Positions 1-64,000 of a stretch of DNA of 64,000 nt are shown here, in pieces. The notes under the pieces were generated by a model that ran no database searches, was not told the DNA's origin, and saw only the letters and a program-made list of their open reading frames with translations. Position 1 is the stretch's first letter. The number at the start of each line of letters is the position of its first letter. The stretch lies in assembly GCF_026013615.1 (NCBI RefSeq), contig NZ_JAPDPI010000008.1:62001-126000 (forward strand). The letters run 5' to 3'. The translations under genes were made by a program, and so were the position numbers. This stretch comes from Plebeiibacterium marinum. GTDB lineage: Bacteria > Bacteroidota > Bacteroidia > Bacteroidales > Marinilabiliaceae.

Positions 1-2
1 AT

Positions 3-1547
3 CTTCAGGAACTAAATAAAAATGAATCTTCTGCATTGAATGGCAATTGGAGCTGCTTTGCTTCTGGTGAAAAGTTTATTGATCCTTTCCATAATTTTTC
101 TCATGATCTTGATTTGTTTGGTCAAGGTTCTTTCTTTCAGTATATTAATCGTTGTGTGACTATTGCAGGGGAAATTAACCTGAAGAACAAGCTTACCCTT
201 GGCGAGTTGGAAGAAGGGATTAGTGGGATAAAGACACAGCAAGAAGTGCTCAATGAACTATCAAAGATGTTGTCTTTCCGGCAATTGTTTTATGCTAAAG
301 GTAAGTTTTTAGATGAGTCTCAGGAGGATTTGAATAGGATTTCTTCCTTTAAAGAATATGTTCCATGGTTGAAAAATAAAAATATTGTTTTTCAATATTT
401 AATCAAGGGAATGTGGTTGTTGTTTGTTCTTTCTGTAGTTCTTGCTTCGTTTGGTTATTTAGCTTGGTTGCCCATTTTTATATTTCTGGTAAATTTGAAT
501 GTGGTGGGTGTTAATTTTAAGTCTATCAATAAGTTAAATTCCCGTTATTCTGTCCTTTCCAATATACTTCAAAAGTATTCTGAATTAACAGATTTAATAG
601 CCAAACAACAGTTTTCATCCGATAAATTAAATGTTTTAAAAGATTTACTGGTGGCAAAAGAACATAATGCCTCTGGAGCAATCAAAAAATTAAGTACTTA
701 TATGAACCATTTTGACCAGCGTAATGGGATGTTGGCAGGGGTTTTATTGAATGGGTTTTTTCTTTGGGATTATATCTATATTCTGAAAATTGAAAACTGG
801 TTTGAAAAGCACTTGCACCACCTTTTTGCCTGGATGGATGTAGTACATGAAATGGATGCTTTGAATAGTCTTGCAGGTTATGTATATAATCATCCTGACT
901 TTGTTTTTCCTGAATTGCAAGATAGTGCAGTTTATGAGGCCAGAAAACTTGGGCATCCTTTGTTGGATAGAAAAGTTAGGGTATGTAATGATTTTGACTT
1001 CGATCAATCGGTTTTTGCCTTAATTACGGGTGCAAATATGTCTGGTAAGAGTACCTTTTTGAGGAGTGTTGGATTGAATTTGGTGTTGGCAAATTGTGGT
1101 GCTGTAGTTTGTGCCGAAAAAATGTTGTATTCTCCTATTAAACTGGTTACTAATATGCGTACAACTGATTCTCTGATGAAAAATGAGTCTTATTTTTTTG
1201 CAGAGCTAAAAAGGTTGAAATTTATAATAGATAAACTATATGCGGGGGAGAAATTGTTTATTATTCTTGACGAGATATTGAAAGGTACTAACTCAAAGGA
1301 TAAAACATTTGGCAGTATGGCCTTACTCAGGAAGCTGTTAAATTATAATGTGTTTGGAATGATTGCAACCCACGATTTGGAGCTTGAGATACTTGAGGAA
1401 GAAACAGGGGGCAGGATTAGCAATTTGTGCTTTGAAGTGACTAATGATAATGATGTTCTCCATTTTGATTATAAACTTTATAAGGGAGTTACGCAAAATC
1501 ACAACGCATCGTTCCTAATGAAAAAAATGGGAATTATCGATGGGTGA
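3..1547 (+). CDS. Membrane-linked MutS-like ATPase, 5' truncated by window edge
   Basis: The frame is open from base 3, so the start lies upstream of the window; a TTG at 36 is only an internal codon. Counting from base 3, the protein has two adjacent hydrophobic segments at about 137-171, then a MutS-type ABC ATPase domain with a Walker A motif GANMSGKST at 343-351 and a Walker B region FIILDE near 418-423. The C-terminal ATPase plus lever/core architecture is that of MutS-family proteins, but the transmembrane pair and the missing mismatch-recognition region (at least in what is visible) set it apart from canonical MutS. Bacteroidota genomes carry such standalone MutS-related proteins, whose role is unclear; mismatch repair should not be assumed. 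A terminator follows at 1724-1755. Confidence 0.85.
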   Translation, partial: LQELNKNESSALNGNWSCFASGEKFIDPFHNFSHDLDLFGQGSFFQYINRCVTIAGEINLKNKLTLGELEEGISGIKTQQEVLNELSKMLSFRQLFYAKGKFLDESQEDLNRISSFKEYVPWLKNKNIVFQYLIKGMWLLFVLSVVLASFGYLAWLPIFIFLVNLNVVGVNFKSINKLNSRYSVLSNILQKYSELTDLIAKQQFSSDKLNVLKDLLVAKEHNASGAIKKLSTYMNHFDQRNGMLAGVLLNGFFLWDYIYILKIENWFEKHLHHLFAWMDVVHEMDALNSLAGYVYNHPDFVFPELQDSAVYEARKLGHPLLDRKVRVCNDFDFDQSVFALITGANMSGKSTFLRSVGLNLVLANCGAVVCAEKMLYSPIKLVTNMRTTDSLMKNESYFFAELKRLKFIIDKLYAGEKLFIILDEILKGTNSKDKTFGSMALLRKLLNYNVFGMIATHDLELEILEEETGGRISNLCFEVTNDNDVLHFDYKLYKGVTQNHNASFLMKKMGIIDG

Positions 1548-1975
1548 TTTATTTGAATGTAATTTTTTTTGTGTTTTTAGTCAAAAAAACCTGATAAACA
1601 CTATGTTTTCAGAAAATTTTTATTTTTTTTATGCAGGCTTTTATGAGTATTAGGGCTGCTCTGATGCAGTTGTTAAGTCTAAAAGTCAAGAATGTAGTAA
1701 TAATTGGTTCACAAATTTGCAATAAACGGATTCATAAAATGGGTCCGTTTTTTTTGTTGTAAGAAAATTTATGGGCTTTATATACTGTGAATTATATTTA
1801 TAAGTGGTGGCGGTTGGGAGATTGTTGATAAAATGATTACCAAAAAAAAACGGTTTTCGTTATATTTGAGGGAATTTTTTCAACTGTATTTGGGGTTGGA
1901 TTTTTATGAGTTCATTTGATGCATATTATATGTATCGGCTTACCGGATAAAAATATATTTAAACACGCTTATATT
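1548..1975. other. Intergenic region, mutS-like to parE
   Basis: This stretch has no credible gene. It holds the terminator of the upstream gene at 1724-1755. A TATATTTG match to the Bacteroidota -7 element (TAnnTTTG) lies at 1861-1868 on the plus strand, about 108 bases before the parE ATG, but no TTG was found at the expected distance upstream, so it is only a weak promoter candidate. The reading frame of parE can be extended to a TTG at 1916, but the extension has no family support. Confidence 0.5.
1724..1755 (+). terminator. Rho-independent terminator after mutS-like gene
   Basis: Arms AAACGGA (1724-1730) and TCCGTTT (1744-1750) pair perfectly and can be extended inwards by TTC/GGG with two G-U pairs. 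A run of T follows to 1755. It sits about 180 bases past the stop of the MutS-like gene. Confidence 0.8.
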
Positions 1976-3808
1976 ATGTCGCAACAGTATTCAGAAGATG
2001 CCATCAGAACCTTAGACTGGAAAGAGCATATTCGAAGAAGGCCGGGGATGTATATCGGGAAACTTGGTGATGGTTCGTATCAAGATGATGGTATTTATGT
2101 GTTACTAAAAGAAGTAATGGATAATTCTATCGATGAGTACATGATGGGGTTTGGAAAAAAGATTGATGTAACAGTGCAAGATGGGCAGGTTACCATAAGG
2201 GATTTTGGTAGAGGGATCCCATTGGGGAAAGTGATTGATGTTGCATCAAAAATGAATACGGGCGCTAAATACGATTCCAAAGTGTTTAAAAAATCTGTGG
2301 GATTGAATGGTGTCGGTATCAAAGCTGTAAATGCGCTCTCAACTATATTTACTGTTACTGCATTTCGTGATGGTGAATGTAAAAAAGTTGAGTTCTCAAA
2401 AGGGGATGTTATCAAGGATTATGAGATTGAGCCTACTTCGGAAGAAAATGGAACCTTTGTATCCTTTTGTCCCGATGCGGAGATTTTTGAGAAATATAAT
2501 TTCAGGGACGAGTATATTGAACCTCTTTTAAGAAATTATACCTACCTGAATGCAGGTTTGGCAATTAATTATAATGGGAAGACATATAAGTCGAAAAATG
2601 GATTGCTGGATTTGTTAAATGAAAACATGACTTCGCCAGGTATTTACCCATTGATTCATTTACAAGCTGAAGATTTTGAGGTAGCGTTAACCCATGGTAA
2701 TCAGTATGGAGAAGAGTATTACACCTTTGTAAACGGTCAGCATACTACTCAGGGGGGTACACATCAAATTGCTTTTCGTGAGGCATTGGTTAAAACAGTC
2801 AGGGAGTTTTATAATAAAAACTTTGATGTATCCGATATCAGGACGGGTGTTATTGCTGCCATTAGTATAAAAATTGAAGAACCTGTTTTTGAATCTCAAA
2901 CCAAAACAAAGCTGGGATCAAAAGATATGGGTCCCAATGGTCCTTCCGTAAGAAATTATGTATCTGACTTTATAAAAAAAGAATTAGATAATTTCCTTCA
3001 TAGGAATACAGAAACTGCTGAATTGTTGATGAGGAAAATTCTGGAATCTGAAAAGGAAAGGAAAGCCATTTCAGGAATTCAGAAGTTGGCCAAAGAAAGG
3101 GCCAAAAAGGTGAGCCTTCACAATAAAAAATTGCGTGATTGCCGTGTGCACTATAGTTCAAATAATGAGGATGCACCAAATTCGTCTATCTTTATTACCG
3201 AGGGAGATTCTGCCAGTGGCTCTATAACAAAGGCTCGTAGCGTTAATACGCAGGCGGTATTTAGTTTAAAAGGGAAGCCGCTGAATTCGTATGGTTTAAC
3301 CCGTAAAGTGGTATATGAAAACGAGGAGTTTAACCTTTTGCAGGCAGCATTAAATATTGAAGACGGCTTAGAAACCTTAAGATACAACCATGTTATCATA
3401 GCTACAGATGCTGATGTTGATGGAATGCATATCCGGTTACTTTTAATTACTTTCTTTTTACAATTTTTTCCTGAATTGGTAAAGAACGGGCATCTTTATA
3501 TTTTACAAACCCCTTTGTTTAGGGTGCGTAATAAAAAGAAGACTATATACTGTTATTCGGATGAGGAAAAAGATAAGGCGATAAAATCCTTGGGAGCAAA
3601 TCCTGAAATTACCCGCTTTAAAGGATTGGGAGAGATTAGCCCGGATGAGTTCAAGCATTTTATCGGAAAGGATGTAAGGTTGGAACCAGTCAGGATGAGA
3701 AAAGAAGACGCCGTATCCCAACTGCTTTCTTTTTATATGGGTAAAAATACACCCGACCGTCAGAATTTTATTATTGATAATCTGGTAGTAGAGGAAGATC
3801 CTGCATAA
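1976..3808 (+). CDS. parE: DNA topoisomerase IV subunit B
   Basis: This is the ATPase subunit of type IIA topoisomerase IV, which decatenates chromosomes together with ParC. The start chosen is the ATG at 1976, giving 610 residues that begin [10 protein letters not shown]; a 20-residue upstream extension from TTG 1916 looks non-native. Visible motifs are the GHKL ATP site (DNSIDE near residue 48, then GRGIPLG), the TOPRIM signature EGDSASGS near 408 and the metal-binding DADVDG near 478. The immediate downstream neighbour, 29 bases away, is the A subunit, and the short C-terminus matches the ParE rather than the long GyrB type. Assignment to topoisomerase IV rather than gyrase rests on this pairing and on length. 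Confidence 0.95.
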
Positions 3809-3837
3809 TATAAACATTATTAATTGCCATAATAAGC

Positions 3838-6465
3838 ATGAGCGAAGATATTAACACTCCAAGCGAAGAAGAAACTAACCTAACCCCTGAAGATAATCAA
3901 AATATGGAGGATCAGAACAAGTCCGCTGAAAATCAACCCTCAGATGTGAAAATATCTCACTTAGGAGGTATGTTCAAAGGGTGGTTTCTAGATTATGCTT
4001 CGTATGTTATCCTGGAGCGTGCCGTTCCGCATATTAATGATGGATTAAAGCCTGTTCAGCGCCGTATATTACATGCCATGCGAAGAATGGATGATGGTAG
4101 GTATAATAAAGTGGCTAACATTATTGGTTTTACCATGCAATTTCACCCACATGGGGATGCATCAATTGGGGATGCATTGGTTCAGCTGGGACAAAAGAAT
4201 TTGCTAATTGATACCCAGGGAAACTGGGGTAATGTAGCTACGGGTGATGGTGCAGCTGCTCCGCGTTATATTGAAGCCCGGTTAACAAAGTTTGCTCAGG
4301 AAGTAGTATTTAACCCAAAAACCACCCTGTGGAAAATGAGTTATGATGGGCGTAATAAAGAACCTATTACACTTCCGGTTAAATTTCCCTTGTTGCTTGC
4401 TCAAGGGGTTGAGGGTATTGCTGTTGGTCTGGCATCTAAAATTCTCCCCCATAACTTTAACGAACTGATTGATGCTTCAATCGCGCATCTTGAAGGGAGG
4501 AATTTTGAATTATTTCCTGATTTTCCGGCAGGAGGAATGGTGGATGTATCCCGTTATAACGATGGGATAAGAGGTGGTGCTGTAAAAGTGAGGGCAAAAA
4601 TTGTTAAGCAGGATAACAGGACGCTAAATATTACAGATATCCCTTATGGTAAAAACACATCTTCTTTGATTGATTCTATCCTTAAAGCCAATGAAAAAGG
4701 AAAGATTAAGATAAAGAAGATTGATGATAATACTGCCGAAAATGTTGAAATCCTGATCCATCTGCCTAACGGTGTGTCTACGGATAAAACCATAGATGCA
4801 CTTTATGCTTTTACCGATTGCGAGGTTTCTATTTCGCCAAACTGCTGTTTGATTGAAGATAATATCCCGAGGTTTATCGGGGTTTCTGAGGTTTTGGTTA
4901 AGAATACTGAGCATACAGTCCACTTGTTGACCAGAGAATTAGAGATCAGGAGGGGTGAACTGGAAGAAGCATGGCATTTTGCTTCACTGGAAAGGATTTT
5001 TATAGAGAATAAAATATATCAGAAAATCGAGGAATGTGAGACCATGGAGGCAATTATTCAAACTATTGATCATGGTCTTGAGCCTTTTAAAAAGAACCTT
5101 CGCAGGGAAGTAACGAGGGACGATATCCTGAAACTAACAGAGATTAAGATTAAGAGAATTTCTCGTTTTGATGCTCATAAGGCTGATGAATATATTGCTT
5201 CTCTAGAAGAGGAAATGGAACAGATTGCTTATAATCTTGAAAATATTATTCCTTATTCAATTAACTATTTTAAGCATATCAAAAAGTCGTATGGCAAAAA
5301 TTTCCCTCGTCAAACGGAAATCAGGAGTTTTGAAAATATTGAAGCAAGTAAAGTAGTTGTTAAAAACGAAAAACTGTATATCAACCGTAGCGAAGGTTTT
5401 ATGGGAACTTCGCTTCGCAGGGATGAGTTTGTTTGTGACTGTTCTGATATTGATGATATTATTATTTTTTATAAAGATGGTAGGTATCTGATAACTAAAG
5501 TATCGGATAAAGCTTTTATTGGCAAAGGGGTAATTCATCTTGCGGTATTTAAAAAGTCTGATACAAGAACTATATATAATGTGGTTTACAGGGATGGAAA
5601 AGCCGGAACCGTTTATGTAAAAAGATTTGCAGTAACAGGAATTACAAGAGATAAAGAATATGATGTAACCAAAGGAACCAAAGGTTCTGATGTGTTATAT
5701 TTTAGTGCCAATCCTAACGGGGAGGCTGAGGTGCTTAAAATTGTGTTGAGACCAAAGGCTCGTGTGCGTAATTTGATTTTTGATTTTGATATGGCTACAC
5801 TTGCTATCAAAGGTCGCGGTGCCATGGGAAATATTCTTACTAAATATGAGGTGCAGAAAGTAGCTCTGCGTAAGAAAGGTGTTTCGACACTTGGGGGAAG
5901 AAAAATATGGTTTGATAAAGATGTTTTAAGGCTTAACTCTGATGGTCGTGGAGAATATCTTGGTGAATTCCATGCCGATGATCAGATCCTGGTCATCACA
6001 AAAGACGGGAATTTTTACCACACAAATTTTGATTTGGCCAATCATTACGAAGATAATATTTTGATTATAGAAAAATATGTTTCTGATAAGGTTTGGTCGG
6101 TAGCTTATTATGATGGTGACCAAAAGTATTTTTACCTGAAACGCTTTCAACTTGAGCCATCAGCTAAGCCTCAGCGATTTATAGGAGAGCATTCGAAATC
6201 GTATCTGGTTAGGGTAACAACCGTTGATTACCCTAGATTAGAGGTGAAATTTGGTGGTGAGGATAAGGAGAAAGACAAAATGATAGTTGAAGTGGATGAG
6301 TTTATTGGTGTAAAAAGCTATAAAGCCAGAGGAAAGAGGTTAACTACTTATCAGGTTTCAAAAATCAATGAACTGGAGCCCATTATAAAAAGGGAGGAGC
6401 CCGAAGAGCCTGAACAAGAGAGTGAGGAAACAGAAAATGATAAGGATCAAATGTCGTTGTTTTAA
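3838..6465 (+). CDS. parC: DNA topoisomerase IV subunit A
   Basis: The DNA breakage-reunion subunit partnering the ParE just upstream. The 875-residue protein has an acidic, low-complexity N-terminal tail of about 40 residues, the winged-helix core, and the catalytic tyrosine at 144 within APRYIEARL. A long coiled region (about 360-490) and a beta-rich C-terminal domain follow, ending in a Glu-rich tail. The C-terminal domain lacks an obvious GyrA box (QRRGGKG), which fits ParC rather than GyrA. The stop codon overlaps the start codon of the next gene (TAATG), so it is translated as part of a parE-parC-aroK run. Confidence 0.95.
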   Translation: MSEDINTPSEEETNLTPEDNQNMEDQNKSAENQPSDVKISHLGGMFKGWFLDYASYVILERAVPHINDGLKPVQRRILHAMRRMDDGRYNKVANIIGFTMQFHPHGDASIGDALVQLGQKNLLIDTQGNWGNVATGDGAAAPRYIEARLTKFAQEVVFNPKTTLWKMSYDGRNKEPITLPVKFPLLLAQGVEGIAVGLASKILPHNFNELIDASIAHLEGRNFELFPDFPAGGMVDVSRYNDGIRGGAVKVRAKIVKQDNRTLNITDIPYGKNTSSLIDSILKANEKGKIKIKKIDDNTAENVEILIHLPNGVSTDKTIDALYAFTDCEVSISPNCCLIEDNIPRFIGVSEVLVKNTEHTVHLLTRELEIRRGELEEAWHFASLERIFIENKIYQKIEECETMEAIIQTIDHGLEPFKKNLRREVTRDDILKLTEIKIKRISRFDAHKADEYIASLEEEMEQIAYNLENIIPYSINYFKHIKKSYGKNFPRQTEIRSFENIEASKVVVKNEKLYINRSEGFMGTSLRRDEFVCDCSDIDDIIIFYKDGRYLITKVSDKAFIGKGVIHLAVFKKSDTRTIYNVVYRDGKAGTVYVKRFAVTGITRDKEYDVTKGTKGSDVLYFSANPNGEAEVLKIVLRPKARVRNLIFDFDMATLAIKGRGAMGNILTKYEVQKVALRKKGVSTLGGRKIWFDKDVLRLNSDGRGEYLGEFHADDQILVITKDGNFYHTNFDLANHYEDNILIIEKYVSDKVWSVAYYDGDQKYFYLKRFQLEPSAKPQRFIGEHSKSYLVRVTTVDYPRLEVKFGGEDKEKDKMIVEVDEFIGVKSYKARGKRLTTYQVSKINELEPIIKREEPEEPEQESEETENDKDQMSLF

Positions 6466-6971
6466 TGGTTAAAAGGGTTTATTTAATCGGTTTTATGGGA
6501 AGTGGAAAGTCGACCATGGGGCGTTGGCTTTCGGATGAAATGGGGTGGACCTTTGTTGATATGGACCATTTTATTGAAAACAAGTATCACAAAACCATAA
6601 CCCAGATTTTTGAGGAGAAAGGTGAGGATGGATTTAGGGAGATGGAAGCCAGGTGCCTGAGAGAAATTGGGGATTTTGAGAAGGTAATTGTTGGTGCAGG
6701 TGGTGGTACCCCGTGTTACTTTGATAATATGGATGTGATGAATGCCACAGGGGTGACGATATATATTAAGCTGACTCCGGAGGTTTTAAATGATCGGCTT
6801 AAGGGTGCCAAGGCACAGCGACCGCTGGTTGCAAATAAAAGTAAGGAGGAGTTGTTGGCTTTTATCTCTGAAAAACTTAAGGAAAGAGAGCCGTTTTATT
6901 CTAAAGCGCAGGTTATTGCCGATGGGTCGACATGGGAAGTTACGGACTTTGTGAAGGCAATTCAGGATTGA
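6465..6971 (+). CDS. aroK: Shikimate kinase
   Basis: Phosphorylates shikimate at the 3-hydroxyl with ATP, the fifth step of chorismate synthesis, in the cytoplasm. The 168-residue protein has the P-loop GFMGSGKST (9-17), the DMDHFIE shikimate-binding Asp region near 32-38, the GAGGGTP motif in the middle and the lid arginine in QRPLV. Length is normal for the family. Its ATG overlaps the parC stop by one base, implying translational coupling with the topoisomerase genes; this linkage is contextual, not functional. Confidence 0.96.
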   Translation: MVKRVYLIGFMGSGKSTMGRWLSDEMGWTFVDMDHFIENKYHKTITQIFEEKGEDGFREMEARCLREIGDFEKVIVGAGGGTPCYFDNMDVMNATGVTIYIKLTPEVLNDRLKGAKAQRPLVANKSKEELLAFISEKLKEREPFYSKAQVIADGSTWEVTDFVKAIQD

Positions 6972-6986
6972 TAATGGATAGTTTTA

Positions 6987-7856
6987 ATGGAATTAATTAA
7001 GATAGAAACCGGCAATTTTATGGCCGATGGGGGAGCTGTGTTTGGTGTTGTTCCTAAAGTAATGTGGGTTAAGCAGTATCCGTGTAATAATGATAACTAT
7101 TGTAACTTGTCTATGCGGTGCTTGTTAGTAAAAACGGGTGATAGAATTGTGTTGATTGATACAGGGGCCGGGGATAAGCAAAGTGAAAAGTTTTTTTCGT
7201 ACCAGCACTTGAATGGTGATGATTCTCTTTGTAAGTCGTTTGATGATACTGGGGTTTCATTAGATCAGGTTACAGATGTGGTTCTTACCCACCTCCATTT
7301 TGATCATTGTGGAGGTGTTGTCAGTAAGGATCAGGATGGTGTTTTATCGTTAACTTTTCCAAATGCAACCTGTTGGGTTGCTGAATCTCAATGGGAAAAT
7401 TTTCATCAGCCAAATGTTCGGGAAGGGAGTGTGTATTTTAAAGAGAATATTGTGCCGGTTTTAGAGTCAGGTAAGCTGAAGCTGGTTAAAGAAGATATGG
7501 AATTGTGTCCTGGTATTAAACTAAGGCTTTTTAACGGGCATACTCTTGGGCAGATAATCCCTTTTATTAGTAATAATGGGAAGACCATAGTTTATATGGC
7601 AGATTTCATTCCCCTTAAGGCAAGCATCCCTGAAGCCTGGGTTTCAGCATACGATACCAACCCAATGGTATCTATGTCTGAAAAAAGAATGTTTCTTCAG
7701 GAAGCTTGTGAAAATGACTACATCATGTTTTTTGAACATGATTTATATAATGAATGCTGTTGTCTTGAAATGAATGACAAAGGCATTGTTGCCGGTGAAA
7801 GCTTTAAGCTTAGAGAATTGACATCTATATTTGCTACTACCACTCAGCGGCCATAA
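6987..7856 (+). CDS. MBL-fold metallo-hydrolase
   Basis: A 289-residue cytoplasmic metallo-beta-lactamase-fold enzyme. The zinc motif THLHFDH is at residues 101-107 (His102, His104, Asp106, His107), followed by the usual downstream ligands GHTLGQ (His near 188) and the Asp in MADFIP near 206. The overall order resembles the lactonase/quorum-quenching-like group of small MBL hydrolases, but the substrate cannot be read from sequence. It lies 15 bases after aroK and is probably the last gene of the parE-parC-aroK operon; its 3' end overlaps the convergent GNAT-like gene by 20 bases. Confidence 0.85.
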   Translation: MELIKIETGNFMADGGAVFGVVPKVMWVKQYPCNNDNYCNLSMRCLLVKTGDRIVLIDTGAGDKQSEKFFSYQHLNGDDSLCKSFDDTGVSLDQVTDVVLTHLHFDHCGGVVSKDQDGVLSLTFPNATCWVAESQWENFHQPNVREGSVYFKENIVPVLESGKLKLVKEDMELCPGIKLRLFNGHTLGQIIPFISNNGKTIVYMADFIPLKASIPEAWVSAYDTNPMVSMSEKRMFLQEACENDYIMFFEHDLYNECCCLEMNDKGIVAGESFKLRELTSIFATTTQRP

Positions 7857-8499
7857 GTTTAGGCTGTTTAAAATGAGTGTTGATGTAGAAGTAATTATTT
7901 GCCAGGTATTTAAATCCGGATCTCTGAAAAAACGCATTTAGTTTTAGTTGGGCTGTTTCTTCGTCAAATTCAGCATCTTCAAAATTCATAGCCCTTGTAA
8001 ATGCATCTTCTTCATAATTCCCGGATTTTACTTTTTCATTAATAGTTTGCTGAAAAGGGATTGCCTTTATTATAATGGCACCGGTGCAATTGTTAAATCT
8101 GGTATACAAGTCCTTTAATATTTTTGAGCCGAGTCTTTTCCCTCTAAAGCCGGGCAACAATTCATAATCTGTTATAATACATAGGTCGTCCAGATACATA
8201 TCTTTATCGGCAAGATTCATAAAATTTTCGTTGAATTCGCCATTTTCAAAATCAATAAACTTCATCCCAAAATCAAGGATGGGTTTTGAAGCATCAAAAA
8301 CATGGAAAAGGTCATAATTTTGTTCAATGATTTGATTTATGAGTATAATGCTAAAAACTAATCTCCCAATTTTTATATATTCTCCAGATGGCTTGTACAC
8401 CATTATCTCAGCTTCATAATTATTTACATACCTGTCCGGATTTTCATTGTCAAGGTCAGATTGCATAAAATAATTTATGGTATAATCGAATGAGTCCAT
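7837..8499 (-). CDS. GNAT-fold acetyltransferase-like protein
   Basis: A 220-residue soluble protein starting at ATG 8499. The segment LLPGFRGKRLGSKIL at about 114-128 matches GNAT motif A (the R-x-x-G-x-G/A acetyl-CoA pyrophosphate loop), and the C-terminal FFQRSGFKYL is typical of GNAT motif B. The first 100 residues are not recognised. A substrate cannot be proposed. The gene is monocistronic on the minus strand and overlaps the 3' end of the MBL hydrolase gene tail to tail by 20 bases. Confidence 0.65.
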   Translation of the reverse strand: MDSFDYTINYFMQSDLDNENPDRYVNNYEAEIMVYKPSGEYIKIGRLVFSIILINQIIEQNYDLFHVFDASKPILDFGMKFIDFENGEFNENFMNLADKDMYLDDLCIITDYELLPGFRGKRLGSKILKDLYTRFNNCTGAIIIKAIPFQQTINEKVKSGNYEEDAFTRAMNFEDAEFDEETAQLKLNAFFQRSGFKYLANNYFYINTHFKQPKLMAAEW

Positions 8500-8758
8500 A
8501 CGTGTATAAAATTTAGGTTTAACTTGAAGTTGGTGGTGACTTGTTATTGTGTGTTTCTCCCGAAGCTTAATTACAAGATATTAAATATCTTTTTATTTAT
8601 CCAAAAATAAAGAGTGTAAATATTCTTTTGTTTTGGCTAAGTTCTACGTTTTTTCTTTATAGAAGTAGTAATGTGTCATGAAATTTGTGCTGTTGGTCAA
8701 AATGTGTATAAGGTTTGGTTTCTCTATGCGAAATTATTGTTAATGATGTTATATTTTT

Positions 8759-8974
8759 GTCTATCCTAATCCGGTGAAGGATATTCTTAGAGTAAATTTA
8801 CCAGAGGCTGAATGTCAGTTGGCTTTGTTTAGTTTGAGTGGACGTATGGTATGTCAGCAAATGGCACGGGGTTCAGAGTATGAATTAAATATGGCGGATT
8901 TGCAAGAAGGAGTGTATATTCTTCGGGTTAGAGGTAATGGTATTAGTCAAACAATTAAGGTTATTAAAAAATAA
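8759..8974 (+). pseudogene. Orphan T9SS type A sorting domain (gene remnant)
   Basis: Translation from 8759 gives VYPNPVKDILRVNLP at the start and LQEGVYILRVRGNG near the end, finishing in IKVIKK: a complete type A C-terminal sorting domain as found at the end of T9SS cargo. An in-frame TGA lies at 8744-8746, only four codons upstream, and there is no signal peptide or passenger domain. A GTG at 8774 could start a 66-residue peptide but would lose the conserved YPNP box. The likeliest reading is the surviving 3' end of a decayed secreted-protein gene. A strong terminator follows at 9011-9040. Confidence 0.75.
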
Positions 8975-9010
8975 TCCTGGTTGTATTATAAAATATCTGG
9001 AATTAAGAGA

Positions 9011-9040
9011 AGGGTGTCTGTTGTAGGGACACCCTTTTTT
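9011..9040 (+). terminator. Rho-independent terminator
   Basis: Perfect 8-bp arms AGGGTGTC (9011-9018) and GACACCCT (9028-9035) with a 9-nt loop and a T-run 9035-9040. It terminates plus-strand transcripts from the orphan sorting-domain remnant and lies just past the 3' end of the convergent SSGS-repeat gene. Confidence 0.85.
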
Positions 9041-9050
9041 AATAGTCAAT

Positions 9051-10082
9051 TTATCTATAAGATTGACTTCCTGAGGAACTTATTCCGTGAACTTTGATAT
9101 TGCCCTTTTCAATAATTAGTTTCTTTTTCCCTTCAGCACCCTTGGCGTTTAAGCTTCCAGAGGAGGCAGCCAGGTTAAATGATAAATCTTTGGCACTATT
9201 GGTTAGTTCCATTTTAATGCTACCAGAAGAGCTTTTGAATGATGAATTTCCGTTAAGAGTAATACCAATGCCACTTTGGCTACCACTTGAAGATATCAGG
9301 TCAAGCACCCCTTTTGCGTTGGTTATTCTTATGCTTCCAGAGCTCACTCTTGCCGTTATGCTGCCATTGATATTTTCCATCTTTATGCTGCCGGAGCTGC
9401 CTGTGGCGTGAATGTCAGATTCAATGTTGGTTAGAATTTGCGATCCAGATGAGGAAGTGCTTTTTACAGAGCCCTTAATGTCGCTGATTCTAATGGTTCC
9501 TGAGGATGCTGTTGCGCTTACATTCCCTTTCACCCTTTCAATTTTATGGCTTCCGGATGAGCATGTGGCTTTAACGTTGCCACCAATGTCTGAAATATTT
9601 AAACTCCCGGAGCTGGCTGTTGCTTTCAGATTGCTATCAATGTATTTAGCAGTAATGCTTCCTGAGCTTGAAACTAAATCAACAGTGCTTTGTCCTATGT
9701 TGGATATGTCGATGCCGCCTGACGAGTTTCTTACGTTAATATTGGTGTTTTCTGGCACCTGGAAGTTTAGGTCTCCGCTAAAAGAACCCCAAAGGTTGTT
9801 TGGGTGTTCAATCCATACTTCCAGGGTGTTTCCATTTATTTTATATTTGATTTTAATGTCATCTCTCTCTTTTTTACTTCTTATCTCTCCTTTAAAGGAT
9901 ACATTTGAGTCTGGATGACTTGTAATGTCTACATGGCAGAATGCTCCTTTAACATCGATGGATGCAATGTTGTCAAAGTTTTTTTCTGCCTTGTCAATTA
10001 TGGTTTGTTGACCCGTGGCATTGTTGATGATACAGCTATTTAGTGTAAATACAGCCAGAGTGAGCGATAAAAATGTCTTCAT
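9051..10082 (-). CDS. DUF4097-type repeat lipoprotein (SSGS beta-solenoid)
   Basis: Start is the ATG at 10082; the frame runs nine codons further upstream without family support. The N-terminus MKTFLSLTLAVFTLNSC looks like a lipoprotein signal with Cys17 as lipidation site, though Asn at -2 is unusual. From about residue 105 the protein is built of twelve repeats opening SSG(S/G/T), spaced 18 residues apart through the centre and drifting to 20-29 near the C-terminus. Such repeats, alternating S/T and I/V/L, suggest a right-handed beta-solenoid of the DUF4097/DUF2807 putative-adhesin type, often envelope-associated in Bacteroidota. The tandem repeats also leave long meaningless open frames on the opposite strand. 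Confidence 0.8.
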   Translation of the reverse strand: MKTFLSLTLAVFTLNSCIINNATGQQTIIDKAEKNFDNIASIDVKGAFCHVDITSHPDSNVSFKGEIRSKKERDDIKIKYKINGNTLEVWIEHPNNLWGSFSGDLNFQVPENTNINVRNSSGGIDISNIGQSTVDLVSSSGSITAKYIDSNLKATASSGSLNISDIGGNVKATCSSGSHKIERVKGNVSATASSGTIRISDIKGSVKSTSSSGSQILTNIESDIHATGSSGSIKMENINGSITARVSSGSIRITNAKGVLDLISSSGSQSGIGITLNGNSSFKSSSGSIKMELTNSAKDLSFNLAASSGSLNAKGAEGKKKLIIEKGNIKVHGISSSGSQSYR

Positions 10083-10179
10083 CTTCTTTGGGATTTTAAT
10101 TAAACACAAAGATGAGACGCATACTCCGGTTTTAAAGTTACAGGTGTAAGGAAATTTTTCTGGCTTAAAATTATAATAT

Positions 10180-11574
10180 TCAGCCTAATATCATTCCAAC
10201 AATAGTTGCTGAAAGAAGGGATGCCAGTGTTCCGGCCAGCAGAGCTCTCATGCCGAGTTGGGTAAGTGTGATTCTTTGGCCGGGGGCAATGGCGCCAATG
10301 CCTCCAATCTGGATTCCAATAGAAGCAAAGTTGGCAAAACCGCATAAAACGTAGGTTGCAATGATAGCAGATTTTTGTTGGGCAAAAGCACCTGCTTCTT
10401 TTAATTCACCAAGACTTACATAACCTATAAATTCTGTCATTATTATTTTTTCTCCCAACACACGGCCAACCAGGTCTATATCTTCACTGCACACACCAAT
10501 TAGCCACATTAGTGGAGAAAAGGCATATCCTAAAATAAACTGGAGGTTTAGTTCTTTGTATTCGCCGGAAGTGGCACTTGCAATTACACTGTTTAATCCG
10601 GAGTAGTGACCCGCTTTTGAAAAAATAAAATTGGCCATAGCTATAAAAGAAATAAACACCAATAGCATGGCTCCTACATTAACTGCAAGTTTTAAACCTT
10701 CTGAAGTGCCATTTGAAATAGCATCAAGTGCATTTTTACCAATTTTTTCTTTGGTAATAACAACCTCATTGTTGATCTTGTCAGTTTGGGGTAAAAGGAT
10801 TTTAGAGATAACAACAACACCAGGGGCCGCCATAATTGAGGCTGCCAATAAGTGCTTTGCATATAGTATTTCCTGCGAAGGGATTCCCCCTCCTAAAATC
10901 TTTATATAAACAGCTAACACGCCTCCGGCAAGGGTGGCCATGCCACCTGACATCACCAATAGCATCTCGGAGCGGTTCATTTTTTCAAGGTATGCTTTAA
11001 TCATTAAGGGTGATTCTGTTTGTCCAAGAAAAATGTTTCCAGCTACAGATAAGCTCTCGGCACCGGATAACTTCATCAATTTTGTCATGGCCAACGCCAA
11101 TATGTATACCACTTTTTGGATGATGCCATAATAAAAAAGCAGGCTGGTAAGAGCTGAGAAAAATATAATGGTTGGTAAAATAGTGACTGCAAAATTTAAC
11201 AGGGGCGATTCTATTTCTCCTGCACCAAAGCTTTTAAAAAGAAATGAGGTGCCAGCTTCAGTAAAATTTAGAACTTGCACAAAAAGCTTACTTATAAATT
11301 CAAAAAAGCCCTGTACAAATGGTATGTTTAATATTGAAATGGCCAAAAAAAGTTGAATGGCCAACCCGGTCCCTACAACTCGCCAGTTTATAGCCTTTTT
11401 GTTTGCACTAAAAAGCCATGCAATACCAATTAAAACAGCCATTCCAATTATGCCTCTTGATAAGCCAGTAAAGGTTAGTCCGGCCGAAGTTTGTTCAATG
11501 ATGCCTGAAGCGGCAAACGTGTTTTCTGGGCATAGTGCTAATAATAATAGTGCACCTGGAATCTTTTTTGTCAT
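10180..11574 (-). CDS. nupC: CNT-family nucleoside:cation symporter
   Basis: A 464-residue inner-membrane transporter. The N-terminus MTKKIPGALLLLALCPENTFA looks like a cleavable signal-like segment, followed by about ten hydrophobic segments. Recognisable CNT blocks are GRGIIG/GIAWLFS, the NFAVTILPTIIFFSAL region, GQTESPLMIKAYL (substrate and Na/H site, Glu present) and the C-terminal GFANFASIGIQIGG. The family imports nucleosides with Na+ or H+. The gene stands alone between the SSGS lipoprotein and the bifunctional nuclease, all on the minus strand, with gaps near 100 and 36 bases. The symbol is a family-level assignment. Confidence 0.88.
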   Translation of the reverse strand: MTKKIPGALLLLALCPENTFAASGIIEQTSAGLTFTGLSRGIIGMAVLIGIAWLFSANKKAINWRVVGTGLAIQLFLAISILNIPFVQGFFEFISKLFVQVLNFTEAGTSFLFKSFGAGEIESPLLNFAVTILPTIIFFSALTSLLFYYGIIQKVVYILALAMTKLMKLSGAESLSVAGNIFLGQTESPLMIKAYLEKMNRSEMLLVMSGGMATLAGGVLAVYIKILGGGIPSQEILYAKHLLAASIMAAPGVVVISKILLPQTDKINNEVVITKEKIGKNALDAISNGTSEGLKLAVNVGAMLLVFISFIAMANFIFSKAGHYSGLNSVIASATSGEYKELNLQFILGYAFSPLMWLIGVCSEDIDLVGRVLGEKIIMTEFIGYVSLGELKEAGAFAQQKSAIIATYVLCGFANFASIGIQIGGIGAIAPGQRITLTQLGMRALLAGTLASLLSATIVGMILG

Positions 11575-11610
11575 GAATTGGGGATAATGGGTGTTTTGGG
11601 GAGGCAGGGG

Positions 11611-12207
11611 TTATGAAGCACTCCTTTTTTGTATTTCATCTCTGATCTCAGAAGCTTTTTCGTAGTCCTCTTTACTGATAGCTTCCTCGAGCAGTTTATT
11701 TAGTTCTTCAATAGGGAGTGTTGAATATTTTGATTCTCCACCTTCTGTCGATTTTTCTTCTGTATCTATCTCTACTTCGTTTTCTGTATTGGTGTCCAAT
11801 ACAATTCCGGCACTGTCAATAATTGCTTCGTAAGTATAAATAGGGCAGTTGAATCGTAACGATAAAGCCACGGCATCCGAAGTTCTGGAGTCAATCCTTA
11901 GTTCCTGGCCATCTTTAATGCAAACCAATTCAGAATAAAATATGCCTTCCTCAAGCTTGTATATAATAACTTCAATGATATCAATATTAAAGGCTTTTGA
12001 AAAATTCAGGAATAGGTCATGCGTAAGGGGGCGGGGTGGTTCAAGTCCTTCGAGTTTTATTGCGATGGATTGAGCTTCAACTCCACCGATGATAATTGGG
12101 ATTCTTCTCTCTCCTTCTTCTTCAGCCAAAACCAAGGCATAAGCGCCTGATTGCGTTTGGCTATATGACAGACCTAGTATATTAAGTTTTACTTTTTTCT
12201 TGCTCAT
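11611..12207 (-). CDS. Bifunctional nuclease family protein with C-terminal UVR motif
   Basis: The start chosen is ATG 12207 (MSKKKVKLNIL), 198 residues; the frame extends 26 codons upstream but that part is not conserved-looking. Residues 1-140 form the BFN/DUF151 domain (LGLSYSQ, PIIIGGVEAQSIA, SRTSDAVALSLRFNCPI). An acidic linker leads to a UVR motif at about 162-195 (EELNKLLEEAIS, EKASEIRDEI), which in UvrB/UvrC mediates protein contact. The BFN-UVR fusion is a common Bacteroidota arrangement. Plant and archaeal homologues have DNase/RNase activity; the role in bacteria is not settled. Confidence 0.88.
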   Translation of the reverse strand: MSKKKVKLNILGLSYSQTQSGAYALVLAEEEGERRIPIIIGGVEAQSIAIKLEGLEPPRPLTHDLFLNFSKAFNIDIIEVIIYKLEEGIFYSELVCIKDGQELRIDSRTSDAVALSLRFNCPIYTYEAIIDSAGIVLDTNTENEVEIDTEEKSTEGGESKYSTLPIEELNKLLEEAISKEDYEKASEIRDEIQKRSAS

Positions 12208-12426
12208 AAAATCTCTTCGTGTTTCGAAGTAGTAGTTGTATGTATTTCCAATAGAACAAATATAACAAATTGTTTTTAACAACATTCATTATTAGATGTA
12301 TTATCCTGCAGTTGGTAATTAATGAATACCTTAAAATTTAGGAATTAAAACCAGCATGATATGAAGAGCAGAATATATTCGTTGTTTGTACAACATCATT
12401 GAAATTCATTGAATTAACACGGATTA

Positions 12427-12458
12427 TTTTGCTGTTATTGAAATATTTTATACTTTTG
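12427..12458 (+). promoter_or_regulatory. Bacteroidota-type promoter of rplU-rpmA
   Basis: TTTTG at 12427-12431 and TACTTTTG at 12451-12458, separated by 19 bases, match the Bacteroidota -33/-7 consensus (TTTG and TAnnTTTG). Transcription should begin about seven bases downstream, near 12465, leaving an 84-base leader before rplU. Confidence 0.75.
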
Positions 12459-12476
12459 CACTCCGATACTTCTTGT

Positions 12477-12520
12477 GAGGCAAGGTAAAGTGGCTGATAA
12501 TGAGATTGAAAGCCCGCCTC
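12477..12520 (+). promoter_or_regulatory. Structured leader hairpin before rplU
   Basis: Two nested pairings lie within the predicted leader: GAGGC (12477-12481) with GCCTC (12516-12520), and GGCT (12492-12495) with AGCC (12511-12514). The hairpin fills most of the space between the predicted transcription start and the L21 start codon. Ribosomal-protein leaders are often autoregulatory, so this could bind L21 or another ribosomal protein; that is inference. Confidence 0.45.
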
Positions 12521-12548
12521 CTGGATATAATTTTAAAATATAATTGTG

Positions 12549-12863
12549 ATGTACGCGATTGTAGATATTGCAGGACAACAGTTTAAAGTAGAAAAAGACA
12601 GCAAAATTTATGTTCATCGTCTTGCTCAGGAAGAAGGAGCTGCTGTTGAGTTTGAAAAAGTAATGTTGGTTGACAACGAAGGAAATGTACAAGTAGGTGC
12701 TCCTTTGATCGAAGGAGCTAAAGTAACTGCTAAAGTACTTTCTCATGTAAAAGGTGACAAGGTAATCATTTTCAAAAAGAAAAGAAGAAAAGGTTACAAG
12801 AAGAAAAACGGTCATCGTCAACAATTTTCTCAAATTCAGATAGAAGACATTTTAGTTGGATAA
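12549..12863 (+). CDS. rplU: 50S ribosomal protein L21
   Basis: A 104-residue protein beginning [17 protein letters not shown], typical of L21, with the basic [16 protein letters not shown] rRNA-binding stretch near residue 75-90 and the closing ILVG. The ATG at 12549 is used rather than the overlapping GTG at 12546, because L21 proteins begin with M-(Y/F)-A-I-V. It is followed after 19 bases by rpmA, the universal L21-L27 pair. The promoter and leader just upstream indicate cotranscription. Confidence 0.98.
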
Positions 12864-12882
12864 TTAAAAAAATTAGAATAAG

Positions 12883-13146
12883 ATGGCACATAAAAAAGGA
12901 GTCGGTAGTTCGAAAAACGGTAGAGAGTCCGAAAGTAAACGATTAGGCGTTAAAATTTTTGGTGGACAAGCTGCTAAAGCAGGTAACATCTTAGTACGTC
13001 AGAGAGGAACTCAGCATCATCCAGGTGAAAATGTAGGAATCGGTAAAGATCATACATTATTCGCTCTTATTGATGGTACTGTAACTTTCCGTAAGAAAAG
13101 AAATGACAAATCTTATGTATCAGTTGAGCCTTTTGCTGCTGAATAA
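12883..13146 (+). CDS. rpmA: 50S ribosomal protein L27
   Basis: An 87-residue protein starting [16 protein letters not shown], the unprocessed L27 N-terminus that reaches toward the peptidyl-transferase centre. There is no Firmicutes-type cleavable N-terminal extension. The conserved [17 protein letters not shown] and [16 protein letters not shown] blocks are present and length is normal. Second gene of the rplU-rpmA unit, closed by the hairpin terminator at 13171-13217. Confidence 0.98.
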
Positions 13147-13170
13147 AAAGATTTGAAAAGATTTTAAGAG

Positions 13171-13217
13171 TCTCCTGTTTTTGTTACTTTCGTAGCACAA
13201 ATCAGGAGATTTTTTTT
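13171..13217 (+). terminator. Terminator after rplU-rpmA
   Basis: Arms TCTCCTG (13171-13177) and CAGGAGA (13203-13209), with an inner stem formed by TTTGT-TAC and GTA-ACAAA (two-base bulge), followed by eight T. This separates the ribosomal protein operon from serS, 35 bases downstream. Confidence 0.85.
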
Positions 13218-13251
13218 ATCCATATATCAACAAATTAGAATATCATATATA

Positions 13252-14526
13252 ATGCTTACGCTAAAATTTATTCAGGAAAATAAAGAAGAGGTGATCGAGC
13301 GCTTGAAAGTTAAGCGATTTGATGCTGCCGGAGTTGTTGAAACTATTATAGAGCTTGACAATAAAAGGAAATCGACGCAAACGGAAGTTGATAGCAAGCA
13401 AGCTGAAATGAATAGTCTTTCAAAAGAAATTGGCATGTTGTTTAAGCAAGGTAAAGCTCAGGAAGCAAATGAGGCTAAAGCTAAAACAGCTGAACTAAAG
13501 GATACAATTAAAGACTTAAATGTTCAGCTTAATGATATAACGGCTCAGCTTGACAGTGAAGTGGTTAAATTGCCAAACATTCCTCATCTATCTGTTCCTG
13601 AAGGAAATAGCGAAGAAGATAATGAGATGGTAAAAGAAGGAGGAGAGGTTAAGGATATTGATGGAGAAAAGCTGCCTCATTGGGAATTGATTAAGAAGTA
13701 TGATATCATAGATTTTGAGCTGGGAACTAAAATTACCGGTGCCGGATTTCCGGTTTATAAAGGAAAAGGAGCACGTTTGCAGCGTGCTTTGATTAATTTC
13801 TTTCTGGATGAAGGTGAAAAAGCCGGGTATAATGAGGTGTTGCCTCCGATTGTAGTGAATGAGGATTCCGGTTTTGGTACGGGCCAGCTGCCCGATAAAG
13901 AAGGAATGATGTACCATGCTACAGCTGATAATTTATATCTTATTCCAACGGCTGAGGTGCCTGTTACCAATATTTATCGCGATGTGGTGGTTAAGGAAGA
14001 GGATCTTCCATTAAAAAATATGGCTTATACTCCATGTTTCCGTCGTGAAGCTGGATCGTGGGGCGCTCATGTGCGTGGGTTGAACAGGTTGCATCAGTTT
14101 GATAAAGTTGAAATTGTGCAGATTGCACATCCTGAAAAATCGTATGAAGTGCTTGATGGTATGGTAGCTCATGTTGAGAGCCTCGTTAATAAACTGGGAT
14201 TGCCTTATCGGATCTTACGTCTTTGTGGTGGTGATATTAGTTTTACTTCGGCATTGACTTTTGATTTTGAGGTGTATTCTGCTGCTCAGGAGCGTTGGTT
14301 AGAGGTTAGTTCTGTTTCAAACTTTGAAAGTTATCAGGCTAACCGTCTGAAGTGTCGTTATAAAGGCAAAGATATGAAAAAGCCGGAGTTGGCTCATACC
14401 TTAAATGGTAGTGCTTTGGCATTGCCGCGTATTTTAGCTGCTTTGTTGGAGAATAATCAAACTCCTGAAGGAATTCGAATTCCTGATGTGCTGGTTCCTT
14501 ATTGTGGTTTTGATATGATCAAATAG
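13252..14526 (+). CDS. serS: Seryl-tRNA synthetase
   Basis: A class II aminoacyl-tRNA synthetase that charges tRNA-Ser, 424 residues. An N-terminal antiparallel coiled-coil arm (about 30-105) that grips the tRNA variable arm is followed by the catalytic core. Motif 2 is seen as FRREAGSWG near 263-271 and HQFDKVE near 282-288; motif 3 is at the C-terminus with LNGSALALPRILAALLEN. Length and architecture are standard. It is followed by its own terminator (14551-14580). Confidence 0.98.
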   Translation: MLTLKFIQENKEEVIERLKVKRFDAAGVVETIIELDNKRKSTQTEVDSKQAEMNSLSKEIGMLFKQGKAQEANEAKAKTAELKDTIKDLNVQLNDITAQLDSEVVKLPNIPHLSVPEGNSEEDNEMVKEGGEVKDIDGEKLPHWELIKKYDIIDFELGTKITGAGFPVYKGKGARLQRALINFFLDEGEKAGYNEVLPPIVVNEDSGFGTGQLPDKEGMMYHATADNLYLIPTAEVPVTNIYRDVVVKEEDLPLKNMAYTPCFRREAGSWGAHVRGLNRLHQFDKVEIVQIAHPEKSYEVLDGMVAHVESLVNKLGLPYRILRLCGGDISFTSALTFDFEVYSAAQERWLEVSSVSNFESYQANRLKCRYKGKDMKKPELAHTLNGSALALPRILAALLENNQTPEGIRIPDVLVPYCGFDMIK

Positions 14527-14550
14527 ATAATTTTATATTAAGTAAGATAT

Positions 14551-14580
14551 AACCCTGCACCCTTGCAGGGTTTATTGTTT
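14551..14580 (+). terminator. Terminator after serS
   Basis: Arms AACCCTGCA (14551-14559) and TGCAGGGTT (14564-14572) pair perfectly around a 4-nt loop; the T-tract after it is interrupted (TATTGTTT). Confidence 0.75.
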
Positions 14581-14598
14581 TAAATAAAAAGTATTCTG

Positions 14599-14898
14599 AT
14601 GTTTATATTCAATACAACCTTTGTTGTTAGTCAATCCAAATTTGATAAGTGGCTGGTGTGGTTAAAAAACACCTATACTCCATTGATTAAAAACATTGTT
14701 CCTGCAAGCGAAGTGGGGATCTTTGAAGTAATGTCTACTGAGAATCCTGAGGAGAAAACGATTTCTGTTCAGTGGAAAGTGGCCACGCCTACAGAGCTGG
14801 AGGTGATCAACAGGCAGTCTCCTGTTGTTTTGGGCCAGATGAGTTCGGATTTTGGGAATGAAATCCTATATTTTAGTTCCATCCTAAAATCGTTGTAA
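14599..14898 (+). CDS. DUF4286 family protein
   Basis: A 99-residue soluble protein with no signal or membrane segment. The sequence (MFIFNTTFVVS, KFDKWLVWLKN, VASEVGI-like and SVQWKVAT blocks) fits the DUF4286 family of Bacteroidota, whose alpha/beta ferredoxin-like fold has no known function. It precedes ruvC by three bases, a linkage common in this phylum, and is probably cotranscribed with it. No function is proposed. Confidence 0.7.
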   Translation: MFIFNTTFVVSQSKFDKWLVWLKNTYTPLIKNIVPASEVGIFEVMSTENPEEKTISVQWKVATPTELEVINRQSPVVLGQMSSDFGNEILYFSSILKSL

Positions 14899-14901
14899 AT
14901 T

Positions 14902-15456
14902 TTGGTTAAGGAGCGCATTATACTTGGTATTGACCCCGGAACTACCGTTATGGGGTATGGGATATTGAAAGTGACAGGAAATAAACCTTCCTTGGTTTCA
15001 ATGGGGGTTCTTGAGTTGCAGAAGTATAATGATCATTATTTAAAGCTGAAAAAGATATTTGATACGGTTGTTCGCCTGGTAGATCATTACCATCCTGATG
15101 AGCTGGCCATTGAGGCACCATTTTTTGGTAAAAATGTACAGTCGATGCTGAAGCTGGGAAGGGCTCAGGGAGTTGCCATGGCGGCAGCCCTGTCGAGAGA
15201 GTTGCCGGTGTTCGAATATGCACCCTTGAAGATAAAAATGGCCATAACCGGTAATGGTGGGGCCAGTAAAGAGCAGGTTGCAGCCTTTTTGGCAAGGTAT
15301 TTAAAAATTGAAACAGAGCCTAAATATTTGGATGCCACAGATGGTGTGGCGGCAGCTTTGTGTCATTTTTTTCAAAATAAAAATGTGACTAAGCAGAAAA
15401 ACGTAAAAAGTTGGAAGGAGTTTATAAATAAGAATCCTGGTAGGGTGAAAAAATAA
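14902..15456 (+). CDS. ruvC: Holliday junction resolvase RuvC
   Basis: Endonuclease that cuts four-way junctions with RuvAB during recombination. The 184-residue protein has the RNase H-like acidic residues in GIDPGT (Asp near 11), AIEAPFFG (Glu near 71) and [12 protein letters not shown] (Asp near 145-148). The start is the TTG at 14902 ([14 protein letters not shown]); no ATG or GTG in frame precedes the catalytic Asp, so a TTG start is required. A basic C-terminal tail of about 20 residues follows the normal domain end. Confidence 0.95.
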
Positions 15457-15477
15457 AAGGAGCTTAAAGCTCCTTTT
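15455..15477 (+). terminator. Bidirectional terminator between ruvC and HIT gene
   Basis: Arms AAAAGGAGC (15455-15463) and GCTCCTTTT (15469-15477) around a 5-nt loop, with T-runs on both strands. It overlaps the ruvC stop codon and abuts the stop of the convergent HIT gene, so it serves both transcripts. Confidence 0.85.
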
Positions 15478-15856
15478 TTATTTTGTCGGCAATTGCCATA
15501 AATTCTTCGTTTGTAAACTTGAGTTTGGGATTGGAAAAGTTAATGTCACCCTCACTTTGAAGAGGAATCAAGTGAATGTGAGCATGAGGAACCTCCAAGC
15601 CTAAAACCGCTACTCCAACCCTTTTTGAAGGAATTGCTTTGTCTAGTGCCTTTGCAATTTTCCTGGCAAAAACCATCATCCCTGCAAGTAGGTCATCTTC
15701 AATATCAAAAATATAATCTACTTCTTTTTTGGGAATGACAAGTGTATGGCCTTCCTGTAAAGGATTAATGTCTAAAAAAGCAAAGTAGTTTTCATCCTCT
15801 GCAATTTTATATGAGGGAATTTCTCCGTTTACAATTTTTGAAAATATGCTTGGCAT
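15464..15856 (-). CDS. HIT family (histidine triad) hydrolase
   Basis: A 130-residue cytoplasmic nucleotide-binding hydrolase. It has the HIT signature HAHIHLIP near residues 97-104 and the upstream N-terminal MPSIFSKIVNGEIPSYKI typical of the Hint/HinT branch, whose members hydrolyse nucleoside phosphoramidates. It lies 18 bases downstream of greA on the same strand, a common Bacteroidota pairing, and shares a bidirectional terminator with ruvC. Confidence 0.93.
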   Translation of the reverse strand: MPSIFSKIVNGEIPSYKIAEDENYFAFLDINPLQEGHTLVIPKKEVDYIFDIEDDLLAGMMVFARKIAKALDKAIPSKRVGVAVLGLEVPHAHIHLIPLQSEGDINFSNPKLKFTNEEFMAIADKIKKEL

Positions 15857-15874
15857 AATCTGTAAATTTTGATG

Positions 15875-16348
15875 TTAAATAGATATTTCTATAATTTCAA
15901 AAGTCATGATTCCTGATGGAACTTTTATCTCGGCCTGGTCTCCAACTTTTTTTCCAAGCAATCCTTTTGCAATAGGTGTGGAGATGGAGATCTTTCCTTC
16001 TTTTAAATTGGCTTCGCTTTCAGGAACCAATGTGTATGTCATTACAGCATTGTTTTTTAAGTTTTTGAGCTTTACTTTGTTTAAAAGCTGAACCTTTGAG
16101 GTGTCAATTTTTGATTCGTCGATGATTCTTGAATTTGCTAAAATGTTTTTGAGTTTAGCAATCTTCATTTCAAGCAATCCCTGAGCTTCTTTGGCAGCAT
16201 CATATTCTGCATTCTCAGATAAGTCGCCCTTATCACGTGCTTCAGCAATCTGTGCTGATATACTTGGCCTTTCCACCGATTCTAACTGGTGTAGTTCTTC
16301 TTTTAATTTTTTCAAACCCTCTTCGGTAAGATAACTTACGTTTGACAT
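15875..16348 (-). CDS. greA: Transcription elongation factor GreA
   Basis: Stimulates RNA polymerase to cleave backtracked transcripts. The 157-residue protein has the N-terminal coiled coil (about 8-75, with DKGDLSENAEYDAAKEAQ containing the acidic tip) and the C-terminal FKBP-like domain (SISTPIAKGLLGKKVGDQ). Its upstream sequence shows an AAAGGAGGA Shine-Dalgarno (16355-16363) seven bases from the ATG, which is unusual in this phylum, and a TATATTTG -7-like element farther up. It heads a greA-HIT operon. Confidence 0.97.
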   Translation of the reverse strand: MSNVSYLTEEGLKKLKEELHQLESVERPSISAQIAEARDKGDLSENAEYDAAKEAQGLLEMKIAKLKNILANSRIIDESKIDTSKVQLLNKVKLKNLKNNAVMTYTLVPESEANLKEGKISISTPIAKGLLGKKVGDQAEIKVPSGIMTFEIIEISI

Positions 16349-16354
16349 CTTTCT

Positions 16355-16363
16355 TCCTCCTTT
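16355..16363 (-). promoter_or_regulatory. Strong Shine-Dalgarno before greA
   Basis: On the minus strand AAAGGAGGA precedes the greA ATG by seven bases. Bacteroidota genes generally lack such sites and none of the neighbours shows one this strong. Confidence 0.7.
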
Positions 16364-16465
16364 ATGGTTACTATATAAAAAAATAAAGAATCCCGGAAGC
16401 CGGAACTCTTTGATACAAATATAATAAATATGTGAATATTTTAAAAACTTCGGTGTTTATTGAAA

Positions 16466-16876
16466 CTAAAAATCAGGACGTTTTAAGATCTCAGAATAGA
16501 TTATGGCTTTACGGGCATCAAACCATCCGGAACTGTTTTTGCTTTCTGATTCTACCTGCAGGGAAATGGGTTCTTTCTTTGCGACTCTTTTCAGCCTGTC
16601 TTCTGCTTGTTGGAGCCTCTTTTTCCATTCGTCCTGACTTTTGTTTATAACTTCTTTTTTTGGAGCAGGAACCTCTTGGTGTATATCTGGCTCTGTTTTG
16701 ACTTTCTCCTTTCTGCCAAATAATTGCTCAAAGTCGGGAAGTACCTCTTCAAAAGGATCGTTATTATCTGTTGGTGGTGGGGTGTTGGGTTTTACCTGCT
16801 TCCCTTTTTTCCAGATGTTGAAAACAACTGCAACGATGGCAAATAATATATATAAGAGATTTCCTAAATCGTCCAT
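16466..16876 (-). CDS. Small membrane-anchored hypothetical protein
   Basis: A 136-residue protein not recognised as a named family. Residues 6-23 (NLLYILFAIVAVVFNIWK) form one membrane anchor; the rest is a polar, Pro/Lys/Glu-rich cytoplasmic region with a short helical stretch near 82-98 and a conserved-looking end (GWFDARKAIIYSEILKRPDF). The form is like other Bacteroidota housekeeping-adjacent membrane peptides. It stands alone, between the thioredoxin terminator and greA. Confidence 0.6.
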   Translation of the reverse strand: MDDLGNLLYILFAIVAVVFNIWKKGKQVKPNTPPPTDNNDPFEEVLPDFEQLFGRKEKVKTEPDIHQEVPAPKKEVINKSQDEWKKRLQQAEDRLKRVAKKEPISLQVESESKNSSGWFDARKAIIYSEILKRPDF

Positions 16877-16984
16877 ATGGTTTATTTATAAGAATCCTAA
16901 AGTTAAAAAATTATCTCAAAACTTCTTTAATTCCCATATTAATTAGTGTATTTAATCGCATTTGGGTATTGGTTACCTTACAAA

Positions 16985-17017
16985 AAAAGAGCAGAAACCG
17001 TAAGTAACTGCTCTTTT
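16985..17017 (-). terminator. Terminator after trxA
   Basis: Arms AAAAGAGCAG (16985-16994) and CTGCTCTTTT (17008-17017) pair perfectly; on the minus strand the hairpin is followed by a T-run. It lies 22 bases past the trxA stop. Confidence 0.85.
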
Positions 17018-17038
17018 AGTAATTAGATTGATAATTTC

Positions 17039-17356
17039 TTACATTAGAGCATCGAGTTTTGATGCCAGAATTGTTTTGGGTACAGCACCAACCTGTTTGT
17101 CAACTACTTCTCCACCTTTAAAGAAAAGGATAGTAGGGATATTCCTGATGCCGTATTTTACTGATGTTCCCGGGTTGCTGTCAACATCCATTTTGGTTAT
17201 AACTGCCTTGTCTCCATAATCTTCGGCTAATTCTTTTACAATTGGAGTAACCATTCTACAAGGTCCGCACCACTCTGCCCAAAAATCAACTAACACAGGC
17301 TTGTCTGAGTTTAATACAACTTCCTCAAAGGTTGCATCTGTAACATCTATAGTCAT
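17039..17356 (-). CDS. trxA: Thioredoxin
   Basis: A 105-residue cytoplasmic disulfide reductase with the canonical active site WCGPC at residues 29-33 and the cis-proline in IRNIPTILFF near 75. No signal peptide. It is monocistronic, with its own promoter at 17404-17435 and terminator at 16985-17017. Confidence 0.97.
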   Translation of the reverse strand: MTIDVTDATFEEVVLNSDKPVLVDFWAEWCGPCRMVTPIVKELAEDYGDKAVITKMDVDSNPGTSVKYGIRNIPTILFFKGGEVVDKQVGAVPKTILASKLDALM

Positions 17357-17403
17357 AAAATAATATTTTAAGATTTATACTTTAATTCGATTTTCAATCT
17401 TAG

Positions 17404-17435
17404 CAAAAGTAAAAACTACTTTCATGGATACCAAA
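17404..17435 (-). promoter_or_regulatory. Bacteroidota-type promoter of trxA
   Basis: On the minus strand TTTG (17435-17432) and TACTTTTG (17411-17404) are separated by 20 bases, a full match to the phylum consensus. The predicted start near 17397 gives a leader of about 40 bases. Confidence 0.75.
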
Positions 17436-17617
17436 TATATTCATTTTTTTAGATATGCTAATGCTAATAGGTGGTTAGATTTTAGATATGAGATATAAAT
17501 CAGGTTTTTACAGCAGGCAATATTAGTGTTTAATTAAAATATTGTTGTTGTAATTGATAGATTATCTGGCATATAAATACATAACAACTTATAGTTTATT
17601 ATAACCGGCCTGGACCA

Positions 17618-20600
17618 TCATGTTAATGTAAATGATATCTCAGGGTGATTTTCAAGGTATTCAACAATTTCATCTGTTAACTTTATTTTTGATGAACGTG
17701 CTAAGAACTGCGCTTTGTTCATGTTGTCTTCTTTATCGTATATGCTGAAACGCAAGGCTACATTGCCATCCTCTTCCTGTGTTAATGTACCCATTTCTGT
17801 AACCAGTTCTTCATTGATGCTTTGTAGAGGAATGGAAATGTTAATTCCGGAAACCCTGGATTCCCTTATGCCATCAAGCATTTCAATTTTGTGGATTTTT
17901 ACTTCCAGCTCACCGTTTTTTGTCCATTGTTTCTCTTGTACTTTGCCGTTGCACATGATGTAGTATCCTTCAACCAAATATCTGGCAAATTCCGGATAGT
18001 CCCTGCCAAAGAAAGCAAATTCGTATGAGCCGGAATAATCCTGAAGGGTCATGATTCCATAGGGATTGCCTTTTTTTGTGGTACCTGATCGGGATGCTGT
18101 TATCATACCGCCAATGGTAACATCTCTGCCTTTCATTTTCTCTAAATCATCAAATGCTGATAATTGGGTATTGCAAAAATGAGTGATCTCTAATTTATAT
18201 ACGTCTAAAGGATGCGCAGATAAATAAATTCCGATTAAATCTTTCTCCCTATTTAGTTTTTCAAGAATAGAGAATTCTTCGCTAACCGGTGGTGCGGGTT
18301 TGGTAATAGCAGCTCCGGCACCGGCTGCACCAAACAATGAATTTGCAGCTGTGGCCTTATCGTTTTGATATAGGTTTCCATATCGTATTAAATTTTCAAT
18401 AAAGGTTGTTTCTTCTCCTGGGTGAGAGGTAAAATACTGTGCCCTGTGAATTCCCTTAAAGCCATCGAAGCCTCCTGCAGCAGCTAAGGCTTCCAGGTTC
18501 TTTTTATTTACTGTTTGTAGGTTAACGCGTTCAACAAAATCATAGACGTCTTTGTATGGACCATCTTTCTCGCGTACACGGATAACCTCTTCCACAGCTC
18601 CTGCTCCCACGCCTTTTACCCCGGCCATACCAAAGCGGATTTCGCCTTTTTTGTTTACAGTAAACTTGTTGTAACTTTCATTTACATCGGGTCCAAGTAC
18701 AGGCATGTCCATTCGCTTGCACTCTTCCATAAAGGTGGTAATCTTAGTGATGTCGCTAAGGTTACGTGAAAGTACACCTGCCATAAATTCTGCAGGGTAG
18801 TGGGCTTTTAAGTAACCCGACTGGTAGGCTACGTAGGCATAGCATACAGAGTGGGATTTATTAAAAGCATAGCTGGCAAAGGCTTCCCAGTCGCTCCAGA
18901 TCTTGTCAATCAAATCTTCTGGCTTGGCAATGTCTGTTTTTCCCTCTTTACAGGCATTAACAAACTCTTCACTGGATAAACAGCCATCGATAAACTTGGT
19001 TTTAAGTTTGTCCATCATGGCCATAATTTTCTTACCCATGGCTTTACGGAGGGAGTCGGAGTCGCCTCGGGTAAAACCACCTAATGCTCTGGACTGGAGC
19101 ATCACCTGCTCCTGATATACGGTAATACCATAGGTGTCCTTCAGGTAAGGTTCCATTAGTGGGTGGTCGTATTTGATTTCTTCTCTACCGTGTTTACGTT
19201 CAATAAATGATGGGATGTATTCCATCGGACCTGGACGATACAAGGCATTCATGGCAACCAAATCCTCAAAGCGGTCTGGTTTTAGTGCTCTAAGGTGCTT
19301 TTTCATACCGGGTGACTCAAACTGGAATACCGCAGTGGTTTCGCCGTTACCAAATAATTTAAAAGCAACTTCGTCATCCAATGGAATATTTGCTAAATCC
19401 ACATCTATCCCTTTGGATAGTTTGATGTTTGCTAATACTTCCTTAAAAATAGACAGGGTTTTCAGTCCTAGGAAGTCCATTTTTAGCAGACCAATATCTT
19501 CAACAAAGCGGCCATCGTACTGTGTGGTTAAAAGTTCCTCTCCTTTTGTTGGCATAACCGGTAAGTGCTGGTCGAGCGGGTTTTTACCAATCAAAACCCC
19601 ACAGGCGTGTACCCCGGTTTGCCTGACAGCACCTTCCAAAGCCTCGGCAAACTTCATGGTTTGTGCGATAAGCGGGTTGGGTGAATTCTTTTCTTCTTCT
19701 AGTTCAGGAACTTCTTTAAAGGCCTTTTTAAAATTCATTTTTGGGGCCTCCGGTACCATCTTAGCCAGGCGGTTGGCCTCGGCTAAATCGAGTTTTAGTA
19801 CCCTGGCCACATCTTTAATGGAACTCTTGGTTGCCATGGTTCCGAAGGTGCATATGTGGGCAACCTTTTCTTGTCCGTATTTATGTGTTACGTAATCCAG
19901 TACATCCTGGCGTCCGTCATCATCAAAGTCGATGTCGACATCGGGCATGGAAATACGATCCGGATTCAGGAAACGCTCAAACAGCAAATCGTATTTAATG
20001 GGATCGACATCTGTAATTTTTACGCAGTAGGCCACAGCCGCTCCTGCAGCAGAACCCCTTCCTGGTCCTACGAGTACCCCGTTATCTTTTGCCCAGTTGA
20101 TAAAGTCTTGTACTATAAGGAAATATCCCGGAAAACCCATGGTTTTGATAGTCATCAACTCAAAATCCAGCCGATCTTTCACATGGTCTTCAAGCACATC
20201 ACCATATCGTTCCCTGGCTCCTTCAAAGGTTAGGTGTTCCAGGTAATCTGCCTCCAGCTTAATTTGGATAACTTTGTCGTATCCTCCGATTCTATGAAAT
20301 CCATCCTCTGTAAACTCTTCAATCAGTGTCTCTTCTGAGAACTTCTCCCTGTATTCTTCAATGGTTCCAAAATCAGAAGGTATTTCAAAAGGAGGCATAA
20401 TCGGACTGGAATCCAATTTGAAGGCTTCAACTTTATCTGCTATTTCAACTGTGTTGCGCAAAGCTTCCGGTTTATCAGCAAATAGTTGGTTCATTTCCTC
20501 TGTAGATTTGAACCATTCCTGTTTAGTATATCTCATACGGGTGGGATCGTCATAATCCCTGCCTGTACTTAAACAAACCAATAAGTCGTGGGCCTCAGCG

Positions 20601-22012
20601 TCCTCTTCGTTGGTAAAGTGAGTATCGTTTGTAGCAATAACCTTTACTTCCAGTTCTTCAGCCAGTTCAAAGATTACCGTGTTTACTTTAACCTGGTTTT
20701 CATAAACATCCTTGCGCAACATGGGATCATTTGTTGGGTGACGCATGACCTCAAGGTAATAGTCGTCGCCAAATATACCTTTATACCAAAGGATAGTTTC
20801 TTTGGCTTTGTCCATGTTGCCGTTCATAATATGTTGGGCAACTTCACCACCAAGACAGGCGCTACTAATGATTAGCCCCTCATGGTATTTTTCAAGAAGT
20901 TCTTTATCGATACGGGGTTTGTAGTAGAAACCTTCTGTATGGGCAATTGAAGTTAATTTTAGCAGGTTTACATATCCGGTTTCGTTTTTAGCCAGGATAA
21001 TTAAGTGATGACCGGAGCCATCTGATTTATCTTCTTTAATGAGGTGGCCTCTTCTTGCAACATATGCTTCTACGCCAAGTATAGGCTTGATTCCTGCCTT
21101 AGAACAAGCCACATGGAATTCCTTTGCTCCAAACATGCCGCCATGGTCAGTAATGGCCAGTGCGGTCATGCCATCTTCTTTGGCTTTGTTGGCAATGACT
21201 GCAGTTTTATTGGCTCCATCGAGAATGGAGTATTGAGTATGAACATGGAGGTGAACAAAAGGAGTCTTGCCTGCATTTTGAGCCGCTTCTTTCAGCTTGG
21301 CTTCTTCTTCCTCAATGGAAATGTGGCCCAGGGTGTCTTCTTTGAAAGATTCAAATTCAATACCTACAGGATCAATAACATCCGGATTGTTTATTCTGAA
21401 AGCCTGTATTTCTGCCTCTGACATTTGCAGCATTTCCAGGGACAATCCTCCAACCCTGACTAGTTCAAGGAAGCATCTTGTTGTAGATTCAACATCGGCT
21501 GCAGCATTATGGGCTTCTTCAAAGGCAACTCCAAATAACTTAATGTGAAGTTCTGTAAGTGTTGGGTTCTTTAATTGGCCGTTTTTTCGTAGGTCACAAA
21601 ACTCCTTACTCCCTGTCATCGTATCAAGCATGGAAGCCTGAACCAGTGCCTGTTCGTCCATTTCGCATCGCACTAGTTCGCAGCCAACAATATTGATGTC
21701 AAAGTTTACATTATGACCGATAATGAACTTACTTTTAGCTACATCACTCATGAAGTCTTCCAGCGCATCTTTTAGCGGGATACCTTTTTCATGGGCTATT
21801 TCGGTAGTGATACCATGGACTGCAACCACGTCATCCGGAATGGTGTAGCCATCGGGAGTTATAACATGGTTTTTTGCAAAAAGGAAGTTCCCTTCAATAT
21901 CATGACACTGCCATGCCAGCTGAACCATTCTGGGCCAGTTGTCGGTGTCGGTAATGGGTGCTTTCCAATTCTTTGGTAATCCTGTGGTTTCGGTATCAAA
22001 TACTAAAAACAT
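17618..22012 (-). CDS. dnaE: DNA polymerase III alpha subunit with fused N-terminal exonuclease
   Basis: Replicative polymerase, 1464 residues from ATG 22012 (a TTG two codons upstream is less likely). Domain order: a DEDD-type 3'-5' exonuclease at about 1-175 (FDTETTG near 5-11, HNVNFD near 100, HNAAADVEST near 164), a linker, the PHP domain from about 252 (VHLHVHTQYSILDG), the palm with metal-binding PDVDIDFDDDGR near 695, helix-hairpin-helix, and an OB fold near 1295-1350. DnaE proteins of about 1160-1230 residues normally lack the exonuclease, which is supplied by DnaQ; here proofreading is encoded in cis. A TAACTTTG -7-like element (22062-22069, minus) lies upstream. Confidence 0.95.
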   Translation of the reverse strand: MFLVFDTETTGLPKNWKAPITDTDNWPRMVQLAWQCHDIEGNFLFAKNHVITPDGYTIPDDVVAVHGITTEIAHEKGIPLKDALEDFMSDVAKSKFIIGHNVNFDINIVGCELVRCEMDEQALVQASMLDTMTGSKEFCDLRKNGQLKNPTLTELHIKLFGVAFEEAHNAAADVESTTRCFLELVRVGGLSLEMLQMSEAEIQAFRINNPDVIDPVGIEFESFKEDTLGHISIEEEEAKLKEAAQNAGKTPFVHLHVHTQYSILDGANKTAVIANKAKEDGMTALAITDHGGMFGAKEFHVACSKAGIKPILGVEAYVARRGHLIKEDKSDGSGHHLIILAKNETGYVNLLKLTSIAHTEGFYYKPRIDKELLEKYHEGLIISSACLGGEVAQHIMNGNMDKAKETILWYKGIFGDDYYLEVMRHPTNDPMLRKDVYENQVKVNTVIFELAEELEVKVIATNDTHFTNEEDAEAHDLLVCLSTGRDYDDPTRMRYTKQEWFKSTEEMNQLFADKPEALRNTVEIADKVEAFKLDSSPIMPPFEIPSDFGTIEEYREKFSEETLIEEFTEDGFHRIGGYDKVIQIKLEADYLEHLTFEGARERYGDVLEDHVKDRLDFELMTIKTMGFPGYFLIVQDFINWAKDNGVLVGPGRGSAAGAAVAYCVKITDVDPIKYDLLFERFLNPDRISMPDVDIDFDDDGRQDVLDYVTHKYGQEKVAHICTFGTMATKSSIKDVARVLKLDLAEANRLAKMVPEAPKMNFKKAFKEVPELEEEKNSPNPLIAQTMKFAEALEGAVRQTGVHACGVLIGKNPLDQHLPVMPTKGEELLTTQYDGRFVEDIGLLKMDFLGLKTLSIFKEVLANIKLSKGIDVDLANIPLDDEVAFKLFGNGETTAVFQFESPGMKKHLRALKPDRFEDLVAMNALYRPGPMEYIPSFIERKHGREEIKYDHPLMEPYLKDTYGITVYQEQVMLQSRALGGFTRGDSDSLRKAMGKKIMAMMDKLKTKFIDGCLSSEEFVNACKEGKTDIAKPEDLIDKIWSDWEAFASYAFNKSHSVCYAYVAYQSGYLKAHYPAEFMAGVLSRNLSDITKITTFMEECKRMDMPVLGPDVNESYNKFTVNKKGEIRFGMAGVKGVGAGAVEEVIRVREKDGPYKDVYDFVERVNLQTVNKKNLEALAAAGGFDGFKGIHRAQYFTSHPGEETTFIENLIRYGNLYQNDKATAANSLFGAAGAGAAITKPAPPVSEEFSILEKLNREKDLIGIYLSAHPLDVYKLEITHFCNTQLSAFDDLEKMKGRDVTIGGMITASRSGTTKKGNPYGIMTLQDYSGSYEFAFFGRDYPEFARYLVEGYYIMCNGKVQEKQWTKNGELEVKIHKIEMLDGIRESRVSGINISIPLQSINEELVTEMGTLTQEEDGNVALRFSIYDKEDNMNKAQFLARSSKIKLTDEIVEYLENHPEISFTLT

Positions 22013-22359
22013 TATCAATCAATTCTTTATAATTATTTGCCATTGCTGCTCTGCAGACTTGCAAAGTTAGCTTTTTGGATGGTTTTTTATAGGTAGTTTA
22101 TCAAAGAAAAAAGAATAAAATTATGGGTAGTTGGCGTTGAGGTTAATATGTTTTAATGAAAAAAATGGCTTGGAGATCAACTTACAGTTATGGGGAGTTC
22201 GTTAGTCTTGATATTCTCTTGATTTGTCTAAAATTGTGAATGATCACGCATCTAAGTTGAGGTAGCGGTGTAAAAATTTCATAACTTTTTATTTCTTTGT
22301 AAGTATAAAATAATTTGTTTACTCCTATAGGTATGGTAGTTGAAATAAAAGATGTGTCT
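22013..22359. other. Divergent intergenic region, dnaE / caspase gene
   Basis: No gene is seen. A TAACTTTG -7-type match for dnaE lies on the minus strand at 22062-22069 without a well-placed TTG. For the plus-strand caspase gene no convincing promoter was found. The caspase frame can be extended to a TTG at 22315, inside this region, but that precedes the signal peptide and is unlikely to be used. Confidence 0.45.
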
Positions 22360-24705
22360 ATGAAGTATTATATCACCCTTGTTCTAATACTGTTTTTTGT
22401 TTTTGATGGCTCGTTAAATGCCCAGTCGGTTGGTAAAATGTACAAAACCGGAGAAAAGTTTAAGGTTGGTGGGCAATGGGAGAGTGCTATCGACCAGTAT
22501 ACACAGGCTCTTGTATTAAAACCAGAATTTCAAAAGGCATATATATCAAGGGCAGCCTGTTATGTTGAAACGGGAGCGTTGGAAAAGGCCTTAATCGATT
22601 ATAATAAGTTGAAAGCATTAAATGCAAACGTTGAGGATTACTGCTATGCTGCTGCTAACGTATGTTATAAATTAAAGAAACATGATGAGTCGTTAAGCTT
22701 TTTGGAACTCTTGAGAGATGTTTCCAAGCAAAAGTATGAGGTATTTACCTTGATGGGAAGGGTATTTATGGCTCAGGAGAGATATTCTGATGCCCTTGAT
22801 GCTGTTAGTGTTGCTATGTCTGTAGAAGATCATGCCCTGCATCATTTTATAAACGGGAAAGCATATGAAAACTTGAATAATGATGAACTCGCAGAAAAGG
22901 AGTATTATATTGCTATCCAAAAAGATCCATCGGATGTAGAAACCCTGACTTCACTGGTTAAACTATTGCTTCGTACTCAGAAATATACGGATGCAATGAT
23001 TAATTCAAATAAACTACTCGATATTGACAGGAGAAATGCCGGGGCATTTGTTTTAAGAGCAAAGGTATATGTGGGGCAGATGGAGTATGGCAAGGCTATT
23101 AATGATATGTCAAGCGCCCTGATGTTGGACTCTGAAAATAAAGAACTTTTTTTTCAAAGGGGGGTGTACTACCAGGATTTTACGCAGCACCAAAATGCCA
23201 TAAACGATTTTACTAAGGCTATTATGCTCGATGCCGAGTATGTACATGCGTTTTATAAGAGGGCGTACTCATTTGAGCAAATTGCCAATTATGAGAAAGC
23301 TATTGAGGATTATTGCGTGATAAACAAACTGTCTGAATATGATGGGAAAGCCCAGGAGTTACTGGCCAAAGCAAATGATAGGTTGTATGAATTAAACAGG
23401 GAAAGTAATAAGCCTCAAATTGTTGTGGCAGATCCTGCCTCGATTAATGGGAATACGGTTCCTATTGCCAAGGACAAAAAGGAAGTTAACATTAGTGGAG
23501 TAGTAATTGATGAAAGTGATATTCAATCTATTCAGGTAAACTCGGTTGATGTTCCTTTTGAGAAAAGTGGGAAGAATGCAGAGTTCTCAGCAAAGATAAA
23601 TATTGATGGAATAGATTCTTTTAGTGTTATAGCAAAGGATGTGTATAATAATGAAAAGGAAATGCATTACCATATTGAACGTACTGAGATAAACCTGCCT
23701 GTTGTAAAACTTTTATCTCCTTATGCTTCAGATAACAATGAGGTTTTTTTGGATAAGGAATCTCCATCTTTGTATCTTGAGGGGAGTGTTTCTGACGAGA
23801 GCCTGATCAATAGTATTTTTATTGATGGCGTAACTGCCAGTTATAAAGTCGATGAACTCAATCCAAAGTTTGTGGCCACAATAGATATTGCTAATAAAAG
23901 TAAATTCTCCGTGAGTGTTACAGATGTTTATGGAAACCAAACAGTACAGACCTTTGATATAAACCGGGAAGGTATTTCAATATCAGAGAATAACCCGATG
24001 GGTAAAACCTGGGCTATTTTTATTGAGAACTCGGATTATACAAGTTTCCCCAGCCTGGATGGACCAGCACGAGATGTGGATTTAATGCGAAGTGCGCTTT
24101 CTGGATATGATATTCATAATATATTACATAAAAGAAACCTTTCGAAGCAGGAGCTTGAGCGCTTTTTTGCTATTGAACTTAGGGATATTGTCAGGGGCAA
24201 TAACATTAAGTCAGTACTGATATGGTATGCCGGACATGGTAAGTTTGTAAACGAGATGGGATACTGGATTCCAATCGATGCCAACAGGGATGATGAGTTT
24301 AGCTATTTTAGTATTAATAACCTAAAGGCTTCGTTGCAATCGTATAATGACCTGCTTAGCCATACCCTGGTTGTGAGTGATGCCTGTGAATCAGGGCCCA
24401 CTTTTTATCAGGCAATGAGGGGCAATGTAGAGGAGCGAAATTGTGGCGATTGGGAAGCTACCAAGTTAAAATCTTCTCAGGTGTTTACTTCTGCAGGGTA
24501 CGAGCTGGCAATTGATAATTCTCAGTTCACCAAAACTTTTGCAAATATGTTGGCCAATAATCCGGACGCTTGTATTCCTATCGAGTCAATAGTTAAAAAA
24601 GTTACAGAGGTGGTATCGCAAAATAATTCCCAGGAACCTAAATTCGGTAAAATTGCTGGTTTGTCGGATGAAGATGGAACTTTCTTCTTTATTAATAAAG
24701 AATAG
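22360..24705 (+). CDS. Exported TPR / Ig-like / caspase-fold (C14) protein
   Basis: Start is ATG 22360, giving a clean signal peptide (MKYYITLVLILFFVFDG, cleavage about after SLNAQ) and 781 residues. About eight tetratricopeptide repeats occupy 25-335 (for example GKAYENLNNDELAEKEYYIA). Two related Ig-like beta domains follow (about 355-540; each has a GxVxDESxIxSI-type opening). The C-terminal 230 residues are a caspase-like peptidase with the His626 in WYAGHGK and Cys676 in DACESG, a complete dyad. There is no T9SS sorting domain, so periplasmic or outer-membrane-associated location is likely. The next gene, a propeller-SpoIIE sensor, begins five bases later, so the two are almost certainly cotranscribed. 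The substrate is unknown. Confidence 0.88.
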   Translation: MKYYITLVLILFFVFDGSLNAQSVGKMYKTGEKFKVGGQWESAIDQYTQALVLKPEFQKAYISRAACYVETGALEKALIDYNKLKALNANVEDYCYAAANVCYKLKKHDESLSFLELLRDVSKQKYEVFTLMGRVFMAQERYSDALDAVSVAMSVEDHALHHFINGKAYENLNNDELAEKEYYIAIQKDPSDVETLTSLVKLLLRTQKYTDAMINSNKLLDIDRRNAGAFVLRAKVYVGQMEYGKAINDMSSALMLDSENKELFFQRGVYYQDFTQHQNAINDFTKAIMLDAEYVHAFYKRAYSFEQIANYEKAIEDYCVINKLSEYDGKAQELLAKANDRLYELNRESNKPQIVVADPASINGNTVPIAKDKKEVNISGVVIDESDIQSIQVNSVDVPFEKSGKNAEFSAKINIDGIDSFSVIAKDVYNNEKEMHYHIERTEINLPVVKLLSPYASDNNEVFLDKESPSLYLEGSVSDESLINSIFIDGVTASYKVDELNPKFVATIDIANKSKFSVSVTDVYGNQTVQTFDINREGISISENNPMGKTWAIFIENSDYTSFPSLDGPARDVDLMRSALSGYDIHNILHKRNLSKQELERFFAIELRDIVRGNNIKSVLIWYAGHGKFVNEMGYWIPIDANRDDEFSYFSINNLKASLQSYNDLLSHTLVVSDACESGPTFYQAMRGNVEERNCGDWEATKLKSSQVFTSAGYELAIDNSQFTKTFANMLANNPDACIPIESIVKKVTEVVSQNNSQEPKFGKIAGLSDEDGTFFFINKE

Positions 24706-24710
24706 GTTTT

Positions 24711-27700
24711 ATGAGGTGTGTCAAGTCTATTGTTATACTGATTATTATATACACATGTTGGTTTTGTATAGGTGTAGTTTCTGCTCAAACTTATTTTTTT
24801 GATAATTATAAAACAACAGATGGGATGGAATCTTCAAAGGTTTATTCCATTTGTCAAATGGAGGATGGGTTTATATGGCTGGGGACGGATATAGGTTTGT
24901 CGAGATTTGATGGGCTGCAGTTTAAAAATTATACCATAAAAAATAACCTTGGGAAAGGTGGAGTCAGGGAGTTGTTTCGAGATGTGAACAATGTACTGTG
25001 GATTGGGCACGAAGGGGGCCAGATAAGCCGTTATTTTAACAATCATTTTGAAGTAATTGAAGTTCCCGGAATTTCTAATAATATTACTTCGTTTTGTCAG
25101 GTTAATGAGCAGGAGATTTGGGTAACAACTCTTGGAAACGGTGTTTTTAAGATTGAAAATACTAATGCTCCCCTGGACCTTTTAAAAGTGGTTCCTGTTA
25201 CAAGCAAGAATGTAAGTAATGTGGTGTTCAATTCCTACATGTCAAAAAAACAGGGGGTGTTTTTGATAACAGATGTTGATATCCAGTTTTATGATATTGA
25301 TAAGGCTGAATTTAAAAGGTATAACCCCAGGAATCTTGATACTTATTTTCAATTTTCGGTTTTGTTTGAGGATAGTAAGGGCAATATGTGGTATGGCACA
25401 TTTAATGGTGGGCTATACAAACAGGATGCTTTAAGTGGTGAGGTACAATACTATGACATCAAGGATGGGTTGGCTTCTAATTGGATAACAGGAATTATTG
25501 AAGATAGAAATAGTAACATCTGGATAAGTCATTGGGATATGGGCAGTCGAGGTGGTGTTACCAAGATTTCCCCGGATGGATCTTTAAAAGTATTTGATAA
25601 AGAAAATGGGCTACATGACAATAAAATATGGTGCCTTGCAGAGGATATTGAAGGAAATATTTTAATAGGAACTACAGAGCATGGGTTGGATATTTTTAAA
25701 GGGGAACGCTTTGTGTCATTTACCTCTAAAAATGGATTGGCGGACAACCATATAAACTCAGTCCTGCAATTAACCGGTGGTGATTTCTGGATTGGTACAA
25801 ATAAGGGAATATCGTATGGCAATGTCGAAAAAGGAAATCTAAATAAATACAATCAGGACAATAACCAGATCAGCAATCAGATCAGGTTTTTTAAACGCGA
25901 TTTGAACAATAATATTTGGATTGGTACAGAAGATCAGGGAGTGGAACTATATGATGTCAGGAAAAAGCGTTTTGTTAGTCAGCCATATGTTAATCAGCAT
26001 CTGCCGCGTTTTTCAAAAGCTGTTTGGGCTATGGAGATTGATAAGAATAATATATTATGGATGGGAACCCCAGCTGGTTTGTGTGCTTATGATATCACTA
26101 GCAAAAAGTATGTAAAAACGTATGGCAGGATTGATAGTCTGCCTGCAAATGAAATAAAGTCCCTATTCTGTGATCATAAAGGCACTTTATGGGTTGGGAC
26201 GCAAAATGGAGGGGTCTCTTTTTTTAATGATGGATATTTCAGAAATATTGACCTCCCCGATAAAATTACGCCAAATTCAATTACGGAAAATTCACTAGGG
26301 CATTTAATAGTGGGTACGGAAGCTCATGGTGTATACGTGTTGGATGGAAATCGTGTAGTAAGTCAATATACCATTAGTGATGGTCTTTATACCAATAACT
26401 CAAGGTTTGTGATAACCGATGGCTTTGATAATATTTATGTGGGAACCACGATTGGATTGAATAAGATATTGCATGGTAAGGATGTTGTATTATCGTACTC
26501 TGAACGGAATGGATTTGTTGGTATTGAAGCAAAAGCCAATGCGTGTTTCAAAGATAATGTTGGGAGGTTGTGGTTTGGAACGGTTGGCGGATTAACCTGT
26601 TATGATCCATCAATAGATCAATCTGCCCCCGAGATTCCAATAACACATATTACTGCTTTTATGGTTAATGGTGAAGAAATAGATGTGAATAGAAAGAAGG
26701 TGTTTCCATCTTATAAAAACAATATTTTATTTCACTATAGCAGTATTTCTGTATATGATCCTTCTTCGGTTACTTATCATATTATGTTGGAGGGAGCCGA
26801 TGAAGATTGGGAGAGCACAGATCAGCAAAGGACGGCTAATTATAGGGCCTTGCCGCCAGGCAGTTATGAGTTTAAGGTTATGGCTTTTAATTCACACGGA
26901 CTGTCTGCTAAAGAACCAGTGTCTGTTGGTTTTATTATTCTGGCGCCTCTTTATAAGCGTCCGTGGTTTATAATGTTGATGGTTGTTTTTATAATTGGAG
27001 TAACTGTTGTTGTTGTACGTTTAAGGGAAAGGAATTTAAAGCGGGATAAAAAACTATTGGCAGAAAAGGTGGCGGAACGTACAAAGGAACTCAATAATGC
27101 CAAAATAAAACTGGAGGATCGTAATAATGATATTATGGATAGTATCCGTTATGCAAGGCGGATACAATCTGCTATAACCCAGATTGATATTCCTTTTGAT
27201 GATACATTTGTGTTTTTTAAACCTAAAGATGTGGTGAGTGGAGATTTTTATTGGGCTTCAACCCACAATGGTAAAGAATATCTTTCAGCTATTGATTGCA
27301 CCGGTCATGGGGTTCCGGGTGCATTTATGTCGGTAATTGGTTATACTTCTCTTAGTAAAATTATTGTTGAAAAGGGGATTATGAAACCTGCTGAAATATT
27401 GGATCAGTTGAACAGGGAGATTATTTTGCGGCTGAATCAGCGAGAGGAAGAGGAAGTGAATGATGGGATGGATTTGTCGTTGATTAGTTATGATAGTGCA
27501 ACGCGCATAATGGAATATGCCGGAGCTTATAATGCAGTGTGGATTGTGCGCCTGGGGGAACTGATTGAAATAAAGGCCAATCGTTTTGCAATCGGAAGGA
27601 CTACAGGTGTTGATAAGGTTTTTACCAATCATGAAGTGCAGTTGGAGAAAGGTGATATGGTATATCTGTTTTCAGATGGGTATGCAGATCAGTTTGGTGG

Positions 27701-27866
27701 TCCTAAAGGGAAAAAATATAAAGCCAGTGCCCTGAAAAAACTTATGGTAAAAATTAGTTCTCTGCCAGTCGACGAGCAAAAGGAATTATTGTCGTTGGAA
27801 CTTGATGAATGGAAAGGTGAATTGGAGCAAATAGATGATATATTAATTATAGGGCGAAGGTTTTAG
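24711..27866 (+). CDS. Two-component-type propeller sensor with SpoIIE phosphatase output
   Basis: A 1051-residue transmembrane signalling protein. After a signal peptide (about 1-26) come two propellers' worth of regulator-propeller repeats (about 30-680; recurring WLGTDIGLSRFDG-like units), a Y_Y_Y Ig-like domain (685-742), one membrane span (745-770), a coiled coil (770-805) and a cytoplasmic SpoIIE/PP2C phosphatase (about 806-1051) with metal-site segments VVSGDFYW, DCTGHGVPG and SDGYADQFGG. Hybrid two-component sensors use the same periplasmic part with a kinase; here the output is a Ser/Thr phosphatase. It directly follows the caspase gene and is paralogous to the protein at 49930. No STAS or anti-sigma gene is nearby. 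Confidence 0.9.
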   Translation: MRCVKSIVILIIIYTCWFCIGVVSAQTYFFDNYKTTDGMESSKVYSICQMEDGFIWLGTDIGLSRFDGLQFKNYTIKNNLGKGGVRELFRDVNNVLWIGHEGGQISRYFNNHFEVIEVPGISNNITSFCQVNEQEIWVTTLGNGVFKIENTNAPLDLLKVVPVTSKNVSNVVFNSYMSKKQGVFLITDVDIQFYDIDKAEFKRYNPRNLDTYFQFSVLFEDSKGNMWYGTFNGGLYKQDALSGEVQYYDIKDGLASNWITGIIEDRNSNIWISHWDMGSRGGVTKISPDGSLKVFDKENGLHDNKIWCLAEDIEGNILIGTTEHGLDIFKGERFVSFTSKNGLADNHINSVLQLTGGDFWIGTNKGISYGNVEKGNLNKYNQDNNQISNQIRFFKRDLNNNIWIGTEDQGVELYDVRKKRFVSQPYVNQHLPRFSKAVWAMEIDKNNILWMGTPAGLCAYDITSKKYVKTYGRIDSLPANEIKSLFCDHKGTLWVGTQNGGVSFFNDGYFRNIDLPDKITPNSITENSLGHLIVGTEAHGVYVLDGNRVVSQYTISDGLYTNNSRFVITDGFDNIYVGTTIGLNKILHGKDVVLSYSERNGFVGIEAKANACFKDNVGRLWFGTVGGLTCYDPSIDQSAPEIPITHITAFMVNGEEIDVNRKKVFPSYKNNILFHYSSISVYDPSSVTYHIMLEGADEDWESTDQQRTANYRALPPGSYEFKVMAFNSHGLSAKEPVSVGFIILAPLYKRPWFIMLMVVFIIGVTVVVVRLRERNLKRDKKLLAEKVAERTKELNNAKIKLEDRNNDIMDSIRYARRIQSAITQIDIPFDDTFVFFKPKDVVSGDFYWASTHNGKEYLSAIDCTGHGVPGAFMSVIGYTSLSKIIVEKGIMKPAEILDQLNREIILRLNQREEEEVNDGMDLSLISYDSATRIMEYAGAYNAVWIVRLGELIEIKANRFAIGRTTGVDKVFTNHEVQLEKGDMVYLFSDGYADQFGGPKGKKYKASALKKLMVKISSLPVDEQKELLSLELDEWKGELEQIDDILIIGRRF

Positions 27867-28472
27867 TTAAATCATTACAATTGAACAAATAGTTCCGCAG
27901 CCAAGAAAAAAGCCTGAGTATACTTGAGCTGGGGAATGTGCATTAGCCCCCAGTCTGCTTGAGCCAAGTAATCCTGAAATGGCGATTGTTACCATGATCC
28001 ATATATTGGTGTCCACTCCATATTTCAAAGTCATAGAAATTAAGGCGCCGAATAAACCTCCTACACCAATCATGTGAATACTGATTTTCCAAAAAAATGA
28101 GATACACATTGAAATTATTACTGCTACCAGTGTCCCTAAAAAAAATAGAGGGATAAATGCAGGGAGCTGAAATTTTTTGAGGAAATAATAACCCAGGATA
28201 AAGAAGAAACCTGTTGTTAGCAAGGGCAAGATTCTTTCGCGTGGGGTTTCCATGTGTATGGATTTAATAATGCCCGTTTGAAGAAAAATAGGTATCGCAC
28301 TTAAAGGCAAGATGCAGGTGCTCACAAAAACAATAATAGTTACTAACCTTCTGAACTCAAAAGGGATGAAAGTAATATGACTTTCTGTGCTGAAAATTAC
28401 CAGAATGCCTATTGTGGGCATCAATAAAGGGTGAAGGATGGTGGATATAATTGAAGCTATTTTTTTTAGCAT
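27867..28472 (-). CDS. PAP2-family membrane phosphatase-like protein
   Basis: A 201-residue protein with six hydrophobic segments. The last third carries degenerate PAP2 (type 2 phosphatidic acid phosphatase) motifs: KISIHMIGVGG resembling the S-x-H motif, and SRLGANAHSPAQVYSG resembling the SR-x5-H-x3-D motif with Gln for Asp. The substrate is probably a lipid phosphate at the membrane, but the substitutions leave activity open. It lies 77 bases downstream of rpoN and its stop abuts that of the convergent SpoIIE gene. Confidence 0.75.
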   Translation of the reverse strand: MLKKIASIISTILHPLLMPTIGILVIFSTESHITFIPFEFRRLVTIIVFVSTCILPLSAIPIFLQTGIIKSIHMETPRERILPLLTTGFFFILGYYFLKKFQLPAFIPLFFLGTLVAVIISMCISFFWKISIHMIGVGGLFGALISMTLKYGVDTNIWIMVTIAISGLLGSSRLGANAHSPAQVYSGFFLGCGTICSIVMI

Positions 28473-28548
28473 GGCAAAATAATAAGTTACACGAATTGAG
28501 GAATGATGGAATCCTGATACTCGGTTTTGTGTTATAAAAATAATATGG

Positions 28549-30000
28549 CTATAGTTCTTTTCTTAGCCTGGCAACAGGAATGTTTAACTGTTCGCGGTAT
28601 TTAGCAACCGTTCTTCGTGCAATGTTGTATGATTTTTCCTTTAATATTTGCGATAGTTTATCATCGGTTAAAGGTTTGCGCTTGTCTTCATTTTCAATGC
28701 ACTCTGATAGTATCTTCTTAATTTCGCGTGTAGAAACTTCTTCGCCGGAATCGGTTTGCATTCCTTCAGAAAAGAAAGATTTTAACGGGAAGATACCAAA
28801 GTGGGTTTGTATATACTTGCTGTTTGAAACCCTTGATATAGTTGATATATCAAGATTTGTTTTTTCTGCAATGTCTTTTAAGATCATTGGTTTTAACTTG
28901 GTCTCATCACCTTCTTCAAAATATTCTTTCTGGTATTCCAAAATAGCATGCATGGTATTCATCAAGGTGTTTTGGCGCTGTTTGATGGCATCAATAAACC
29001 ATTTGGCTGAATCCAGTTTTTGTTTCACAAATATTACAGCATCTTTCTTGTCCTTGGTCTGGTTTTTTTTGTTGCCTGCATAATCTTCTAACATATTTGA
29101 GTATGTTTGGCTGATTCTAAGCTCAGGAACATTTCGTGTGTTTAATGACAGCTCCGGTTTCCCGTTTTTAATTTCCAGAATAAAATCAGGAATGATGTGC
29201 TGTACTGTTTTTGTCATAGGGTTGCTGTATGAGCTTCCTGGTTTAGGGTTTAGCTTTAAAATCTCTTCCAGGGCCTCTCTAACGTCATCTTCTTCCAGGT
29301 GAAGACGTTTGGTTATCTTTTCATAATGTTTTTTGGTAAATTCTTCAAAGTGATGCTTGATGATGTTGAAGGCATCGTTTATTGCCGGGAATGAACGGTC
29401 TTTTTTGTCCAGTTGCAGCAGGAGGCATTCCTGAAGGTCACGAGCCCCTACTCCCGGAGGATCAAAGTCCTGAACAATATCCAGAACATCCAGTGCCTCA
29501 CGTTCGTCAAATTCAATATTCTGGCTAAACGCAATGTCATCAATTATTTCATCAATTTCGCGGCGTAAATATCCATCTTCGTCGATGTTACCAACAATAT
29601 GTTCGGCCATCAATCTTTGGCGATCATCTAATATCCTGAGTCCGAGCTGGTCTGTTAAAAACTCATGAAAAGTAGTACCTTCTGAAAAGGGGATGTCTTC
29701 ATGTTTGTCATCTTTCGAAAAATTTCTGGCTTGCAACTTATAGGCTGGAATATCTTCGTTTTGAATATATTCATCTATGGAAAGTTCATCCTTCTCAACC
29801 TCGGATTCTTTTACTTCTGGTTCATCGTTGTCATCGTTGTTTCTTCCTTCTCCGTCAAGTTCAAGTACAGGATTCTCCTCTATCTCTTTTTTTATGCGTT
29901 GCTCCAGTTGTGCTGCCGGGATTTCAAGCAGTTTTATTACCTGTATTTGCAGAGGTGATAATTTTTGTAGGAGCTTTTGTTGTAAACTTTGTTTAAGCAT
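28549..30000 (-). CDS. rpoN: RNA polymerase sigma-54 factor
   Basis: A 483-residue sigma factor for enhancer-dependent promoters. Region I is Gln/Leu-rich (LKQSLQQKLLQKLSPLQIQV), region II acidic (about 50-85), then the core-binding domain, the HTH and the C-terminal RpoN box ARRTVAKYR at 461-469. Length and order are normal. No sigma-54 activator (AAA+ enhancer-binding protein) is encoded in the window. A TAATTTTG -7-like element lies on the minus strand at 30082-30089. Confidence 0.97.
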   Translation of the reverse strand: MLKQSLQQKLLQKLSPLQIQVIKLLEIPAAQLEQRIKKEIEENPVLELDGEGRNNDDNDEPEVKESEVEKDELSIDEYIQNEDIPAYKLQARNFSKDDKHEDIPFSEGTTFHEFLTDQLGLRILDDRQRLMAEHIVGNIDEDGYLRREIDEIIDDIAFSQNIEFDEREALDVLDIVQDFDPPGVGARDLQECLLLQLDKKDRSFPAINDAFNIIKHHFEEFTKKHYEKITKRLHLEEDDVREALEEILKLNPKPGSSYSNPMTKTVQHIIPDFILEIKNGKPELSLNTRNVPELRISQTYSNMLEDYAGNKKNQTKDKKDAVIFVKQKLDSAKWFIDAIKQRQNTLMNTMHAILEYQKEYFEEGDETKLKPMILKDIAEKTNLDISTISRVSNSKYIQTHFGIFPLKSFFSEGMQTDSGEEVSTREIKKILSECIENEDKRKPLTDDKLSQILKEKSYNIARRTVAKYREQLNIPVARLRKEL

Positions 30001-30154
30001 AGTTGTGTATCTATTCCTGTATAGAGTATTAATACTCTTTTAAAGTTTTATCGGTGTGTCCGATAATAATCTCTTAAACAACAAAATTAAGATTAATTGA
30101 TTAAAAGTGGTGTGAGAAAGTACGCAATTTTGTTTTTTATTGTGGGCGTAGTAT

Positions 30155-30185
30155 AAAAAAAGCTGTACATGTTGTATGTACAGCT
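30155..30185 (-). terminator. Terminator after Cys-rich peptide gene
   Basis: Perfect 10-bp arms AGCTGTACAT (30161-30170) and ATGTACAGCT (30176-30185), loop of 5; on the minus strand a T-run follows (30160-30155). It insulates the small Cys-rich gene from rpoN. Confidence 0.88.
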
Positions 30186-30213
30186 ATGGTAAATTGTTTT
30201 GTATTGGGGCTTG

Positions 30214-30435
30214 TTATTTTTTTTCGCCTTTACTACATTCTTTTTTGCACTCAGCCTTTTTCTCTTTAGAGCAGCATTCTTTTTTCTCTTTAGAGCAACA
30301 TTCTTTCTTCGCTTCTTTGTTGCAGCATTTTTTTTCGGTTTTTTGTGGTTCCTGAATAGCATCATTAGCTACTATTGGTGAAGCAATTGCTACCATAAAC
30401 ATAAAAAGGAATGAAACTGCGATTGATTTTTTCAT
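30214..30435 (-). CDS. Small exported Cys/Lys/Glu-rich protein
   Basis: A 73-residue protein: signal peptide 1-23 (MKKSIAVSFLFMFMVAIASP, cleavage about after IVA), then a mature part of 50 residues with eight Cys (37, 38, 46, 47, 54, 55, 63, 67), many as CC pairs in a repeated KECCSKEK unit, and otherwise Lys and Glu. No family is recognised. Paired cysteines in a short exported peptide suggest metal binding or redox buffering, but this is inference. It has its own strong terminator and is transcribed divergently from a sensor kinase gene, 186 bases away, whose periplasmic domain is also Cys-rich. The repeat also opens a Lys/Arg-rich frame on the same strand that I do not consider real. Confidence 0.75.
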   Translation of the reverse strand: MKKSIAVSFLFMFMVAIASPIVANDAIQEPQKTEKKCCNKEAKKECCSKEKKECCSKEKKAECKKECSKGEKK

Positions 30436-30502
30436 AATGTGTAAATTTAATTGTTATTAATTGTTGTCTTTTACAAAGATTAAATGAATAATCAATTCTT
30501 TT

Positions 30503-30540
30503 TGTTATCGTACTGTTAATCCGTGTTAACAGCTTGTTAA
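30503..30540. promoter_or_regulatory. Phased TGTTAA repeats: likely OmpR-type regulator box
   Basis: TGTTAT, TGTTAA, TGTTAA, TGTTAA begin at 30503, 30514, 30524 and 30535, that is 11, 10 and 11 bases apart, one per helical turn. The middle pair also forms the inverted repeat CTGTTAA/TTAACAG (30513-30532). OmpR/PhoB-family regulators bind such phased direct repeats. The cluster ends eight bases before the -33 element of the kinase promoter and lies between the kinase operon and the divergent Cys-rich peptide gene. Confidence 0.65.
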
Positions 30541-30547
30541 TTTGTAT

Positions 30548-30576
30548 TTGGGCATTGCCTATTATTTCTATTTTTG
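30548..30576 (+). promoter_or_regulatory. Bacteroidota-type promoter of sensor kinase operon
   Basis: TTG at 30548-30550 and TATTTTTG at 30569-30576, 18 bases apart, match the phylum consensus. The predicted start is near 30583, about 40 bases before the kinase ATG. The phased repeats end immediately upstream. Confidence 0.65.
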
Positions 30577-30621
30577 TATTGGTTTCGAATATAGTAACAT
30601 AGATTGTAAGGAAAAAGTTTA

Positions 30622-31875
30622 ATGGGGAGAAAAATTGTAAAACAATGGTGGCTGGCAATAGTAACTTTTTTGGTGCTTTTATGTCTGGTGATCATTCAGG
30701 TTTTGTTTTTGGTGAAGTCCGCAAGGCTCGAGGAAAAGCATTTTAACCATAGGGTGGTACTGGCTCTTAGGGAAGCCCGAAACGAAATTGCCCGGGAGGC
30801 CAATATGTGTAATAATATGCATAGTTATGTTTGTGGCAACCAGTGTTCTACAGATATGCAGTATATTAATTTTCAGAAGGTAGATAGTATTATACAGTCA
30901 AATTTATACATACATAAAATCCATCTGGAATATAAATTTGAGTTCATCAATGAAAATGATAGTGTCAAAGATAAAATATGTGTTACTTGTTACGAACAGT
31001 CATTAAATGGTTTGCTTGCCCAAAATGGTATTAAGTTATTAATAGAATTTCCAGATAATAGTAAGTTTGTTTTTGCTCAGTTAGGTACGCTGTTTTACAT
31101 CTCTATTGCATCTATATTATTTGTCATGATTTCTTTTGTTATCATTTATAGGTTGTTTACCAAAGAGCAATCTATATTATCAAATACAAAGTATTTTATT
31201 GATAATATGGTTCATGAGTTTCAAACGCCTTTGGCAAATGTTAAGTTTGCTTCAGGACTGATCAAAAAAAAGGTGAACGCAAGCGATGAGCGTGAAAAGG
31301 TTCTTCAGTACACGCAATTGATTCAGGATGAGAACGAAAAACTCAGGGGGCATGTGGATGATATTCTTAAAGTGGTATCCTTATATTCAGATAAAAAAGG
31401 GAATGAAAAGGTGGATGTGCGTCAAGTTCTGAATGCCTGCGTCGAGTCATTCCGTACTGATGTAGAACGGAAACATGGGGAGATAAAGGTTGATTTTTGT
31501 GCAGGTGATTTTGTGGTGAAAGGGGATGCAACACATATTAAGCATGTTTTTAGTAATGTTATTGATAATTCAATAAAATATACCAAACAGGCTCCATATA
31601 TAACAATAGAAACCATAAACAAAAGGGGTAAACTTGTTGTTTCAGTAAAAGATAACGGGGTTGGAATACCGTCTGCTGAGCTCGATAAAGTTTTTGAAAA
31701 ATACTATCGTGTTTCAACCGGAAATATTCATGATATTAAAGGATTTGGCCTGGGGCTTAATTTTGTTAAAAATGTTGTGGATAAGTATAAAGGGGCAGTG
31801 AAAATTAAAAGTGAGGTTAATAAAGGTACAATGGTGATTATTGAGTTGAAACTGGATTGTTCAGTTAAAAAGTAG
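30622..31875 (+). CDS. Sensor histidine kinase with Cys-rich periplasmic domain
   Basis: A 417-residue inner-membrane kinase: TM1 at about 11-31, periplasmic domain 35-153, TM2 at about 155-178, HisKA with phospho-acceptor His198 in MVHEFQTPL, and HATPase_c (NVIDNSIKY, DNGVGIP, GFGLGLNFV). The periplasmic part contains Cys63, Cys71, Cys75 (with His67 between) and a CVTC pair at 120-123, suggesting metal or redox sensing; this is inference. It is followed 40 bases later by its response regulator and preceded by a promoter and phased repeats shared with the divergent Cys-rich peptide gene. Confidence 0.9.
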   Translation: MGRKIVKQWWLAIVTFLVLLCLVIIQVLFLVKSARLEEKHFNHRVVLALREARNEIAREANMCNNMHSYVCGNQCSTDMQYINFQKVDSIIQSNLYIHKIHLEYKFEFINENDSVKDKICVTCYEQSLNGLLAQNGIKLLIEFPDNSKFVFAQLGTLFYISIASILFVMISFVIIYRLFTKEQSILSNTKYFIDNMVHEFQTPLANVKFASGLIKKKVNASDEREKVLQYTQLIQDENEKLRGHVDDILKVVSLYSDKKGNEKVDVRQVLNACVESFRTDVERKHGEIKVDFCAGDFVVKGDATHIKHVFSNVIDNSIKYTKQAPYITIETINKRGKLVVSVKDNGVGIPSAELDKVFEKYYRVSTGNIHDIKGFGLGLNFVKNVVDKYKGAVKIKSEVNKGTMVIIELKLDCSVKK

Positions 31876-31915
31876 ACAATTAGTTTGGTGCCTTTTATTT
31901 TGTTAATGAGATATT

Positions 31916-32614
31916 ATGGACGTGAATCCAAAGAAAATATTATTAGTTGAAGATGATACCAGTATGGGTTTCCTTTTGGTTGAGTTTTTAGAATCAAATG
32001 GTTTTGATGTTAAACTGTATAAGGATGGTTTACAGGGATTAAATGCTTTTAATAGTTATAAATTTGATTTTTGCATATTGGATGTGATGTTGCCTGGCCT
32101 TGATGGATTTTCTATTGCTGAAAAAATAAGGGAAAAGGATAAGGAGATACCTGTAATTTTTTTAACAGCGAAAACGTTTAAGGAAGATAAAATAAAGGGT
32201 TTTAACTTAGGTGTTGATGATTATGTTGTGAAGCCTTTTGATGAAGATGAGCTGCTGTGTCGTATAAGGGCCATTATGAGTCGATGTGATCCCGTGGTTC
32301 AGCCGGTTTATTGTGCAGATGAATATACAATAGGGGGATTTGTATTTGATTATAAAAACCAGCTTCTAAAAATTAAGGAAGAATCAAAGCGGCTCACTTA
32401 TAAGGAAAATGAAGTGCTGAAAATGTTGGCGGCTTCAAAAAATGAATTGGTCAAGCGTGACGATATCTTAAATAGCCTTTGGGGCGATAATGATTATTTT
32501 AATAGCAGGAGTCTCGATGTTTTTATTGCAAAACTGAGAAAATATTTAAAAGCAGATTCATGTATCAATATTGAAAATGTACCTACAGTTGGCTTCGTTC
32601 TAAAAGATGTTTAA
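31916..32614 (+). CDS. OmpR-family response regulator
   Basis: A 232-residue cytoplasmic transcription factor. Receiver domain 1-120 with the acidic pair Asp13/Asp14, phospho-acceptor Asp56 (CILDVMLPG) and conserved Lys106 (VVKPFD). The C-terminal winged helix (about 135-232; LTYKENEVLKML, SRSLDVFIAKLRKYL) is of the OmpR/PhoB type. It is encoded directly behind the sensor kinase and presumably receives its phosphate. The phased TGTTAA repeats upstream of the operon are the obvious candidate target, implying autoregulation plus control of the Cys-rich peptide. Confidence 0.93.
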   Translation: MDVNPKKILLVEDDTSMGFLLVEFLESNGFDVKLYKDGLQGLNAFNSYKFDFCILDVMLPGLDGFSIAEKIREKDKEIPVIFLTAKTFKEDKIKGFNLGVDDYVVKPFDEDELLCRIRAIMSRCDPVVQPVYCADEYTIGGFVFDYKNQLLKIKEESKRLTYKENEVLKMLAASKNELVKRDDILNSLWGDNDYFNSRSLDVFIAKLRKYLKADSCINIENVPTVGFVLKDV

Positions 32615-32960
32615 TGGCTTTTGTAGTCTGTTTCTGCGTTTTGTTTCAAAAAATATTCAAAAGTTATACATATTGTTCCAAAAAATGGAAAATGTATAAA
32701 GTGCAGATATACCGCTAAGTATGGGGATTTTGGAGAGGTTATAAACAAGTAACTTTATGTTAATATAAGTGGTTTGAGATTTTTTAGCTGTTTTGCTGCA
32801 TGGTGGTTTTTTAGAATGCTACTTAAAATTTATACATTGCACTTTAAATCAGTTGTTTGGTATTTATTTTAGTCGGGTGGAAAGATCGAATCCTTTTTAT
32901 TTCGTTTAACAAAAAAAGGATGGTTTTGATATAATTCATGTTGAATTAAAAATTTTACGC
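32615..32960. other. Intergenic region with ATGTATAA / TAAAGTGCA repeats
   Basis: No gene is seen. The 8-mer ATGTATAA occurs once (32692-32699) and its complement TTATACAT twice (32664-32671, 32830-32837). TAAAGTGCA at 32697-32705 is mirrored by TGCACTTTA at 32838-32846. A weak hairpin (TCCTTTTT with AAAAAGGA) lies near 32890-32921. No consensus promoter for the following PD40/SPOR gene was found. Confidence 0.4.
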
Positions 32961-35132
32961 ATGAAAATGGTGTTTAACAAAGCGTTGTTTGTCCTAGGAT
33001 GTTTCTTTTTTGTTTTTTGTCTTACATTTTCCCAGAATTCAGATGGAAAAAGAAATGCTAAGTTGTTCAAGCGGGCTTTGCATCTTGCCGATGAGGGTAA
33101 TTATAAGGATGCAATCAGTAGTTTGAAGGTTATTTTGCATAGTGATCCCAAAGATTTAGATGCCCTGTTTAATATTGGTTTATGTTATTTGAATACTTCT
33201 GATGGGGCTGATACTGCTTTGATATATTTTAACAAAGGGATGGATGTTCTTACAGATGAACAAAAGACCGGTTATTTTGGGCGGGAGTTTGGGATGTCTA
33301 TTGGTAAGGCCTATCAGGTTTTGCTGAAGCCGTTAAAAGCTGTTGAGATTTATGAAGATCTGTTGGTGCACCTTGGAGATGAGGATACCTTGGTGCAAAA
33401 AGAATTAGAACGCGAGATACAGGTTTGCCATAATGCTAATTTTTTTCTGGAGCATCCCATTGATATAGTTGTAGAGAATATGGGTAGTGAAGTAAACTCA
33501 ATGTACGATGACCATAGTCCCTTGGTTGGTGTAAGCGAGAATCAATTGTTTTTTACTTCCCGCCGGAATTGGATTAAACTATCGCTTCTTCCTGATGGAC
33601 AATATGCTGAAAAGATTTACTCTGTACCGTTATCTGCTAAGAACTGGGAAAGTGCCCGTTTGCTAAAGGTGTTTTTCCGTCAAAATGAGCACGAAGCAGC
33701 AGCTTCTCTATCTCCCGATGGGGATGATATTGTTTTGTTTAGAAATGATGAGCATGGAAAGAGTTTGTACATCAGCCATTTTGATGGTGATAATTGGTCG
33801 GAACCCGAAAAGCTTCCATTTCCCATAAATAGTTTTGCTCAGGAAACGCATGGGTCATTATCTGCAGATAAGAGTACCTTGTTTTTTACTTCAGACAGGG
33901 AAGGTGGTTTTGGAGGTATCGATATTTATATGTCAAAAAAAAATGCCAAAGGGGTTTGGGGTAATCCTATCAACCTTGGTGCAAATATTAATACTGAGTA
34001 TGATGAAGAAACCCCGATGATTCATTATGATGGAAAAACATTGTATTTTTCTTCGGAAGGACATAATTCAATGGGGAGGCTGGATGTTTTTTACGCCCAA
34101 ATGAATGCTGATTCAACATGGGGGCGACCAGTGAACCTGGGGTATCCAATTAATACCCCGGATGATGATTTCTTTTTCGTTCCAACGGTGAATAAAAGCC
34201 ATGCATATTATGCTTCCTCTAAATTTGATGATAATTATGGAGGTTCAGATATATATCATGTGAAGTTTGAAACTGATGATAATACCGAACTGGCAGTTGT
34301 GGAGGGTAGGATTGACGAGACCTTAGGTACTAATATGAATGATATGAGGATTTTGGTAACCAGGCGCAAGGATAAGAGGCTGGTTGGAGATTATCGCCCA
34401 AATCCTACTAACGGAAATTATATGTTGTTTCTTGAGGTTGGTTATGAGTATGAAATAAAAGAAACAAATTCGCAGCAGGAGAAAGAGAAGGTGTCATATG
34501 TAAATGCTACCCCGGATATGAGTTATTTGGATAAGCGGACGCCGGTTGTTTTTACTGATGTGGCTATGGATGCGCCTCTTACTAAGGCCGATGTTGAAGT
34601 TGTAACTGACCCGGGACAAGATGCAATTGAGCATGAGGTGAAAGGTGTGGTTGAGGGAGAAAATGTGGTAATAAATGAGCCGTCTGTTGAAGGTGTTGCA
34701 GAGGATAAGGGGGTTGGTGCTGAACGTAGACCGGAGAGGGAGGATGTTGGTATATCACAAGTTGAAATAGTAATGGAAACAGAAAACAATACCTCTACAG
34801 TTTCTAATGCAGTTGTGAAACCTAAAACTGTTGTGCCGGTTATGATAGTTGAAAGGGATGATAATTTTGTTATCAGTACACGTCCCGGCTATACAATACA
34901 GATTTTAGCACTTGAAAAAGGGCCGTTAAAAGATATGAGCTTCTTTACCAGACGTGGAGTTAATGGGGTTGTGGAGGTGAAATGTGTTGATGGATTTACC
35001 CGTTATATACTTGGAGAATTTAATGGTTATCGGGAGTCGCTGAAAATTAAGAAAAAGTTAGTGGCTGATGGTTATTTTAAGGATATATGGATCAGACCAT
35101 TGAGAGATTTGGATAATTTAAAATTAAAATAA
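32961..35132 (+). CDS. Envelope TPR / PD40-propeller / SPOR-like protein
   Basis: A 723-residue exported protein. Signal peptide 1-24 (ending CLTFSQ), a TPR pair at about 28-150, then PD40/WD40-like beta-propeller repeats (about 165-430; STLFFTSDREGGFGGIDIYM, KTLYFSSEGHNSMGRLDVFY). After a carboxypeptidase-like beta region and an acidic, low-complexity linker (about 535-640) a SPOR-like module closes the protein (YTIQILALEKG to IWIRPL). TPR plus PD40 resembles PorE and related T9SS-era envelope proteins, but the usual OmpA peptidoglycan-binding end is replaced by SPOR, which binds denuded glycan. It is alone between intergenic gaps; role unknown. Confidence 0.8.
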   Translation: MKMVFNKALFVLGCFFFVFCLTFSQNSDGKRNAKLFKRALHLADEGNYKDAISSLKVILHSDPKDLDALFNIGLCYLNTSDGADTALIYFNKGMDVLTDEQKTGYFGREFGMSIGKAYQVLLKPLKAVEIYEDLLVHLGDEDTLVQKELEREIQVCHNANFFLEHPIDIVVENMGSEVNSMYDDHSPLVGVSENQLFFTSRRNWIKLSLLPDGQYAEKIYSVPLSAKNWESARLLKVFFRQNEHEAAASLSPDGDDIVLFRNDEHGKSLYISHFDGDNWSEPEKLPFPINSFAQETHGSLSADKSTLFFTSDREGGFGGIDIYMSKKNAKGVWGNPINLGANINTEYDEETPMIHYDGKTLYFSSEGHNSMGRLDVFYAQMNADSTWGRPVNLGYPINTPDDDFFFVPTVNKSHAYYASSKFDDNYGGSDIYHVKFETDDNTELAVVEGRIDETLGTNMNDMRILVTRRKDKRLVGDYRPNPTNGNYMLFLEVGYEYEIKETNSQQEKEKVSYVNATPDMSYLDKRTPVVFTDVAMDAPLTKADVEVVTDPGQDAIEHEVKGVVEGENVVINEPSVEGVAEDKGVGAERRPEREDVGISQVEIVMETENNTSTVSNAVVKPKTVVPVMIVERDDNFVISTRPGYTIQILALEKGPLKDMSFFTRRGVNGVVEVKCVDGFTRYILGEFNGYRESLKIKKKLVADGYFKDIWIRPLRDLDNLKLK

Positions 35133-35140
35133 TACCAGGT

Positions 35141-35174
35141 TAAAATCCCCCATCGTGTTTGTTGGGGGATTTTA
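35141..35174. terminator. Bidirectional terminator
   Basis: Perfect 12-bp arms TAAAATCCCCCA (35141-35152) and TGGGGGATTTTA (35163-35174), loop of 10. It lies between the convergent PD40/SPOR and uracil permease genes and has A/T tracts on both sides. Confidence 0.85.
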
Positions 35175-35191
35175 ACTTATAAGTTATGGCT

Positions 35192-36424
35192 TTAATTTAC
35201 ATCGGTTTCTTCTTCTGAACCTTCAATATGTACTTCTTTTGACTTTCCAGGCAGTATTAAATTTAAGATAACACCTACTACGGAAGCTAAACCAATTCCT
35301 GCTAACGAAAAAGATCCAAAGTCGATAGAGGCTCCACCTATTCCAATGGTTAAAATAACAGAAACAATAACCATGTTCCTTGTTTTATGAAAATCAGCCT
35401 TTGATTCAATAAGTGTTTTTACACCAACACTGGCAATCATTCCAAAAAGCAAAAGCATGATTCCTCCCAGGACTTCTGTGGGGATGGATTTAAGTATGCC
35501 GCTGATTTTACCGATAACAGAAAAAAGAATTGCAGTAATGGCTGAGATCCTAAGTATCCTTGGGTTTGTTACTTTGGTAAGTTCAATGGCTCCTGTTACT
35601 TCAGAATAAGTAGTGTTGGGAACACTTCCCACCAGACCGGCAAAACTTGTGGCAATACCGTCTCCAAGCATGGTCCTGTTTAGTCCGGGATCTTTCATAA
35701 AATCTTTTTCTGCAACAGCACCAATGGCATATATATCACCAACGTGTTCAATTAATGGGGCTATGGCAACCGGAATCATAAATAATACAGCTTCCCAACT
35801 GAATTCAGGAAGGGTAAAAGATGGCAGTTGAAACCATGCAGCTTCTGCTATCGGTGAAAAGTCAACCTTGCCCATGGCAAGCGACAATAAATAGCCAACA
35901 ACTATGCCAATAAATACAGGAATTAATCTTATTATTCCCTTAAAGTACACAACAGCAATGATTGCCGATAGTAAAGAAATTCCGGCAATAATCCAGTTGT
36001 TCTTAGCCATGTCTACAGCTACAGGAGCAAGTGATAAACCTATAACCATGATTACAGGGCCTACAACCACTGAAGGAAAAAATGTTTTAATAAAATTAAC
36101 TCCTCGGAGTTTGATTAAAAATGAAACAACAGAGTATACTATTCCAACCGCAATAATACCAGATAGGGTTCCCGCAAAACCAAATTTTTCAGTGGCGGCT
36201 GTGATAGGGGCAATGAATGCAAAGCTACTGCCTAAAAAGACAGGGACTTTTCCTTTGGTAATCATGTGGAATATTAAGGTTCCTACTCCTGCTGAAAATA
36301 GTGCGATTGACGGATTGATGCCAACCAGTAGAGGAACTAATACGGTGGCTCCAAATGCCACAAAGAGAAACTGAACTCCCAACAGAATCTGTTTGGAATT
36401 AGATAATTGTGTTCTTGTATTCAT
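35192..36424 (-). CDS. uraA: NCS2 uracil/xanthine permease
   Basis: An inner-membrane nucleobase:proton symporter of 410 residues from ATG 36424 (an eight-codon extension upstream is unlikely). About 12-14 hydrophobic segments; family blocks include QFLFVAFGATVLVPLL at the start, the region FIAPITAATEKFGF, the catalytic-site segment PLIEHVGDIYAIG and NTTYSEVTGAIELT. The Glu in PLIEHVGD and the SEVTGA box match uracil transporters. A terminator-like hairpin lies 112 bases upstream in its own orientation, which could be an attenuator. Confidence 0.9.
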   Translation of the reverse strand: MNTRTQLSNSKQILLGVQFLFVAFGATVLVPLLVGINPSIALFSAGVGTLIFHMITKGKVPVFLGSSFAFIAPITAATEKFGFAGTLSGIIAVGIVYSVVSFLIKLRGVNFIKTFFPSVVVGPVIMVIGLSLAPVAVDMAKNNWIIAGISLLSAIIAVVYFKGIIRLIPVFIGIVVGYLLSLAMGKVDFSPIAEAAWFQLPSFTLPEFSWEAVLFMIPVAIAPLIEHVGDIYAIGAVAEKDFMKDPGLNRTMLGDGIATSFAGLVGSVPNTTYSEVTGAIELTKVTNPRILRISAITAILFSVIGKISGILKSIPTEVLGGIMLLLFGMIASVGVKTLIESKADFHKTRNMVIVSVILTIGIGGASIDFGSFSLAGIGLASVVGVILNLILPGKSKEVHIEGSEEETDVN

Positions 36425-36759
36425 GTTAAAATATTTGGGTTTGGGCAAAAATAGTAAAATAATACATGGCTGTAAATTTTACGACTCACAATTAGGAAAA
36501 CAAATGCTTAAATAGGGGATGGGAGATTATTAAAAAAGCCGGAAAAACACCCCTATTTTTCCGGCTTCCTCAAAGATTTCTGTAAAATCTAAACCTATTA
36601 AGAATATTTACAAGATAAGGATTATTAATTAATTGATCAATGGTGAAATAGATGAATTTTGTCAAGTTTTTGATAAGGCCGTACCGGTGTTATAAATAAT
36701 GAAATGCAATTCTTGTTATAATTTTATACATTTGAGAATCTAAATATAACATCAGAATA
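36425..36759. other. Divergent intergenic region, uraA / cotransporter
   Basis: No gene is seen. It contains the hairpin at 36536-36567 and a smaller one just beyond it (AGATTT/AAATCT near 36573-36589). No consensus promoter was identified with confidence for either gene. Confidence 0.5.
36536..36567 (-). promoter_or_regulatory. Terminator-like hairpin upstream of uraA (candidate attenuator)
   Basis: Perfect 12-bp arms AAGCCGGAAAAA and TTTTTCCGGCTT, loop of 8, with a T-run on the minus strand (36537-36532). It lies between two divergent genes, so it cannot terminate a neighbouring coding transcript; the only minus-strand transcript that would meet it is the leader of uraA (or an unannotated small RNA). 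Confidence 0.55.
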
Positions 36760-38982
36760 ATGCAAAAAACACTTTCAAACCCCAATGCAACATTTGGTTC
36801 AATGCCTGTTTTTATGACAGCTATTTCAACCATTTTGGGGGCTATATTATTTCTTCGCTTTGGGTGGGCTGTTGGTAATGTTGGTTTTTGGGGTGTGTTA
36901 ACCATCATTATTGTTGGGCATCTGGTTACCATACCAACCGCATTTGCTGTTGCAGAAATTGCTACTAATCAAAAAGTACAAGGGGGCGGAGCGTATTATA
37001 TTATATCCAGGTCTTTTGGGCTTAATATCGGAGGTGCAATTGGTATAGCCTTGTATTTGTCGCAAGCAATTAGTGTGGCTTTTTATATTATTGCATTTGG
37101 AGAGGCTTTTGATGCTGTGTTGCCTTACCTGTCATATGAAATAGATCCTCTGCTTTTTAAAAAGGTGGTCACCTTAATTATGATGACCTTATTGAGCATT
37201 ATTGTAGTAATCAGAGGAGCTAACATTGGAATGAAAGCCTTGTATGTTGTTGTTGCCATTTTGTTTCTTTCAATAATCCTCTTTTTTATGGGATCTGCAG
37301 ATACAGAACCACATACATTGTTATTGAATCACACAGCCGAAAATTCAGAAGGTTTCTTTTATGTGTTTACTATAATTTTTCCTGCTTTTACAGGTATAGC
37401 TGCGGGGTTGGGTTTGTCCGGCGATTTAAAAGATCCCAAAAAATCTATACCTAAGGGAACCTTATGGGCAACATTGATAGGAATGGTTGTTTATGTTGGA
37501 ATTGCATATAAACTAACCATTTCGGCTACGCCTGAAGAACTGGCTGGAGACCAGTTGATAATGCAGCGAATAGCTTTGTGGGGTCCAATTATTCCTATTG
37601 GTTTGGCTGCTGCCACGTTATCTTCAGCCATAGGGTCTATTTTAGTAGCGCCTAGAACTTTGCAGGCAATTGGTTTCGATAATATTTTGCCTTATCCCCA
37701 TATTAATAAATGGTTTGCAAAGGGCAAAGAAAAGGATAATGATCCCGTAAATGGAAGTCTGGTTACCATTGTAATTGCCTATTTTTTTGTAATTATTGGT
37801 GATGTTAACTTTGTGGCGCAAATAATATCCATGTTTTTTATGGTGACATATGGGGCTATTTGCTTAATAAGTTTTTTGGAAAATTTTGCGGCAGACCCTT
37901 CCTATCGTCCTACTTTTAAGCATAATAAATGGTATTATTCCCTTGCTGGTGCTGTGCTTTCTTTTTGGCTGATGTTTAAAATGAATTTGACATATGCTTT
38001 TGTTTCTGTAGTGATTATGGGTGTTATTTATTTGATTATAAGTAAATACAGGCCGGAGAAGAGAGGCTTGGAAAAACTGTTTAAAGGTGTGGTTTTTCAA
38101 TTAAGCAGACAGATACAAATATTTGTTCAGCAGGCAAATAAAGAAGAGCAGGGATATAACTGGCGGCCCTTTGCTGTTTGTGTTAGTGCAGATTCGTTTG
38201 AACGCCAGAGTGCATTTGATTTACTTGGATGGATATCACATAAATATGGATTTGGCACCTACATTCACTATGTTGAAGGTTTTTTGAATACCCAAACATA
38301 TTATCATTCAAAAAAAACTTTGGAGAGGTTGATTAGCCGTGCCAAGGGCAGTAATACCCGTGTGTATATAGATACAATAATAAGCCCTTCTTATACTTCG
38401 GCAATTGCACAGGTAATACAGTTATCTGGTATTTCAGGTAAGGGCAGTAACTTGATATTGTTTGAGTTTCCGAGCGATAAACCAGAGTCCTTAAAAAATG
38501 CTCTGGATAATTATATGTTGTTTGATTCATGTAAAATGGATGTCTGTTTTTTAAATACTTCCATAAAAGGGTTTGGTTATAAAAAGGAGATTCATGTATG
38601 GATTGGGCGTCATGATTTTCATAATGCAAACCTAATGGTATTGTTGGCATATATAATATTAGGTCATCCCGATTGGCAAAAAGGGTTTATTAAAATCTAT
38701 TCCCTGGTTCCTGCTAAAGAGGGCAATGAAGAGAGGAAGAAATGGTTAGACAGGATTAAGTCCGGAAGGTTGCCTATTGCTCCGGGTAATGTGCAGATGG
38801 TTCCTTTTAGTGAAGGGGACAATAAAGAAAGTATCATTAAAAAACAGAGTCATGATGCAGATTTAACTATAATTGGTTTTTCGTCAGAAGATATCAAGAA
38901 TGGAACAGAACGTTTTACAAAATATGATAATATGGGCAATATCTTGTTTGTAAATGCATATCGTAAAAAGGAAATTGAATAA
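36760..38982 (+). CDS. Cation-chloride cotransporter (CCC, SLC12-like)
   Basis: A 740-residue inner-membrane protein. Twelve hydrophobic segments occupy about 15-440, starting with GSMPVFMTAISTILGAILFLRFGWAVG, which is strikingly like TM1 of eukaryotic Na-K-Cl cotransporters, followed by an APC-fold GGGAYYIISRSFG segment. The C-terminal 280 residues are soluble and cytosolic, as in the CCC family. It probably moves Cl- with Na+ or K+ for volume or osmotic control. It is followed 10 bases later by a GT39-like gene and may head a long operon reaching 44.1 kb. Confidence 0.85.
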   Translation: MQKTLSNPNATFGSMPVFMTAISTILGAILFLRFGWAVGNVGFWGVLTIIIVGHLVTIPTAFAVAEIATNQKVQGGGAYYIISRSFGLNIGGAIGIALYLSQAISVAFYIIAFGEAFDAVLPYLSYEIDPLLFKKVVTLIMMTLLSIIVVIRGANIGMKALYVVVAILFLSIILFFMGSADTEPHTLLLNHTAENSEGFFYVFTIIFPAFTGIAAGLGLSGDLKDPKKSIPKGTLWATLIGMVVYVGIAYKLTISATPEELAGDQLIMQRIALWGPIIPIGLAAATLSSAIGSILVAPRTLQAIGFDNILPYPHINKWFAKGKEKDNDPVNGSLVTIVIAYFFVIIGDVNFVAQIISMFFMVTYGAICLISFLENFAADPSYRPTFKHNKWYYSLAGAVLSFWLMFKMNLTYAFVSVVIMGVIYLIISKYRPEKRGLEKLFKGVVFQLSRQIQIFVQQANKEEQGYNWRPFAVCVSADSFERQSAFDLLGWISHKYGFGTYIHYVEGFLNTQTYYHSKKTLERLISRAKGSNTRVYIDTIISPSYTSAIAQVIQLSGISGKGSNLILFEFPSDKPESLKNALDNYMLFDSCKMDVCFLNTSIKGFGYKKEIHVWIGRHDFHNANLMVLLAYIILGHPDWQKGFIKIYSLVPAKEGNEERKKWLDRIKSGRLPIAPGNVQMVPFSEGDNKESIIKKQSHDADLTIIGFSSEDIKNGTERFTKYDNMGNILFVNAYRKKEIE

Positions 38983-38992
38983 TTTTTAGTAG

Positions 38993-40681
38993 ATGATACA
39001 GGGCAAAAGTCAAAAGAAAATATTATTACAGGGCATATCCCTGGAAGGTTGGTTGGAGAAATGGGCAAGGGCCATCTTTTATGTATTGGCAGCAGGATTC
39101 TTGATTTTTAGTTTATTATATTTTAATGCGAGAGCGAGTATTGCCGGCGATGATTCAACTTATATCACAAGGGCGTTAAACTTTTGGCAAACAGGAAAAT
39201 TCCCTACGTACCAAGGGCCTTTATATCCTATGGTTCTTTCTTTGTTTGTTGGGCTGTTTGGGATGAATTTAATTGTGTTGAAAATATCTAGCCTCATATT
39301 TAATTTTATAGCTTTTGTTCTTTTTTTTAAAGCGTATAAGGGACGGGTTTCGTATACAAGTTTGTTTTATGCGTTAGGGATTTTAAGTGTTAGCAACTAT
39401 TTTCTTTTCTTTTCCAGTCAAACATTTTCTGAGGCATTTTTTATGATGCTGCAGGCTTTCTTTTTTGTATTGGTTTTTAAGTATGTGGATAAGAATCAGG
39501 GTGCTGATCTGAAGTATTCAAAACATGAAATACAGGATGTTGGGTTAATTGTTCTGTTTGCCGGGTTGATGTTTATTACAAGGACAATCGGTTTTGGTGC
39601 AGTTTTGGCCTTGGTAATATTTTTTCTTGTGTATGGGCAATATAAACGGGCTGTTGTTGTTTTATTGGGTTTTGTTTTATTGGTTATGTTGTTTGTGGGG
39701 ATAAAAAGTGTTTTTTGGGATTTGCCAAGTAATAAAGGGATGCAAACTGCTCAATTGCTTAATAAAAATCCTTATGATAGCAGTAAGGGGAAAGAGGATG
39801 TTGCAGGTTTTGTACAACGGTTTAAGGATAATTCAAACCTCTATCTATCGAAGCATTTTATGCGTATTGTTGGTTTTAAGGCGATTAGTAAAAACACCAT
39901 AAACCCCGCAATAACCATCATGTTGTATGTTGTTTTCTTATTAGGGTTTTTTTGGTTTCCCAAGAGGAATAAATATTTGTTTTTTACAGCAGTGTATCTG
40001 GCAATAATGTTGGGGATTACCTTTTTTTCTCTCCAACGGCTATGGGATCAGTGCCGGTTAATTATTCCCCTTGTACCCTTTGTCTTGTTGTTTCTTGTGA
40101 GTGTTGTGTTTCAGGTTTCAAAAGAAAAAAACAACAAGATTATTATTTGGATATTGCCATTGTTTTTATGTGTTTCTTTGGGATTCAGTTTAAAGAGGGG
40201 AGTTGAAACAATTGATCTTGAAACATTGTCGAAAAATATTAGAGGAGACAAGCTTGCCGGTTTTACTCCGGATTGGGTAAGTTATTTGCAGATGGTTGAT
40301 TATGTGGAAAGAAATTTGGGTGAGGATAGTATCTATGTAGCCTGTCGGAAACCTAATATTGCAAGAATTTATGGCAAGGGTAGAAAGTTTTATGGAGTGT
40401 ACCGGATACCCGAGGGAGATGCTGTGGAGTTGGTTCGTCACCTTAAAAGAAATAAAATTACCCATATAATGATGGCGAGTTTGCGAAAAACTCCTCAGCA
40501 GTACACAGGAGAGACTATTAATACCATAAAAAGATATATGTCAGTAGTGGTAAATGAGTACCCTGAAATTTTTAAATTAGAAAAAATGTATGGAGATGAG
40601 GAACCATGTTATTTGTTTAAAATTGATTATTCGCAATTAGATAACCAGTTGGAATTAAATTCAACAGTTGAAGGAAAATAG
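38993..40681 (+). CDS. GT39-like membrane glycosyltransferase
   Basis: A 562-residue polytopic protein with about ten hydrophobic segments. The first periplasmic loop holds the acidic pair Asp53-Asp54 in AGDDSTYITRAL and a following LYPMVLSLF segment, as in dolichyl/polyprenyl-phosphate-dependent mannosyl- and aminoarabinosyl-transferases (GT39/GT83). The C-terminal 120 residues are soluble and periplasmic. The donor would be a polyprenyl-phosphate sugar, which the GT2 module in the next gene (four bases downstream) could make. Acceptor unknown. Confidence 0.75.
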   Translation: MIQGKSQKKILLQGISLEGWLEKWARAIFYVLAAGFLIFSLLYFNARASIAGDDSTYITRALNFWQTGKFPTYQGPLYPMVLSLFVGLFGMNLIVLKISSLIFNFIAFVLFFKAYKGRVSYTSLFYALGILSVSNYFLFFSSQTFSEAFFMMLQAFFFVLVFKYVDKNQGADLKYSKHEIQDVGLIVLFAGLMFITRTIGFGAVLALVIFFLVYGQYKRAVVVLLGFVLLVMLFVGIKSVFWDLPSNKGMQTAQLLNKNPYDSSKGKEDVAGFVQRFKDNSNLYLSKHFMRIVGFKAISKNTINPAITIMLYVVFLLGFFWFPKRNKYLFFTAVYLAIMLGITFFSLQRLWDQCRLIIPLVPFVLLFLVSVVFQVSKEKNNKIIIWILPLFLCVSLGFSLKRGVETIDLETLSKNIRGDKLAGFTPDWVSYLQMVDYVERNLGEDSIYVACRKPNIARIYGKGRKFYGVYRIPEGDAVELVRHLKRNKITHIMMASLRKTPQQYTGETINTIKRYMSVVVNEYPEIFKLEKMYGDEEPCYLFKIDYSQLDNQLELNSTVEGK

Positions 40682-40684
40682 ATC

Positions 40685-42115
40685 ATGCAATTATATAGTG
40701 CCGAAATAAAAGAATATTGGGAAGCATTTGCCCATAAGTGGGTTAAGTACAGAAAGAAACGATCTTACTACTGGAATTTTATATCTAAGTATTGTAATTA
40801 TTTTATTCATCCTGAAAGTTCTATCCTGGAAGTCGGGTGTGGGAGTGGTGATTTGTTGGACTCAATCAAGGGCAGGGCTAAAACGGGGGTCGACTTTTCT
40901 CCTGCAATGATAGCGCTTGCGAAAAAACGTTTTCCAGATATTTCATTTTTTGAAATGGCAGCCGAAGAAATTGAGCTGGATCAGAAGTTTGATGTGATTG
41001 TGATGTCGAACCTGATTGGGGTGCTGTCTGATATAGAGCAGGTGTTGAATAAGTTACATGGTGTTTCTCATGAGAAAACGAGGCTTATTGTAACTTATTA
41101 TAATAGAATGTGGGAGCCTGTTATACGATTTGCCGAATTTATTAGGATCAAGCGAAAATCACCAGTGCAAAACTGGTTGTCGAGTCAGGATATACAAAAT
41201 TTACTTTATCTGGCAGGTTTTGAAACCTATAAGGAGAACAGGAATATGTTTCTGCCCTATAATATTCCGATGGTGTCAGGCTTTGTCAATCGTTTTGTAA
41301 GCAGGTTGCCGTTGTTGAACAGACTTGGGTTAAATCATTTCGTTTTTGCCCGTCCTATTCCTGAAACATTAACTCCGGAACAAGCTGATTCAAAGTATAC
41401 AACTTCAGTTGTTATTCCTGCCAGGAATGAAAGCGGAAATATAGAACAGGCCATATTAAGAATGCCCCAATTTGGTAAAGGGTTGGAAATAATTTTTGTA
41501 GAGGGAAATTCGACTGATGATACCTGGGAAACCATCCAAAAAATCCGGGAAAAATATAAGGATACGCACAATATTAAAATAATGCAGCAGGATGGCAAAG
41601 GGAAAGGGGATGCAGTACGTAAGGGATATGCGGCTGCTACTGGCGATATTTTGATGATCCTGGATGCGGATTTAACAGTGCCACCTGAGGACTTACCTAA
41701 GTTTTATAATGCCATAACCACCGGGAAGGGGGAATTTATAAATGGTGTTCGACTGGTTTATCCAATGGAGAAGAATGCCATGAGGCCTCTTAATATGATA
41801 GGGAATCACTTTTTTAGTAAATTGTTCAGCTATATTCTTGAGCGGCCTATCAAGGATACGCTTTGCGGAACTAAGGTTATGTTTAGGCGTGATTATGAAA
41901 AATTGGCTGTCAACAGGAAATTCTTTGGGGAGTTTGATCCTTTTGGAGATTTTGATTTGTTGTTTGGAGCCTATAAGCTAAATCTGAAAATTATCGATTT
42001 GCCGATTCGATATCGGGAGCGAAAGTATGGAGACACTAATATAAGCCGGTTTAAGCATGGGCTGATATTACTCCGTATGGCATCTTTTGCGGCATTAAAA
42101 ATTAAGTTTTGGTAG
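40685..42115 (+). CDS. Fusion: SAM methyltransferase + DPM1-like GT2 glycosyltransferase
   Basis: A 476-residue two-module protein. Residues 1-230 form a class I methyltransferase (ILEVGCGSGDLLD at 47-59, then GVDFSPAMIALAKKRF). Residues 238-476 form a GT2 domain (VVIPARNESGNIEQA at 240-254, DADLTVPP near 327-334) close to polyprenyl-phosphate mannose/glucose synthases. GT2 of this type charges polyprenyl phosphate, and the adjacent GT39-like gene would use the product. Both modules retain their key motifs. The methylation target is unknown. Confidence 0.85.
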   Translation: MQLYSAEIKEYWEAFAHKWVKYRKKRSYYWNFISKYCNYFIHPESSILEVGCGSGDLLDSIKGRAKTGVDFSPAMIALAKKRFPDISFFEMAAEEIELDQKFDVIVMSNLIGVLSDIEQVLNKLHGVSHEKTRLIVTYYNRMWEPVIRFAEFIRIKRKSPVQNWLSSQDIQNLLYLAGFETYKENRNMFLPYNIPMVSGFVNRFVSRLPLLNRLGLNHFVFARPIPETLTPEQADSKYTTSVVIPARNESGNIEQAILRMPQFGKGLEIIFVEGNSTDDTWETIQKIREKYKDTHNIKIMQQDGKGKGDAVRKGYAAATGDILMILDADLTVPPEDLPKFYNAITTGKGEFINGVRLVYPMEKNAMRPLNMIGNHFFSKLFSYILERPIKDTLCGTKVMFRRDYEKLAVNRKFFGEFDPFGDFDLLFGAYKLNLKIIDLPIRYRERKYGDTNISRFKHGLILLRMASFAALKIKFW

Positions 42116-42199
42116 TCTGGGTTTTGTGTGCTGAAAGTATTTTTACAACTTTAAGGCCTGATTTGAATTTTAGCCCTGGGCTAAATAATATTTGAGAGA

Positions 42200-42685
42200 A
42201 TGAAGCGTGTTGCGATATTTCCTGGATCGTTTGATCCGTTTACTATTGGTCATGAAAATATTGTCCACAGGGCAGTAGACTTGTTTGATGAAATTATTAT
42301 TGGCATTGGATATAATGCTCAAAAAAAGGATTTTTACCCTGTTGAGAAAAGGGTTGAATGGGTTGAGTATTTGTTTAATGATGAACCTAAAGTAAAAGTG
42401 GATAAATATGAGGGGCTGACAGTTGACTTTGCTAAAAAGCTTGATGCAGGCTATATTTTGCGAGGGATACGTACTGCTGCAGATTTTGAATACGAAAGAG
42501 CCATAGCACAGGTGAATAAAGCAATGAGTGGTATTGAGTCGGTTTTTTTGCTGACCACACCGGAGCATACACCCGTTAACTCATCTATTGTGAGGGATAT
42601 TATCAGGCATAATGGAGATGCCAGTAAATTCATTCCTGAAAAGATCAGGGAAAAGATGGATAATTATAAGTTGGATCATAAGTAA
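42200..42685 (+). CDS. coaD: Pantetheine-phosphate adenylyltransferase
   Basis: Catalyses the penultimate step of coenzyme A synthesis, adenylating 4'-phosphopantetheine. The 161-residue protein has the N-terminal FPGSFDPFTIGH nucleotidyl-transferase motif, RGIRTAADFEYE and NSSIVRDI, all standard. The stop codon overlaps the next ATG by one base (TAATG), implying translational coupling with the thioredoxin-fold gene. Confidence 0.97.
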   Translation: MKRVAIFPGSFDPFTIGHENIVHRAVDLFDEIIIGIGYNAQKKDFYPVEKRVEWVEYLFNDEPKVKVDKYEGLTVDFAKKLDAGYILRGIRTAADFEYERAIAQVNKAMSGIESVFLLTTPEHTPVNSSIVRDIIRHNGDASKFIPEKIREKMDNYKLDHK

Positions 42686-44142
42686 TGAGATATATAATTG
42701 TCTTTTTTTTGTTTGCGGTTGCACAGTGGGTTGGGGCAGAAAGAATAGATAGCGTTACTATTTATGGAAATGCTCCGGAGTACGCAAGTATGAACCTTAC
42801 TGTACAATATCAGAGTAATTATATTACACGTGACTTTAAAGATTTAAGGACTTTTAGGGTTCAAAAGACTGGGGATTTTTCTGTTTCATTTGAAGTTAAA
42901 GATGTTACCAGGATATATATCAACCTGGGAGAAATGCAAGGGCACCTGCTTGTTGAGCCGGGACAGGCCTATAATGTTGTTTTGCCACATTATAAACCTT
43001 TGCGAGAAGAGAATAAAATGAATCCGTTTTTTATGCCAGAGCCGGTTTTGTTAGGTGTAAAAGATAATAGTGGGGTGGATATTAATAGAAATGTGCAGAA
43101 TTTTGATTTGTATTACAATCAGAAGTTTGCCGATAATATAAAAAAGATTGTACTGACCAATAATAAAAAACTAGCCTATCAAATTATTGAAGAGTCTGAA
43201 GAACAGTTTCCAGCTTCAGAAGATAGCTGGTTTCAGAAATATAAAAACTATAGCTATATTAACCTTAGGAATTTTATTGATTCGAGTAATAAAAGAAAAC
43301 TGATAGATGAGAACTTCAGCAACAAGCCTGTACAATATACTTTAGATCCCTACTGGGATGCTTTTAACCAGGTATTTTCCAATTTCTTTTATTCATATTT
43401 CAATTCCAAACAAGGAGAGAATGTAAAAGCAATCTGGCCCAATGTGGAATCTTTTGATAGTTTGGCTGTAGCTTTTGGCAAAGATTCGCTTTTTTATAAC
43501 CGGACGCTTACTGAACTTGTGGTTATTAAGGGCTTGTATGACAGCTTTTATTCAGGCAATTATAATAAAGAAAAAATTATTACCCTGATGAAAAGGGCTA
43601 CAGAGGAATGTGAAGGTGAAGAGAATAAAGAAATTGCTGGAAATATATTTCATAAGTTTACCAAACTGCGGGTAGGGGTACTTGCTCCGGGGTTTACCTT
43701 AACCACCTTGTCAGGTAAAAGTAGGGAGCTGAAAGATTTTAATGGTAAGTTTATCTACCTGAATTTTGCAAATACAGAGAATTTTGCCTGTAAAAAAGAT
43801 TTTCAGATCCTGAGTCAGTTTGCCGAGATGTATAAGCGTGACATGGTTATAGTTACGGTTTTAACGGATGAAGATCCTGATAAAGCTTATGAGTTTGTGA
43901 GGAAGAATAAGTACAAATGGACATTCCTGCATTTTTCGCATAATGCCAAGGTGCTGCTCGATTATGATATTAAAGCATTTCCTACTTACTACCTTATCGA
44001 TCCGGAAGGAAATCTGGTTTTTGCACCTGCTCCTGCCCCTGAAGAAAACTTTGCGCCCATGTTTTCTGAAACGTACAACGAGTGGCGCTATAAAAAAATG
44101 AGGAAGGACAAGCCTAAGGCTCGTACCATTTATGATTTGTAA
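42685..44142 (+). CDS. Exported TlpA/AhpC-like protein lacking the CxxC active site
   Basis: A 485-residue protein with a signal peptide (MRYIIVFFLFAVAQWVGA). The first 330 residues are not recognised; residues about 333-470 form a redoxin/TlpA thioredoxin-like fold (LAPGFTLTTLSGK, KAFPTYYLIDPEGN with the cis-Pro). Where TlpA-type proteins have WCxxC the sequence reads ENFACKKDF, leaving one Cys, so it is unlikely to be a normal disulfide reductase. It overlaps coaD by one base. Confidence 0.75.
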   Translation: MRYIIVFFLFAVAQWVGAERIDSVTIYGNAPEYASMNLTVQYQSNYITRDFKDLRTFRVQKTGDFSVSFEVKDVTRIYINLGEMQGHLLVEPGQAYNVVLPHYKPLREENKMNPFFMPEPVLLGVKDNSGVDINRNVQNFDLYYNQKFADNIKKIVLTNNKKLAYQIIEESEEQFPASEDSWFQKYKNYSYINLRNFIDSSNKRKLIDENFSNKPVQYTLDPYWDAFNQVFSNFFYSYFNSKQGENVKAIWPNVESFDSLAVAFGKDSLFYNRTLTELVVIKGLYDSFYSGNYNKEKIITLMKRATEECEGEENKEIAGNIFHKFTKLRVGVLAPGFTLTTLSGKSRELKDFNGKFIYLNFANTENFACKKDFQILSQFAEMYKRDMVIVTVLTDEDPDKAYEFVRKNKYKWTFLHFSHNAKVLLDYDIKAFPTYYLIDPEGNLVFAPAPAPEENFAPMFSETYNEWRYKKMRKDKPKARTIYDL

Positions 44143-44320
44143 TACAGAAGCATAATATATGTATTGGTAAATAAGCCTTGAAATCAATAGCTGTATTATT
44201 TTTTTTGATAAATGGGTAAAATCATTGCGTTAATTAGTGTTTTGTGTAGATGTAAGGGCGTAATTTTCTCCTGCAAAATGATTATGTTTGTATAGTTTGA
44301 ATTTTGCTATACCATAGTCT

Positions 44321-46567
44321 ATGAAAATATTACCTCACGTCGTACTCTTTTTGTTCTTATTTTCTTCGAACCTTGTATTTGCTCAAGATCCTCCTACAGT
44401 TACTATTGTTAGTGAGAATGCTGAGTATTGTGAGAGTGGAACAGCTAATGTAGAGGTTGAGTTTACAGGAACACCTCCTTTTGCCTTGTATTATGAAATA
44501 GGAGGGGATTACCAGCCTGTGGGATTTAATGAAAGCACGGGTTTACAGACAATATCGACTTATGATTATTCTTTCTCGGTAACTCAGAGTACAACCGATG
44601 ATGTGAATATTTTAAGAGTTTATGATAATAATTATCAGATAGATCCGCAGAATCACTCCACTAAGTTAAACTCTGGTTCAGATCAAGTATTTGGCTCAAT
44701 GAATATTGAAATATTTCAAATGCCCTCTCCTAATGCAGGGCCTGATAAAATAATTGAAAATAACAACGGGATTTGTGGGTATGAATATCAATTACAGGGG
44801 ATTGTGTCCGATGAGGTGAATCACGATATTTCATGGAATCTATTGTCAGGAGAGGGAACTTATGACGATATAACTTCTCCAACGCCTATTTTTACAAAAA
44901 CATTAGAAGGTCGATTAACTTTTATCTTAACAGAACAAAACGGAGCTTGTATCGCCACAGATGATGTTGTGGTGGATTTTCTTGGGAGTCCTACGGCAGC
45001 TATTGTTTCGGGGGGTGAGTATAAGTTTTGTTCAACTGATGGCATAGAAGATAATGCCAGTTTTACTATTGAGTTTACTGGTAACGCCCCGTTTGATTAT
45101 ACGATAAATAGCGATGCAGAAAAAACTTCTGCAGTATCAGATTATGCAGTTGAGTATCCTGTGAGCACCACACAAACACTAGCGCTAACAAAAGTAACTG
45201 ATGTTTATGGATGTGAGGCAAGTAGTATAAGCGGAGAACAAGTAGTTACAGACCTAAAACCAAATACCTTTGCCGGGGATAATGATGTGGCTTGTGGTAA
45301 GGATTTTGCGCTTGAGGCTACTGCTTCTGTTGGTGCAACAGGGGTCTGGTCAACTATTACACCCGGAGTTAGTTTTGGTGATGGACAAGAAATAAACCCT
45401 AATGCAGTTGTAACTTCTGCGGATTTTCAAGTGGCTAATTTAACATGGACGGAAACAAGTAATGAAATGAGTTGTGTAAGTTCTGCTGAAGTTACAATTC
45501 GATTTGCAGAACCTCCAGCCTTGTTATTAAATGATACAGAGGATGTGATCTGTGAAGGTAGTTCAACTATATTGAATTATGAAGTTAGTGGTAATGAACC
45601 ATTAATAGTAGATTACAACGATGGAGTAAATTTGTTTACGGAAGGAGGTTTGGCTGAAGGAAATAAAACTCTTGAATTATCTCCTGAGTTTAATACGGGT
45701 TCCAATTTGCAAAGCCTTACAGAATATAAATTTTCCCGGATAACAGGAACCTATGGTTGTGAAGCTAGTTATTCTGATGTGGTTTACAATGTTTATATCG
45801 ACAAAATGCCTTCACCAAATGCAGGTATTGATCTTGTTGATTTGTGCGAAAGAGAAATTATGCTCGATGCAGAACCGTCAATAGGTGTTGGGAATTGGGA
45901 GCCTGATATGGATGGCGAATTTTTAGATAGTGCTGATCCCTATACCACTTTTACAGCTTATGAATCAAAAATATATAACCTAAAATGGGTTGAAACAAAT
46001 GGGCAATGTAGTTCTATAGATGAGGTTTCGCTTGAGGTATTGCCTTCCCCATTTCCAGTAGAAGCAGGTCGTGATACCACCATATATGCTATGGATAATA
46101 TGCAGTTATATGCAACTCCTTTAACAGAAGGTACTGGGGTTTGGTCTTTGTTGGAAGGAGAAGCTAATATTGAAAATCCGGAAGATCCGAAGTCTGTTGT
46201 TTCGGGGATGAAACCGGGGCTGTACAGGTTTTTATGGTCAGCAACCCCTACAGAAGGGAATTGTGATCCAGAAACAAAAGAGGTTGAAATTACAATGAGG
46301 GAGTTGTTTCAAACTTCAGGATTTTCACCTAATGGAGATGCCCTAAATGAAACCTTTAAGATTCTTGGTGCTGAAAACTTAACCAATACAAAATTGACAG
46401 TGTTTGACAGGTACGGGAAAGAGGTTTATAGTGTCGAAAACTATCAGAACAATTGGAATGGAATTGATAAAGGAGGTTCGAAATTGACACAAGGGGTTTA
46501 CTATTATATTTTCGATGCAGATGAATTGAGCGAGCCTGTTAAAAAGTATTTGGTTATTAAGTATTAA
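44321..46567 (+). CDS. Secreted protein with T9SS type B (gliding-motility) sorting domain
   Basis: A 748-residue surface or extracellular protein. Signal peptide 1-21 (cleavage about after LVFAQ), then several related Ig-like/PKD-like repeats of about 100-110 residues (each with a VxxxxAEYCESG- or VICEGSSTI-like opening and a YGCEAS-type end), and a C-terminal 85-residue type B sorting domain: FSPNGDALNETFKI, VFDRYGKEVY, WNGIDKGG. Type B domains depend on SprF-like proteins; such a gene follows after 13 bases. No adhesin ligand can be inferred. Confidence 0.88.
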   Translation: MKILPHVVLFLFLFSSNLVFAQDPPTVTIVSENAEYCESGTANVEVEFTGTPPFALYYEIGGDYQPVGFNESTGLQTISTYDYSFSVTQSTTDDVNILRVYDNNYQIDPQNHSTKLNSGSDQVFGSMNIEIFQMPSPNAGPDKIIENNNGICGYEYQLQGIVSDEVNHDISWNLLSGEGTYDDITSPTPIFTKTLEGRLTFILTEQNGACIATDDVVVDFLGSPTAAIVSGGEYKFCSTDGIEDNASFTIEFTGNAPFDYTINSDAEKTSAVSDYAVEYPVSTTQTLALTKVTDVYGCEASSISGEQVVTDLKPNTFAGDNDVACGKDFALEATASVGATGVWSTITPGVSFGDGQEINPNAVVTSADFQVANLTWTETSNEMSCVSSAEVTIRFAEPPALLLNDTEDVICEGSSTILNYEVSGNEPLIVDYNDGVNLFTEGGLAEGNKTLELSPEFNTGSNLQSLTEYKFSRITGTYGCEASYSDVVYNVYIDKMPSPNAGIDLVDLCEREIMLDAEPSIGVGNWEPDMDGEFLDSADPYTTFTAYESKIYNLKWVETNGQCSSIDEVSLEVLPSPFPVEAGRDTTIYAMDNMQLYATPLTEGTGVWSLLEGEANIENPEDPKSVVSGMKPGLYRFLWSATPTEGNCDPETKEVEITMRELFQTSGFSPNGDALNETFKILGAENLTNTKLTVFDRYGKEVYSVENYQNNWNGIDKGGSKLTQGVYYYIFDADELSEPVKKYLVIKY

Positions 46568-46580
46568 ACACACACTATAT

Positions 46581-47486
46581 ATGAAGTATTTTTTTATTGC
46601 AATTTGCTTACTTGTTACATTTTCCATTGATGCACAACGGGAAATAATAATGAGTCAGTATATGTATAATCGCTATAATATAAATCCTGCATTCGGAGGA
46701 TCCCATGATGTTATGTCGGTATTTGGCTCTTATAGAAAACAATGGATGGGATTTGAAGAATCACCGGCAAGTGCGTTGTTTACAATTCATTCTCCCTTGA
46801 AGAATGAAAAAGTTGGATTGGGAGCGCAGATATTTAATGAGAGTTATGCTATTGCTTCTAATACAGGATTTAATATTTCGTATGCTTATCGTTTGGGTTT
46901 AAAGAATAATAAGAAATTAGCGTTAGGTGTTTCTGCTGGATATATAAACTATAAGTCAAACTGGGGAGAGGCAGATGTAGTTGATATGCAGGATCCCGCC
47001 TTTGCTGCGACCGAGCAAACATCTGCTCCACTATTTGGTTTTGGGGCTGCACTTTATGATTCAAAATTCTTTGCAGGTGTGTCAGTTCCTACCTTTTTGT
47101 ATCACGATAGGTTTATAACAGGAGACAATTCAGTTGATTTTAATAAAATAGATTATTTGGTAACTGCCGGGTATTTGTTTGAGTTGTCAGAAAATGTTTC
47201 GGTACAGCCTTCTGCCTTGCTTAGGGTTAATTTAGACCAGGAAACCTTTGTTGATGTTAGTGCTACAGCCATTTTGTTACGTTCTTTAATGATTGGAGCT
47301 TCCTATAGAACGGTAGGTGATATTGTAGGAATATTGGGTTATCAGATCACTCCTCAGTTCCGTTTTACCTATAGCCTGGATTATAGCGTTGAGTCAATTG
47401 GTTCCTATAATAATGGCACACATGAGGTAGCGTTGCAGTTCGACTTTGGTTATAAGATTAATTCTCCAAACCCAAAATTCTTTTAG
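46581..47486 (+). CDS. PorP/SprF-family T9SS outer-membrane protein
   Basis: A 301-residue protein with a signal peptide (ending SIDAQ) and the family opening QYMYNRYNINPAFGG, QWMGFEESP, followed by amphipathic beta strands typical of a 14-strand-like barrel. SprF proteins are partner-specific T9SS components needed to export type B CTD proteins encoded beside them; here the preceding gene is such a substrate. It lies three bases before the PD40/PKD gene. Confidence 0.9.
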   Translation: MKYFFIAICLLVTFSIDAQREIIMSQYMYNRYNINPAFGGSHDVMSVFGSYRKQWMGFEESPASALFTIHSPLKNEKVGLGAQIFNESYAIASNTGFNISYAYRLGLKNNKKLALGVSAGYINYKSNWGEADVVDMQDPAFAATEQTSAPLFGFGAALYDSKFFAGVSVPTFLYHDRFITGDNSVDFNKIDYLVTAGYLFELSENVSVQPSALLRVNLDQETFVDVSATAILLRSLMIGASYRTVGDIVGILGYQITPQFRFTYSLDYSVESIGSYNNGTHEVALQFDFGYKINSPNPKFF

Positions 47487-47489
47487 GAT

Positions 47490-48896
47490 ATGAAGCAGAT
47501 TTCAAATTTTATAATAGCATTTGTTAGTTTGTTTGTAATGCAGAATGGAACTGCACAACAAGTTGAAGTAAAACCGCTTCCTACTAACAGTGAGCTTAAA
47601 AATGATTTTGCGCCATTTGTTATTGATTCCTGTTTGTATTTTGCAAGTAACAGAAAACATGAATTAATTAAAACTTATCTCGACCAAAACAACGAAGGGT
47701 TGTATCGTATCTATGAATCGGATGTACTGCTAAATGATGATTTTGGAAAAGAAGAAGTCGTTAATTCTGAAAAACTGTGCAAGTTAAACACATCATCCAT
47801 TTGCTTTAGTGAAGATAAAAGCCGGATATTTATTACGCAGAATCAGTATACAACAATTCAGCGTAGTAAAGGAAGAGAAAACCTGTTGGGAATATTTGTA
47901 ATTGAAAATAATGATGGAAAATGGGGGCGGCCTTCATCATTTCCATACAATTCACGAAGGAGTTTCTCCAATGGGCAAGTAACTGCCTCTCCTGATGGGA
48001 ACACTATTTTTTATGTGTCAAACCAGGATGGCGGATATGGAAAAACAGATATATATCAGTCAACATTTAAGGATGGGGAGTGGACAGAACCGGTGAACCT
48101 GGGTGAAAAAGTGAATACTTCAGGAAATGAACTATTTCCTTTTTATCACCATTCTGGCAAACTATATTTCTCATCAGATGAGCATAATTCAATTGGAGGT
48201 TTAGACATTTTCTATACTTCATGGAATGGGAATGAATGGTCGGAGCCGGTTCAACTCGATGAACCTATAAATTCGACCAAAAATGATTTTTCCTGTTATA
48301 TTTATCCGGGCGAAACCGAAGGTTTTTTTGCGTCAGATAGAAATGGGACAGATGATATCTTCCAATTCTCTAATCCCTATCCTACTTTCCCGAATGCCAA
48401 AACCCAGGTGGATGATAATTACTGCTTTACTTTGTTTGAGAATGGGCCGTTTAAATCTGACACTTTGCCCTATAAGTATAAATGGTATTTTGGAGATGGA
48501 GAATCAGCTGATGGTCTGGAAGTGCGACACTGTTTTCCCGGAGCCGGGATGTACAATGTCCATTTAAGCGTAGTAGATACCTTGGCAAAGGTAGATTTAT
48601 TTACTGTTGCCCAATATGAACTAGAGTTAAAACAAACACAACAAGTTTATATTTCCTGCCCCGACACCGTACAGATTAATACTCCGGTTACTTTTTCTGC
48701 AGCTAATTCTGTACTCAAAGATTTTAAGCCGGCGCAATATTATTGGAGTTTAGGTGAGAATAATCGGGCAAAAGGTGTAACAATTAACTATGTTTTTCGA
48801 AAAAAGGGAATATATAATATTGAGTGTGGAGTAATTTCTGTAGATGATCATACCGAAAAAATGGCTTCCACACGTCAAATTGTAGTAAAAGAATAA
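47490..48896 (+). CDS. PD40-propeller / PKD envelope protein
   Basis: A 468-residue exported protein (signal peptide ending NGTAQQ). Residues 40-300 form a PD40-type propeller (TIFYVSNQDGGYGKTDIYQ, KLYFSSDEHNSIGGLDIFY, GFFASDRNGTDDIF), followed by two PKD domains (about 320-470; YKWYFGDGESADG, YYWSLGENNRAKG). It resembles the TPR-less core of PorE-like proteins and the same repeat unit as the protein at 32961. Location in a SprF operon suggests a role in anchoring or assembling the exported substrate. Confidence 0.8.
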   Translation: MKQISNFIIAFVSLFVMQNGTAQQVEVKPLPTNSELKNDFAPFVIDSCLYFASNRKHELIKTYLDQNNEGLYRIYESDVLLNDDFGKEEVVNSEKLCKLNTSSICFSEDKSRIFITQNQYTTIQRSKGRENLLGIFVIENNDGKWGRPSSFPYNSRRSFSNGQVTASPDGNTIFYVSNQDGGYGKTDIYQSTFKDGEWTEPVNLGEKVNTSGNELFPFYHHSGKLYFSSDEHNSIGGLDIFYTSWNGNEWSEPVQLDEPINSTKNDFSCYIYPGETEGFFASDRNGTDDIFQFSNPYPTFPNAKTQVDDNYCFTLFENGPFKSDTLPYKYKWYFGDGESADGLEVRHCFPGAGMYNVHLSVVDTLAKVDLFTVAQYELELKQTQQVYISCPDTVQINTPVTFSAANSVLKDFKPAQYYWSLGENNRAKGVTINYVFRKKGIYNIECGVISVDDHTEKMASTRQIVVKE

Positions 48897-48910
48897 ATAA
48901 AACGAACTAT

Positions 48911-49870
48911 ATGCAACGCAACATTCTATTGTTTTTTTTGGTACTGTCTTCATTAAAATTAATTGCCCAACCGGTACCTGCGGTGGATGAAAATATTCCG
49001 CACCTGGTTACTTTCGGAAAAGAAGGAGATAAGGCCTGGGGGGATAATGATTTTACTCAAATTATTTTTTATTCTGTACCTAAAGATCATACCGAACCTA
49101 TCTATATTAGGGTATTTGATCCTGATGTAGGCGGAACTGTTGATGAGCAAAAGGGAGAGTGGGACAGCCGTATGAAATACAGTATTTATGGAGGTGAAGG
49201 AGCTTGTTCGAATGATGATGCCAAAAAGATTAACCTAAGTGGTAATTTTAAAAGTGGCACTTTGTTAGGAACCAAATCTTTTACCGAAAACGAAAGGTAT
49301 GATGGTAAATGGTATACTTTTGGTCCGTTCAATCCTACTGAAGGCGAGTATTTGCCGGATTATGGAGGTTATATTATAAAGGTAGTTATAGAGGGCGTTG
49401 ATGGTGATGACGGGAATTTGTACCGTCTGTTCATGAGCCAGCTGCCTACCGAAAACCAACAGGTTGAAGGGGCTTTTGCCTTTTATTTCAGGTATAAATT
49501 CAGGTTGCATGATGATGTAAATGAAATCTCGCATATCTATCCTTTTATAGATGAAAATGTTTTGGCAATTAAGCAAACTAATTTCGACTGGGATAACGAT
49601 GGCTTTATCCGGATCATATCAGTAGCAAAAAATGGGGAATTCCTAAAGGTTTCTGGAGATAATGACTGGAGTGAAAGTTTGCATGAAGTGCATCCTAATG
49701 AAAAGAATACGTCGTATGATATTCAGTTAATTAAAAAGAAAACAGCAAAGATCAAGAGTAATAATGTTGTGATATTTTTGAAAAATCAATATGACGAGCT
49801 GATGCCGTTTTATAGTGTTCCTATTGGGGGTATCCCAAAGTATAAATATAGTATAGGTATAAAGCCTTAG
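48911..49870 (+). CDS. Exported protein of unknown function in the T9SS locus
   Basis: A 319-residue protein with a signal peptide (MQRNILLFFLVLSSLKLIAQ) and no recognised domain. It is beta-rich, with a FDPDVGG segment near 77-83 and Cys98 as a single mature cysteine. There is no T9SS sorting domain, so it probably stays in the periplasm or outer membrane. It lies 14 bases after the PD40/PKD gene and 59 before the SpoIIE sensor; a role in SprF-linked export or sensing is inferred from position only. Confidence 0.65.
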   Translation: MQRNILLFFLVLSSLKLIAQPVPAVDENIPHLVTFGKEGDKAWGDNDFTQIIFYSVPKDHTEPIYIRVFDPDVGGTVDEQKGEWDSRMKYSIYGGEGACSNDDAKKINLSGNFKSGTLLGTKSFTENERYDGKWYTFGPFNPTEGEYLPDYGGYIIKVVIEGVDGDDGNLYRLFMSQLPTENQQVEGAFAFYFRYKFRLHDDVNEISHIYPFIDENVLAIKQTNFDWDNDGFIRIISVAKNGEFLKVSGDNDWSESLHEVHPNEKNTSYDIQLIKKKTAKIKSNNVVIFLKNQYDELMPFYSVPIGGIPKYKYSIGIKP

Positions 49871-49929
49871 TTGTTTATTGCTTAACCCCCTGTTAATAGT
49901 TTACCGGAAGCTCAAATTATTGATATTTT

Positions 49930-52900
49930 ATGGTTTTAGATAAAATTAAACGCCTGCATTTATTATTCATAGTATTATTTTTTCAAGTTTTTAGCCTTGT
50001 CAATGCGCAATCTTTCGATTTTAAGAGTTTTGACTCAGACATGGGCCTGCCACAGAACTTTGTTTACTGTTTAACACAGGATCACAATGGATATTTGTGG
50101 ATTGGAACTGGCGAAGGACTTGTTCGATACGATGGGATTAACTTTGTTACTTATACCCAAAATGATTCTTTAGCATCTGATTTTGTTCATTCTCTTTACG
50201 TAGATACCCAAGGTACTTTGTGGGTGGGGCATGAAAATGGAACTTTGTCCTATCGCGATGCTGACGGTTTTCATAAGGTGATACCGGAGGAGAGAGCTAC
50301 TAGTTGGATCAAGGATATATGCCAGGATGAAGTTGGTAATATATGGGCTACAGTACAAAATAATGGGGTGCTGAAAATATCAGAAAACAAAAAGATTACG
50401 ACGTTTTTCGACAGGGATTTGTTTGGGGATAAGAATTATTATTCTCTTGAAAGTATTGATCAGTTTCATGTGTTGTTGGGGACTTCAGATGGGTTGTTTA
50501 TTTTAAGGGTGAGCCCTGAAAGTGAAGCCGTTTCTATGACAGAAGTCGAAGATGTACCACCAACTGCTATTAATTCAGTTATAAAACGCAGGGCTATTGA
50601 GGGTGAGTATTGGATTGCTACTGAGGATGAGGGCTTTTATTTGTTTACCTATGATAGTAAAGAAGCAAAGCATTTTGCCAACAACAAGCTTTGCATCCAG
50701 TTTGATGTAGACCATGAAAATATCCTGGATATTTTTGAAGAGAGGGACGGAAACCTTATGTTGGCAACATGGGGGAGCGGGGTAATCAAATTGTTTTGGG
50801 ATGATGCCACGCAAAGCTTTACGGAGTCGTTTAATTTTTCAACAGAGAATGGCCTTAACCATGATTTTATAAAAAAAATATTGGCCGACAGGGAAAATAA
50901 TTATTGGTTTGCTACTTATGGAGGGGGCGTATCTGTTTTGCTTAATGAGTGCTTTATTCATTATGATCTTGAAAATATTGGCTTTAAACAGAGTAAGGCG
51001 GTTTCTGTATTAACCCTTAATAATAATCTTTGGATTGGATTAGATAACGGGATTTTACGGACAGATCAATTTTGTTTTGCTGATCATGAGTTTTATGATG
51101 AAGAGCTGGGTATTCCAACCGACAGGATTAATAGTTTTGAATATGATGATGATGGTGTTTTGTGGGTTGCTTCTGCAAACAAGGGTTTGTATTATCGAAA
51201 ACCTAATGATTTAAGGTTTAAAAGATATAATTACTCAAAATCTATTATTGGTAATCGTATCAATGATATGGCCATATTGGAGTCTAAAATATATCTTGCT
51301 ACTAGTGGAGGTTTTTATGTGCTGGATTCAAAAACAGATAAGGTAACTCGTTATACAACAGAAGATAGGTTGCCTCATAACAATATTAATTTTGTATATA
51401 TAGACCGAAATAATAAAGTTTGGATCGGTCCAAAATCCAGTGGTATTTGCATGCTTGATTCAGCAAATATTGAGGTTCACAAAATTTCTCGTGCGCCTAT
51501 CAATGTCTCCGGGATGACGGAAGATGCAGATGGGAATATTTGGCTATCAACAGTAGGAAAAGGAATTATTGAATACACTGACTCTATCAAGCAGATTGAT
51601 GTTAGTGAGGGATTAGCCAAAAACTATTGTTACGATATTATTTGTGATAAAAATAACCGCCTATGGGTTTGTCATCAGCCAGGGATAAGCTCAATAGATC
51701 TGAACACCATGCAGATTAAGAATATGGGTTTTAAAGATAAAATGGGTGGAGATTTTTACCGTTTATGGGAGGATAAGGAGAAAAGCATCTGGTTTGCATC
51801 CAGCCATGGGGTGGTAAAATATTTTCCTGACAGGGATAGAAAGAATGATGTTGCCCCTATGTTAAACTTCACGAACATTAAAATTGCTGGTGTAGAGTAC
51901 CCTCTAAACAAGCCAATTGTTCTGGATTATCCATATCGAATTCCTAATTATAGGTTCCGTTTTGAGTTTACAGGTATTAGTTTTAAGGATCCTTTGGCGG
52001 TTACTTATCAATATAAGATGATTGAGGAGGGAGAAGAGGATAATAATGAATGGGTTGATCTGGGGTATACTAATTATCGTGAGTATGAGTTTCTTCCTTC
52101 GGGTAAATATAAATTGCAGTTGAGAGCGTTTAATGCCGATGGGGTTGTAAATACAAAGCCTATCTCTGTGTCAATTGAAATTAAGTATCCTTTTTGGAGA
52201 AAAGCCTGGTTCATTTTAGTCTGTATAGTCCTTTGTGTAATCCTGTTTTATCTGATAATGAAATTCAGGATGAGGGCTCTTAGAAAGAGAAATGAAGCTC
52301 TTGCCAGGGAGGTTGCTGCCCAAACTGTTGAAATTCGATCGCAAAAGAATGAATTGGAAAAGAAAAACCAGGATATTACCGCTAGTATTAATTATGCTAA
52401 ACGTATCCAGAAATCAATATTGCCACAGGTTGATACCTTAAAAACCACGTTTCCTGAGTCGTTTATATTTTTTGCACCGCGGGACATTGTAAGTGGTGAT
52501 TTTTATTGGTTTAACCGGAGCAAAGATTTGTTTACCTTATGTTGTGCAGATTGTACAGGACATGGGGTTCCTGGGGCATTTATGTCAATGATTGGATCTA
52601 CTTTATTAAATGATATTTATAAACTTGAGGATGTTAACACACCTGCCGATATACTAGAAAGGCTTGATAATGATATTCGTATTTTGCTTCAAACCGAAGG
52701 TGATGATCAAGCTAAAGATGGTATGGATATTTCGGTGATCCAGATTAATATGTCTACCGGGAAAGTGGTGCTCGCTTCAGCTAAGCGTCCGGTTTATTTG
52801 TTTATTAATAATGAACTGACAGTTTATAATGGAACTCGTAGGAGTATTGGCGACGATGAGCTGGCCTCAGAAACAACGTTTGTAAATTATGAGTATGAAT

Positions 52901-53124
52901 GTTCAAAAGGTGATTCTATCTATTTGTTTTCTGATGGCTATCCAGATCAGTTTGGAGGTGCGAAAGGAAAGAAAATGATGAAGGTTGGTGTGAAAAGGTT
53001 GCTTGAAGAAATCCATCAAAAGCCAATGGAAAAACAAGGGGAATTGGTTAGGGATAACTTCATGAATTGGATGGGTGAACTGGAGCAGGTTGATGATGTG
53101 CTGTTTATGGGATTGAGGTTGTAA
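49930..53124 (+). CDS. Propeller sensor with SpoIIE phosphatase output (second copy)
   Basis: A 1064-residue protein with the same plan as the gene at 24711: signal peptide (about 1-26), regulator-propeller repeats (30-690; WIGTGEGLVRYDG, WVGHENGTLSYRD), Y_Y_Y domain, TM at about 753-780, coiled coil, SpoIIE/PP2C phosphatase 815-1064 (IVSGDFYW, DCTGHGVPG, SDGYPDQFGG). It closes the T9SS locus, so it may respond to envelope or surface state and signal inwards. The partner of the phosphatase is not in the window. Confidence 0.9.
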   Translation: MVLDKIKRLHLLFIVLFFQVFSLVNAQSFDFKSFDSDMGLPQNFVYCLTQDHNGYLWIGTGEGLVRYDGINFVTYTQNDSLASDFVHSLYVDTQGTLWVGHENGTLSYRDADGFHKVIPEERATSWIKDICQDEVGNIWATVQNNGVLKISENKKITTFFDRDLFGDKNYYSLESIDQFHVLLGTSDGLFILRVSPESEAVSMTEVEDVPPTAINSVIKRRAIEGEYWIATEDEGFYLFTYDSKEAKHFANNKLCIQFDVDHENILDIFEERDGNLMLATWGSGVIKLFWDDATQSFTESFNFSTENGLNHDFIKKILADRENNYWFATYGGGVSVLLNECFIHYDLENIGFKQSKAVSVLTLNNNLWIGLDNGILRTDQFCFADHEFYDEELGIPTDRINSFEYDDDGVLWVASANKGLYYRKPNDLRFKRYNYSKSIIGNRINDMAILESKIYLATSGGFYVLDSKTDKVTRYTTEDRLPHNNINFVYIDRNNKVWIGPKSSGICMLDSANIEVHKISRAPINVSGMTEDADGNIWLSTVGKGIIEYTDSIKQIDVSEGLAKNYCYDIICDKNNRLWVCHQPGISSIDLNTMQIKNMGFKDKMGGDFYRLWEDKEKSIWFASSHGVVKYFPDRDRKNDVAPMLNFTNIKIAGVEYPLNKPIVLDYPYRIPNYRFRFEFTGISFKDPLAVTYQYKMIEEGEEDNNEWVDLGYTNYREYEFLPSGKYKLQLRAFNADGVVNTKPISVSIEIKYPFWRKAWFILVCIVLCVILFYLIMKFRMRALRKRNEALAREVAAQTVEIRSQKNELEKKNQDITASINYAKRIQKSILPQVDTLKTTFPESFIFFAPRDIVSGDFYWFNRSKDLFTLCCADCTGHGVPGAFMSMIGSTLLNDIYKLEDVNTPADILERLDNDIRILLQTEGDDQAKDGMDISVIQINMSTGKVVLASAKRPVYLFINNELTVYNGTRRSIGDDELASETTFVNYEYECSKGDSIYLFSDGYPDQFGGAKGKKMMKVGVKRLLEEIHQKPMEKQGELVRDNFMNWMGELEQVDDVLFMGLRL

Positions 53125-53213
53125 TAGTGATATTTATAGGTTTATACGAGCCAAGGGATATAGCCGGAATGGTATTGTTATTATAGTTTTAACTCCTTGG
53201 AAGGCATATAAAA

Positions 53214-53239
53214 AGCCATCCCATATTATTGAGATGGCT
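53214..53239 (-). terminator. Terminator after thioredoxin-family gene
   Basis: Arms AGCCATC (53214-53220) and GATGGCT (53233-53239); on the minus strand a short T-run follows. It lies 22 bases beyond the stop of the gene at 53261 and is also just past the convergent SpoIIE gene. Confidence 0.7.
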
Positions 53240-53260
53240 GAGTTTGTTCGGTAATGTATG

Positions 53261-54463
53261 CTAATTGCTTTTTAAGCTGTCCTTAAATCGCTGCAGTTCT
53301 TTTGTGTAAAATCCTAATTGTTCATGTTTGTTTTTCTGGGCAATATCTATTGCTATTTCTTCATATTTAATTGCGTCTTCAATATTACCTAAATCAAAAA
53401 GAATATGAGCGTATGTGTCGTTAAAAAAGTGATTGTCAGGCCAACTCTTGCATGTAGACTCGGAGTAAGGTTTTATAAGCTCTAGAGCATCTTTATTGGG
53501 CGAATCTTTTTGCATTTTGTAAATCTGCCAGCATAAATCATTTAAAGCTATTGGTTTGATGTTCGCTTTTGATAGATACTCTTTTGCTTTTGAGATAAAA
53601 ATAGTCATATTTTCAGGGTTGTTGCTACGTCTGCAATCACTAAATGCCTTAAAGAAATCGTTACGTAATTTGAAAGTTTTATATAGTTCGGCGTCAACAA
53701 GAGCAAGTGAGTCAATTTTTTCCGGATTATCCCTATGTTTATAGCTGTAGAATCCAAAGCCGCTTAATATCTTGTTTTCAACATCTTCTTTTCCTACTAA
53801 CTCTTCAAACTCTTCTCTGTGCTCCAGTACAAATTTAAATTGGGGATTATCCAGGTCTTGCACAAATCTATTTATTAAGTTCCATGATTCTTCTGATATT
53901 TTTTTGTCCGCAGTTAGGGTAGTAAAATAGTCGTTTAGTAGATTGTCTTTATTTTCTGCGCCAGGATAAGCTTGTAAATATTGGGTTATGACTTCTGCTG
54001 TTCTGTCGCCCTGGTCTAATTTGGTTTTAAAATACCTGAAATTTTTTGAGTCATCTAACGCTGTTTTACCTAGTTCAATAACGCTATTTGCATCCCCTGC
54101 GCCAAGTTGTGCATGAATGATTTCCCCATCCGAATCTAAGAATAGTAAAGTAGGAAAAGCCTGTATTTTATACTTTTCCATGATATTGGCTCCTTCGGTT
54201 GATTCCATATCAAATTTTACGTTGATGAAATGACTGTTGTAAAACTCACCAACTTCTTTTTGTGGAAATACATTTTTTGCCAATTGTTTACAGGGGCCGC
54301 ACCATTTTGTATAGCAATCGATGAATACAGGTTTCTTAAGCTTTTCTGACTTCTTCAGAATGTCTGACAAAAGGGAATCGTGGCTGAAAATAATGCCTTG
54401 TTCCTGGGCAAATAATGCATAGCTGAATGTAATCAGCATGGATAATAATGCTATTTTCTTCAT
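53261..54463 (-). CDS. Exported thioredoxin-family protein
   Basis: A 400-residue protein with a signal peptide (cleavage about after ALFAQ). Residues 22-140 form a thioredoxin domain with an intact WCGPC at 54-58 and cis-Pro in IQAFPTLLFL. The remaining 250 residues are alpha-helical with TPR-like character (FNDTYAHILFDLGNIEDAIKYEEIAIDIA near 350-380). It is probably a periplasmic disulfide reductase or DUF255/TlpA-type protein; substrate unknown. It is monocistronic. Confidence 0.82.
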   Translation of the reverse strand: MKKIALLSMLITFSYALFAQEQGIIFSHDSLLSDILKKSEKLKKPVFIDCYTKWCGPCKQLAKNVFPQKEVGEFYNSHFINVKFDMESTEGANIMEKYKIQAFPTLLFLDSDGEIIHAQLGAGDANSVIELGKTALDDSKNFRYFKTKLDQGDRTAEVITQYLQAYPGAENKDNLLNDYFTTLTADKKISEESWNLINRFVQDLDNPQFKFVLEHREEFEELVGKEDVENKILSGFGFYSYKHRDNPEKIDSLALVDAELYKTFKLRNDFFKAFSDCRRSNNPENMTIFISKAKEYLSKANIKPIALNDLCWQIYKMQKDSPNKDALELIKPYSESTCKSWPDNHFFNDTYAHILFDLGNIEDAIKYEEIAIDIAQKNKHEQLGFYTKELQRFKDSLKSN

Positions 54464-54597
54464 TTTGAAAGTTTAATTTTTGATATTATGAAGATTCAGA
54501 ATATCAAATGGTTATCATTTAACTAAATATTTAGTTTAAATATAGCTAAATAATTTTCAATCGGAACAAAGAATGATAGAAAATGTAATAAATAAAA

Positions 54598-54627
54598 AAA
54601 GCCACTCCGAAATTTCGAAGAGGCTTT
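54598..54627 (-). terminator. Terminator after mutB
   Basis: Arms AAAGCC (54598-54603) and GGCTTT (54622-54627) with the inner palindrome CGAAATTTCG (54608-54617); an A-run on the left gives the minus-strand T-tract. It lies 99 bases past the mutB stop. Confidence 0.7.
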
Positions 54628-54725
54628 ACTTATTTTTAACTCAGAGTTCTAATTGAATTTAAAACCCTGAGTTATTTTATTGAGTTACAAAATCGACTTT
54701 TAACTTTCGACTATGTACTTTTAAC

Positions 54726-56882
54726 TTATTCTGCGGCTTCTAATAATAAGCTTAGGATGTCAGTAGCTGCTTTAGATACAGATGTACCAGGACCAAAGAT
54801 AGCAACAGCACCAGCTTCGTATAAGAAATCGTAGTCTTGTGCAGGGATTACACCACCACAGATAACCATGATATCTTCGCGACCTAACTTTTTAAGTTCT
54901 TCAATAATTTGAGGAACTAAAGTTTTATGGCCGGCAGCCAATGAAGAAACACCCACTACGTGAACATCATTTTCAACAGCTTGTTTTGCCGCTTCAGCAG
55001 GAGTTTGGAACAATGGACCCATATCCACGTCGAAACCTATATCTGCGTATCCTGTTGCAACAACTTTTGCTCCACGGTCGTGACCGTCTTGTCCCATTTT
55101 TGCAATCATAATACGAGGTTGGCGACCTTCCTTCTCTGCAAAATCTTTTGCTAAAGCAGTTGCTTTTTCGAATTCAGGATCTTTTCCTGCTTCGCTTGAG
55201 TAAACTCCACTAATTGAACGAATCACAGCTTTATATCTTCCAACAATTTTTTCACATGCATCAGAAATCTCACCAAGAGAAGCGTTTTTCTTAGCAGCAT
55301 CTACTGCCAATTCAAGTAAGTTACCTTCACCTGTTTCAACAGCTTTAGTGATAGCAGCAAGAGCAGCCTGGCACTCTTCCTCGTTACGCTCTGCTTTAAG
55401 TTTATTTAAGCGCTCAATTTGCGAAAGACGTACAGCTGAGTTATCGATATCCAAAATGTCGATTGGATCTTCTTTTTCCAAACGGTATTTGTTGGTACCC
55501 ACGATAGTTTGTGAACCTGAATCGATTTTAGCTTGTGCACGGGCAGCCGCTTCTTCGATACGCATTTTAGGTACACCACTTTCGATAGCTTTAGCCATAC
55601 CGCCAAGCTCTTCAACTTCCTCGATAAGAGCCCAAGCTTTTTCTACCAATTCGTTAGTCAATGACTCAACGTAGTAAGAACCGGCCCAAGGGTCAACAGA
55701 TTTACAGATTTGTGTTTCATCCTGAATGTAAATCTGGGTATTACGTGCAATACGAGCAGAGAAATCGGTTGGTAATGCAATCGCCTCATCCAATGCGTTA
55801 GTGTGTAACGACTGGGTATGACCTAATGCAGAAGCCATAGCCTCAATACAAGTACGACCAACGTTGTTGAATGGATCTTGCTCCGTTAGCGACCATCCTG
55901 AAGTTTGGGAGTGCGTACGTAATGCCAATGATTTTGGGTTTTTAGGATTGAATTGTTTAACAATCTTAGCCCAAAGCATACGACCTGCACGCATCTTAGC
56001 AATCTCCATGAAGTGGTTTGTTCCAATTGCCCAGAAGAAAGACAAACGAGGAGCAAATGAATCGATATCCATACCAGCGTTAACACCGGCGCGTAAGTAC
56101 TCTAAACCATCAGCTAAAGTATAAGCCAACTCGATATCTGCAGTTGCACCAGCTTCTTGCATGTGGTAACCTGAGATAGAGATTGAGTTAAACTTAGGCA
56201 TGTTTTTAGAAGTGTACTCAAAGATATCAGCGATAACTTTCATAGAGAATTTAGGTGGGTAGATATAAGTGTTACGCACCATGAACTCTTTCAAGATATC
56301 ATTTTGAATAGTACCTGATAATTGATCAAGAGTAGCTCCTTGCTCTAAACCTGCAACAATGTAAAACGCCAATACAGGAAGTACAGCTCCGTTCATTGTC
56401 ATAGATACCGACATTTTATCCAATGGAATACCATCAAAAAGAATACGCATATCTTTGATAGAATCGATAGCCACACCTGCTTTACCTACATCACCAACCA
56501 CACGCTCGTGATCTGAATCGTAACCACGGTGAGTAGCCAGGTCAAATGCTACAGAAAGACCTTTTTGTCCTGCAGCAAGGTTTCTTTTATAAAATGCATT
56601 TGATTCCTCTGCAGTAGAGAAACCTGCATACTGACGAATAGTCCATGGACGCATTGCATACATCACAGAGTATGGTCCGCGTAGGTATGGAGGTAAACCT
56701 GCAGCGTAGTTCAGGTGCTCCATTCCTTCTAAATCGTCTTTTGAGTATACACTCTTAACAGGGATCTGCTCTGGAGTTACCCAGTCTTTTGTAATCCCAT
56801 TTGCTTTCTCCCACTCTGAGGCATTAACCTCACCAGTAGAAGACTTTTTGAAATCTATATTTTTAAAATCTGGTCTTGCCAT
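54726..56882 (-). CDS. mutB: Methylmalonyl-CoA mutase large (catalytic) subunit
   Basis: A 718-residue B12-dependent enzyme interconverting succinyl-CoA and methylmalonyl-CoA, which supports propionate formation or propionyl-CoA use. The TIM barrel (about 60-420) holds the [11 protein letters not shown] substrate region and [19 protein letters not shown]; the C-terminal B12 domain carries the cobalt-ligand His601 in [11 protein letters not shown]. Length is typical of the catalytic subunit. It follows mutA on the same strand, but 466 bases intervene, holding the four-helix-bundle element; a cotranscribed mutA-element-mutB message is likely. Confidence 0.97.
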
Positions 56883-56902
56883 TTTTTCTATTTATTAAGA
56901 AA

Positions 56903-56937
56903 AAGTATCAAGTATCAAGTATCAAGTATCAAGACTT
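56903..56937. repeat. Left inverted repeat of the four-helix-bundle element
   Basis: Four tandem AAGTATC 7-mers (56903-56930) followed by AAGACTT (56931-56937). It begins 20 bases upstream of the mutB start codon on the minus strand and ends 16 bases past the four-helix-bundle stop codon. Confidence 0.85.
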
Positions 56938-56953
56938 GAAACTCGATATTATA

Positions 56954-57301
56954 TCAATACTTAGACTTTAATGAATATAACATTCTTTGTATTTCCTTAA
57001 TCTGAGGTTCTGTTTCGTTTAAAACATTCTCAGAGATATATTCTAAATCAACACACAATAATAGCTGAGTTTCTAATTCAAAACTAGATCCATAAGCTAT
57101 ATCAAGAAATCGGCCAAAATCTTTATCAGTTCCTCTACCTGCACCTTCTGCAATATTAGATGGAATAGAAACGACTGCTCGTCTCATTTGGCTGATCAGT
57201 CCAAAAGATTCTTCTTTAGGAAAGATGTTAGTAATCTGGTAAATAGTTTTTACTAACATTCTTGATTTTTGCCAAACTTTTAATTCTTTAAAATTATGCA
57301 T
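56954..57301 (-). CDS. Four-helix-bundle protein (23S rRNA intervening-sequence type)
   Basis: A 115-residue protein of the family named for open frames in 23S rRNA intervening sequences, with the hallmark ELKVWQKSR near the start and VSIPSNIAEGAGRG in the middle. It is all-helical and has no catalytic residues; family members form pentameric bundles and their function is unknown. Here it lies between mutA and mutB on their strand, flanked 11 and 16 bases away by inverted repeats. Such genes also occur outside rRNA in Bacteroidota, but insertion inside a metabolic operon with matched arms is notable. Confidence 0.92.
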   Translation of the reverse strand: MHNFKELKVWQKSRMLVKTIYQITNIFPKEESFGLISQMRRAVVSIPSNIAEGAGRGTDKDFGRFLDIAYGSSFELETQLLLCVDLEYISENVLNETEPQIKEIQRMLYSLKSKY

Positions 57302-57312
57302 CTTGCAAATAA

Positions 57313-57347
57313 AAGTCTTGATACTTGTGTCTTGATACTTGTGTCTT
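57313..57347. repeat. Right inverted repeat of the four-helix-bundle element
   Basis: Read on the minus strand: AAGACAC, AAGTATC, AAGACAC, AAGTATC, AAGACTT. It matches the left arm at 29 of 35 positions when aligned by 7-mers. Its outer end is one base from the mutA stop codon. Confidence 0.85.
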
Positions 57348-57348
57348 A

Positions 57349-59214
57349 TTAAAGTCCTAGCTCCTTACTAAACCCTTGAAGTGTTTCAAGAACGTTAGAA
57401 CGAACGTTGATGAAGTTTGTGATACCTTTAGCTTTTAACTCATCTGCACAAGCTGGTGCTCCGGCAACCACAAAAATAGCTTCACCGTTGATTGCCTTGT
57501 AAGCAGCTGGAGCAGCTTCAGTGTACTCGTCGTCTGAAGAACAAAGTACGATGATATCAGCACCGGCAGCTTTAGCAGCTTCAACACCTTCTTCAACAGT
57601 AGCAAAACCATTGTTGTCGATTACCTGGTAACCGGCACAAGCAAAGAAGTTACATGAGAATTGAGAACGAGCTAAACGCATAGCTAAGTTTCCGTAAGTA
57701 AGCATAAATACTTTAGGAGCTTTAGGAGCTTTTTCAGTAGCTAAACGTAATGTTTCAAACTCTTCAGCACCACGGAATGCAACGATTGGTTCAACAATAG
57801 TTTCACCTGAACAACAAGATGTTCCACATGAAGTTTCTTTAGTGATGGCGTCAGCAACTTTTTCGGTGAAGTTAGGGAACTGGTTGGTTCCAAGTAGGTT
57901 TTCACGACGAGTTGCAATAGCTTTTTTACGCTTGTCTGCAGTTTCTTTAACAGTGGCCTGAACAAAACCTTCTTTCAATGCAGCTAAATATCCACCTTTA
58001 TCTTCAGTAGTTACAAAAAGATCCCAGGCTTGTTGTGCTATACTGTTTGTTAGGTTTTCAATATAGTATGAACCAGCAGAAGGGTCAGTTACTTTATCAA
58101 AGTGTGATTCTTCTTTTAATAATAATTGCTGATTACGGGCAATTCTTTCAGAGAATGCTTCAGATTTTTTGTAAATAGAATCAAACGGCTGAACAGTTAA
58201 TGAATCAGCTCCACCAATTGTAGCAGACATAGCTTCTGTTTGAGTACGAAGCATGTTTACATATGGATCAAAAACAGTTTTGTTCCACTGGGAAGTTTCA
58301 CAGTGAATAGCCATTTTTGAAGCGTCTTCTGTAGCAGGGTTGTATGATTTTACGATAGTTGCCCATAACATACGAGCAGCACGTAACTTAGCAATTTCCA
58401 TAAAGTAGTTACCACCAACCGCAAAGTTAAACTTCATTGCAGAGGCTGCATCATCAACAGAAACTCCTTTTTCAGTTAATTGAGCCAGGTATTCGTTACC
58501 CATAGAAAGCGCAAATGCCAATTCCTGAACAATTGAAGAACCTGCATTGTTGAAAAGGCGTCCGTTAACACTGATGGTTCTTAAACCTGCAACAGCGTTT
58601 CCTGCTTCGATAATTGCCTTAGCCCGGTCAACTAATTCTTCAACCGGATAACATGATTTACCAGTTTTTGTTAAACAACCAATTGGGTCGCAATTAACAG
58701 AAGCTTTAACTTTTGCTAAGTCGTAGTTGTTTTTCTTTAAGTAAGCAACAAAAGCTTCAGTAAGCTCTTTGCTTCCTTTCTGAGCTGCAAAGTTTACCTC
58801 AACAGCATCAAGTACGATGTCTTTTAAAAGAGTTTCAAGTGCAGTTTCGTAGTTGTCAACTGCTGCACAAAAACAAAATCCTAATGAAGTAACTCCTTTG
58901 GATAATACATCAATAGCTTTTTCGTTTGCTGCTTTTGCATCATCAGCACAAATGTCTTGACGAACAAACCAGTCGTTGTCTTTTTTAGTTCCCCTGATAT
59001 AAGGGAATTCGCCAGGAAGACTATCAAGGTATTTTACACTATCAAGATCTTCTGAACGATAAAAAGGACGAACATTGAAACCTTCATTTGTTCTCCAAAC
59101 CAGCTTTTTCTCAAAGTCGGCTCCTTTTAAATCCGCCGTGATTTTTTCCATCCACTGCTCAGTGGTAATTCCAGGAAATTCACTTAATAACGGCTTTTTA
59201 GTTTTATCTGCCAT
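57349..59214 (-). CDS. mutA: Methylmalonyl-CoA mutase small subunit
   Basis: The non-catalytic partner of MutB, 621 residues from ATG 59214 (MADKTKKPLLSEF); a 13-codon upstream extension is not used. It has the mutase barrel (RMLWATIVKSY, AIHCETSQWN) and a degenerate B12-like domain lacking the DxHxxG motif, as expected of MutA. A short Cys cluster (CGTSCC) lies in the linker near residue 475. A TAATTTTG -7-type element is 37-44 bases upstream (59251-59258, minus). The gene is followed at once by the four-helix-bundle element and then mutB. Confidence 0.94.
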   Translation of the reverse strand: MADKTKKPLLSEFPGITTEQWMEKITADLKGADFEKKLVWRTNEGFNVRPFYRSEDLDSVKYLDSLPGEFPYIRGTKKDNDWFVRQDICADDAKAANEKAIDVLSKGVTSLGFCFCAAVDNYETALETLLKDIVLDAVEVNFAAQKGSKELTEAFVAYLKKNNYDLAKVKASVNCDPIGCLTKTGKSCYPVEELVDRAKAIIEAGNAVAGLRTISVNGRLFNNAGSSIVQELAFALSMGNEYLAQLTEKGVSVDDAASAMKFNFAVGGNYFMEIAKLRAARMLWATIVKSYNPATEDASKMAIHCETSQWNKTVFDPYVNMLRTQTEAMSATIGGADSLTVQPFDSIYKKSEAFSERIARNQQLLLKEESHFDKVTDPSAGSYYIENLTNSIAQQAWDLFVTTEDKGGYLAALKEGFVQATVKETADKRKKAIATRRENLLGTNQFPNFTEKVADAITKETSCGTSCCSGETIVEPIVAFRGAEEFETLRLATEKAPKAPKVFMLTYGNLAMRLARSQFSCNFFACAGYQVIDNNGFATVEEGVEAAKAAGADIIVLCSSDDEYTEAAPAAYKAINGEAIFVVAGAPACADELKAKGITNFINVRSNVLETLQGFSKELGL

Positions 59215-59683
59215 AATATAACTATAATAACTGTTTGTTTTTTCAGACCGCAAAATTAAGCCTTTTCGATAAATTAAAGAATAAAAATGGCTGTTTTATA
59301 CCTGTTATGTAGCATGATTATCAGCGGGGTAACTATGATTGAAGAATTATTTCTTTAATATTTCGGATGTAATGATGTGATTGATAGAAAGATGTGGGAA
59401 TAGTTTGTGGGTTAAGTTTTGTTTTAATGATTGGTTAGATTATGAGGAGAAGATTAAACAAAAGATAATAATCGTACTTTTTGAATGCGGATTAATTATT
59501 TGAGAAACAATTTAATGTAAAATTTGTCAAGCTATTTTATGGAATAACAAGTAATATTGTGAGATTTTAAATTCTCTAACAAATAAAAATGTCTCTTGAG
59601 TCTTTAAAAATGTGTTTGCAACACATATAAGCCATTCTGGAAGAGCCAAAACCTACTCCTTGTCAGGCATAAACGGTTCTTGC
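59215..59683. other. Intergenic region, DUF606 gene to mutA
   Basis: No gene is seen. The TAATTTTG match at 59251-59258 (minus) is the likely -7 element of mutA. An imperfect inverted repeat AAGAGCC/GGTTCTT (about 59650-59683) just past the DUF606 stop could be a weak terminator for that gene. The rest is featureless AT-rich sequence. Confidence 0.45.
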
Positions 59684-60127
59684 TTAATATTTCTGAATAA
59701 AAAATATTCCGCCAAGCAATAACAAAATACCAAATATTCTGCCTGCACTAATTTGGTGTATGGAAATCCCGAAAAATCCATAATGGTCAATAATTGAAGC
59801 TGCAATCAGCTGTCCGGCAATGGAGGCTGCCAAAACAGTAGTAACACCAATTTTAGGAATAAAGAAAATAACAGAAGAAACAAAAATAGCGCCCATCATA
59901 CCACCAATAAAAAGGTACCAGGGTGCTGTCTTTAAATGTCCCCAATCAGGAATTTGAGTTTTGAACAAAAAATTGAGACCAATTAAGGCAATTGTACCAA
60001 CAAAAAAATTTACAAAGGCTCCCTGCAGAGGATGTTTTAAAAAAGTAGTTAACTGTGTATTGATACTGCCTTGTATTGCGAGTAGGCAGCCAATAAAAAG
60101 TACAATCAGTGTGTAAATTAGTTTCAT
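59684..60127 (-). CDS. DMT-family transporter, DUF606/YdcZ type
   Basis: A 147-residue inner-membrane protein with five hydrophobic segments, beginning MKLIYTLIVLFIGCLLAIQG and containing GSINTQLTTFLKHPLQGAFVNFFVG, the signature of the short DMT (DUF606) transporters. These half-length members act as dimers. Substrate unknown. The gene is alone. Confidence 0.88.
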   Translation of the reverse strand: MKLIYTLIVLFIGCLLAIQGSINTQLTTFLKHPLQGAFVNFFVGTIALIGLNFLFKTQIPDWGHLKTAPWYLFIGGMMGAIFVSSVIFFIPKIGVTTVLAASIAGQLIAASIIDHYGFFGISIHQISAGRIFGILLLLGGIFFIQKY

Positions 60128-60338
60128 TGCGTGATATTTTAATGCGAAGTTAAAATGTTTTGCGAATTTGAACTAATAAAATAAGCTAAGTGTGTTTAAC
60201 GTTTTAGTTGTCTATAAAATAAGTAACTGCAATGTGATACTGTGAATTTAGGGATAATTTAACAAAGCATTAAGGCATGGGTAAAAATGGAGCAGTTAAA
60301 TTGAAATATTTTTGTGTTTGATTTTATAATGGGATATT

Positions 60339-61016
60339 ATGGGTTTAGCAGGATATTTAGAGAATAGGGAAATGTTGCAGGGTAAGCGGCTTGAAACATT
60401 TACTTTGTCTGGTCAAAATAATAATTTTACAGATACACATTCCGATAGTTTTTATTTGTCTGGTTACGAAGCCATTTTTTTACGCAAAACTCAGCATTTG
60501 GCTATAAAAACAGTTGTATCATCAACTATTTCATTCGAAGATGACCTTCTTGTAGTAGGGTCAAAGGAATCTTTAGGTGAATTGGAGGTTATCTGTAAAG
60601 ATTTAAGCATAAATTATTTTGCTTTGGAAACTAGTGGAAGTGAAGAGGATGCTTTAAAGGTAGAGTTGATGCTTAGTGCGCACAAGCGTATTTCGAATGT
60701 GTTGTATACTTTTAATGACACCGAAAATTTTAAATCCATTGAAAAACTGATACAGGTATGTCAGGATGCCAAGGTCGATTTTACGGTGAATGTTTTGTCT
60801 TCTGATATTGATGTTATCAAAGAAGGTATGATGGCTCATGTTTCATATTTGGTGTTTCCCAATAAGTTAAGCAAAGAAAAATCATTGATTATAGCCAACA
60901 GATCCAGTCTGGTAAAAACCGAGGGTGTATCCGCCAGCTTTGAATATGATCTGCATTCGAAATGGCAGCGTGGACTGGATAAACGAAAGTCAGGGATTTT
61001 GCCCATGATGGCGTAA
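60339..61016 (+). CDS. Hypothetical soluble protein
   Basis: A 225-residue protein without signal peptide or membrane segments, not recognised. It has an alpha/beta pattern, with a regular strand-helix alternation (FEDDLLVVGSKESL, NVLYTFNDTE) like a Rossmann-type or PLP-transferase small fold, and a basic end (LHSKWQRGLDKRKSGILPMM). A TATTTTTG -7-like element lies at 60307-60314. It is followed by a strong terminator (61038-61072), so it forms its own unit. No function is proposed. Confidence 0.6.
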   Translation: MGLAGYLENREMLQGKRLETFTLSGQNNNFTDTHSDSFYLSGYEAIFLRKTQHLAIKTVVSSTISFEDDLLVVGSKESLGELEVICKDLSINYFALETSGSEEDALKVELMLSAHKRISNVLYTFNDTENFKSIEKLIQVCQDAKVDFTVNVLSSDIDVIKEGMMAHVSYLVFPNKLSKEKSLIIANRSSLVKTEGVSASFEYDLHSKWQRGLDKRKSGILPMMA

Positions 61017-61037
61017 AATCAGCCTAAAAATATAGGG

Positions 61038-61072
61038 AGGTGATTGGAACGGGTTTCAATCACCTTTTTTTT
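61038..61072 (+). terminator. Terminator after the 225-residue hypothetical
   Basis: Arms AGGTGATTG (61038-61046) and CAATCACCT (61057-61065) pair perfectly, loop of 10, followed by a T-run to 61072. Confidence 0.88.
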
Positions 61073-61186
61073 GTGATTTTGATTGAGGAGTAGTGATTAT
61101 TAGGTTTTTACATTAAGTTAACCTAATTGGAAATATTTACGATTTCTTCTTCTTTAGTTCACGAAAAGTTTTTGTTTGCTCTATAG

Positions 61187-61214
61187 TTTTACTCCAATAA
61201 TTGTTGGAGTAAAA
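61187..61214 (+). promoter_or_regulatory. Hairpin masking the start of the LpxH-like gene
   Basis: Perfect 11-bp arms TTTTACTCCAA (61187-61197) and TTGGAGTAAAA (61204-61214) with a 6-nt loop. The right arm contains the only Shine-Dalgarno-like GGAG (61206-61209) and ends on the A of the ATG. In RNA this would hide the ribosome-binding site; in DNA it could be an operator. Confidence 0.6.
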
Positions 61215-62083
61215 TGACTAAAAAAGAGAAGAAGAAACCCCGGAATCTGGAAGCAGTTGTTGTTTCAGACACCCATCTTGGCACACGAAGCTGCAAGTCA
61301 AAGGAATTGTTGACTTACCTGAAGTCAGTGCAGCCCAAACATTTATTGCTTAATGGTGATATCATCGATATCTGGCAATTTTCAAAATCATACTTTCCAA
61401 AAATACAGTTAAAGGTTGTTCGTCAGATAATTAAAATGATGGAGCAAGGAACCAAAGTGCATTACATTGTGGGTAACCATGATGAAGCTTTGCGTCGCTT
61501 TGTAGGATTGTCGGTAGGGAATTTGTCTATTGTAAACAAGGTTGTTCTGGATATTAATGGTGCCAAAAGCTGGGTTTTCCATGGTGATGCATTCGATGTT
61601 GTGATGCAACACTCTAAATGGCTTGCCAAGCTTGGTGCAACAGGTTATGCCTTGCTTACTGCCCTTAATAAAATGGTCAATAGCCTGTTGGCGTTGTTTG
61701 GGCAAAAAAGAATTTCCCTTTCTCGTGATATAAAACGGATGGTTAAAACAAAACGTACGGATATTGCTACCCGTTTTGAAAAAACTGTGGCCGGGTTGGC
61801 TATTAAAAAGAGATACAAATATGCTATTTGCGGACATATACATTGGCCTGCAAAAAAAATTATTCATAACTCAAATGGAAAAGTTATGTACCTCAATTCT
61901 GGCGATTGGGTTGAAAACATGACCGCTCTTGAATTTGAAAATAATGACTGGCACCTGGTATATTTTAACTCACATGATAATGAACTGAATGAAGAAGAGG
62001 AAGATATTGAGAATGTTGACCAATTACTGGGATCTGATAAAGTTCTGTTTAAGTCCATGTTTAGGGATGTATTAAGCGATTAG
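61214..62083 (+). CDS. UDP-2,3-diacylglucosamine diphosphatase-like metallophosphoesterase
   Basis: A 289-residue calcineurin-type phosphoesterase. Metal-site motifs in order: SDTHLG (about 18-23), NGDIIDIW (45-52), GNHDE (93-97), HGDAFD (about 119-124) and CGHIHWP (about 205-211). This set and order match LpxH-like enzymes that release lipid X in lipid A synthesis; Bacteroidota often carry this version. A following glycosyltransferase gene fits an envelope-lipid role. The last 40 residues are acidic and family-untypical. Translation may be controlled by the hairpin over its start. Confidence 0.82.
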   Translation: MTKKEKKKPRNLEAVVVSDTHLGTRSCKSKELLTYLKSVQPKHLLLNGDIIDIWQFSKSYFPKIQLKVVRQIIKMMEQGTKVHYIVGNHDEALRRFVGLSVGNLSIVNKVVLDINGAKSWVFHGDAFDVVMQHSKWLAKLGATGYALLTALNKMVNSLLALFGQKRISLSRDIKRMVKTKRTDIATRFEKTVAGLAIKKRYKYAICGHIHWPAKKIIHNSNGKVMYLNSGDWVENMTALEFENNDWHLVYFNSHDNELNEEEEDIENVDQLLGSDKVLFKSMFRDVLSD

Positions 62084-62251
62084 TTTCTACCTGATTTATA
62101 GTCTCTGCAAGAATAGTTTATTGTTTTACAAATACAGGAGAGGCATTGTCAGCTATTTCGTCGAATACATTTGAAGGTAAAAATTATAATGAGATGAAAC
62201 GAGCTATGAAAAAGTTTTCTCAAACAGGAGAATGACTAAAGTGGCGAGTTC

Positions 62252-62271
62252 CCTGTCTGCCGACAGGCAGG
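62252..62271. repeat. Palindromic GC-rich intergenic repeat
   Basis: CCTGTCTGCCGACAGGCAGG, containing CCTGTC paired with GACAGG. The GC-rich CTGCC/GGCAG-type palindrome stands out from the AT-rich surroundings. No second copy was noticed in the window. Confidence 0.5.
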
Positions 62272-62303
62272 CATGTGACCTTTATAAAGCAAATTTTTGA
62301 CAC

Positions 62304-63317
62304 ATGAAAATATTATATGCAATCCAAGGTACCGGCAATGGCCATGTGGCAAGAGCCTTAGATGTGATTCCAATATTAAAAAAAATTGGGAAAGTAGATT
62401 TGGTTTTAAGTGGAAACCAAAGCGATATTCAATTGCCCTGGGAAGTAAAGTATCGTTTGCATGGGGCAAGTTTCATCTTTGGGAAACAGGGAGGCGTGGA
62501 TTTTTGGAAAACAATAAAGAATATCAGCTTTTCTAATTTTTTTTATGAAATGCTTAAGGTTCCTGTGCGGGATTATGATTTGGTGATTAATGATTTTGAA
62601 CCAGTGGTTGCCTGGTCGTGCAAGTTAAAATTAAAACAATGTATTGGTATTTCGCATCAGAGTGCTGTGTTGCATAAAAATGCCCCAAAGCCCAAAGTTC
62701 AAAGCTTGATCGGAAAGCTTATTTTAAAGTATTATGCACCTACAAATAAAAACTATGGATTTCATTTTAAAACTCTGGGAGATGGATTTTTTACTCCTGT
62801 AATCCGTAAAGATATCAGAGCGGTGATGCCTACAGAAAATAACCATTTTACAGTTTATTTACCATCGTATTCAGATGAGACCATTGTTGGGTTTCTTAAA
62901 GATTATGGTGAAGTGAACTGGGAAGTGTTTTCGAAACATAATAAGAAACCCTTTGTTTTTAAAAATGTTAAAGTGCAGCCTGTTGATAAAACAGGGTTCG
63001 TCAGTAGCATGGTTTCATCAAAGGGTGTGTTGTGCAATGCTGGTTTTGAAACCCCTGCTGAAGCATTGTTTCTTAAAAAGAAGCTGTGTGTGTTACCTAT
63101 GAAGGGGCAGTATGAACAACAATGCAATGCAGAGATGTTGCGTTCGATGGGGGTGCCGGTTTTTGACACTTTGCAGAGTGTGGATAAAGAGCAGTTTAAG
63201 CAATGGTTGGATAATGATGAAACTGTAAATGTGGATTATGCAGATGATACAGATTGGATTATCTCAACCATAGTTAGAGCCCACAGTGGGCATGTGAAGG
63301 AACCGGTTTTTGCTTAA
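62304..63317 (+). CDS. GT-B glycosyltransferase (MGT/UGT-like)
   Basis: A 337-residue cytoplasmic or membrane-associated enzyme. N-terminal KILYAIQGTGNGHVARAL is the GT-B acceptor-domain opening (G-x-G-H); the C-terminal donor domain has CNAGFETPAEALFLKK and LPMKGQYEQQCNAEML, the sugar-nucleotide-binding signature. It follows the LpxH-like gene on the same strand. Acceptor is probably a lipid or envelope component, by context. Confidence 0.8.
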   Translation: MKILYAIQGTGNGHVARALDVIPILKKIGKVDLVLSGNQSDIQLPWEVKYRLHGASFIFGKQGGVDFWKTIKNISFSNFFYEMLKVPVRDYDLVINDFEPVVAWSCKLKLKQCIGISHQSAVLHKNAPKPKVQSLIGKLILKYYAPTNKNYGFHFKTLGDGFFTPVIRKDIRAVMPTENNHFTVYLPSYSDETIVGFLKDYGEVNWEVFSKHNKKPFVFKNVKVQPVDKTGFVSSMVSSKGVLCNAGFETPAEALFLKKKLCVLPMKGQYEQQCNAEMLRSMGVPVFDTLQSVDKEQFKQWLDNDETVNVDYADDTDWIISTIVRAHSGHVKEPVFA

Positions 63318-63332
63318 ACTTATTATTTTAAT

Positions 63333-63482
63333 ATGAAAGAAATTACGGCTGATAGCCTTGAAGAGGCAGGTTTACTCTCAATTAAAAATGGAGCTGTCCA
63401 AAAATTATTGTTTAAGTACCTTAAATTTCCTGGGACGCAAGTAGGTGATTCGGAGTGCGGCAAAAAGTCGCGCCCCGAATAG
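63333..63482 (+). CDS. Possible 49-residue peptide
   Basis: An ATG 15 bases after the glycosyltransferase stop opens 49 codons (MKEITADSLEEAGLLSIKN at the start) ending at TAG 63480-63482. The last 12 codons overlap a strong hairpin (63448-63480). The peptide is mildly amphipathic with no signal; no family is recognised. It may be a decayed gene fragment. Confidence 0.25.
   Translation: MKEITADSLEEAGLLSIKNGAVQKLLFKYLKFPGTQVGDSECGKKSRPE
63448..63480. terminator. Hairpin between glycosyltransferase and arsC genes
   Basis: Outer arms ATTCGG (63448-63453) and CCGAAT (63475-63480), inner arms GCGGC (63457-63461) and GTCGC (63467-63471, one G-U pair). It lies between convergent genes, so it may stop both, but no T-run follows, so terminator function is uncertain. 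Confidence 0.45.
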
Positions 63483-63488
63483 TATCCT

Positions 63489-63833
63489 TTACAATACCTC
63501 ATCTATCTTTTCAGCCGGCCTTCCAATCACTGCCTTGTCGCCATTGATCACAATTGGTCTTTCAATTAGTTTCGGATTTTCAGCCATGGCATGAATTAAT
63601 TCTTCGTCAGAAAAATCTTTTCCTTTAATTTCTTTTTTATAGTAATCTTCGTTCTTCCTCATTAATTCATCTGGTTTTATGCCCAGCTTTTTTAGTAGCT
63701 GACTGATTTCGGATGCATTAAGTGGGGTGTCCAAATATTTAACAATCATTGGCGTAATGCCTTTTTGCTCTTTAAGATATTCCAGTCCCTGTCTGCTTTT
63801 TGAACAACGAGGGTTATGTAAATACATGATCAT
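63489..63833 (-). CDS. arsC: ArsC-family arsenate reductase / Spx-like protein
   Basis: A 114-residue glutaredoxin-fold protein with the active-site Cys10 in HNPRCSKSRQ (CxxS type) and the family end ERPIVINGDKAVIGRP. A second ATG two codons later is possible. This is the glutaredoxin-dependent ArsC/YffB branch; without other ars genes nearby, arsenic resistance is not demonstrated and a YffB-like housekeeping role is equally likely. Confidence 0.85.
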   Translation of the reverse strand: MIMYLHNPRCSKSRQGLEYLKEQKGITPMIVKYLDTPLNASEISQLLKKLGIKPDELMRKNEDYYKKEIKGKDFSDEELIHAMAENPKLIERPIVINGDKAVIGRPAEKIDEVL

Positions 63834-63863
63834 GATATATGTTTTTGTGGTTTTGATGATCTT

Positions 63864-64000
63864 TTAATTGTTCTCAGTTCCTCCAAACTCCATAAGATAG
63901 GCCTTGATAAATGCATCCAGGTCTCCATCCATTACAGCTTGTACATTTGAGGTTTCTGTATTTGTTCTAAGGTCTTTAACCATTTTGTAGGGTTGAAATA
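63864..64000 (-). CDS. prfB: Peptide chain release factor 2, C-terminal fragment (partial)
   Basis: The window ends inside this gene. The visible minus-strand frame ends [30 protein letters not shown] and ...GGTENN before TAA (63864-63866), which is the C-terminal part of RF2 (the [11 protein letters not shown] motif; Gln here for His). RF2 reads UGA/UAA stop codons. The programmed frameshift region of RF2 genes lies outside the window. Confidence 0.9.

Follow-up and report, generated by a model that had tools for sequence, protein, structure and literature searches.

Organization of the locus

The window, a 64,000-nucleotide stretch of a Plebeiibacterium marinum contig, contains a gene for a small cysteine-rich exported peptide that is divergent from a membrane histidine kinase gene, and the gene of an OmpR-type response regulator lies directly 3' of the latter. 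Together they form a conserved three-gene module, and the coordinates reported for all three in an earlier note were right (Table 1). Two hydrophobic segments of the kinase (19-residue windows above 1.6 start at residues 4–19 and 149–163) flank cysteines 63, 71, 75, 120 and 123. The regulator consists of Response_reg and Trans_reg_C domains. The peptide gene possesses the terminator of its own that the earlier note had described (−13.2 kcal/mol, z −4.9).

Table 1. Features of the module, in order of position in the window
Feature	Positions	Strand	Remarks
Intrinsic terminator of peptide gene	30161..30185	minus	10-bp stem and T run
Cys-rich exported peptide, 73 aa	30214..30435	minus	8 Cys; divergent from kinase
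Peptide −7 box AATCTTTG	30474..30481	minus	32 bp from footprint
Possible fourth half-site TGTTAT	30503..30508	plus	11 bp before first repeat; read by eye
Footprint TGTTAA-N4-TGTTAA-N5-TGTTAA, presumed operator	30514..30540	plus	shared spacer
Kinase-operon −7 box TATTTTTG	30569..30576	plus	29 bp from footprint
Histidine kinase, 417 aa	30622..31875	plus	two hydrophobic segments; HisKA and HATPase_c
Periplasmic sensor region, about residues 34–153	30721..31080	plus	Cys63, 71, 75, 123
OmpR-family response regulator	31916..32614	plus	nearest named family RprY, below its cut-off

Conservation of the module

The divergent exported Cys-rich peptide adjoins the kinase in 42/45 loci from Marinilabiliaceae and Prolixibacteraceae, the window included, and the regulator is present in 44/45. 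Loss of the peptide from L041 and L042 was rejected because in both its gene was located on the same contig at a distance of about 5 kb, with two of the three spacer repeats beside it. No peptide was found near the kinase of L068.

A kinase tree was built from the window, 19/44 inner loci, 36/44 order-level loci and two paralogs; L031, L034, L175, L186, L187, L190, L199 and L201 were dropped from the order-level set. L041 and L068 are labelled peptide-bearing in this tree, the peptide being 5 kb off in the first and not found in the second. The peptide occurs in 12/12 outer rows of a 32-row clade with 100/100 support, and these rows add nine further GTDB families. Five more order-level loci outside the tree also carry it (L167, L168, L169, L173 and L181). 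Upstream regions were compared for 44 order-level loci, of which four repeat another and three (L031, L186 and L187) have less than 200 bp upstream; L166–L169, L173 and L181 were inspected separately. The neighborhood is conserved far beyond close relatives, as expected of the response module that the earlier note had proposed. Metal genes were not found among the conserved neighbors; the most frequent cluster after those of the kinase and the regulator is present in only 9/45 loci.

Cysteines of the sensor region

The proposal that the kinase senses through periplasmic cysteines fits the orthologous kinases, in which C63 is kept in 43/45, C71 in 42/45 and C75 in 41/45. The suggested Cys120-Cys123 pair survived in part: Cys123 is kept in 37/45, but Cys120 in only 5/45. 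At least two cysteines were present in the matching stretch of 13/13 outer sensors compared. The paralogous kinases L002 and L003 of genome G000 have no cysteine N-terminal of the phospho-acceptor histidine. A few loci retain the peptide with a reduced sensor, which has lost C75 and C123 in L073 and L081, C63 and C71 in L070, and C71 and C75 in L078. The predicted model of the sensor region is of moderate confidence (pLDDT 70.8), and a fold search with it returned no PDB match at E ≤ 0.001.

Composition of the peptide

Residues 1–24 of the peptide, judged visually and with a simple filter on composition, resemble a Sec signal peptide and lack cysteine. Residues 25–73 include 17 lysines and 11 acidic residues, with no aromatic residue and no histidine. 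The eight cysteines counted earlier are present (positions 37, 38, 46, 47, 54, 55, 63 and 67), but they form three CC pairs and two single cysteines and not four CC-type positions. Within the 64 kb this is the sole small signal-bearing Cys- and Lys-rich ORF, according to a filter defined after the peptides had been seen.

The residues from 26 on were then compared over 42 peptides. Their composition is metallothionein-like, high in cysteine and poor in fold-forming residues: Lys 33%, Glu 15% and Cys 11.3%, with no His, Trp or Tyr, and with Leu, Ile and Val at 3.5% and Phe at 0.1%, the four together below 4%. Because hydrophobic residues are so few, readings as an antimicrobial peptide or a folded toxin were dropped. 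Each peptide has 4–8 cysteines, an odd number in 16/42, at variable spacing, and this pattern speaks against a single, fixed disulfide fold. Peptides of different clades have almost no sequence in common. Some distant peptides contain histidine (three in L165, five in L171 and six in L185) or CDPxxC stretches (L163, L165 and L171), both of which occur in metal ligands. Bacterial metallothioneins are likewise Cys-rich, free of Trp and Tyr, and variable in length. The peptide differs from them in its predicted export, and no curated metallothionein family was matched by the window peptide or by eight other peptides. Neither did the window peptide match any ZraP-like Pfam family, its only Pfam match being a sub-threshold one to CD20.

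A common footprint between the divergent promoters

Repeats in the peptide-kinase spacer were first spotted by eye in a few loci of the genus, and all 44 orthologs were subsequently checked for them. The footprint has the general form TGTTA[A/T]-N4-TGTTAA-N5-TGTTAA and is found with at most one mismatch in 33/42 loci and at most three in 38/42. Shuffled spacers, with looser spacing allowed, had a mean of about 5.4 mismatches. Weak footprints occur in L074, L075, L080 and L078 (4–5 mismatches) and also in L171 and L176. The possible fourth half-site was seen, by eye, in L038, L039, L040 and L012 as well. The −7 box consensus is given as TAnnTTTG in PMC7366714. Such a box, with T or A first, precedes the peptide gene 31–32 bp from the footprint in 38/42 loci, and the kinase box lies 27–29 bp from it in 41/42. 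A common footprint at fixed promoter spacing fits control of the peptide by the regulator, as far as the DNA can tell.

With an N5/N5 pattern and no more than two mismatches allowed, the peptide spacer was missed in all nine genus genomes, so the N4/N5 pattern, with 10+11 spacing, was adopted. The exact 10+11 site gave 21 matches in 60 family genomes and none for the backward control. All but one of the 21 lie next to the peptide, and the kinase is present at 17 of these 20 sites and absent from 3. At up to two mismatches there were 48 matches in nine genomes versus 40 for the control, and 9 versus 1 in G000. In 9/9 genus genomes, half-site triples with 11+11 spacing and 0–2 mismatches are located between genes for a LysE-type and a PHO4-type transporter, families that were assigned in G000; 11+11 matches total 41 versus 21 for the backward control. 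On the question of a single target, as in ZraSR/ZraP, exact 10+11 sites are thus nearly confined to the peptide, but the half-site is not exclusive to its spacer. Additional targets of the regulator are one possibility, and recognition of such repeats by a PhoB-like regulator is another. Half-site pairs also precede many sister kinases. The label "RprX-type" for these kinases was dropped, as canonical RprY sits at another locus (C99).

Peptide loci facing a TolC-MacA-MacB operon

In three genera without a kinase ortholog, footprint and peptide face a TolC-MacA-MacB operon. Seven genomes of these genera have the footprint facing genes for TolC, MacA, an ATPase and the MacB permease (domains verified for G011). 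The peptide is intact in six and broken in one, the G035 copy being broken and devoid of cysteine. In genus g13, G020 carries the regulator relative only as a fragment with no match to a DNA-binding domain, and none was found in G035. A site before another MFP-MacB-TolC operon in G441 was rejected as support, as the triple is found only in G441 among 11 loci compared; eight of these come from the genus of G441, and a half-site pair is seen in most of the remaining seven.

Discussion

RprX/RprY is, like the window pair, a kinase-regulator pair of Bacteroidota with the OmpR-type regulator gene directly 3' of the kinase gene, and RprY is the nearest curated family of the regulator. However, the window regulator reaches only 246.7–247.4 bits against an NCBIfam RprY cut-off of 370. 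Canonical RprY of G000 is encoded at the separate C99 locus (394.9 bits), and the kinase adjoining it is L002, which lacks the cysteines of the window kinase. The layout also resembles that of Escherichia coli ZraP/ZraSR, in which a periplasmic metal-linked protein is divergent from a two-component system with a regulator site in the spacer, whereas ZraR is NtrC-type (both according to PMC8249747) and the window regulator is OmpR-type. The peptide, unlike ZraP, is Cys-rich, low in fold-forming residues and outside the ZraP-like families. CpxP/CpxRA and SilE/SilRS, too, place a small periplasmic protein beside the two-component system that controls it, the arrangement suggested here; neither CpxP nor SilE is known to be a Cys-rich disordered peptide. 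Literature searches on Cys-rich periplasmic proteins divergent from histidine kinases and metal, on small Cys-rich periplasmic proteins and copper in Bacteroidetes, and on Cys-rich proteins in Marinilabiliaceae found nothing, and one on a Cys-rich periplasmic metallothionein with a two-component system in Bacteroidetes gave no such system among the papers listed. The trio appears to be a hitherto unnamed device for responding to some cysteine-reactive stress, probably a metal, outside the inner membrane.

Our best explanation is a device that resembles ZraP/ZraSR but belongs to neither the ZraSR nor the RprXY family, and in which sensing of a thiophilic metal induces a disordered periplasmic thiol chelator. 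Through the periplasmic cysteine cluster 63, 71 and 75, mostly with 123, the kinase would detect a signal that reacts with thiols, for which a soft metal (Cu(I), Ag, Zn or Cd, for example) is the likeliest candidate. The phosphorylated regulator would bind the TGTTAA-type repeats midway between the divergent promoters and activate both the peptide gene and its own operon. The peptide would reach the periplasm through Sec as a disordered Lys/Glu-rich thiol carrier, bind the metal and lower the signal, closing the loop. Gene set, conservation, footprint, promoter spacing and the linkage of footprint to peptide are the observed parts of this explanation; phosphotransfer, DNA binding and export we infer from family knowledge. 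Because no metal gene is a conserved neighbor, ligand and chelation can only be inferred, as can the feedback. The metal- or redox-response model of the earlier note is thereby strengthened in its regulatory half, by a footprint that fits control of the peptide, and weakened by the half-sites elsewhere. The conserved 11+11 site before the PHO4-type transporter led us to lower the probability of the chelator explanation from 0.5 to about 0.45 and to add a further rival, considered below.

Thiol oxidation is a less likely signal than a thiophilic metal. The sensor cysteines could register disulfide, oxidative or polysulfide stress, with the peptide as a sacrificial periplasmic thiol buffer. Cysteines are found in sensor and output alike, the 45 adjacent Cys pairs across 42 peptides could form disulfides, and PMC3646045 and PMC6032018 connect RprY of Porphyromonas gingivalis with oxidative stress. 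However, canonical RprXY is a separate locus, the cysteines of the peptide drift in number and position with odd counts common, and redox buffering needs neither the histidines nor the CDPxxC stretches gained in some distant peptides. We consider this reading unlikely.

Somewhat less probable still is that the peptide, like ZraP or CpxP, binds and tunes the sensor domain of the kinase, directly or metal-loaded, with detoxification minor. Its gene shares the spacer as zraP does with zraSR, ZraP is described as a pathway accessory protein in PMC8249747, and peptide and kinase are co-conserved. Against this, footprint and peptide persist in three genera without the kinase ortholog, and the near absence of common sequence between clades would be odd for a specific binding partner.

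These three genera suggest instead a peptide that takes on its load in the periplasm before a pump of the MacAB-TolC type drives it out. PMC5985334 reports that MacAB-TolC ejects a Sec-exported disulfide peptide from the periplasm; the likeness to the Sec-type, Cys-containing peptide here is one of neighborhood alone. The TolC-MacA-MacB linkage probably goes back to a single rearrangement in one family, the −7 box found at 27–29 bp on the kinase side is missing on the TolC side, and no footprint at up to three mismatches was found near the related TolC genes of G022, G437, G429 and G015. Furthermore, the operon is absent from the window locus, and such ejection is improbable. Equally doubtful is its extension to a periplasmic metallothionein made on demand, which would load soft metal and leave through the pump so that metal is removed on a disposable ribosomal peptide, some lineages having wired the peptide to a sensor and others to a pump.

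The added rival is that a PhoB-like or other OmpR-family regulator serves the repeats, for example in response to phosphate state, with the adjacent pair only partly involved. The 11+11 half-sites before the PHO4-family transporter, the persistence of peptide and site without a kinase ortholog, and the fragmentary or missing g13 regulator relative favor it. It appears very unlikely, as the distinct 10+11 spacing stays with the kinase pair in different families, nearly every exact copy adjoins the peptide, and the half-site pairs before sister kinases fit autoregulation. Slippage-expanded Lys/Cys codon repeats without a role are scarcely credible: the peptide is repetitive and variable and its G035 copy is broken, but dN/dS against Plebeiobacterium sediminum (L038) is about 0.06 (pN 0.125, pS 0.71, synonymous sites close to saturation), promoter spacing and footprint are kept, and one clear copy is present in 9/9 genus genomes.

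The module appears to be an unnamed, widely kept envelope-sensing device. Its footprint is defined, it has a single obvious output and its sensor residues are conserved, so one reporter experiment could reveal its signal. Family searches miss the peptide, which is almost free to drift in sequence yet constant in gene position, promoter spacing and richness in cysteine. Should the metal reading be true, the peptide would be a periplasmic metallothionein with a dedicated sensor. If the link to the pump is true, peptide-borne metal export would be new.

Conservation of the peptide and kinase

The genes for the 73-residue peptide, the kinase and the regulator lie where the earlier note placed them, and its claim that the peptide gene has its own terminator was borne out. 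The peptide has a signal-peptide-like N-terminus. Six of its eight cysteines form three CC pairs and the other two stand alone, and none of the Pfam and NCBIfam families matched it above cut-off. Pfam assigns HisKA/HATPase_c domains to the kinase and Response_reg/Trans_reg_C domains to the regulator. The closest family in sequence is RprXY, but the regulator scores below the cut-off for membership. P. gingivalis RprY has been tied to sodium and oxidative stress (PMC3646045, PMC6032018). ZraSR/ZraP has a similar logic but a different class of regulator; ZraR mainly binds a single site, which lies between zraP and zraSR, and has further targets by ChIP-seq (PMC8249747). A literature search, whose coverage excluded most subscription journals, found no paper on this module.

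Kinase orthologs were present in 8/8 other genomes of the genus at 52-71% identity. The sensor alignment was also used in a pattern-seeded, non-exhaustive scan of a collection of species genomes; this returned 48 loci, of which 44 (L038-L081) were taken as kinase orthologs. These come from Marinilabiliaceae, Prolixibacteraceae and unclassified Bacteroidales MAGs. Beside the kinase, 42/45 loci (the 44 orthologs plus the window) have a divergent peptide that bears a signal and contains 4 or more Cys and 8 or more Lys. Two of the exceptions are Saccharicrinis MAGs with the peptide ~5 kb from the kinase; in the third, the MAG locus L068, no peptide was found. Each of the nine genus genomes has one clear peptide homolog (E <= 2e-14). 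After the kinase and regulator, the next most frequent neighbour cluster occurs in only 9/45 loci. A TPR/PD40 protein lies downstream of the regulator in the window and in five named relatives (6/45 loci). Elsewhere in the window, one product looks by eye like a fusion of a periplasmic propeller sensor and a SpoIIE-like phosphatase.

Locations of features (G, genome; C, contig; L, locus; G000 is the genome of the window)
Feature	Location	Strand	Matching spacers
Cys-rich peptide	window 30214-30435	-	
Kinase	window 30622-31875	+	
Regulator	window 31916-32614	+	
TPR/PD40 protein	window 32961-35132		
Putative propeller sensor/SpoIIE-like phosphatase	window 24711-27866		
11+11 triple	L090:1501-1528 = G000:C139:13131-13158		L087, L088, L089, L092, L093, L094, L100, L112
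Region with the exact 10+11 triple in G441:C65	L225:8334-9759		
Region with the broken peptide in G035	L287 ~3000-3740		

Sensor cysteines

The cysteines proposed earlier for the periplasmic domain are largely conserved: among 45 sensor sequences C63, C71, C75 and C123 are kept in 43, 42, 41 and 37, respectively, and only C120, kept in 5, drops out. At least two Cys occur in the matching stretch of 13/13 outer sensors compared. Two paralogous kinases of G000 (L002 and L003), one of them beside a canonical RprY, have no such Cys. An AlphaFold model of the sensor (pLDDT 70.8) has helices at 2-62, 64-70 and 77-97 followed by three strands, and would place C63, C71 and C75 around the inter-helix turns.

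A footprint in the peptide-kinase spacer

TGTTAA repeats were first seen by reading the spacers of a few genus loci, and have the form TGTTA[A/T]-N4-TGTTAA-N5-TGTTAA (10+11 spacing). Three half-sites with 0-3 mismatches and a spacing of 10-12 precede the kinase in 41/44 orthologs, against a mean near 5.4 mismatches in the shuffled control. In L081 the footprint is present beyond the searched length, and L041 and L042 retain two of the three repeats beside the moved peptide. With strict 10+11 spacing, 33/42 peptide-bearing spacers have at most one mismatch. The -7 box (consensus TAnnTTTG; PMC7366714) lies 27-29 bp from the footprint on the kinase side in 41/42 loci and, with T or A first, 31-32 bp from it on the peptide side in 38/42.

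Exact copies of the footprint were sought in 60 family genomes; 21 were found in 20 genomes and none with the backward control. Seventeen are at kinase-peptide loci, three at loci that have the peptide but no kinase (G011, G435 and G020) and one elsewhere (G441:C65). Allowing up to two mismatches gave 48 matches in the genus against 40 in the control, and 9 against 1 in G000 only; an 11+11 variant gave 41 against 21 in the genus genomes. A triple TGTTAA-type repeat with 11+11 spacing lies between LysE-type and PHO4-type transporter genes (families checked in G000) in 9/9 genus genomes, and is perhaps a Pho box of Bacteroidota. Repeats at an 11-bp spacing that precede a phosphate transporter would suggest a PhoB-type box. 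The 11+11 sites and the looser-match counts argue against exclusivity and for a half-site common to related regulators. The peptide is marked by the 10+11 arrangement, not by the half-site alone.

A second arrangement with a TolC-MacA-MacB operon

The exact triple in G441 lies at the end of a gene resembling a phosphohexomutase and precedes an MFP-MacB-TolC-MFP operon; the genus has seven further genomes, and most of these keep a pair of half-sites. In seven genomes of genera g4, g13 and g18 the footprint, with 0-2 mismatches when TGTTAT is scored as a match for the first half-site, faces an operon encoding OEP (TolC-like), HlyD_D23 (MacA-like), ABC ATPase and MacB_PCD/FtsX domains (assigned from G011). 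The facing peptide has 4-6 Cys in six genomes. In G035 it is broken and without Cys, and the footprint is still present, with 2 mismatches. In several genomes the peptide adjoins a kinase and a LytTR-type regulator (checked in G011).

Searches of five of the seven genomes for the kinase ortholog found none, only an RprX-like paralog. The regulator was sought in the six genomes other than G025. Its relative in g4 has 49-51% identity, and in G011, G029 and G435 it stands without an adjacent kinase beside a TsaD-family gene (family checked in G011), with a different HisKA kinase a few genes away in G029. The relative in G020 is fragmentary and gave no match to a DNA-binding domain, and in G035 none was found other than an RprY-like paralog. 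A fixed -7 box is absent from the TolC side of the spacer in the seven genomes and a relaxed one lies at 32 bp on the peptide side in 5/7, so joint control is only putative. A disulfide-bonded peptide exported by Sec is reported to be expelled from the periplasm by MacAB-TolC (PMC5985334), and MacAB is reported to secrete siderophore products that counter oxidative stress (PMC7403778).

Distribution beyond the family

The sensor profile matched 145 of 393 same-order genomes at 1e-15. Among 44 order-level loci inspected, four of them repeats, a divergent exported peptide occurs in 16, with 3-14 Cys and a quite different sequence, and also in L167, L168, L169, L173 and L181 outside this set. Of 16 divergent loci, 9 repeat the promoter spacing at 31-32 bp and 8 at 28 bp; L171, L175 and three loci of family f72 (L176, L177 and L179) do not fit it. 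In a tree of 58 kinases, a branch supported at 100/100 sets 32 of them apart from the rest. The 12 outer members of these 32 represent 9 further GTDB families and all have the peptide. The sister group is otherwise peptide-free, with a peptide in three cases (L185, L033 and L196). A TGTTAA-N5-TGTTAA pair or near variant lies ~70-135 bp before many peptide-less sister kinases (L183, L184, L189, L191, L194, L197, L203 and L204). A secreted protein that looks SCP/CAP-domain-like by eye is encoded divergently from six sister kinases (L178, L180, L182, L183, L184 and L203). Among 395 genomes drawn from across the phylum, the sensor matched at 1e-22 only in G000 and G510, of the same class. The divergent ORF of G510 encodes 135 aa, starts like a signal peptide and contains 7 Cys; no footprint was found there at <=3 mismatches.

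Likely role of the peptide

Since the module has only one obvious output, the peptide itself is likely its effector. From residue 26 on, the peptides are 33% Lys, 15% Glu and 11% Cys, with no His, Trp or Tyr and less than 4% Leu+Ile+Val+Phe. With this composition the mature peptide would be expected to be a disordered chain. Cys number 4-8 per peptide, odd in 16/42, and their spacing varies; such drift makes one fixed disulfide fold unlikely. Some distant peptides have added His and CDPxxC. Together with the drift in Cys, this leads us to prefer, with modest confidence, putative metal chelation over redox buffering as the role of the peptide.
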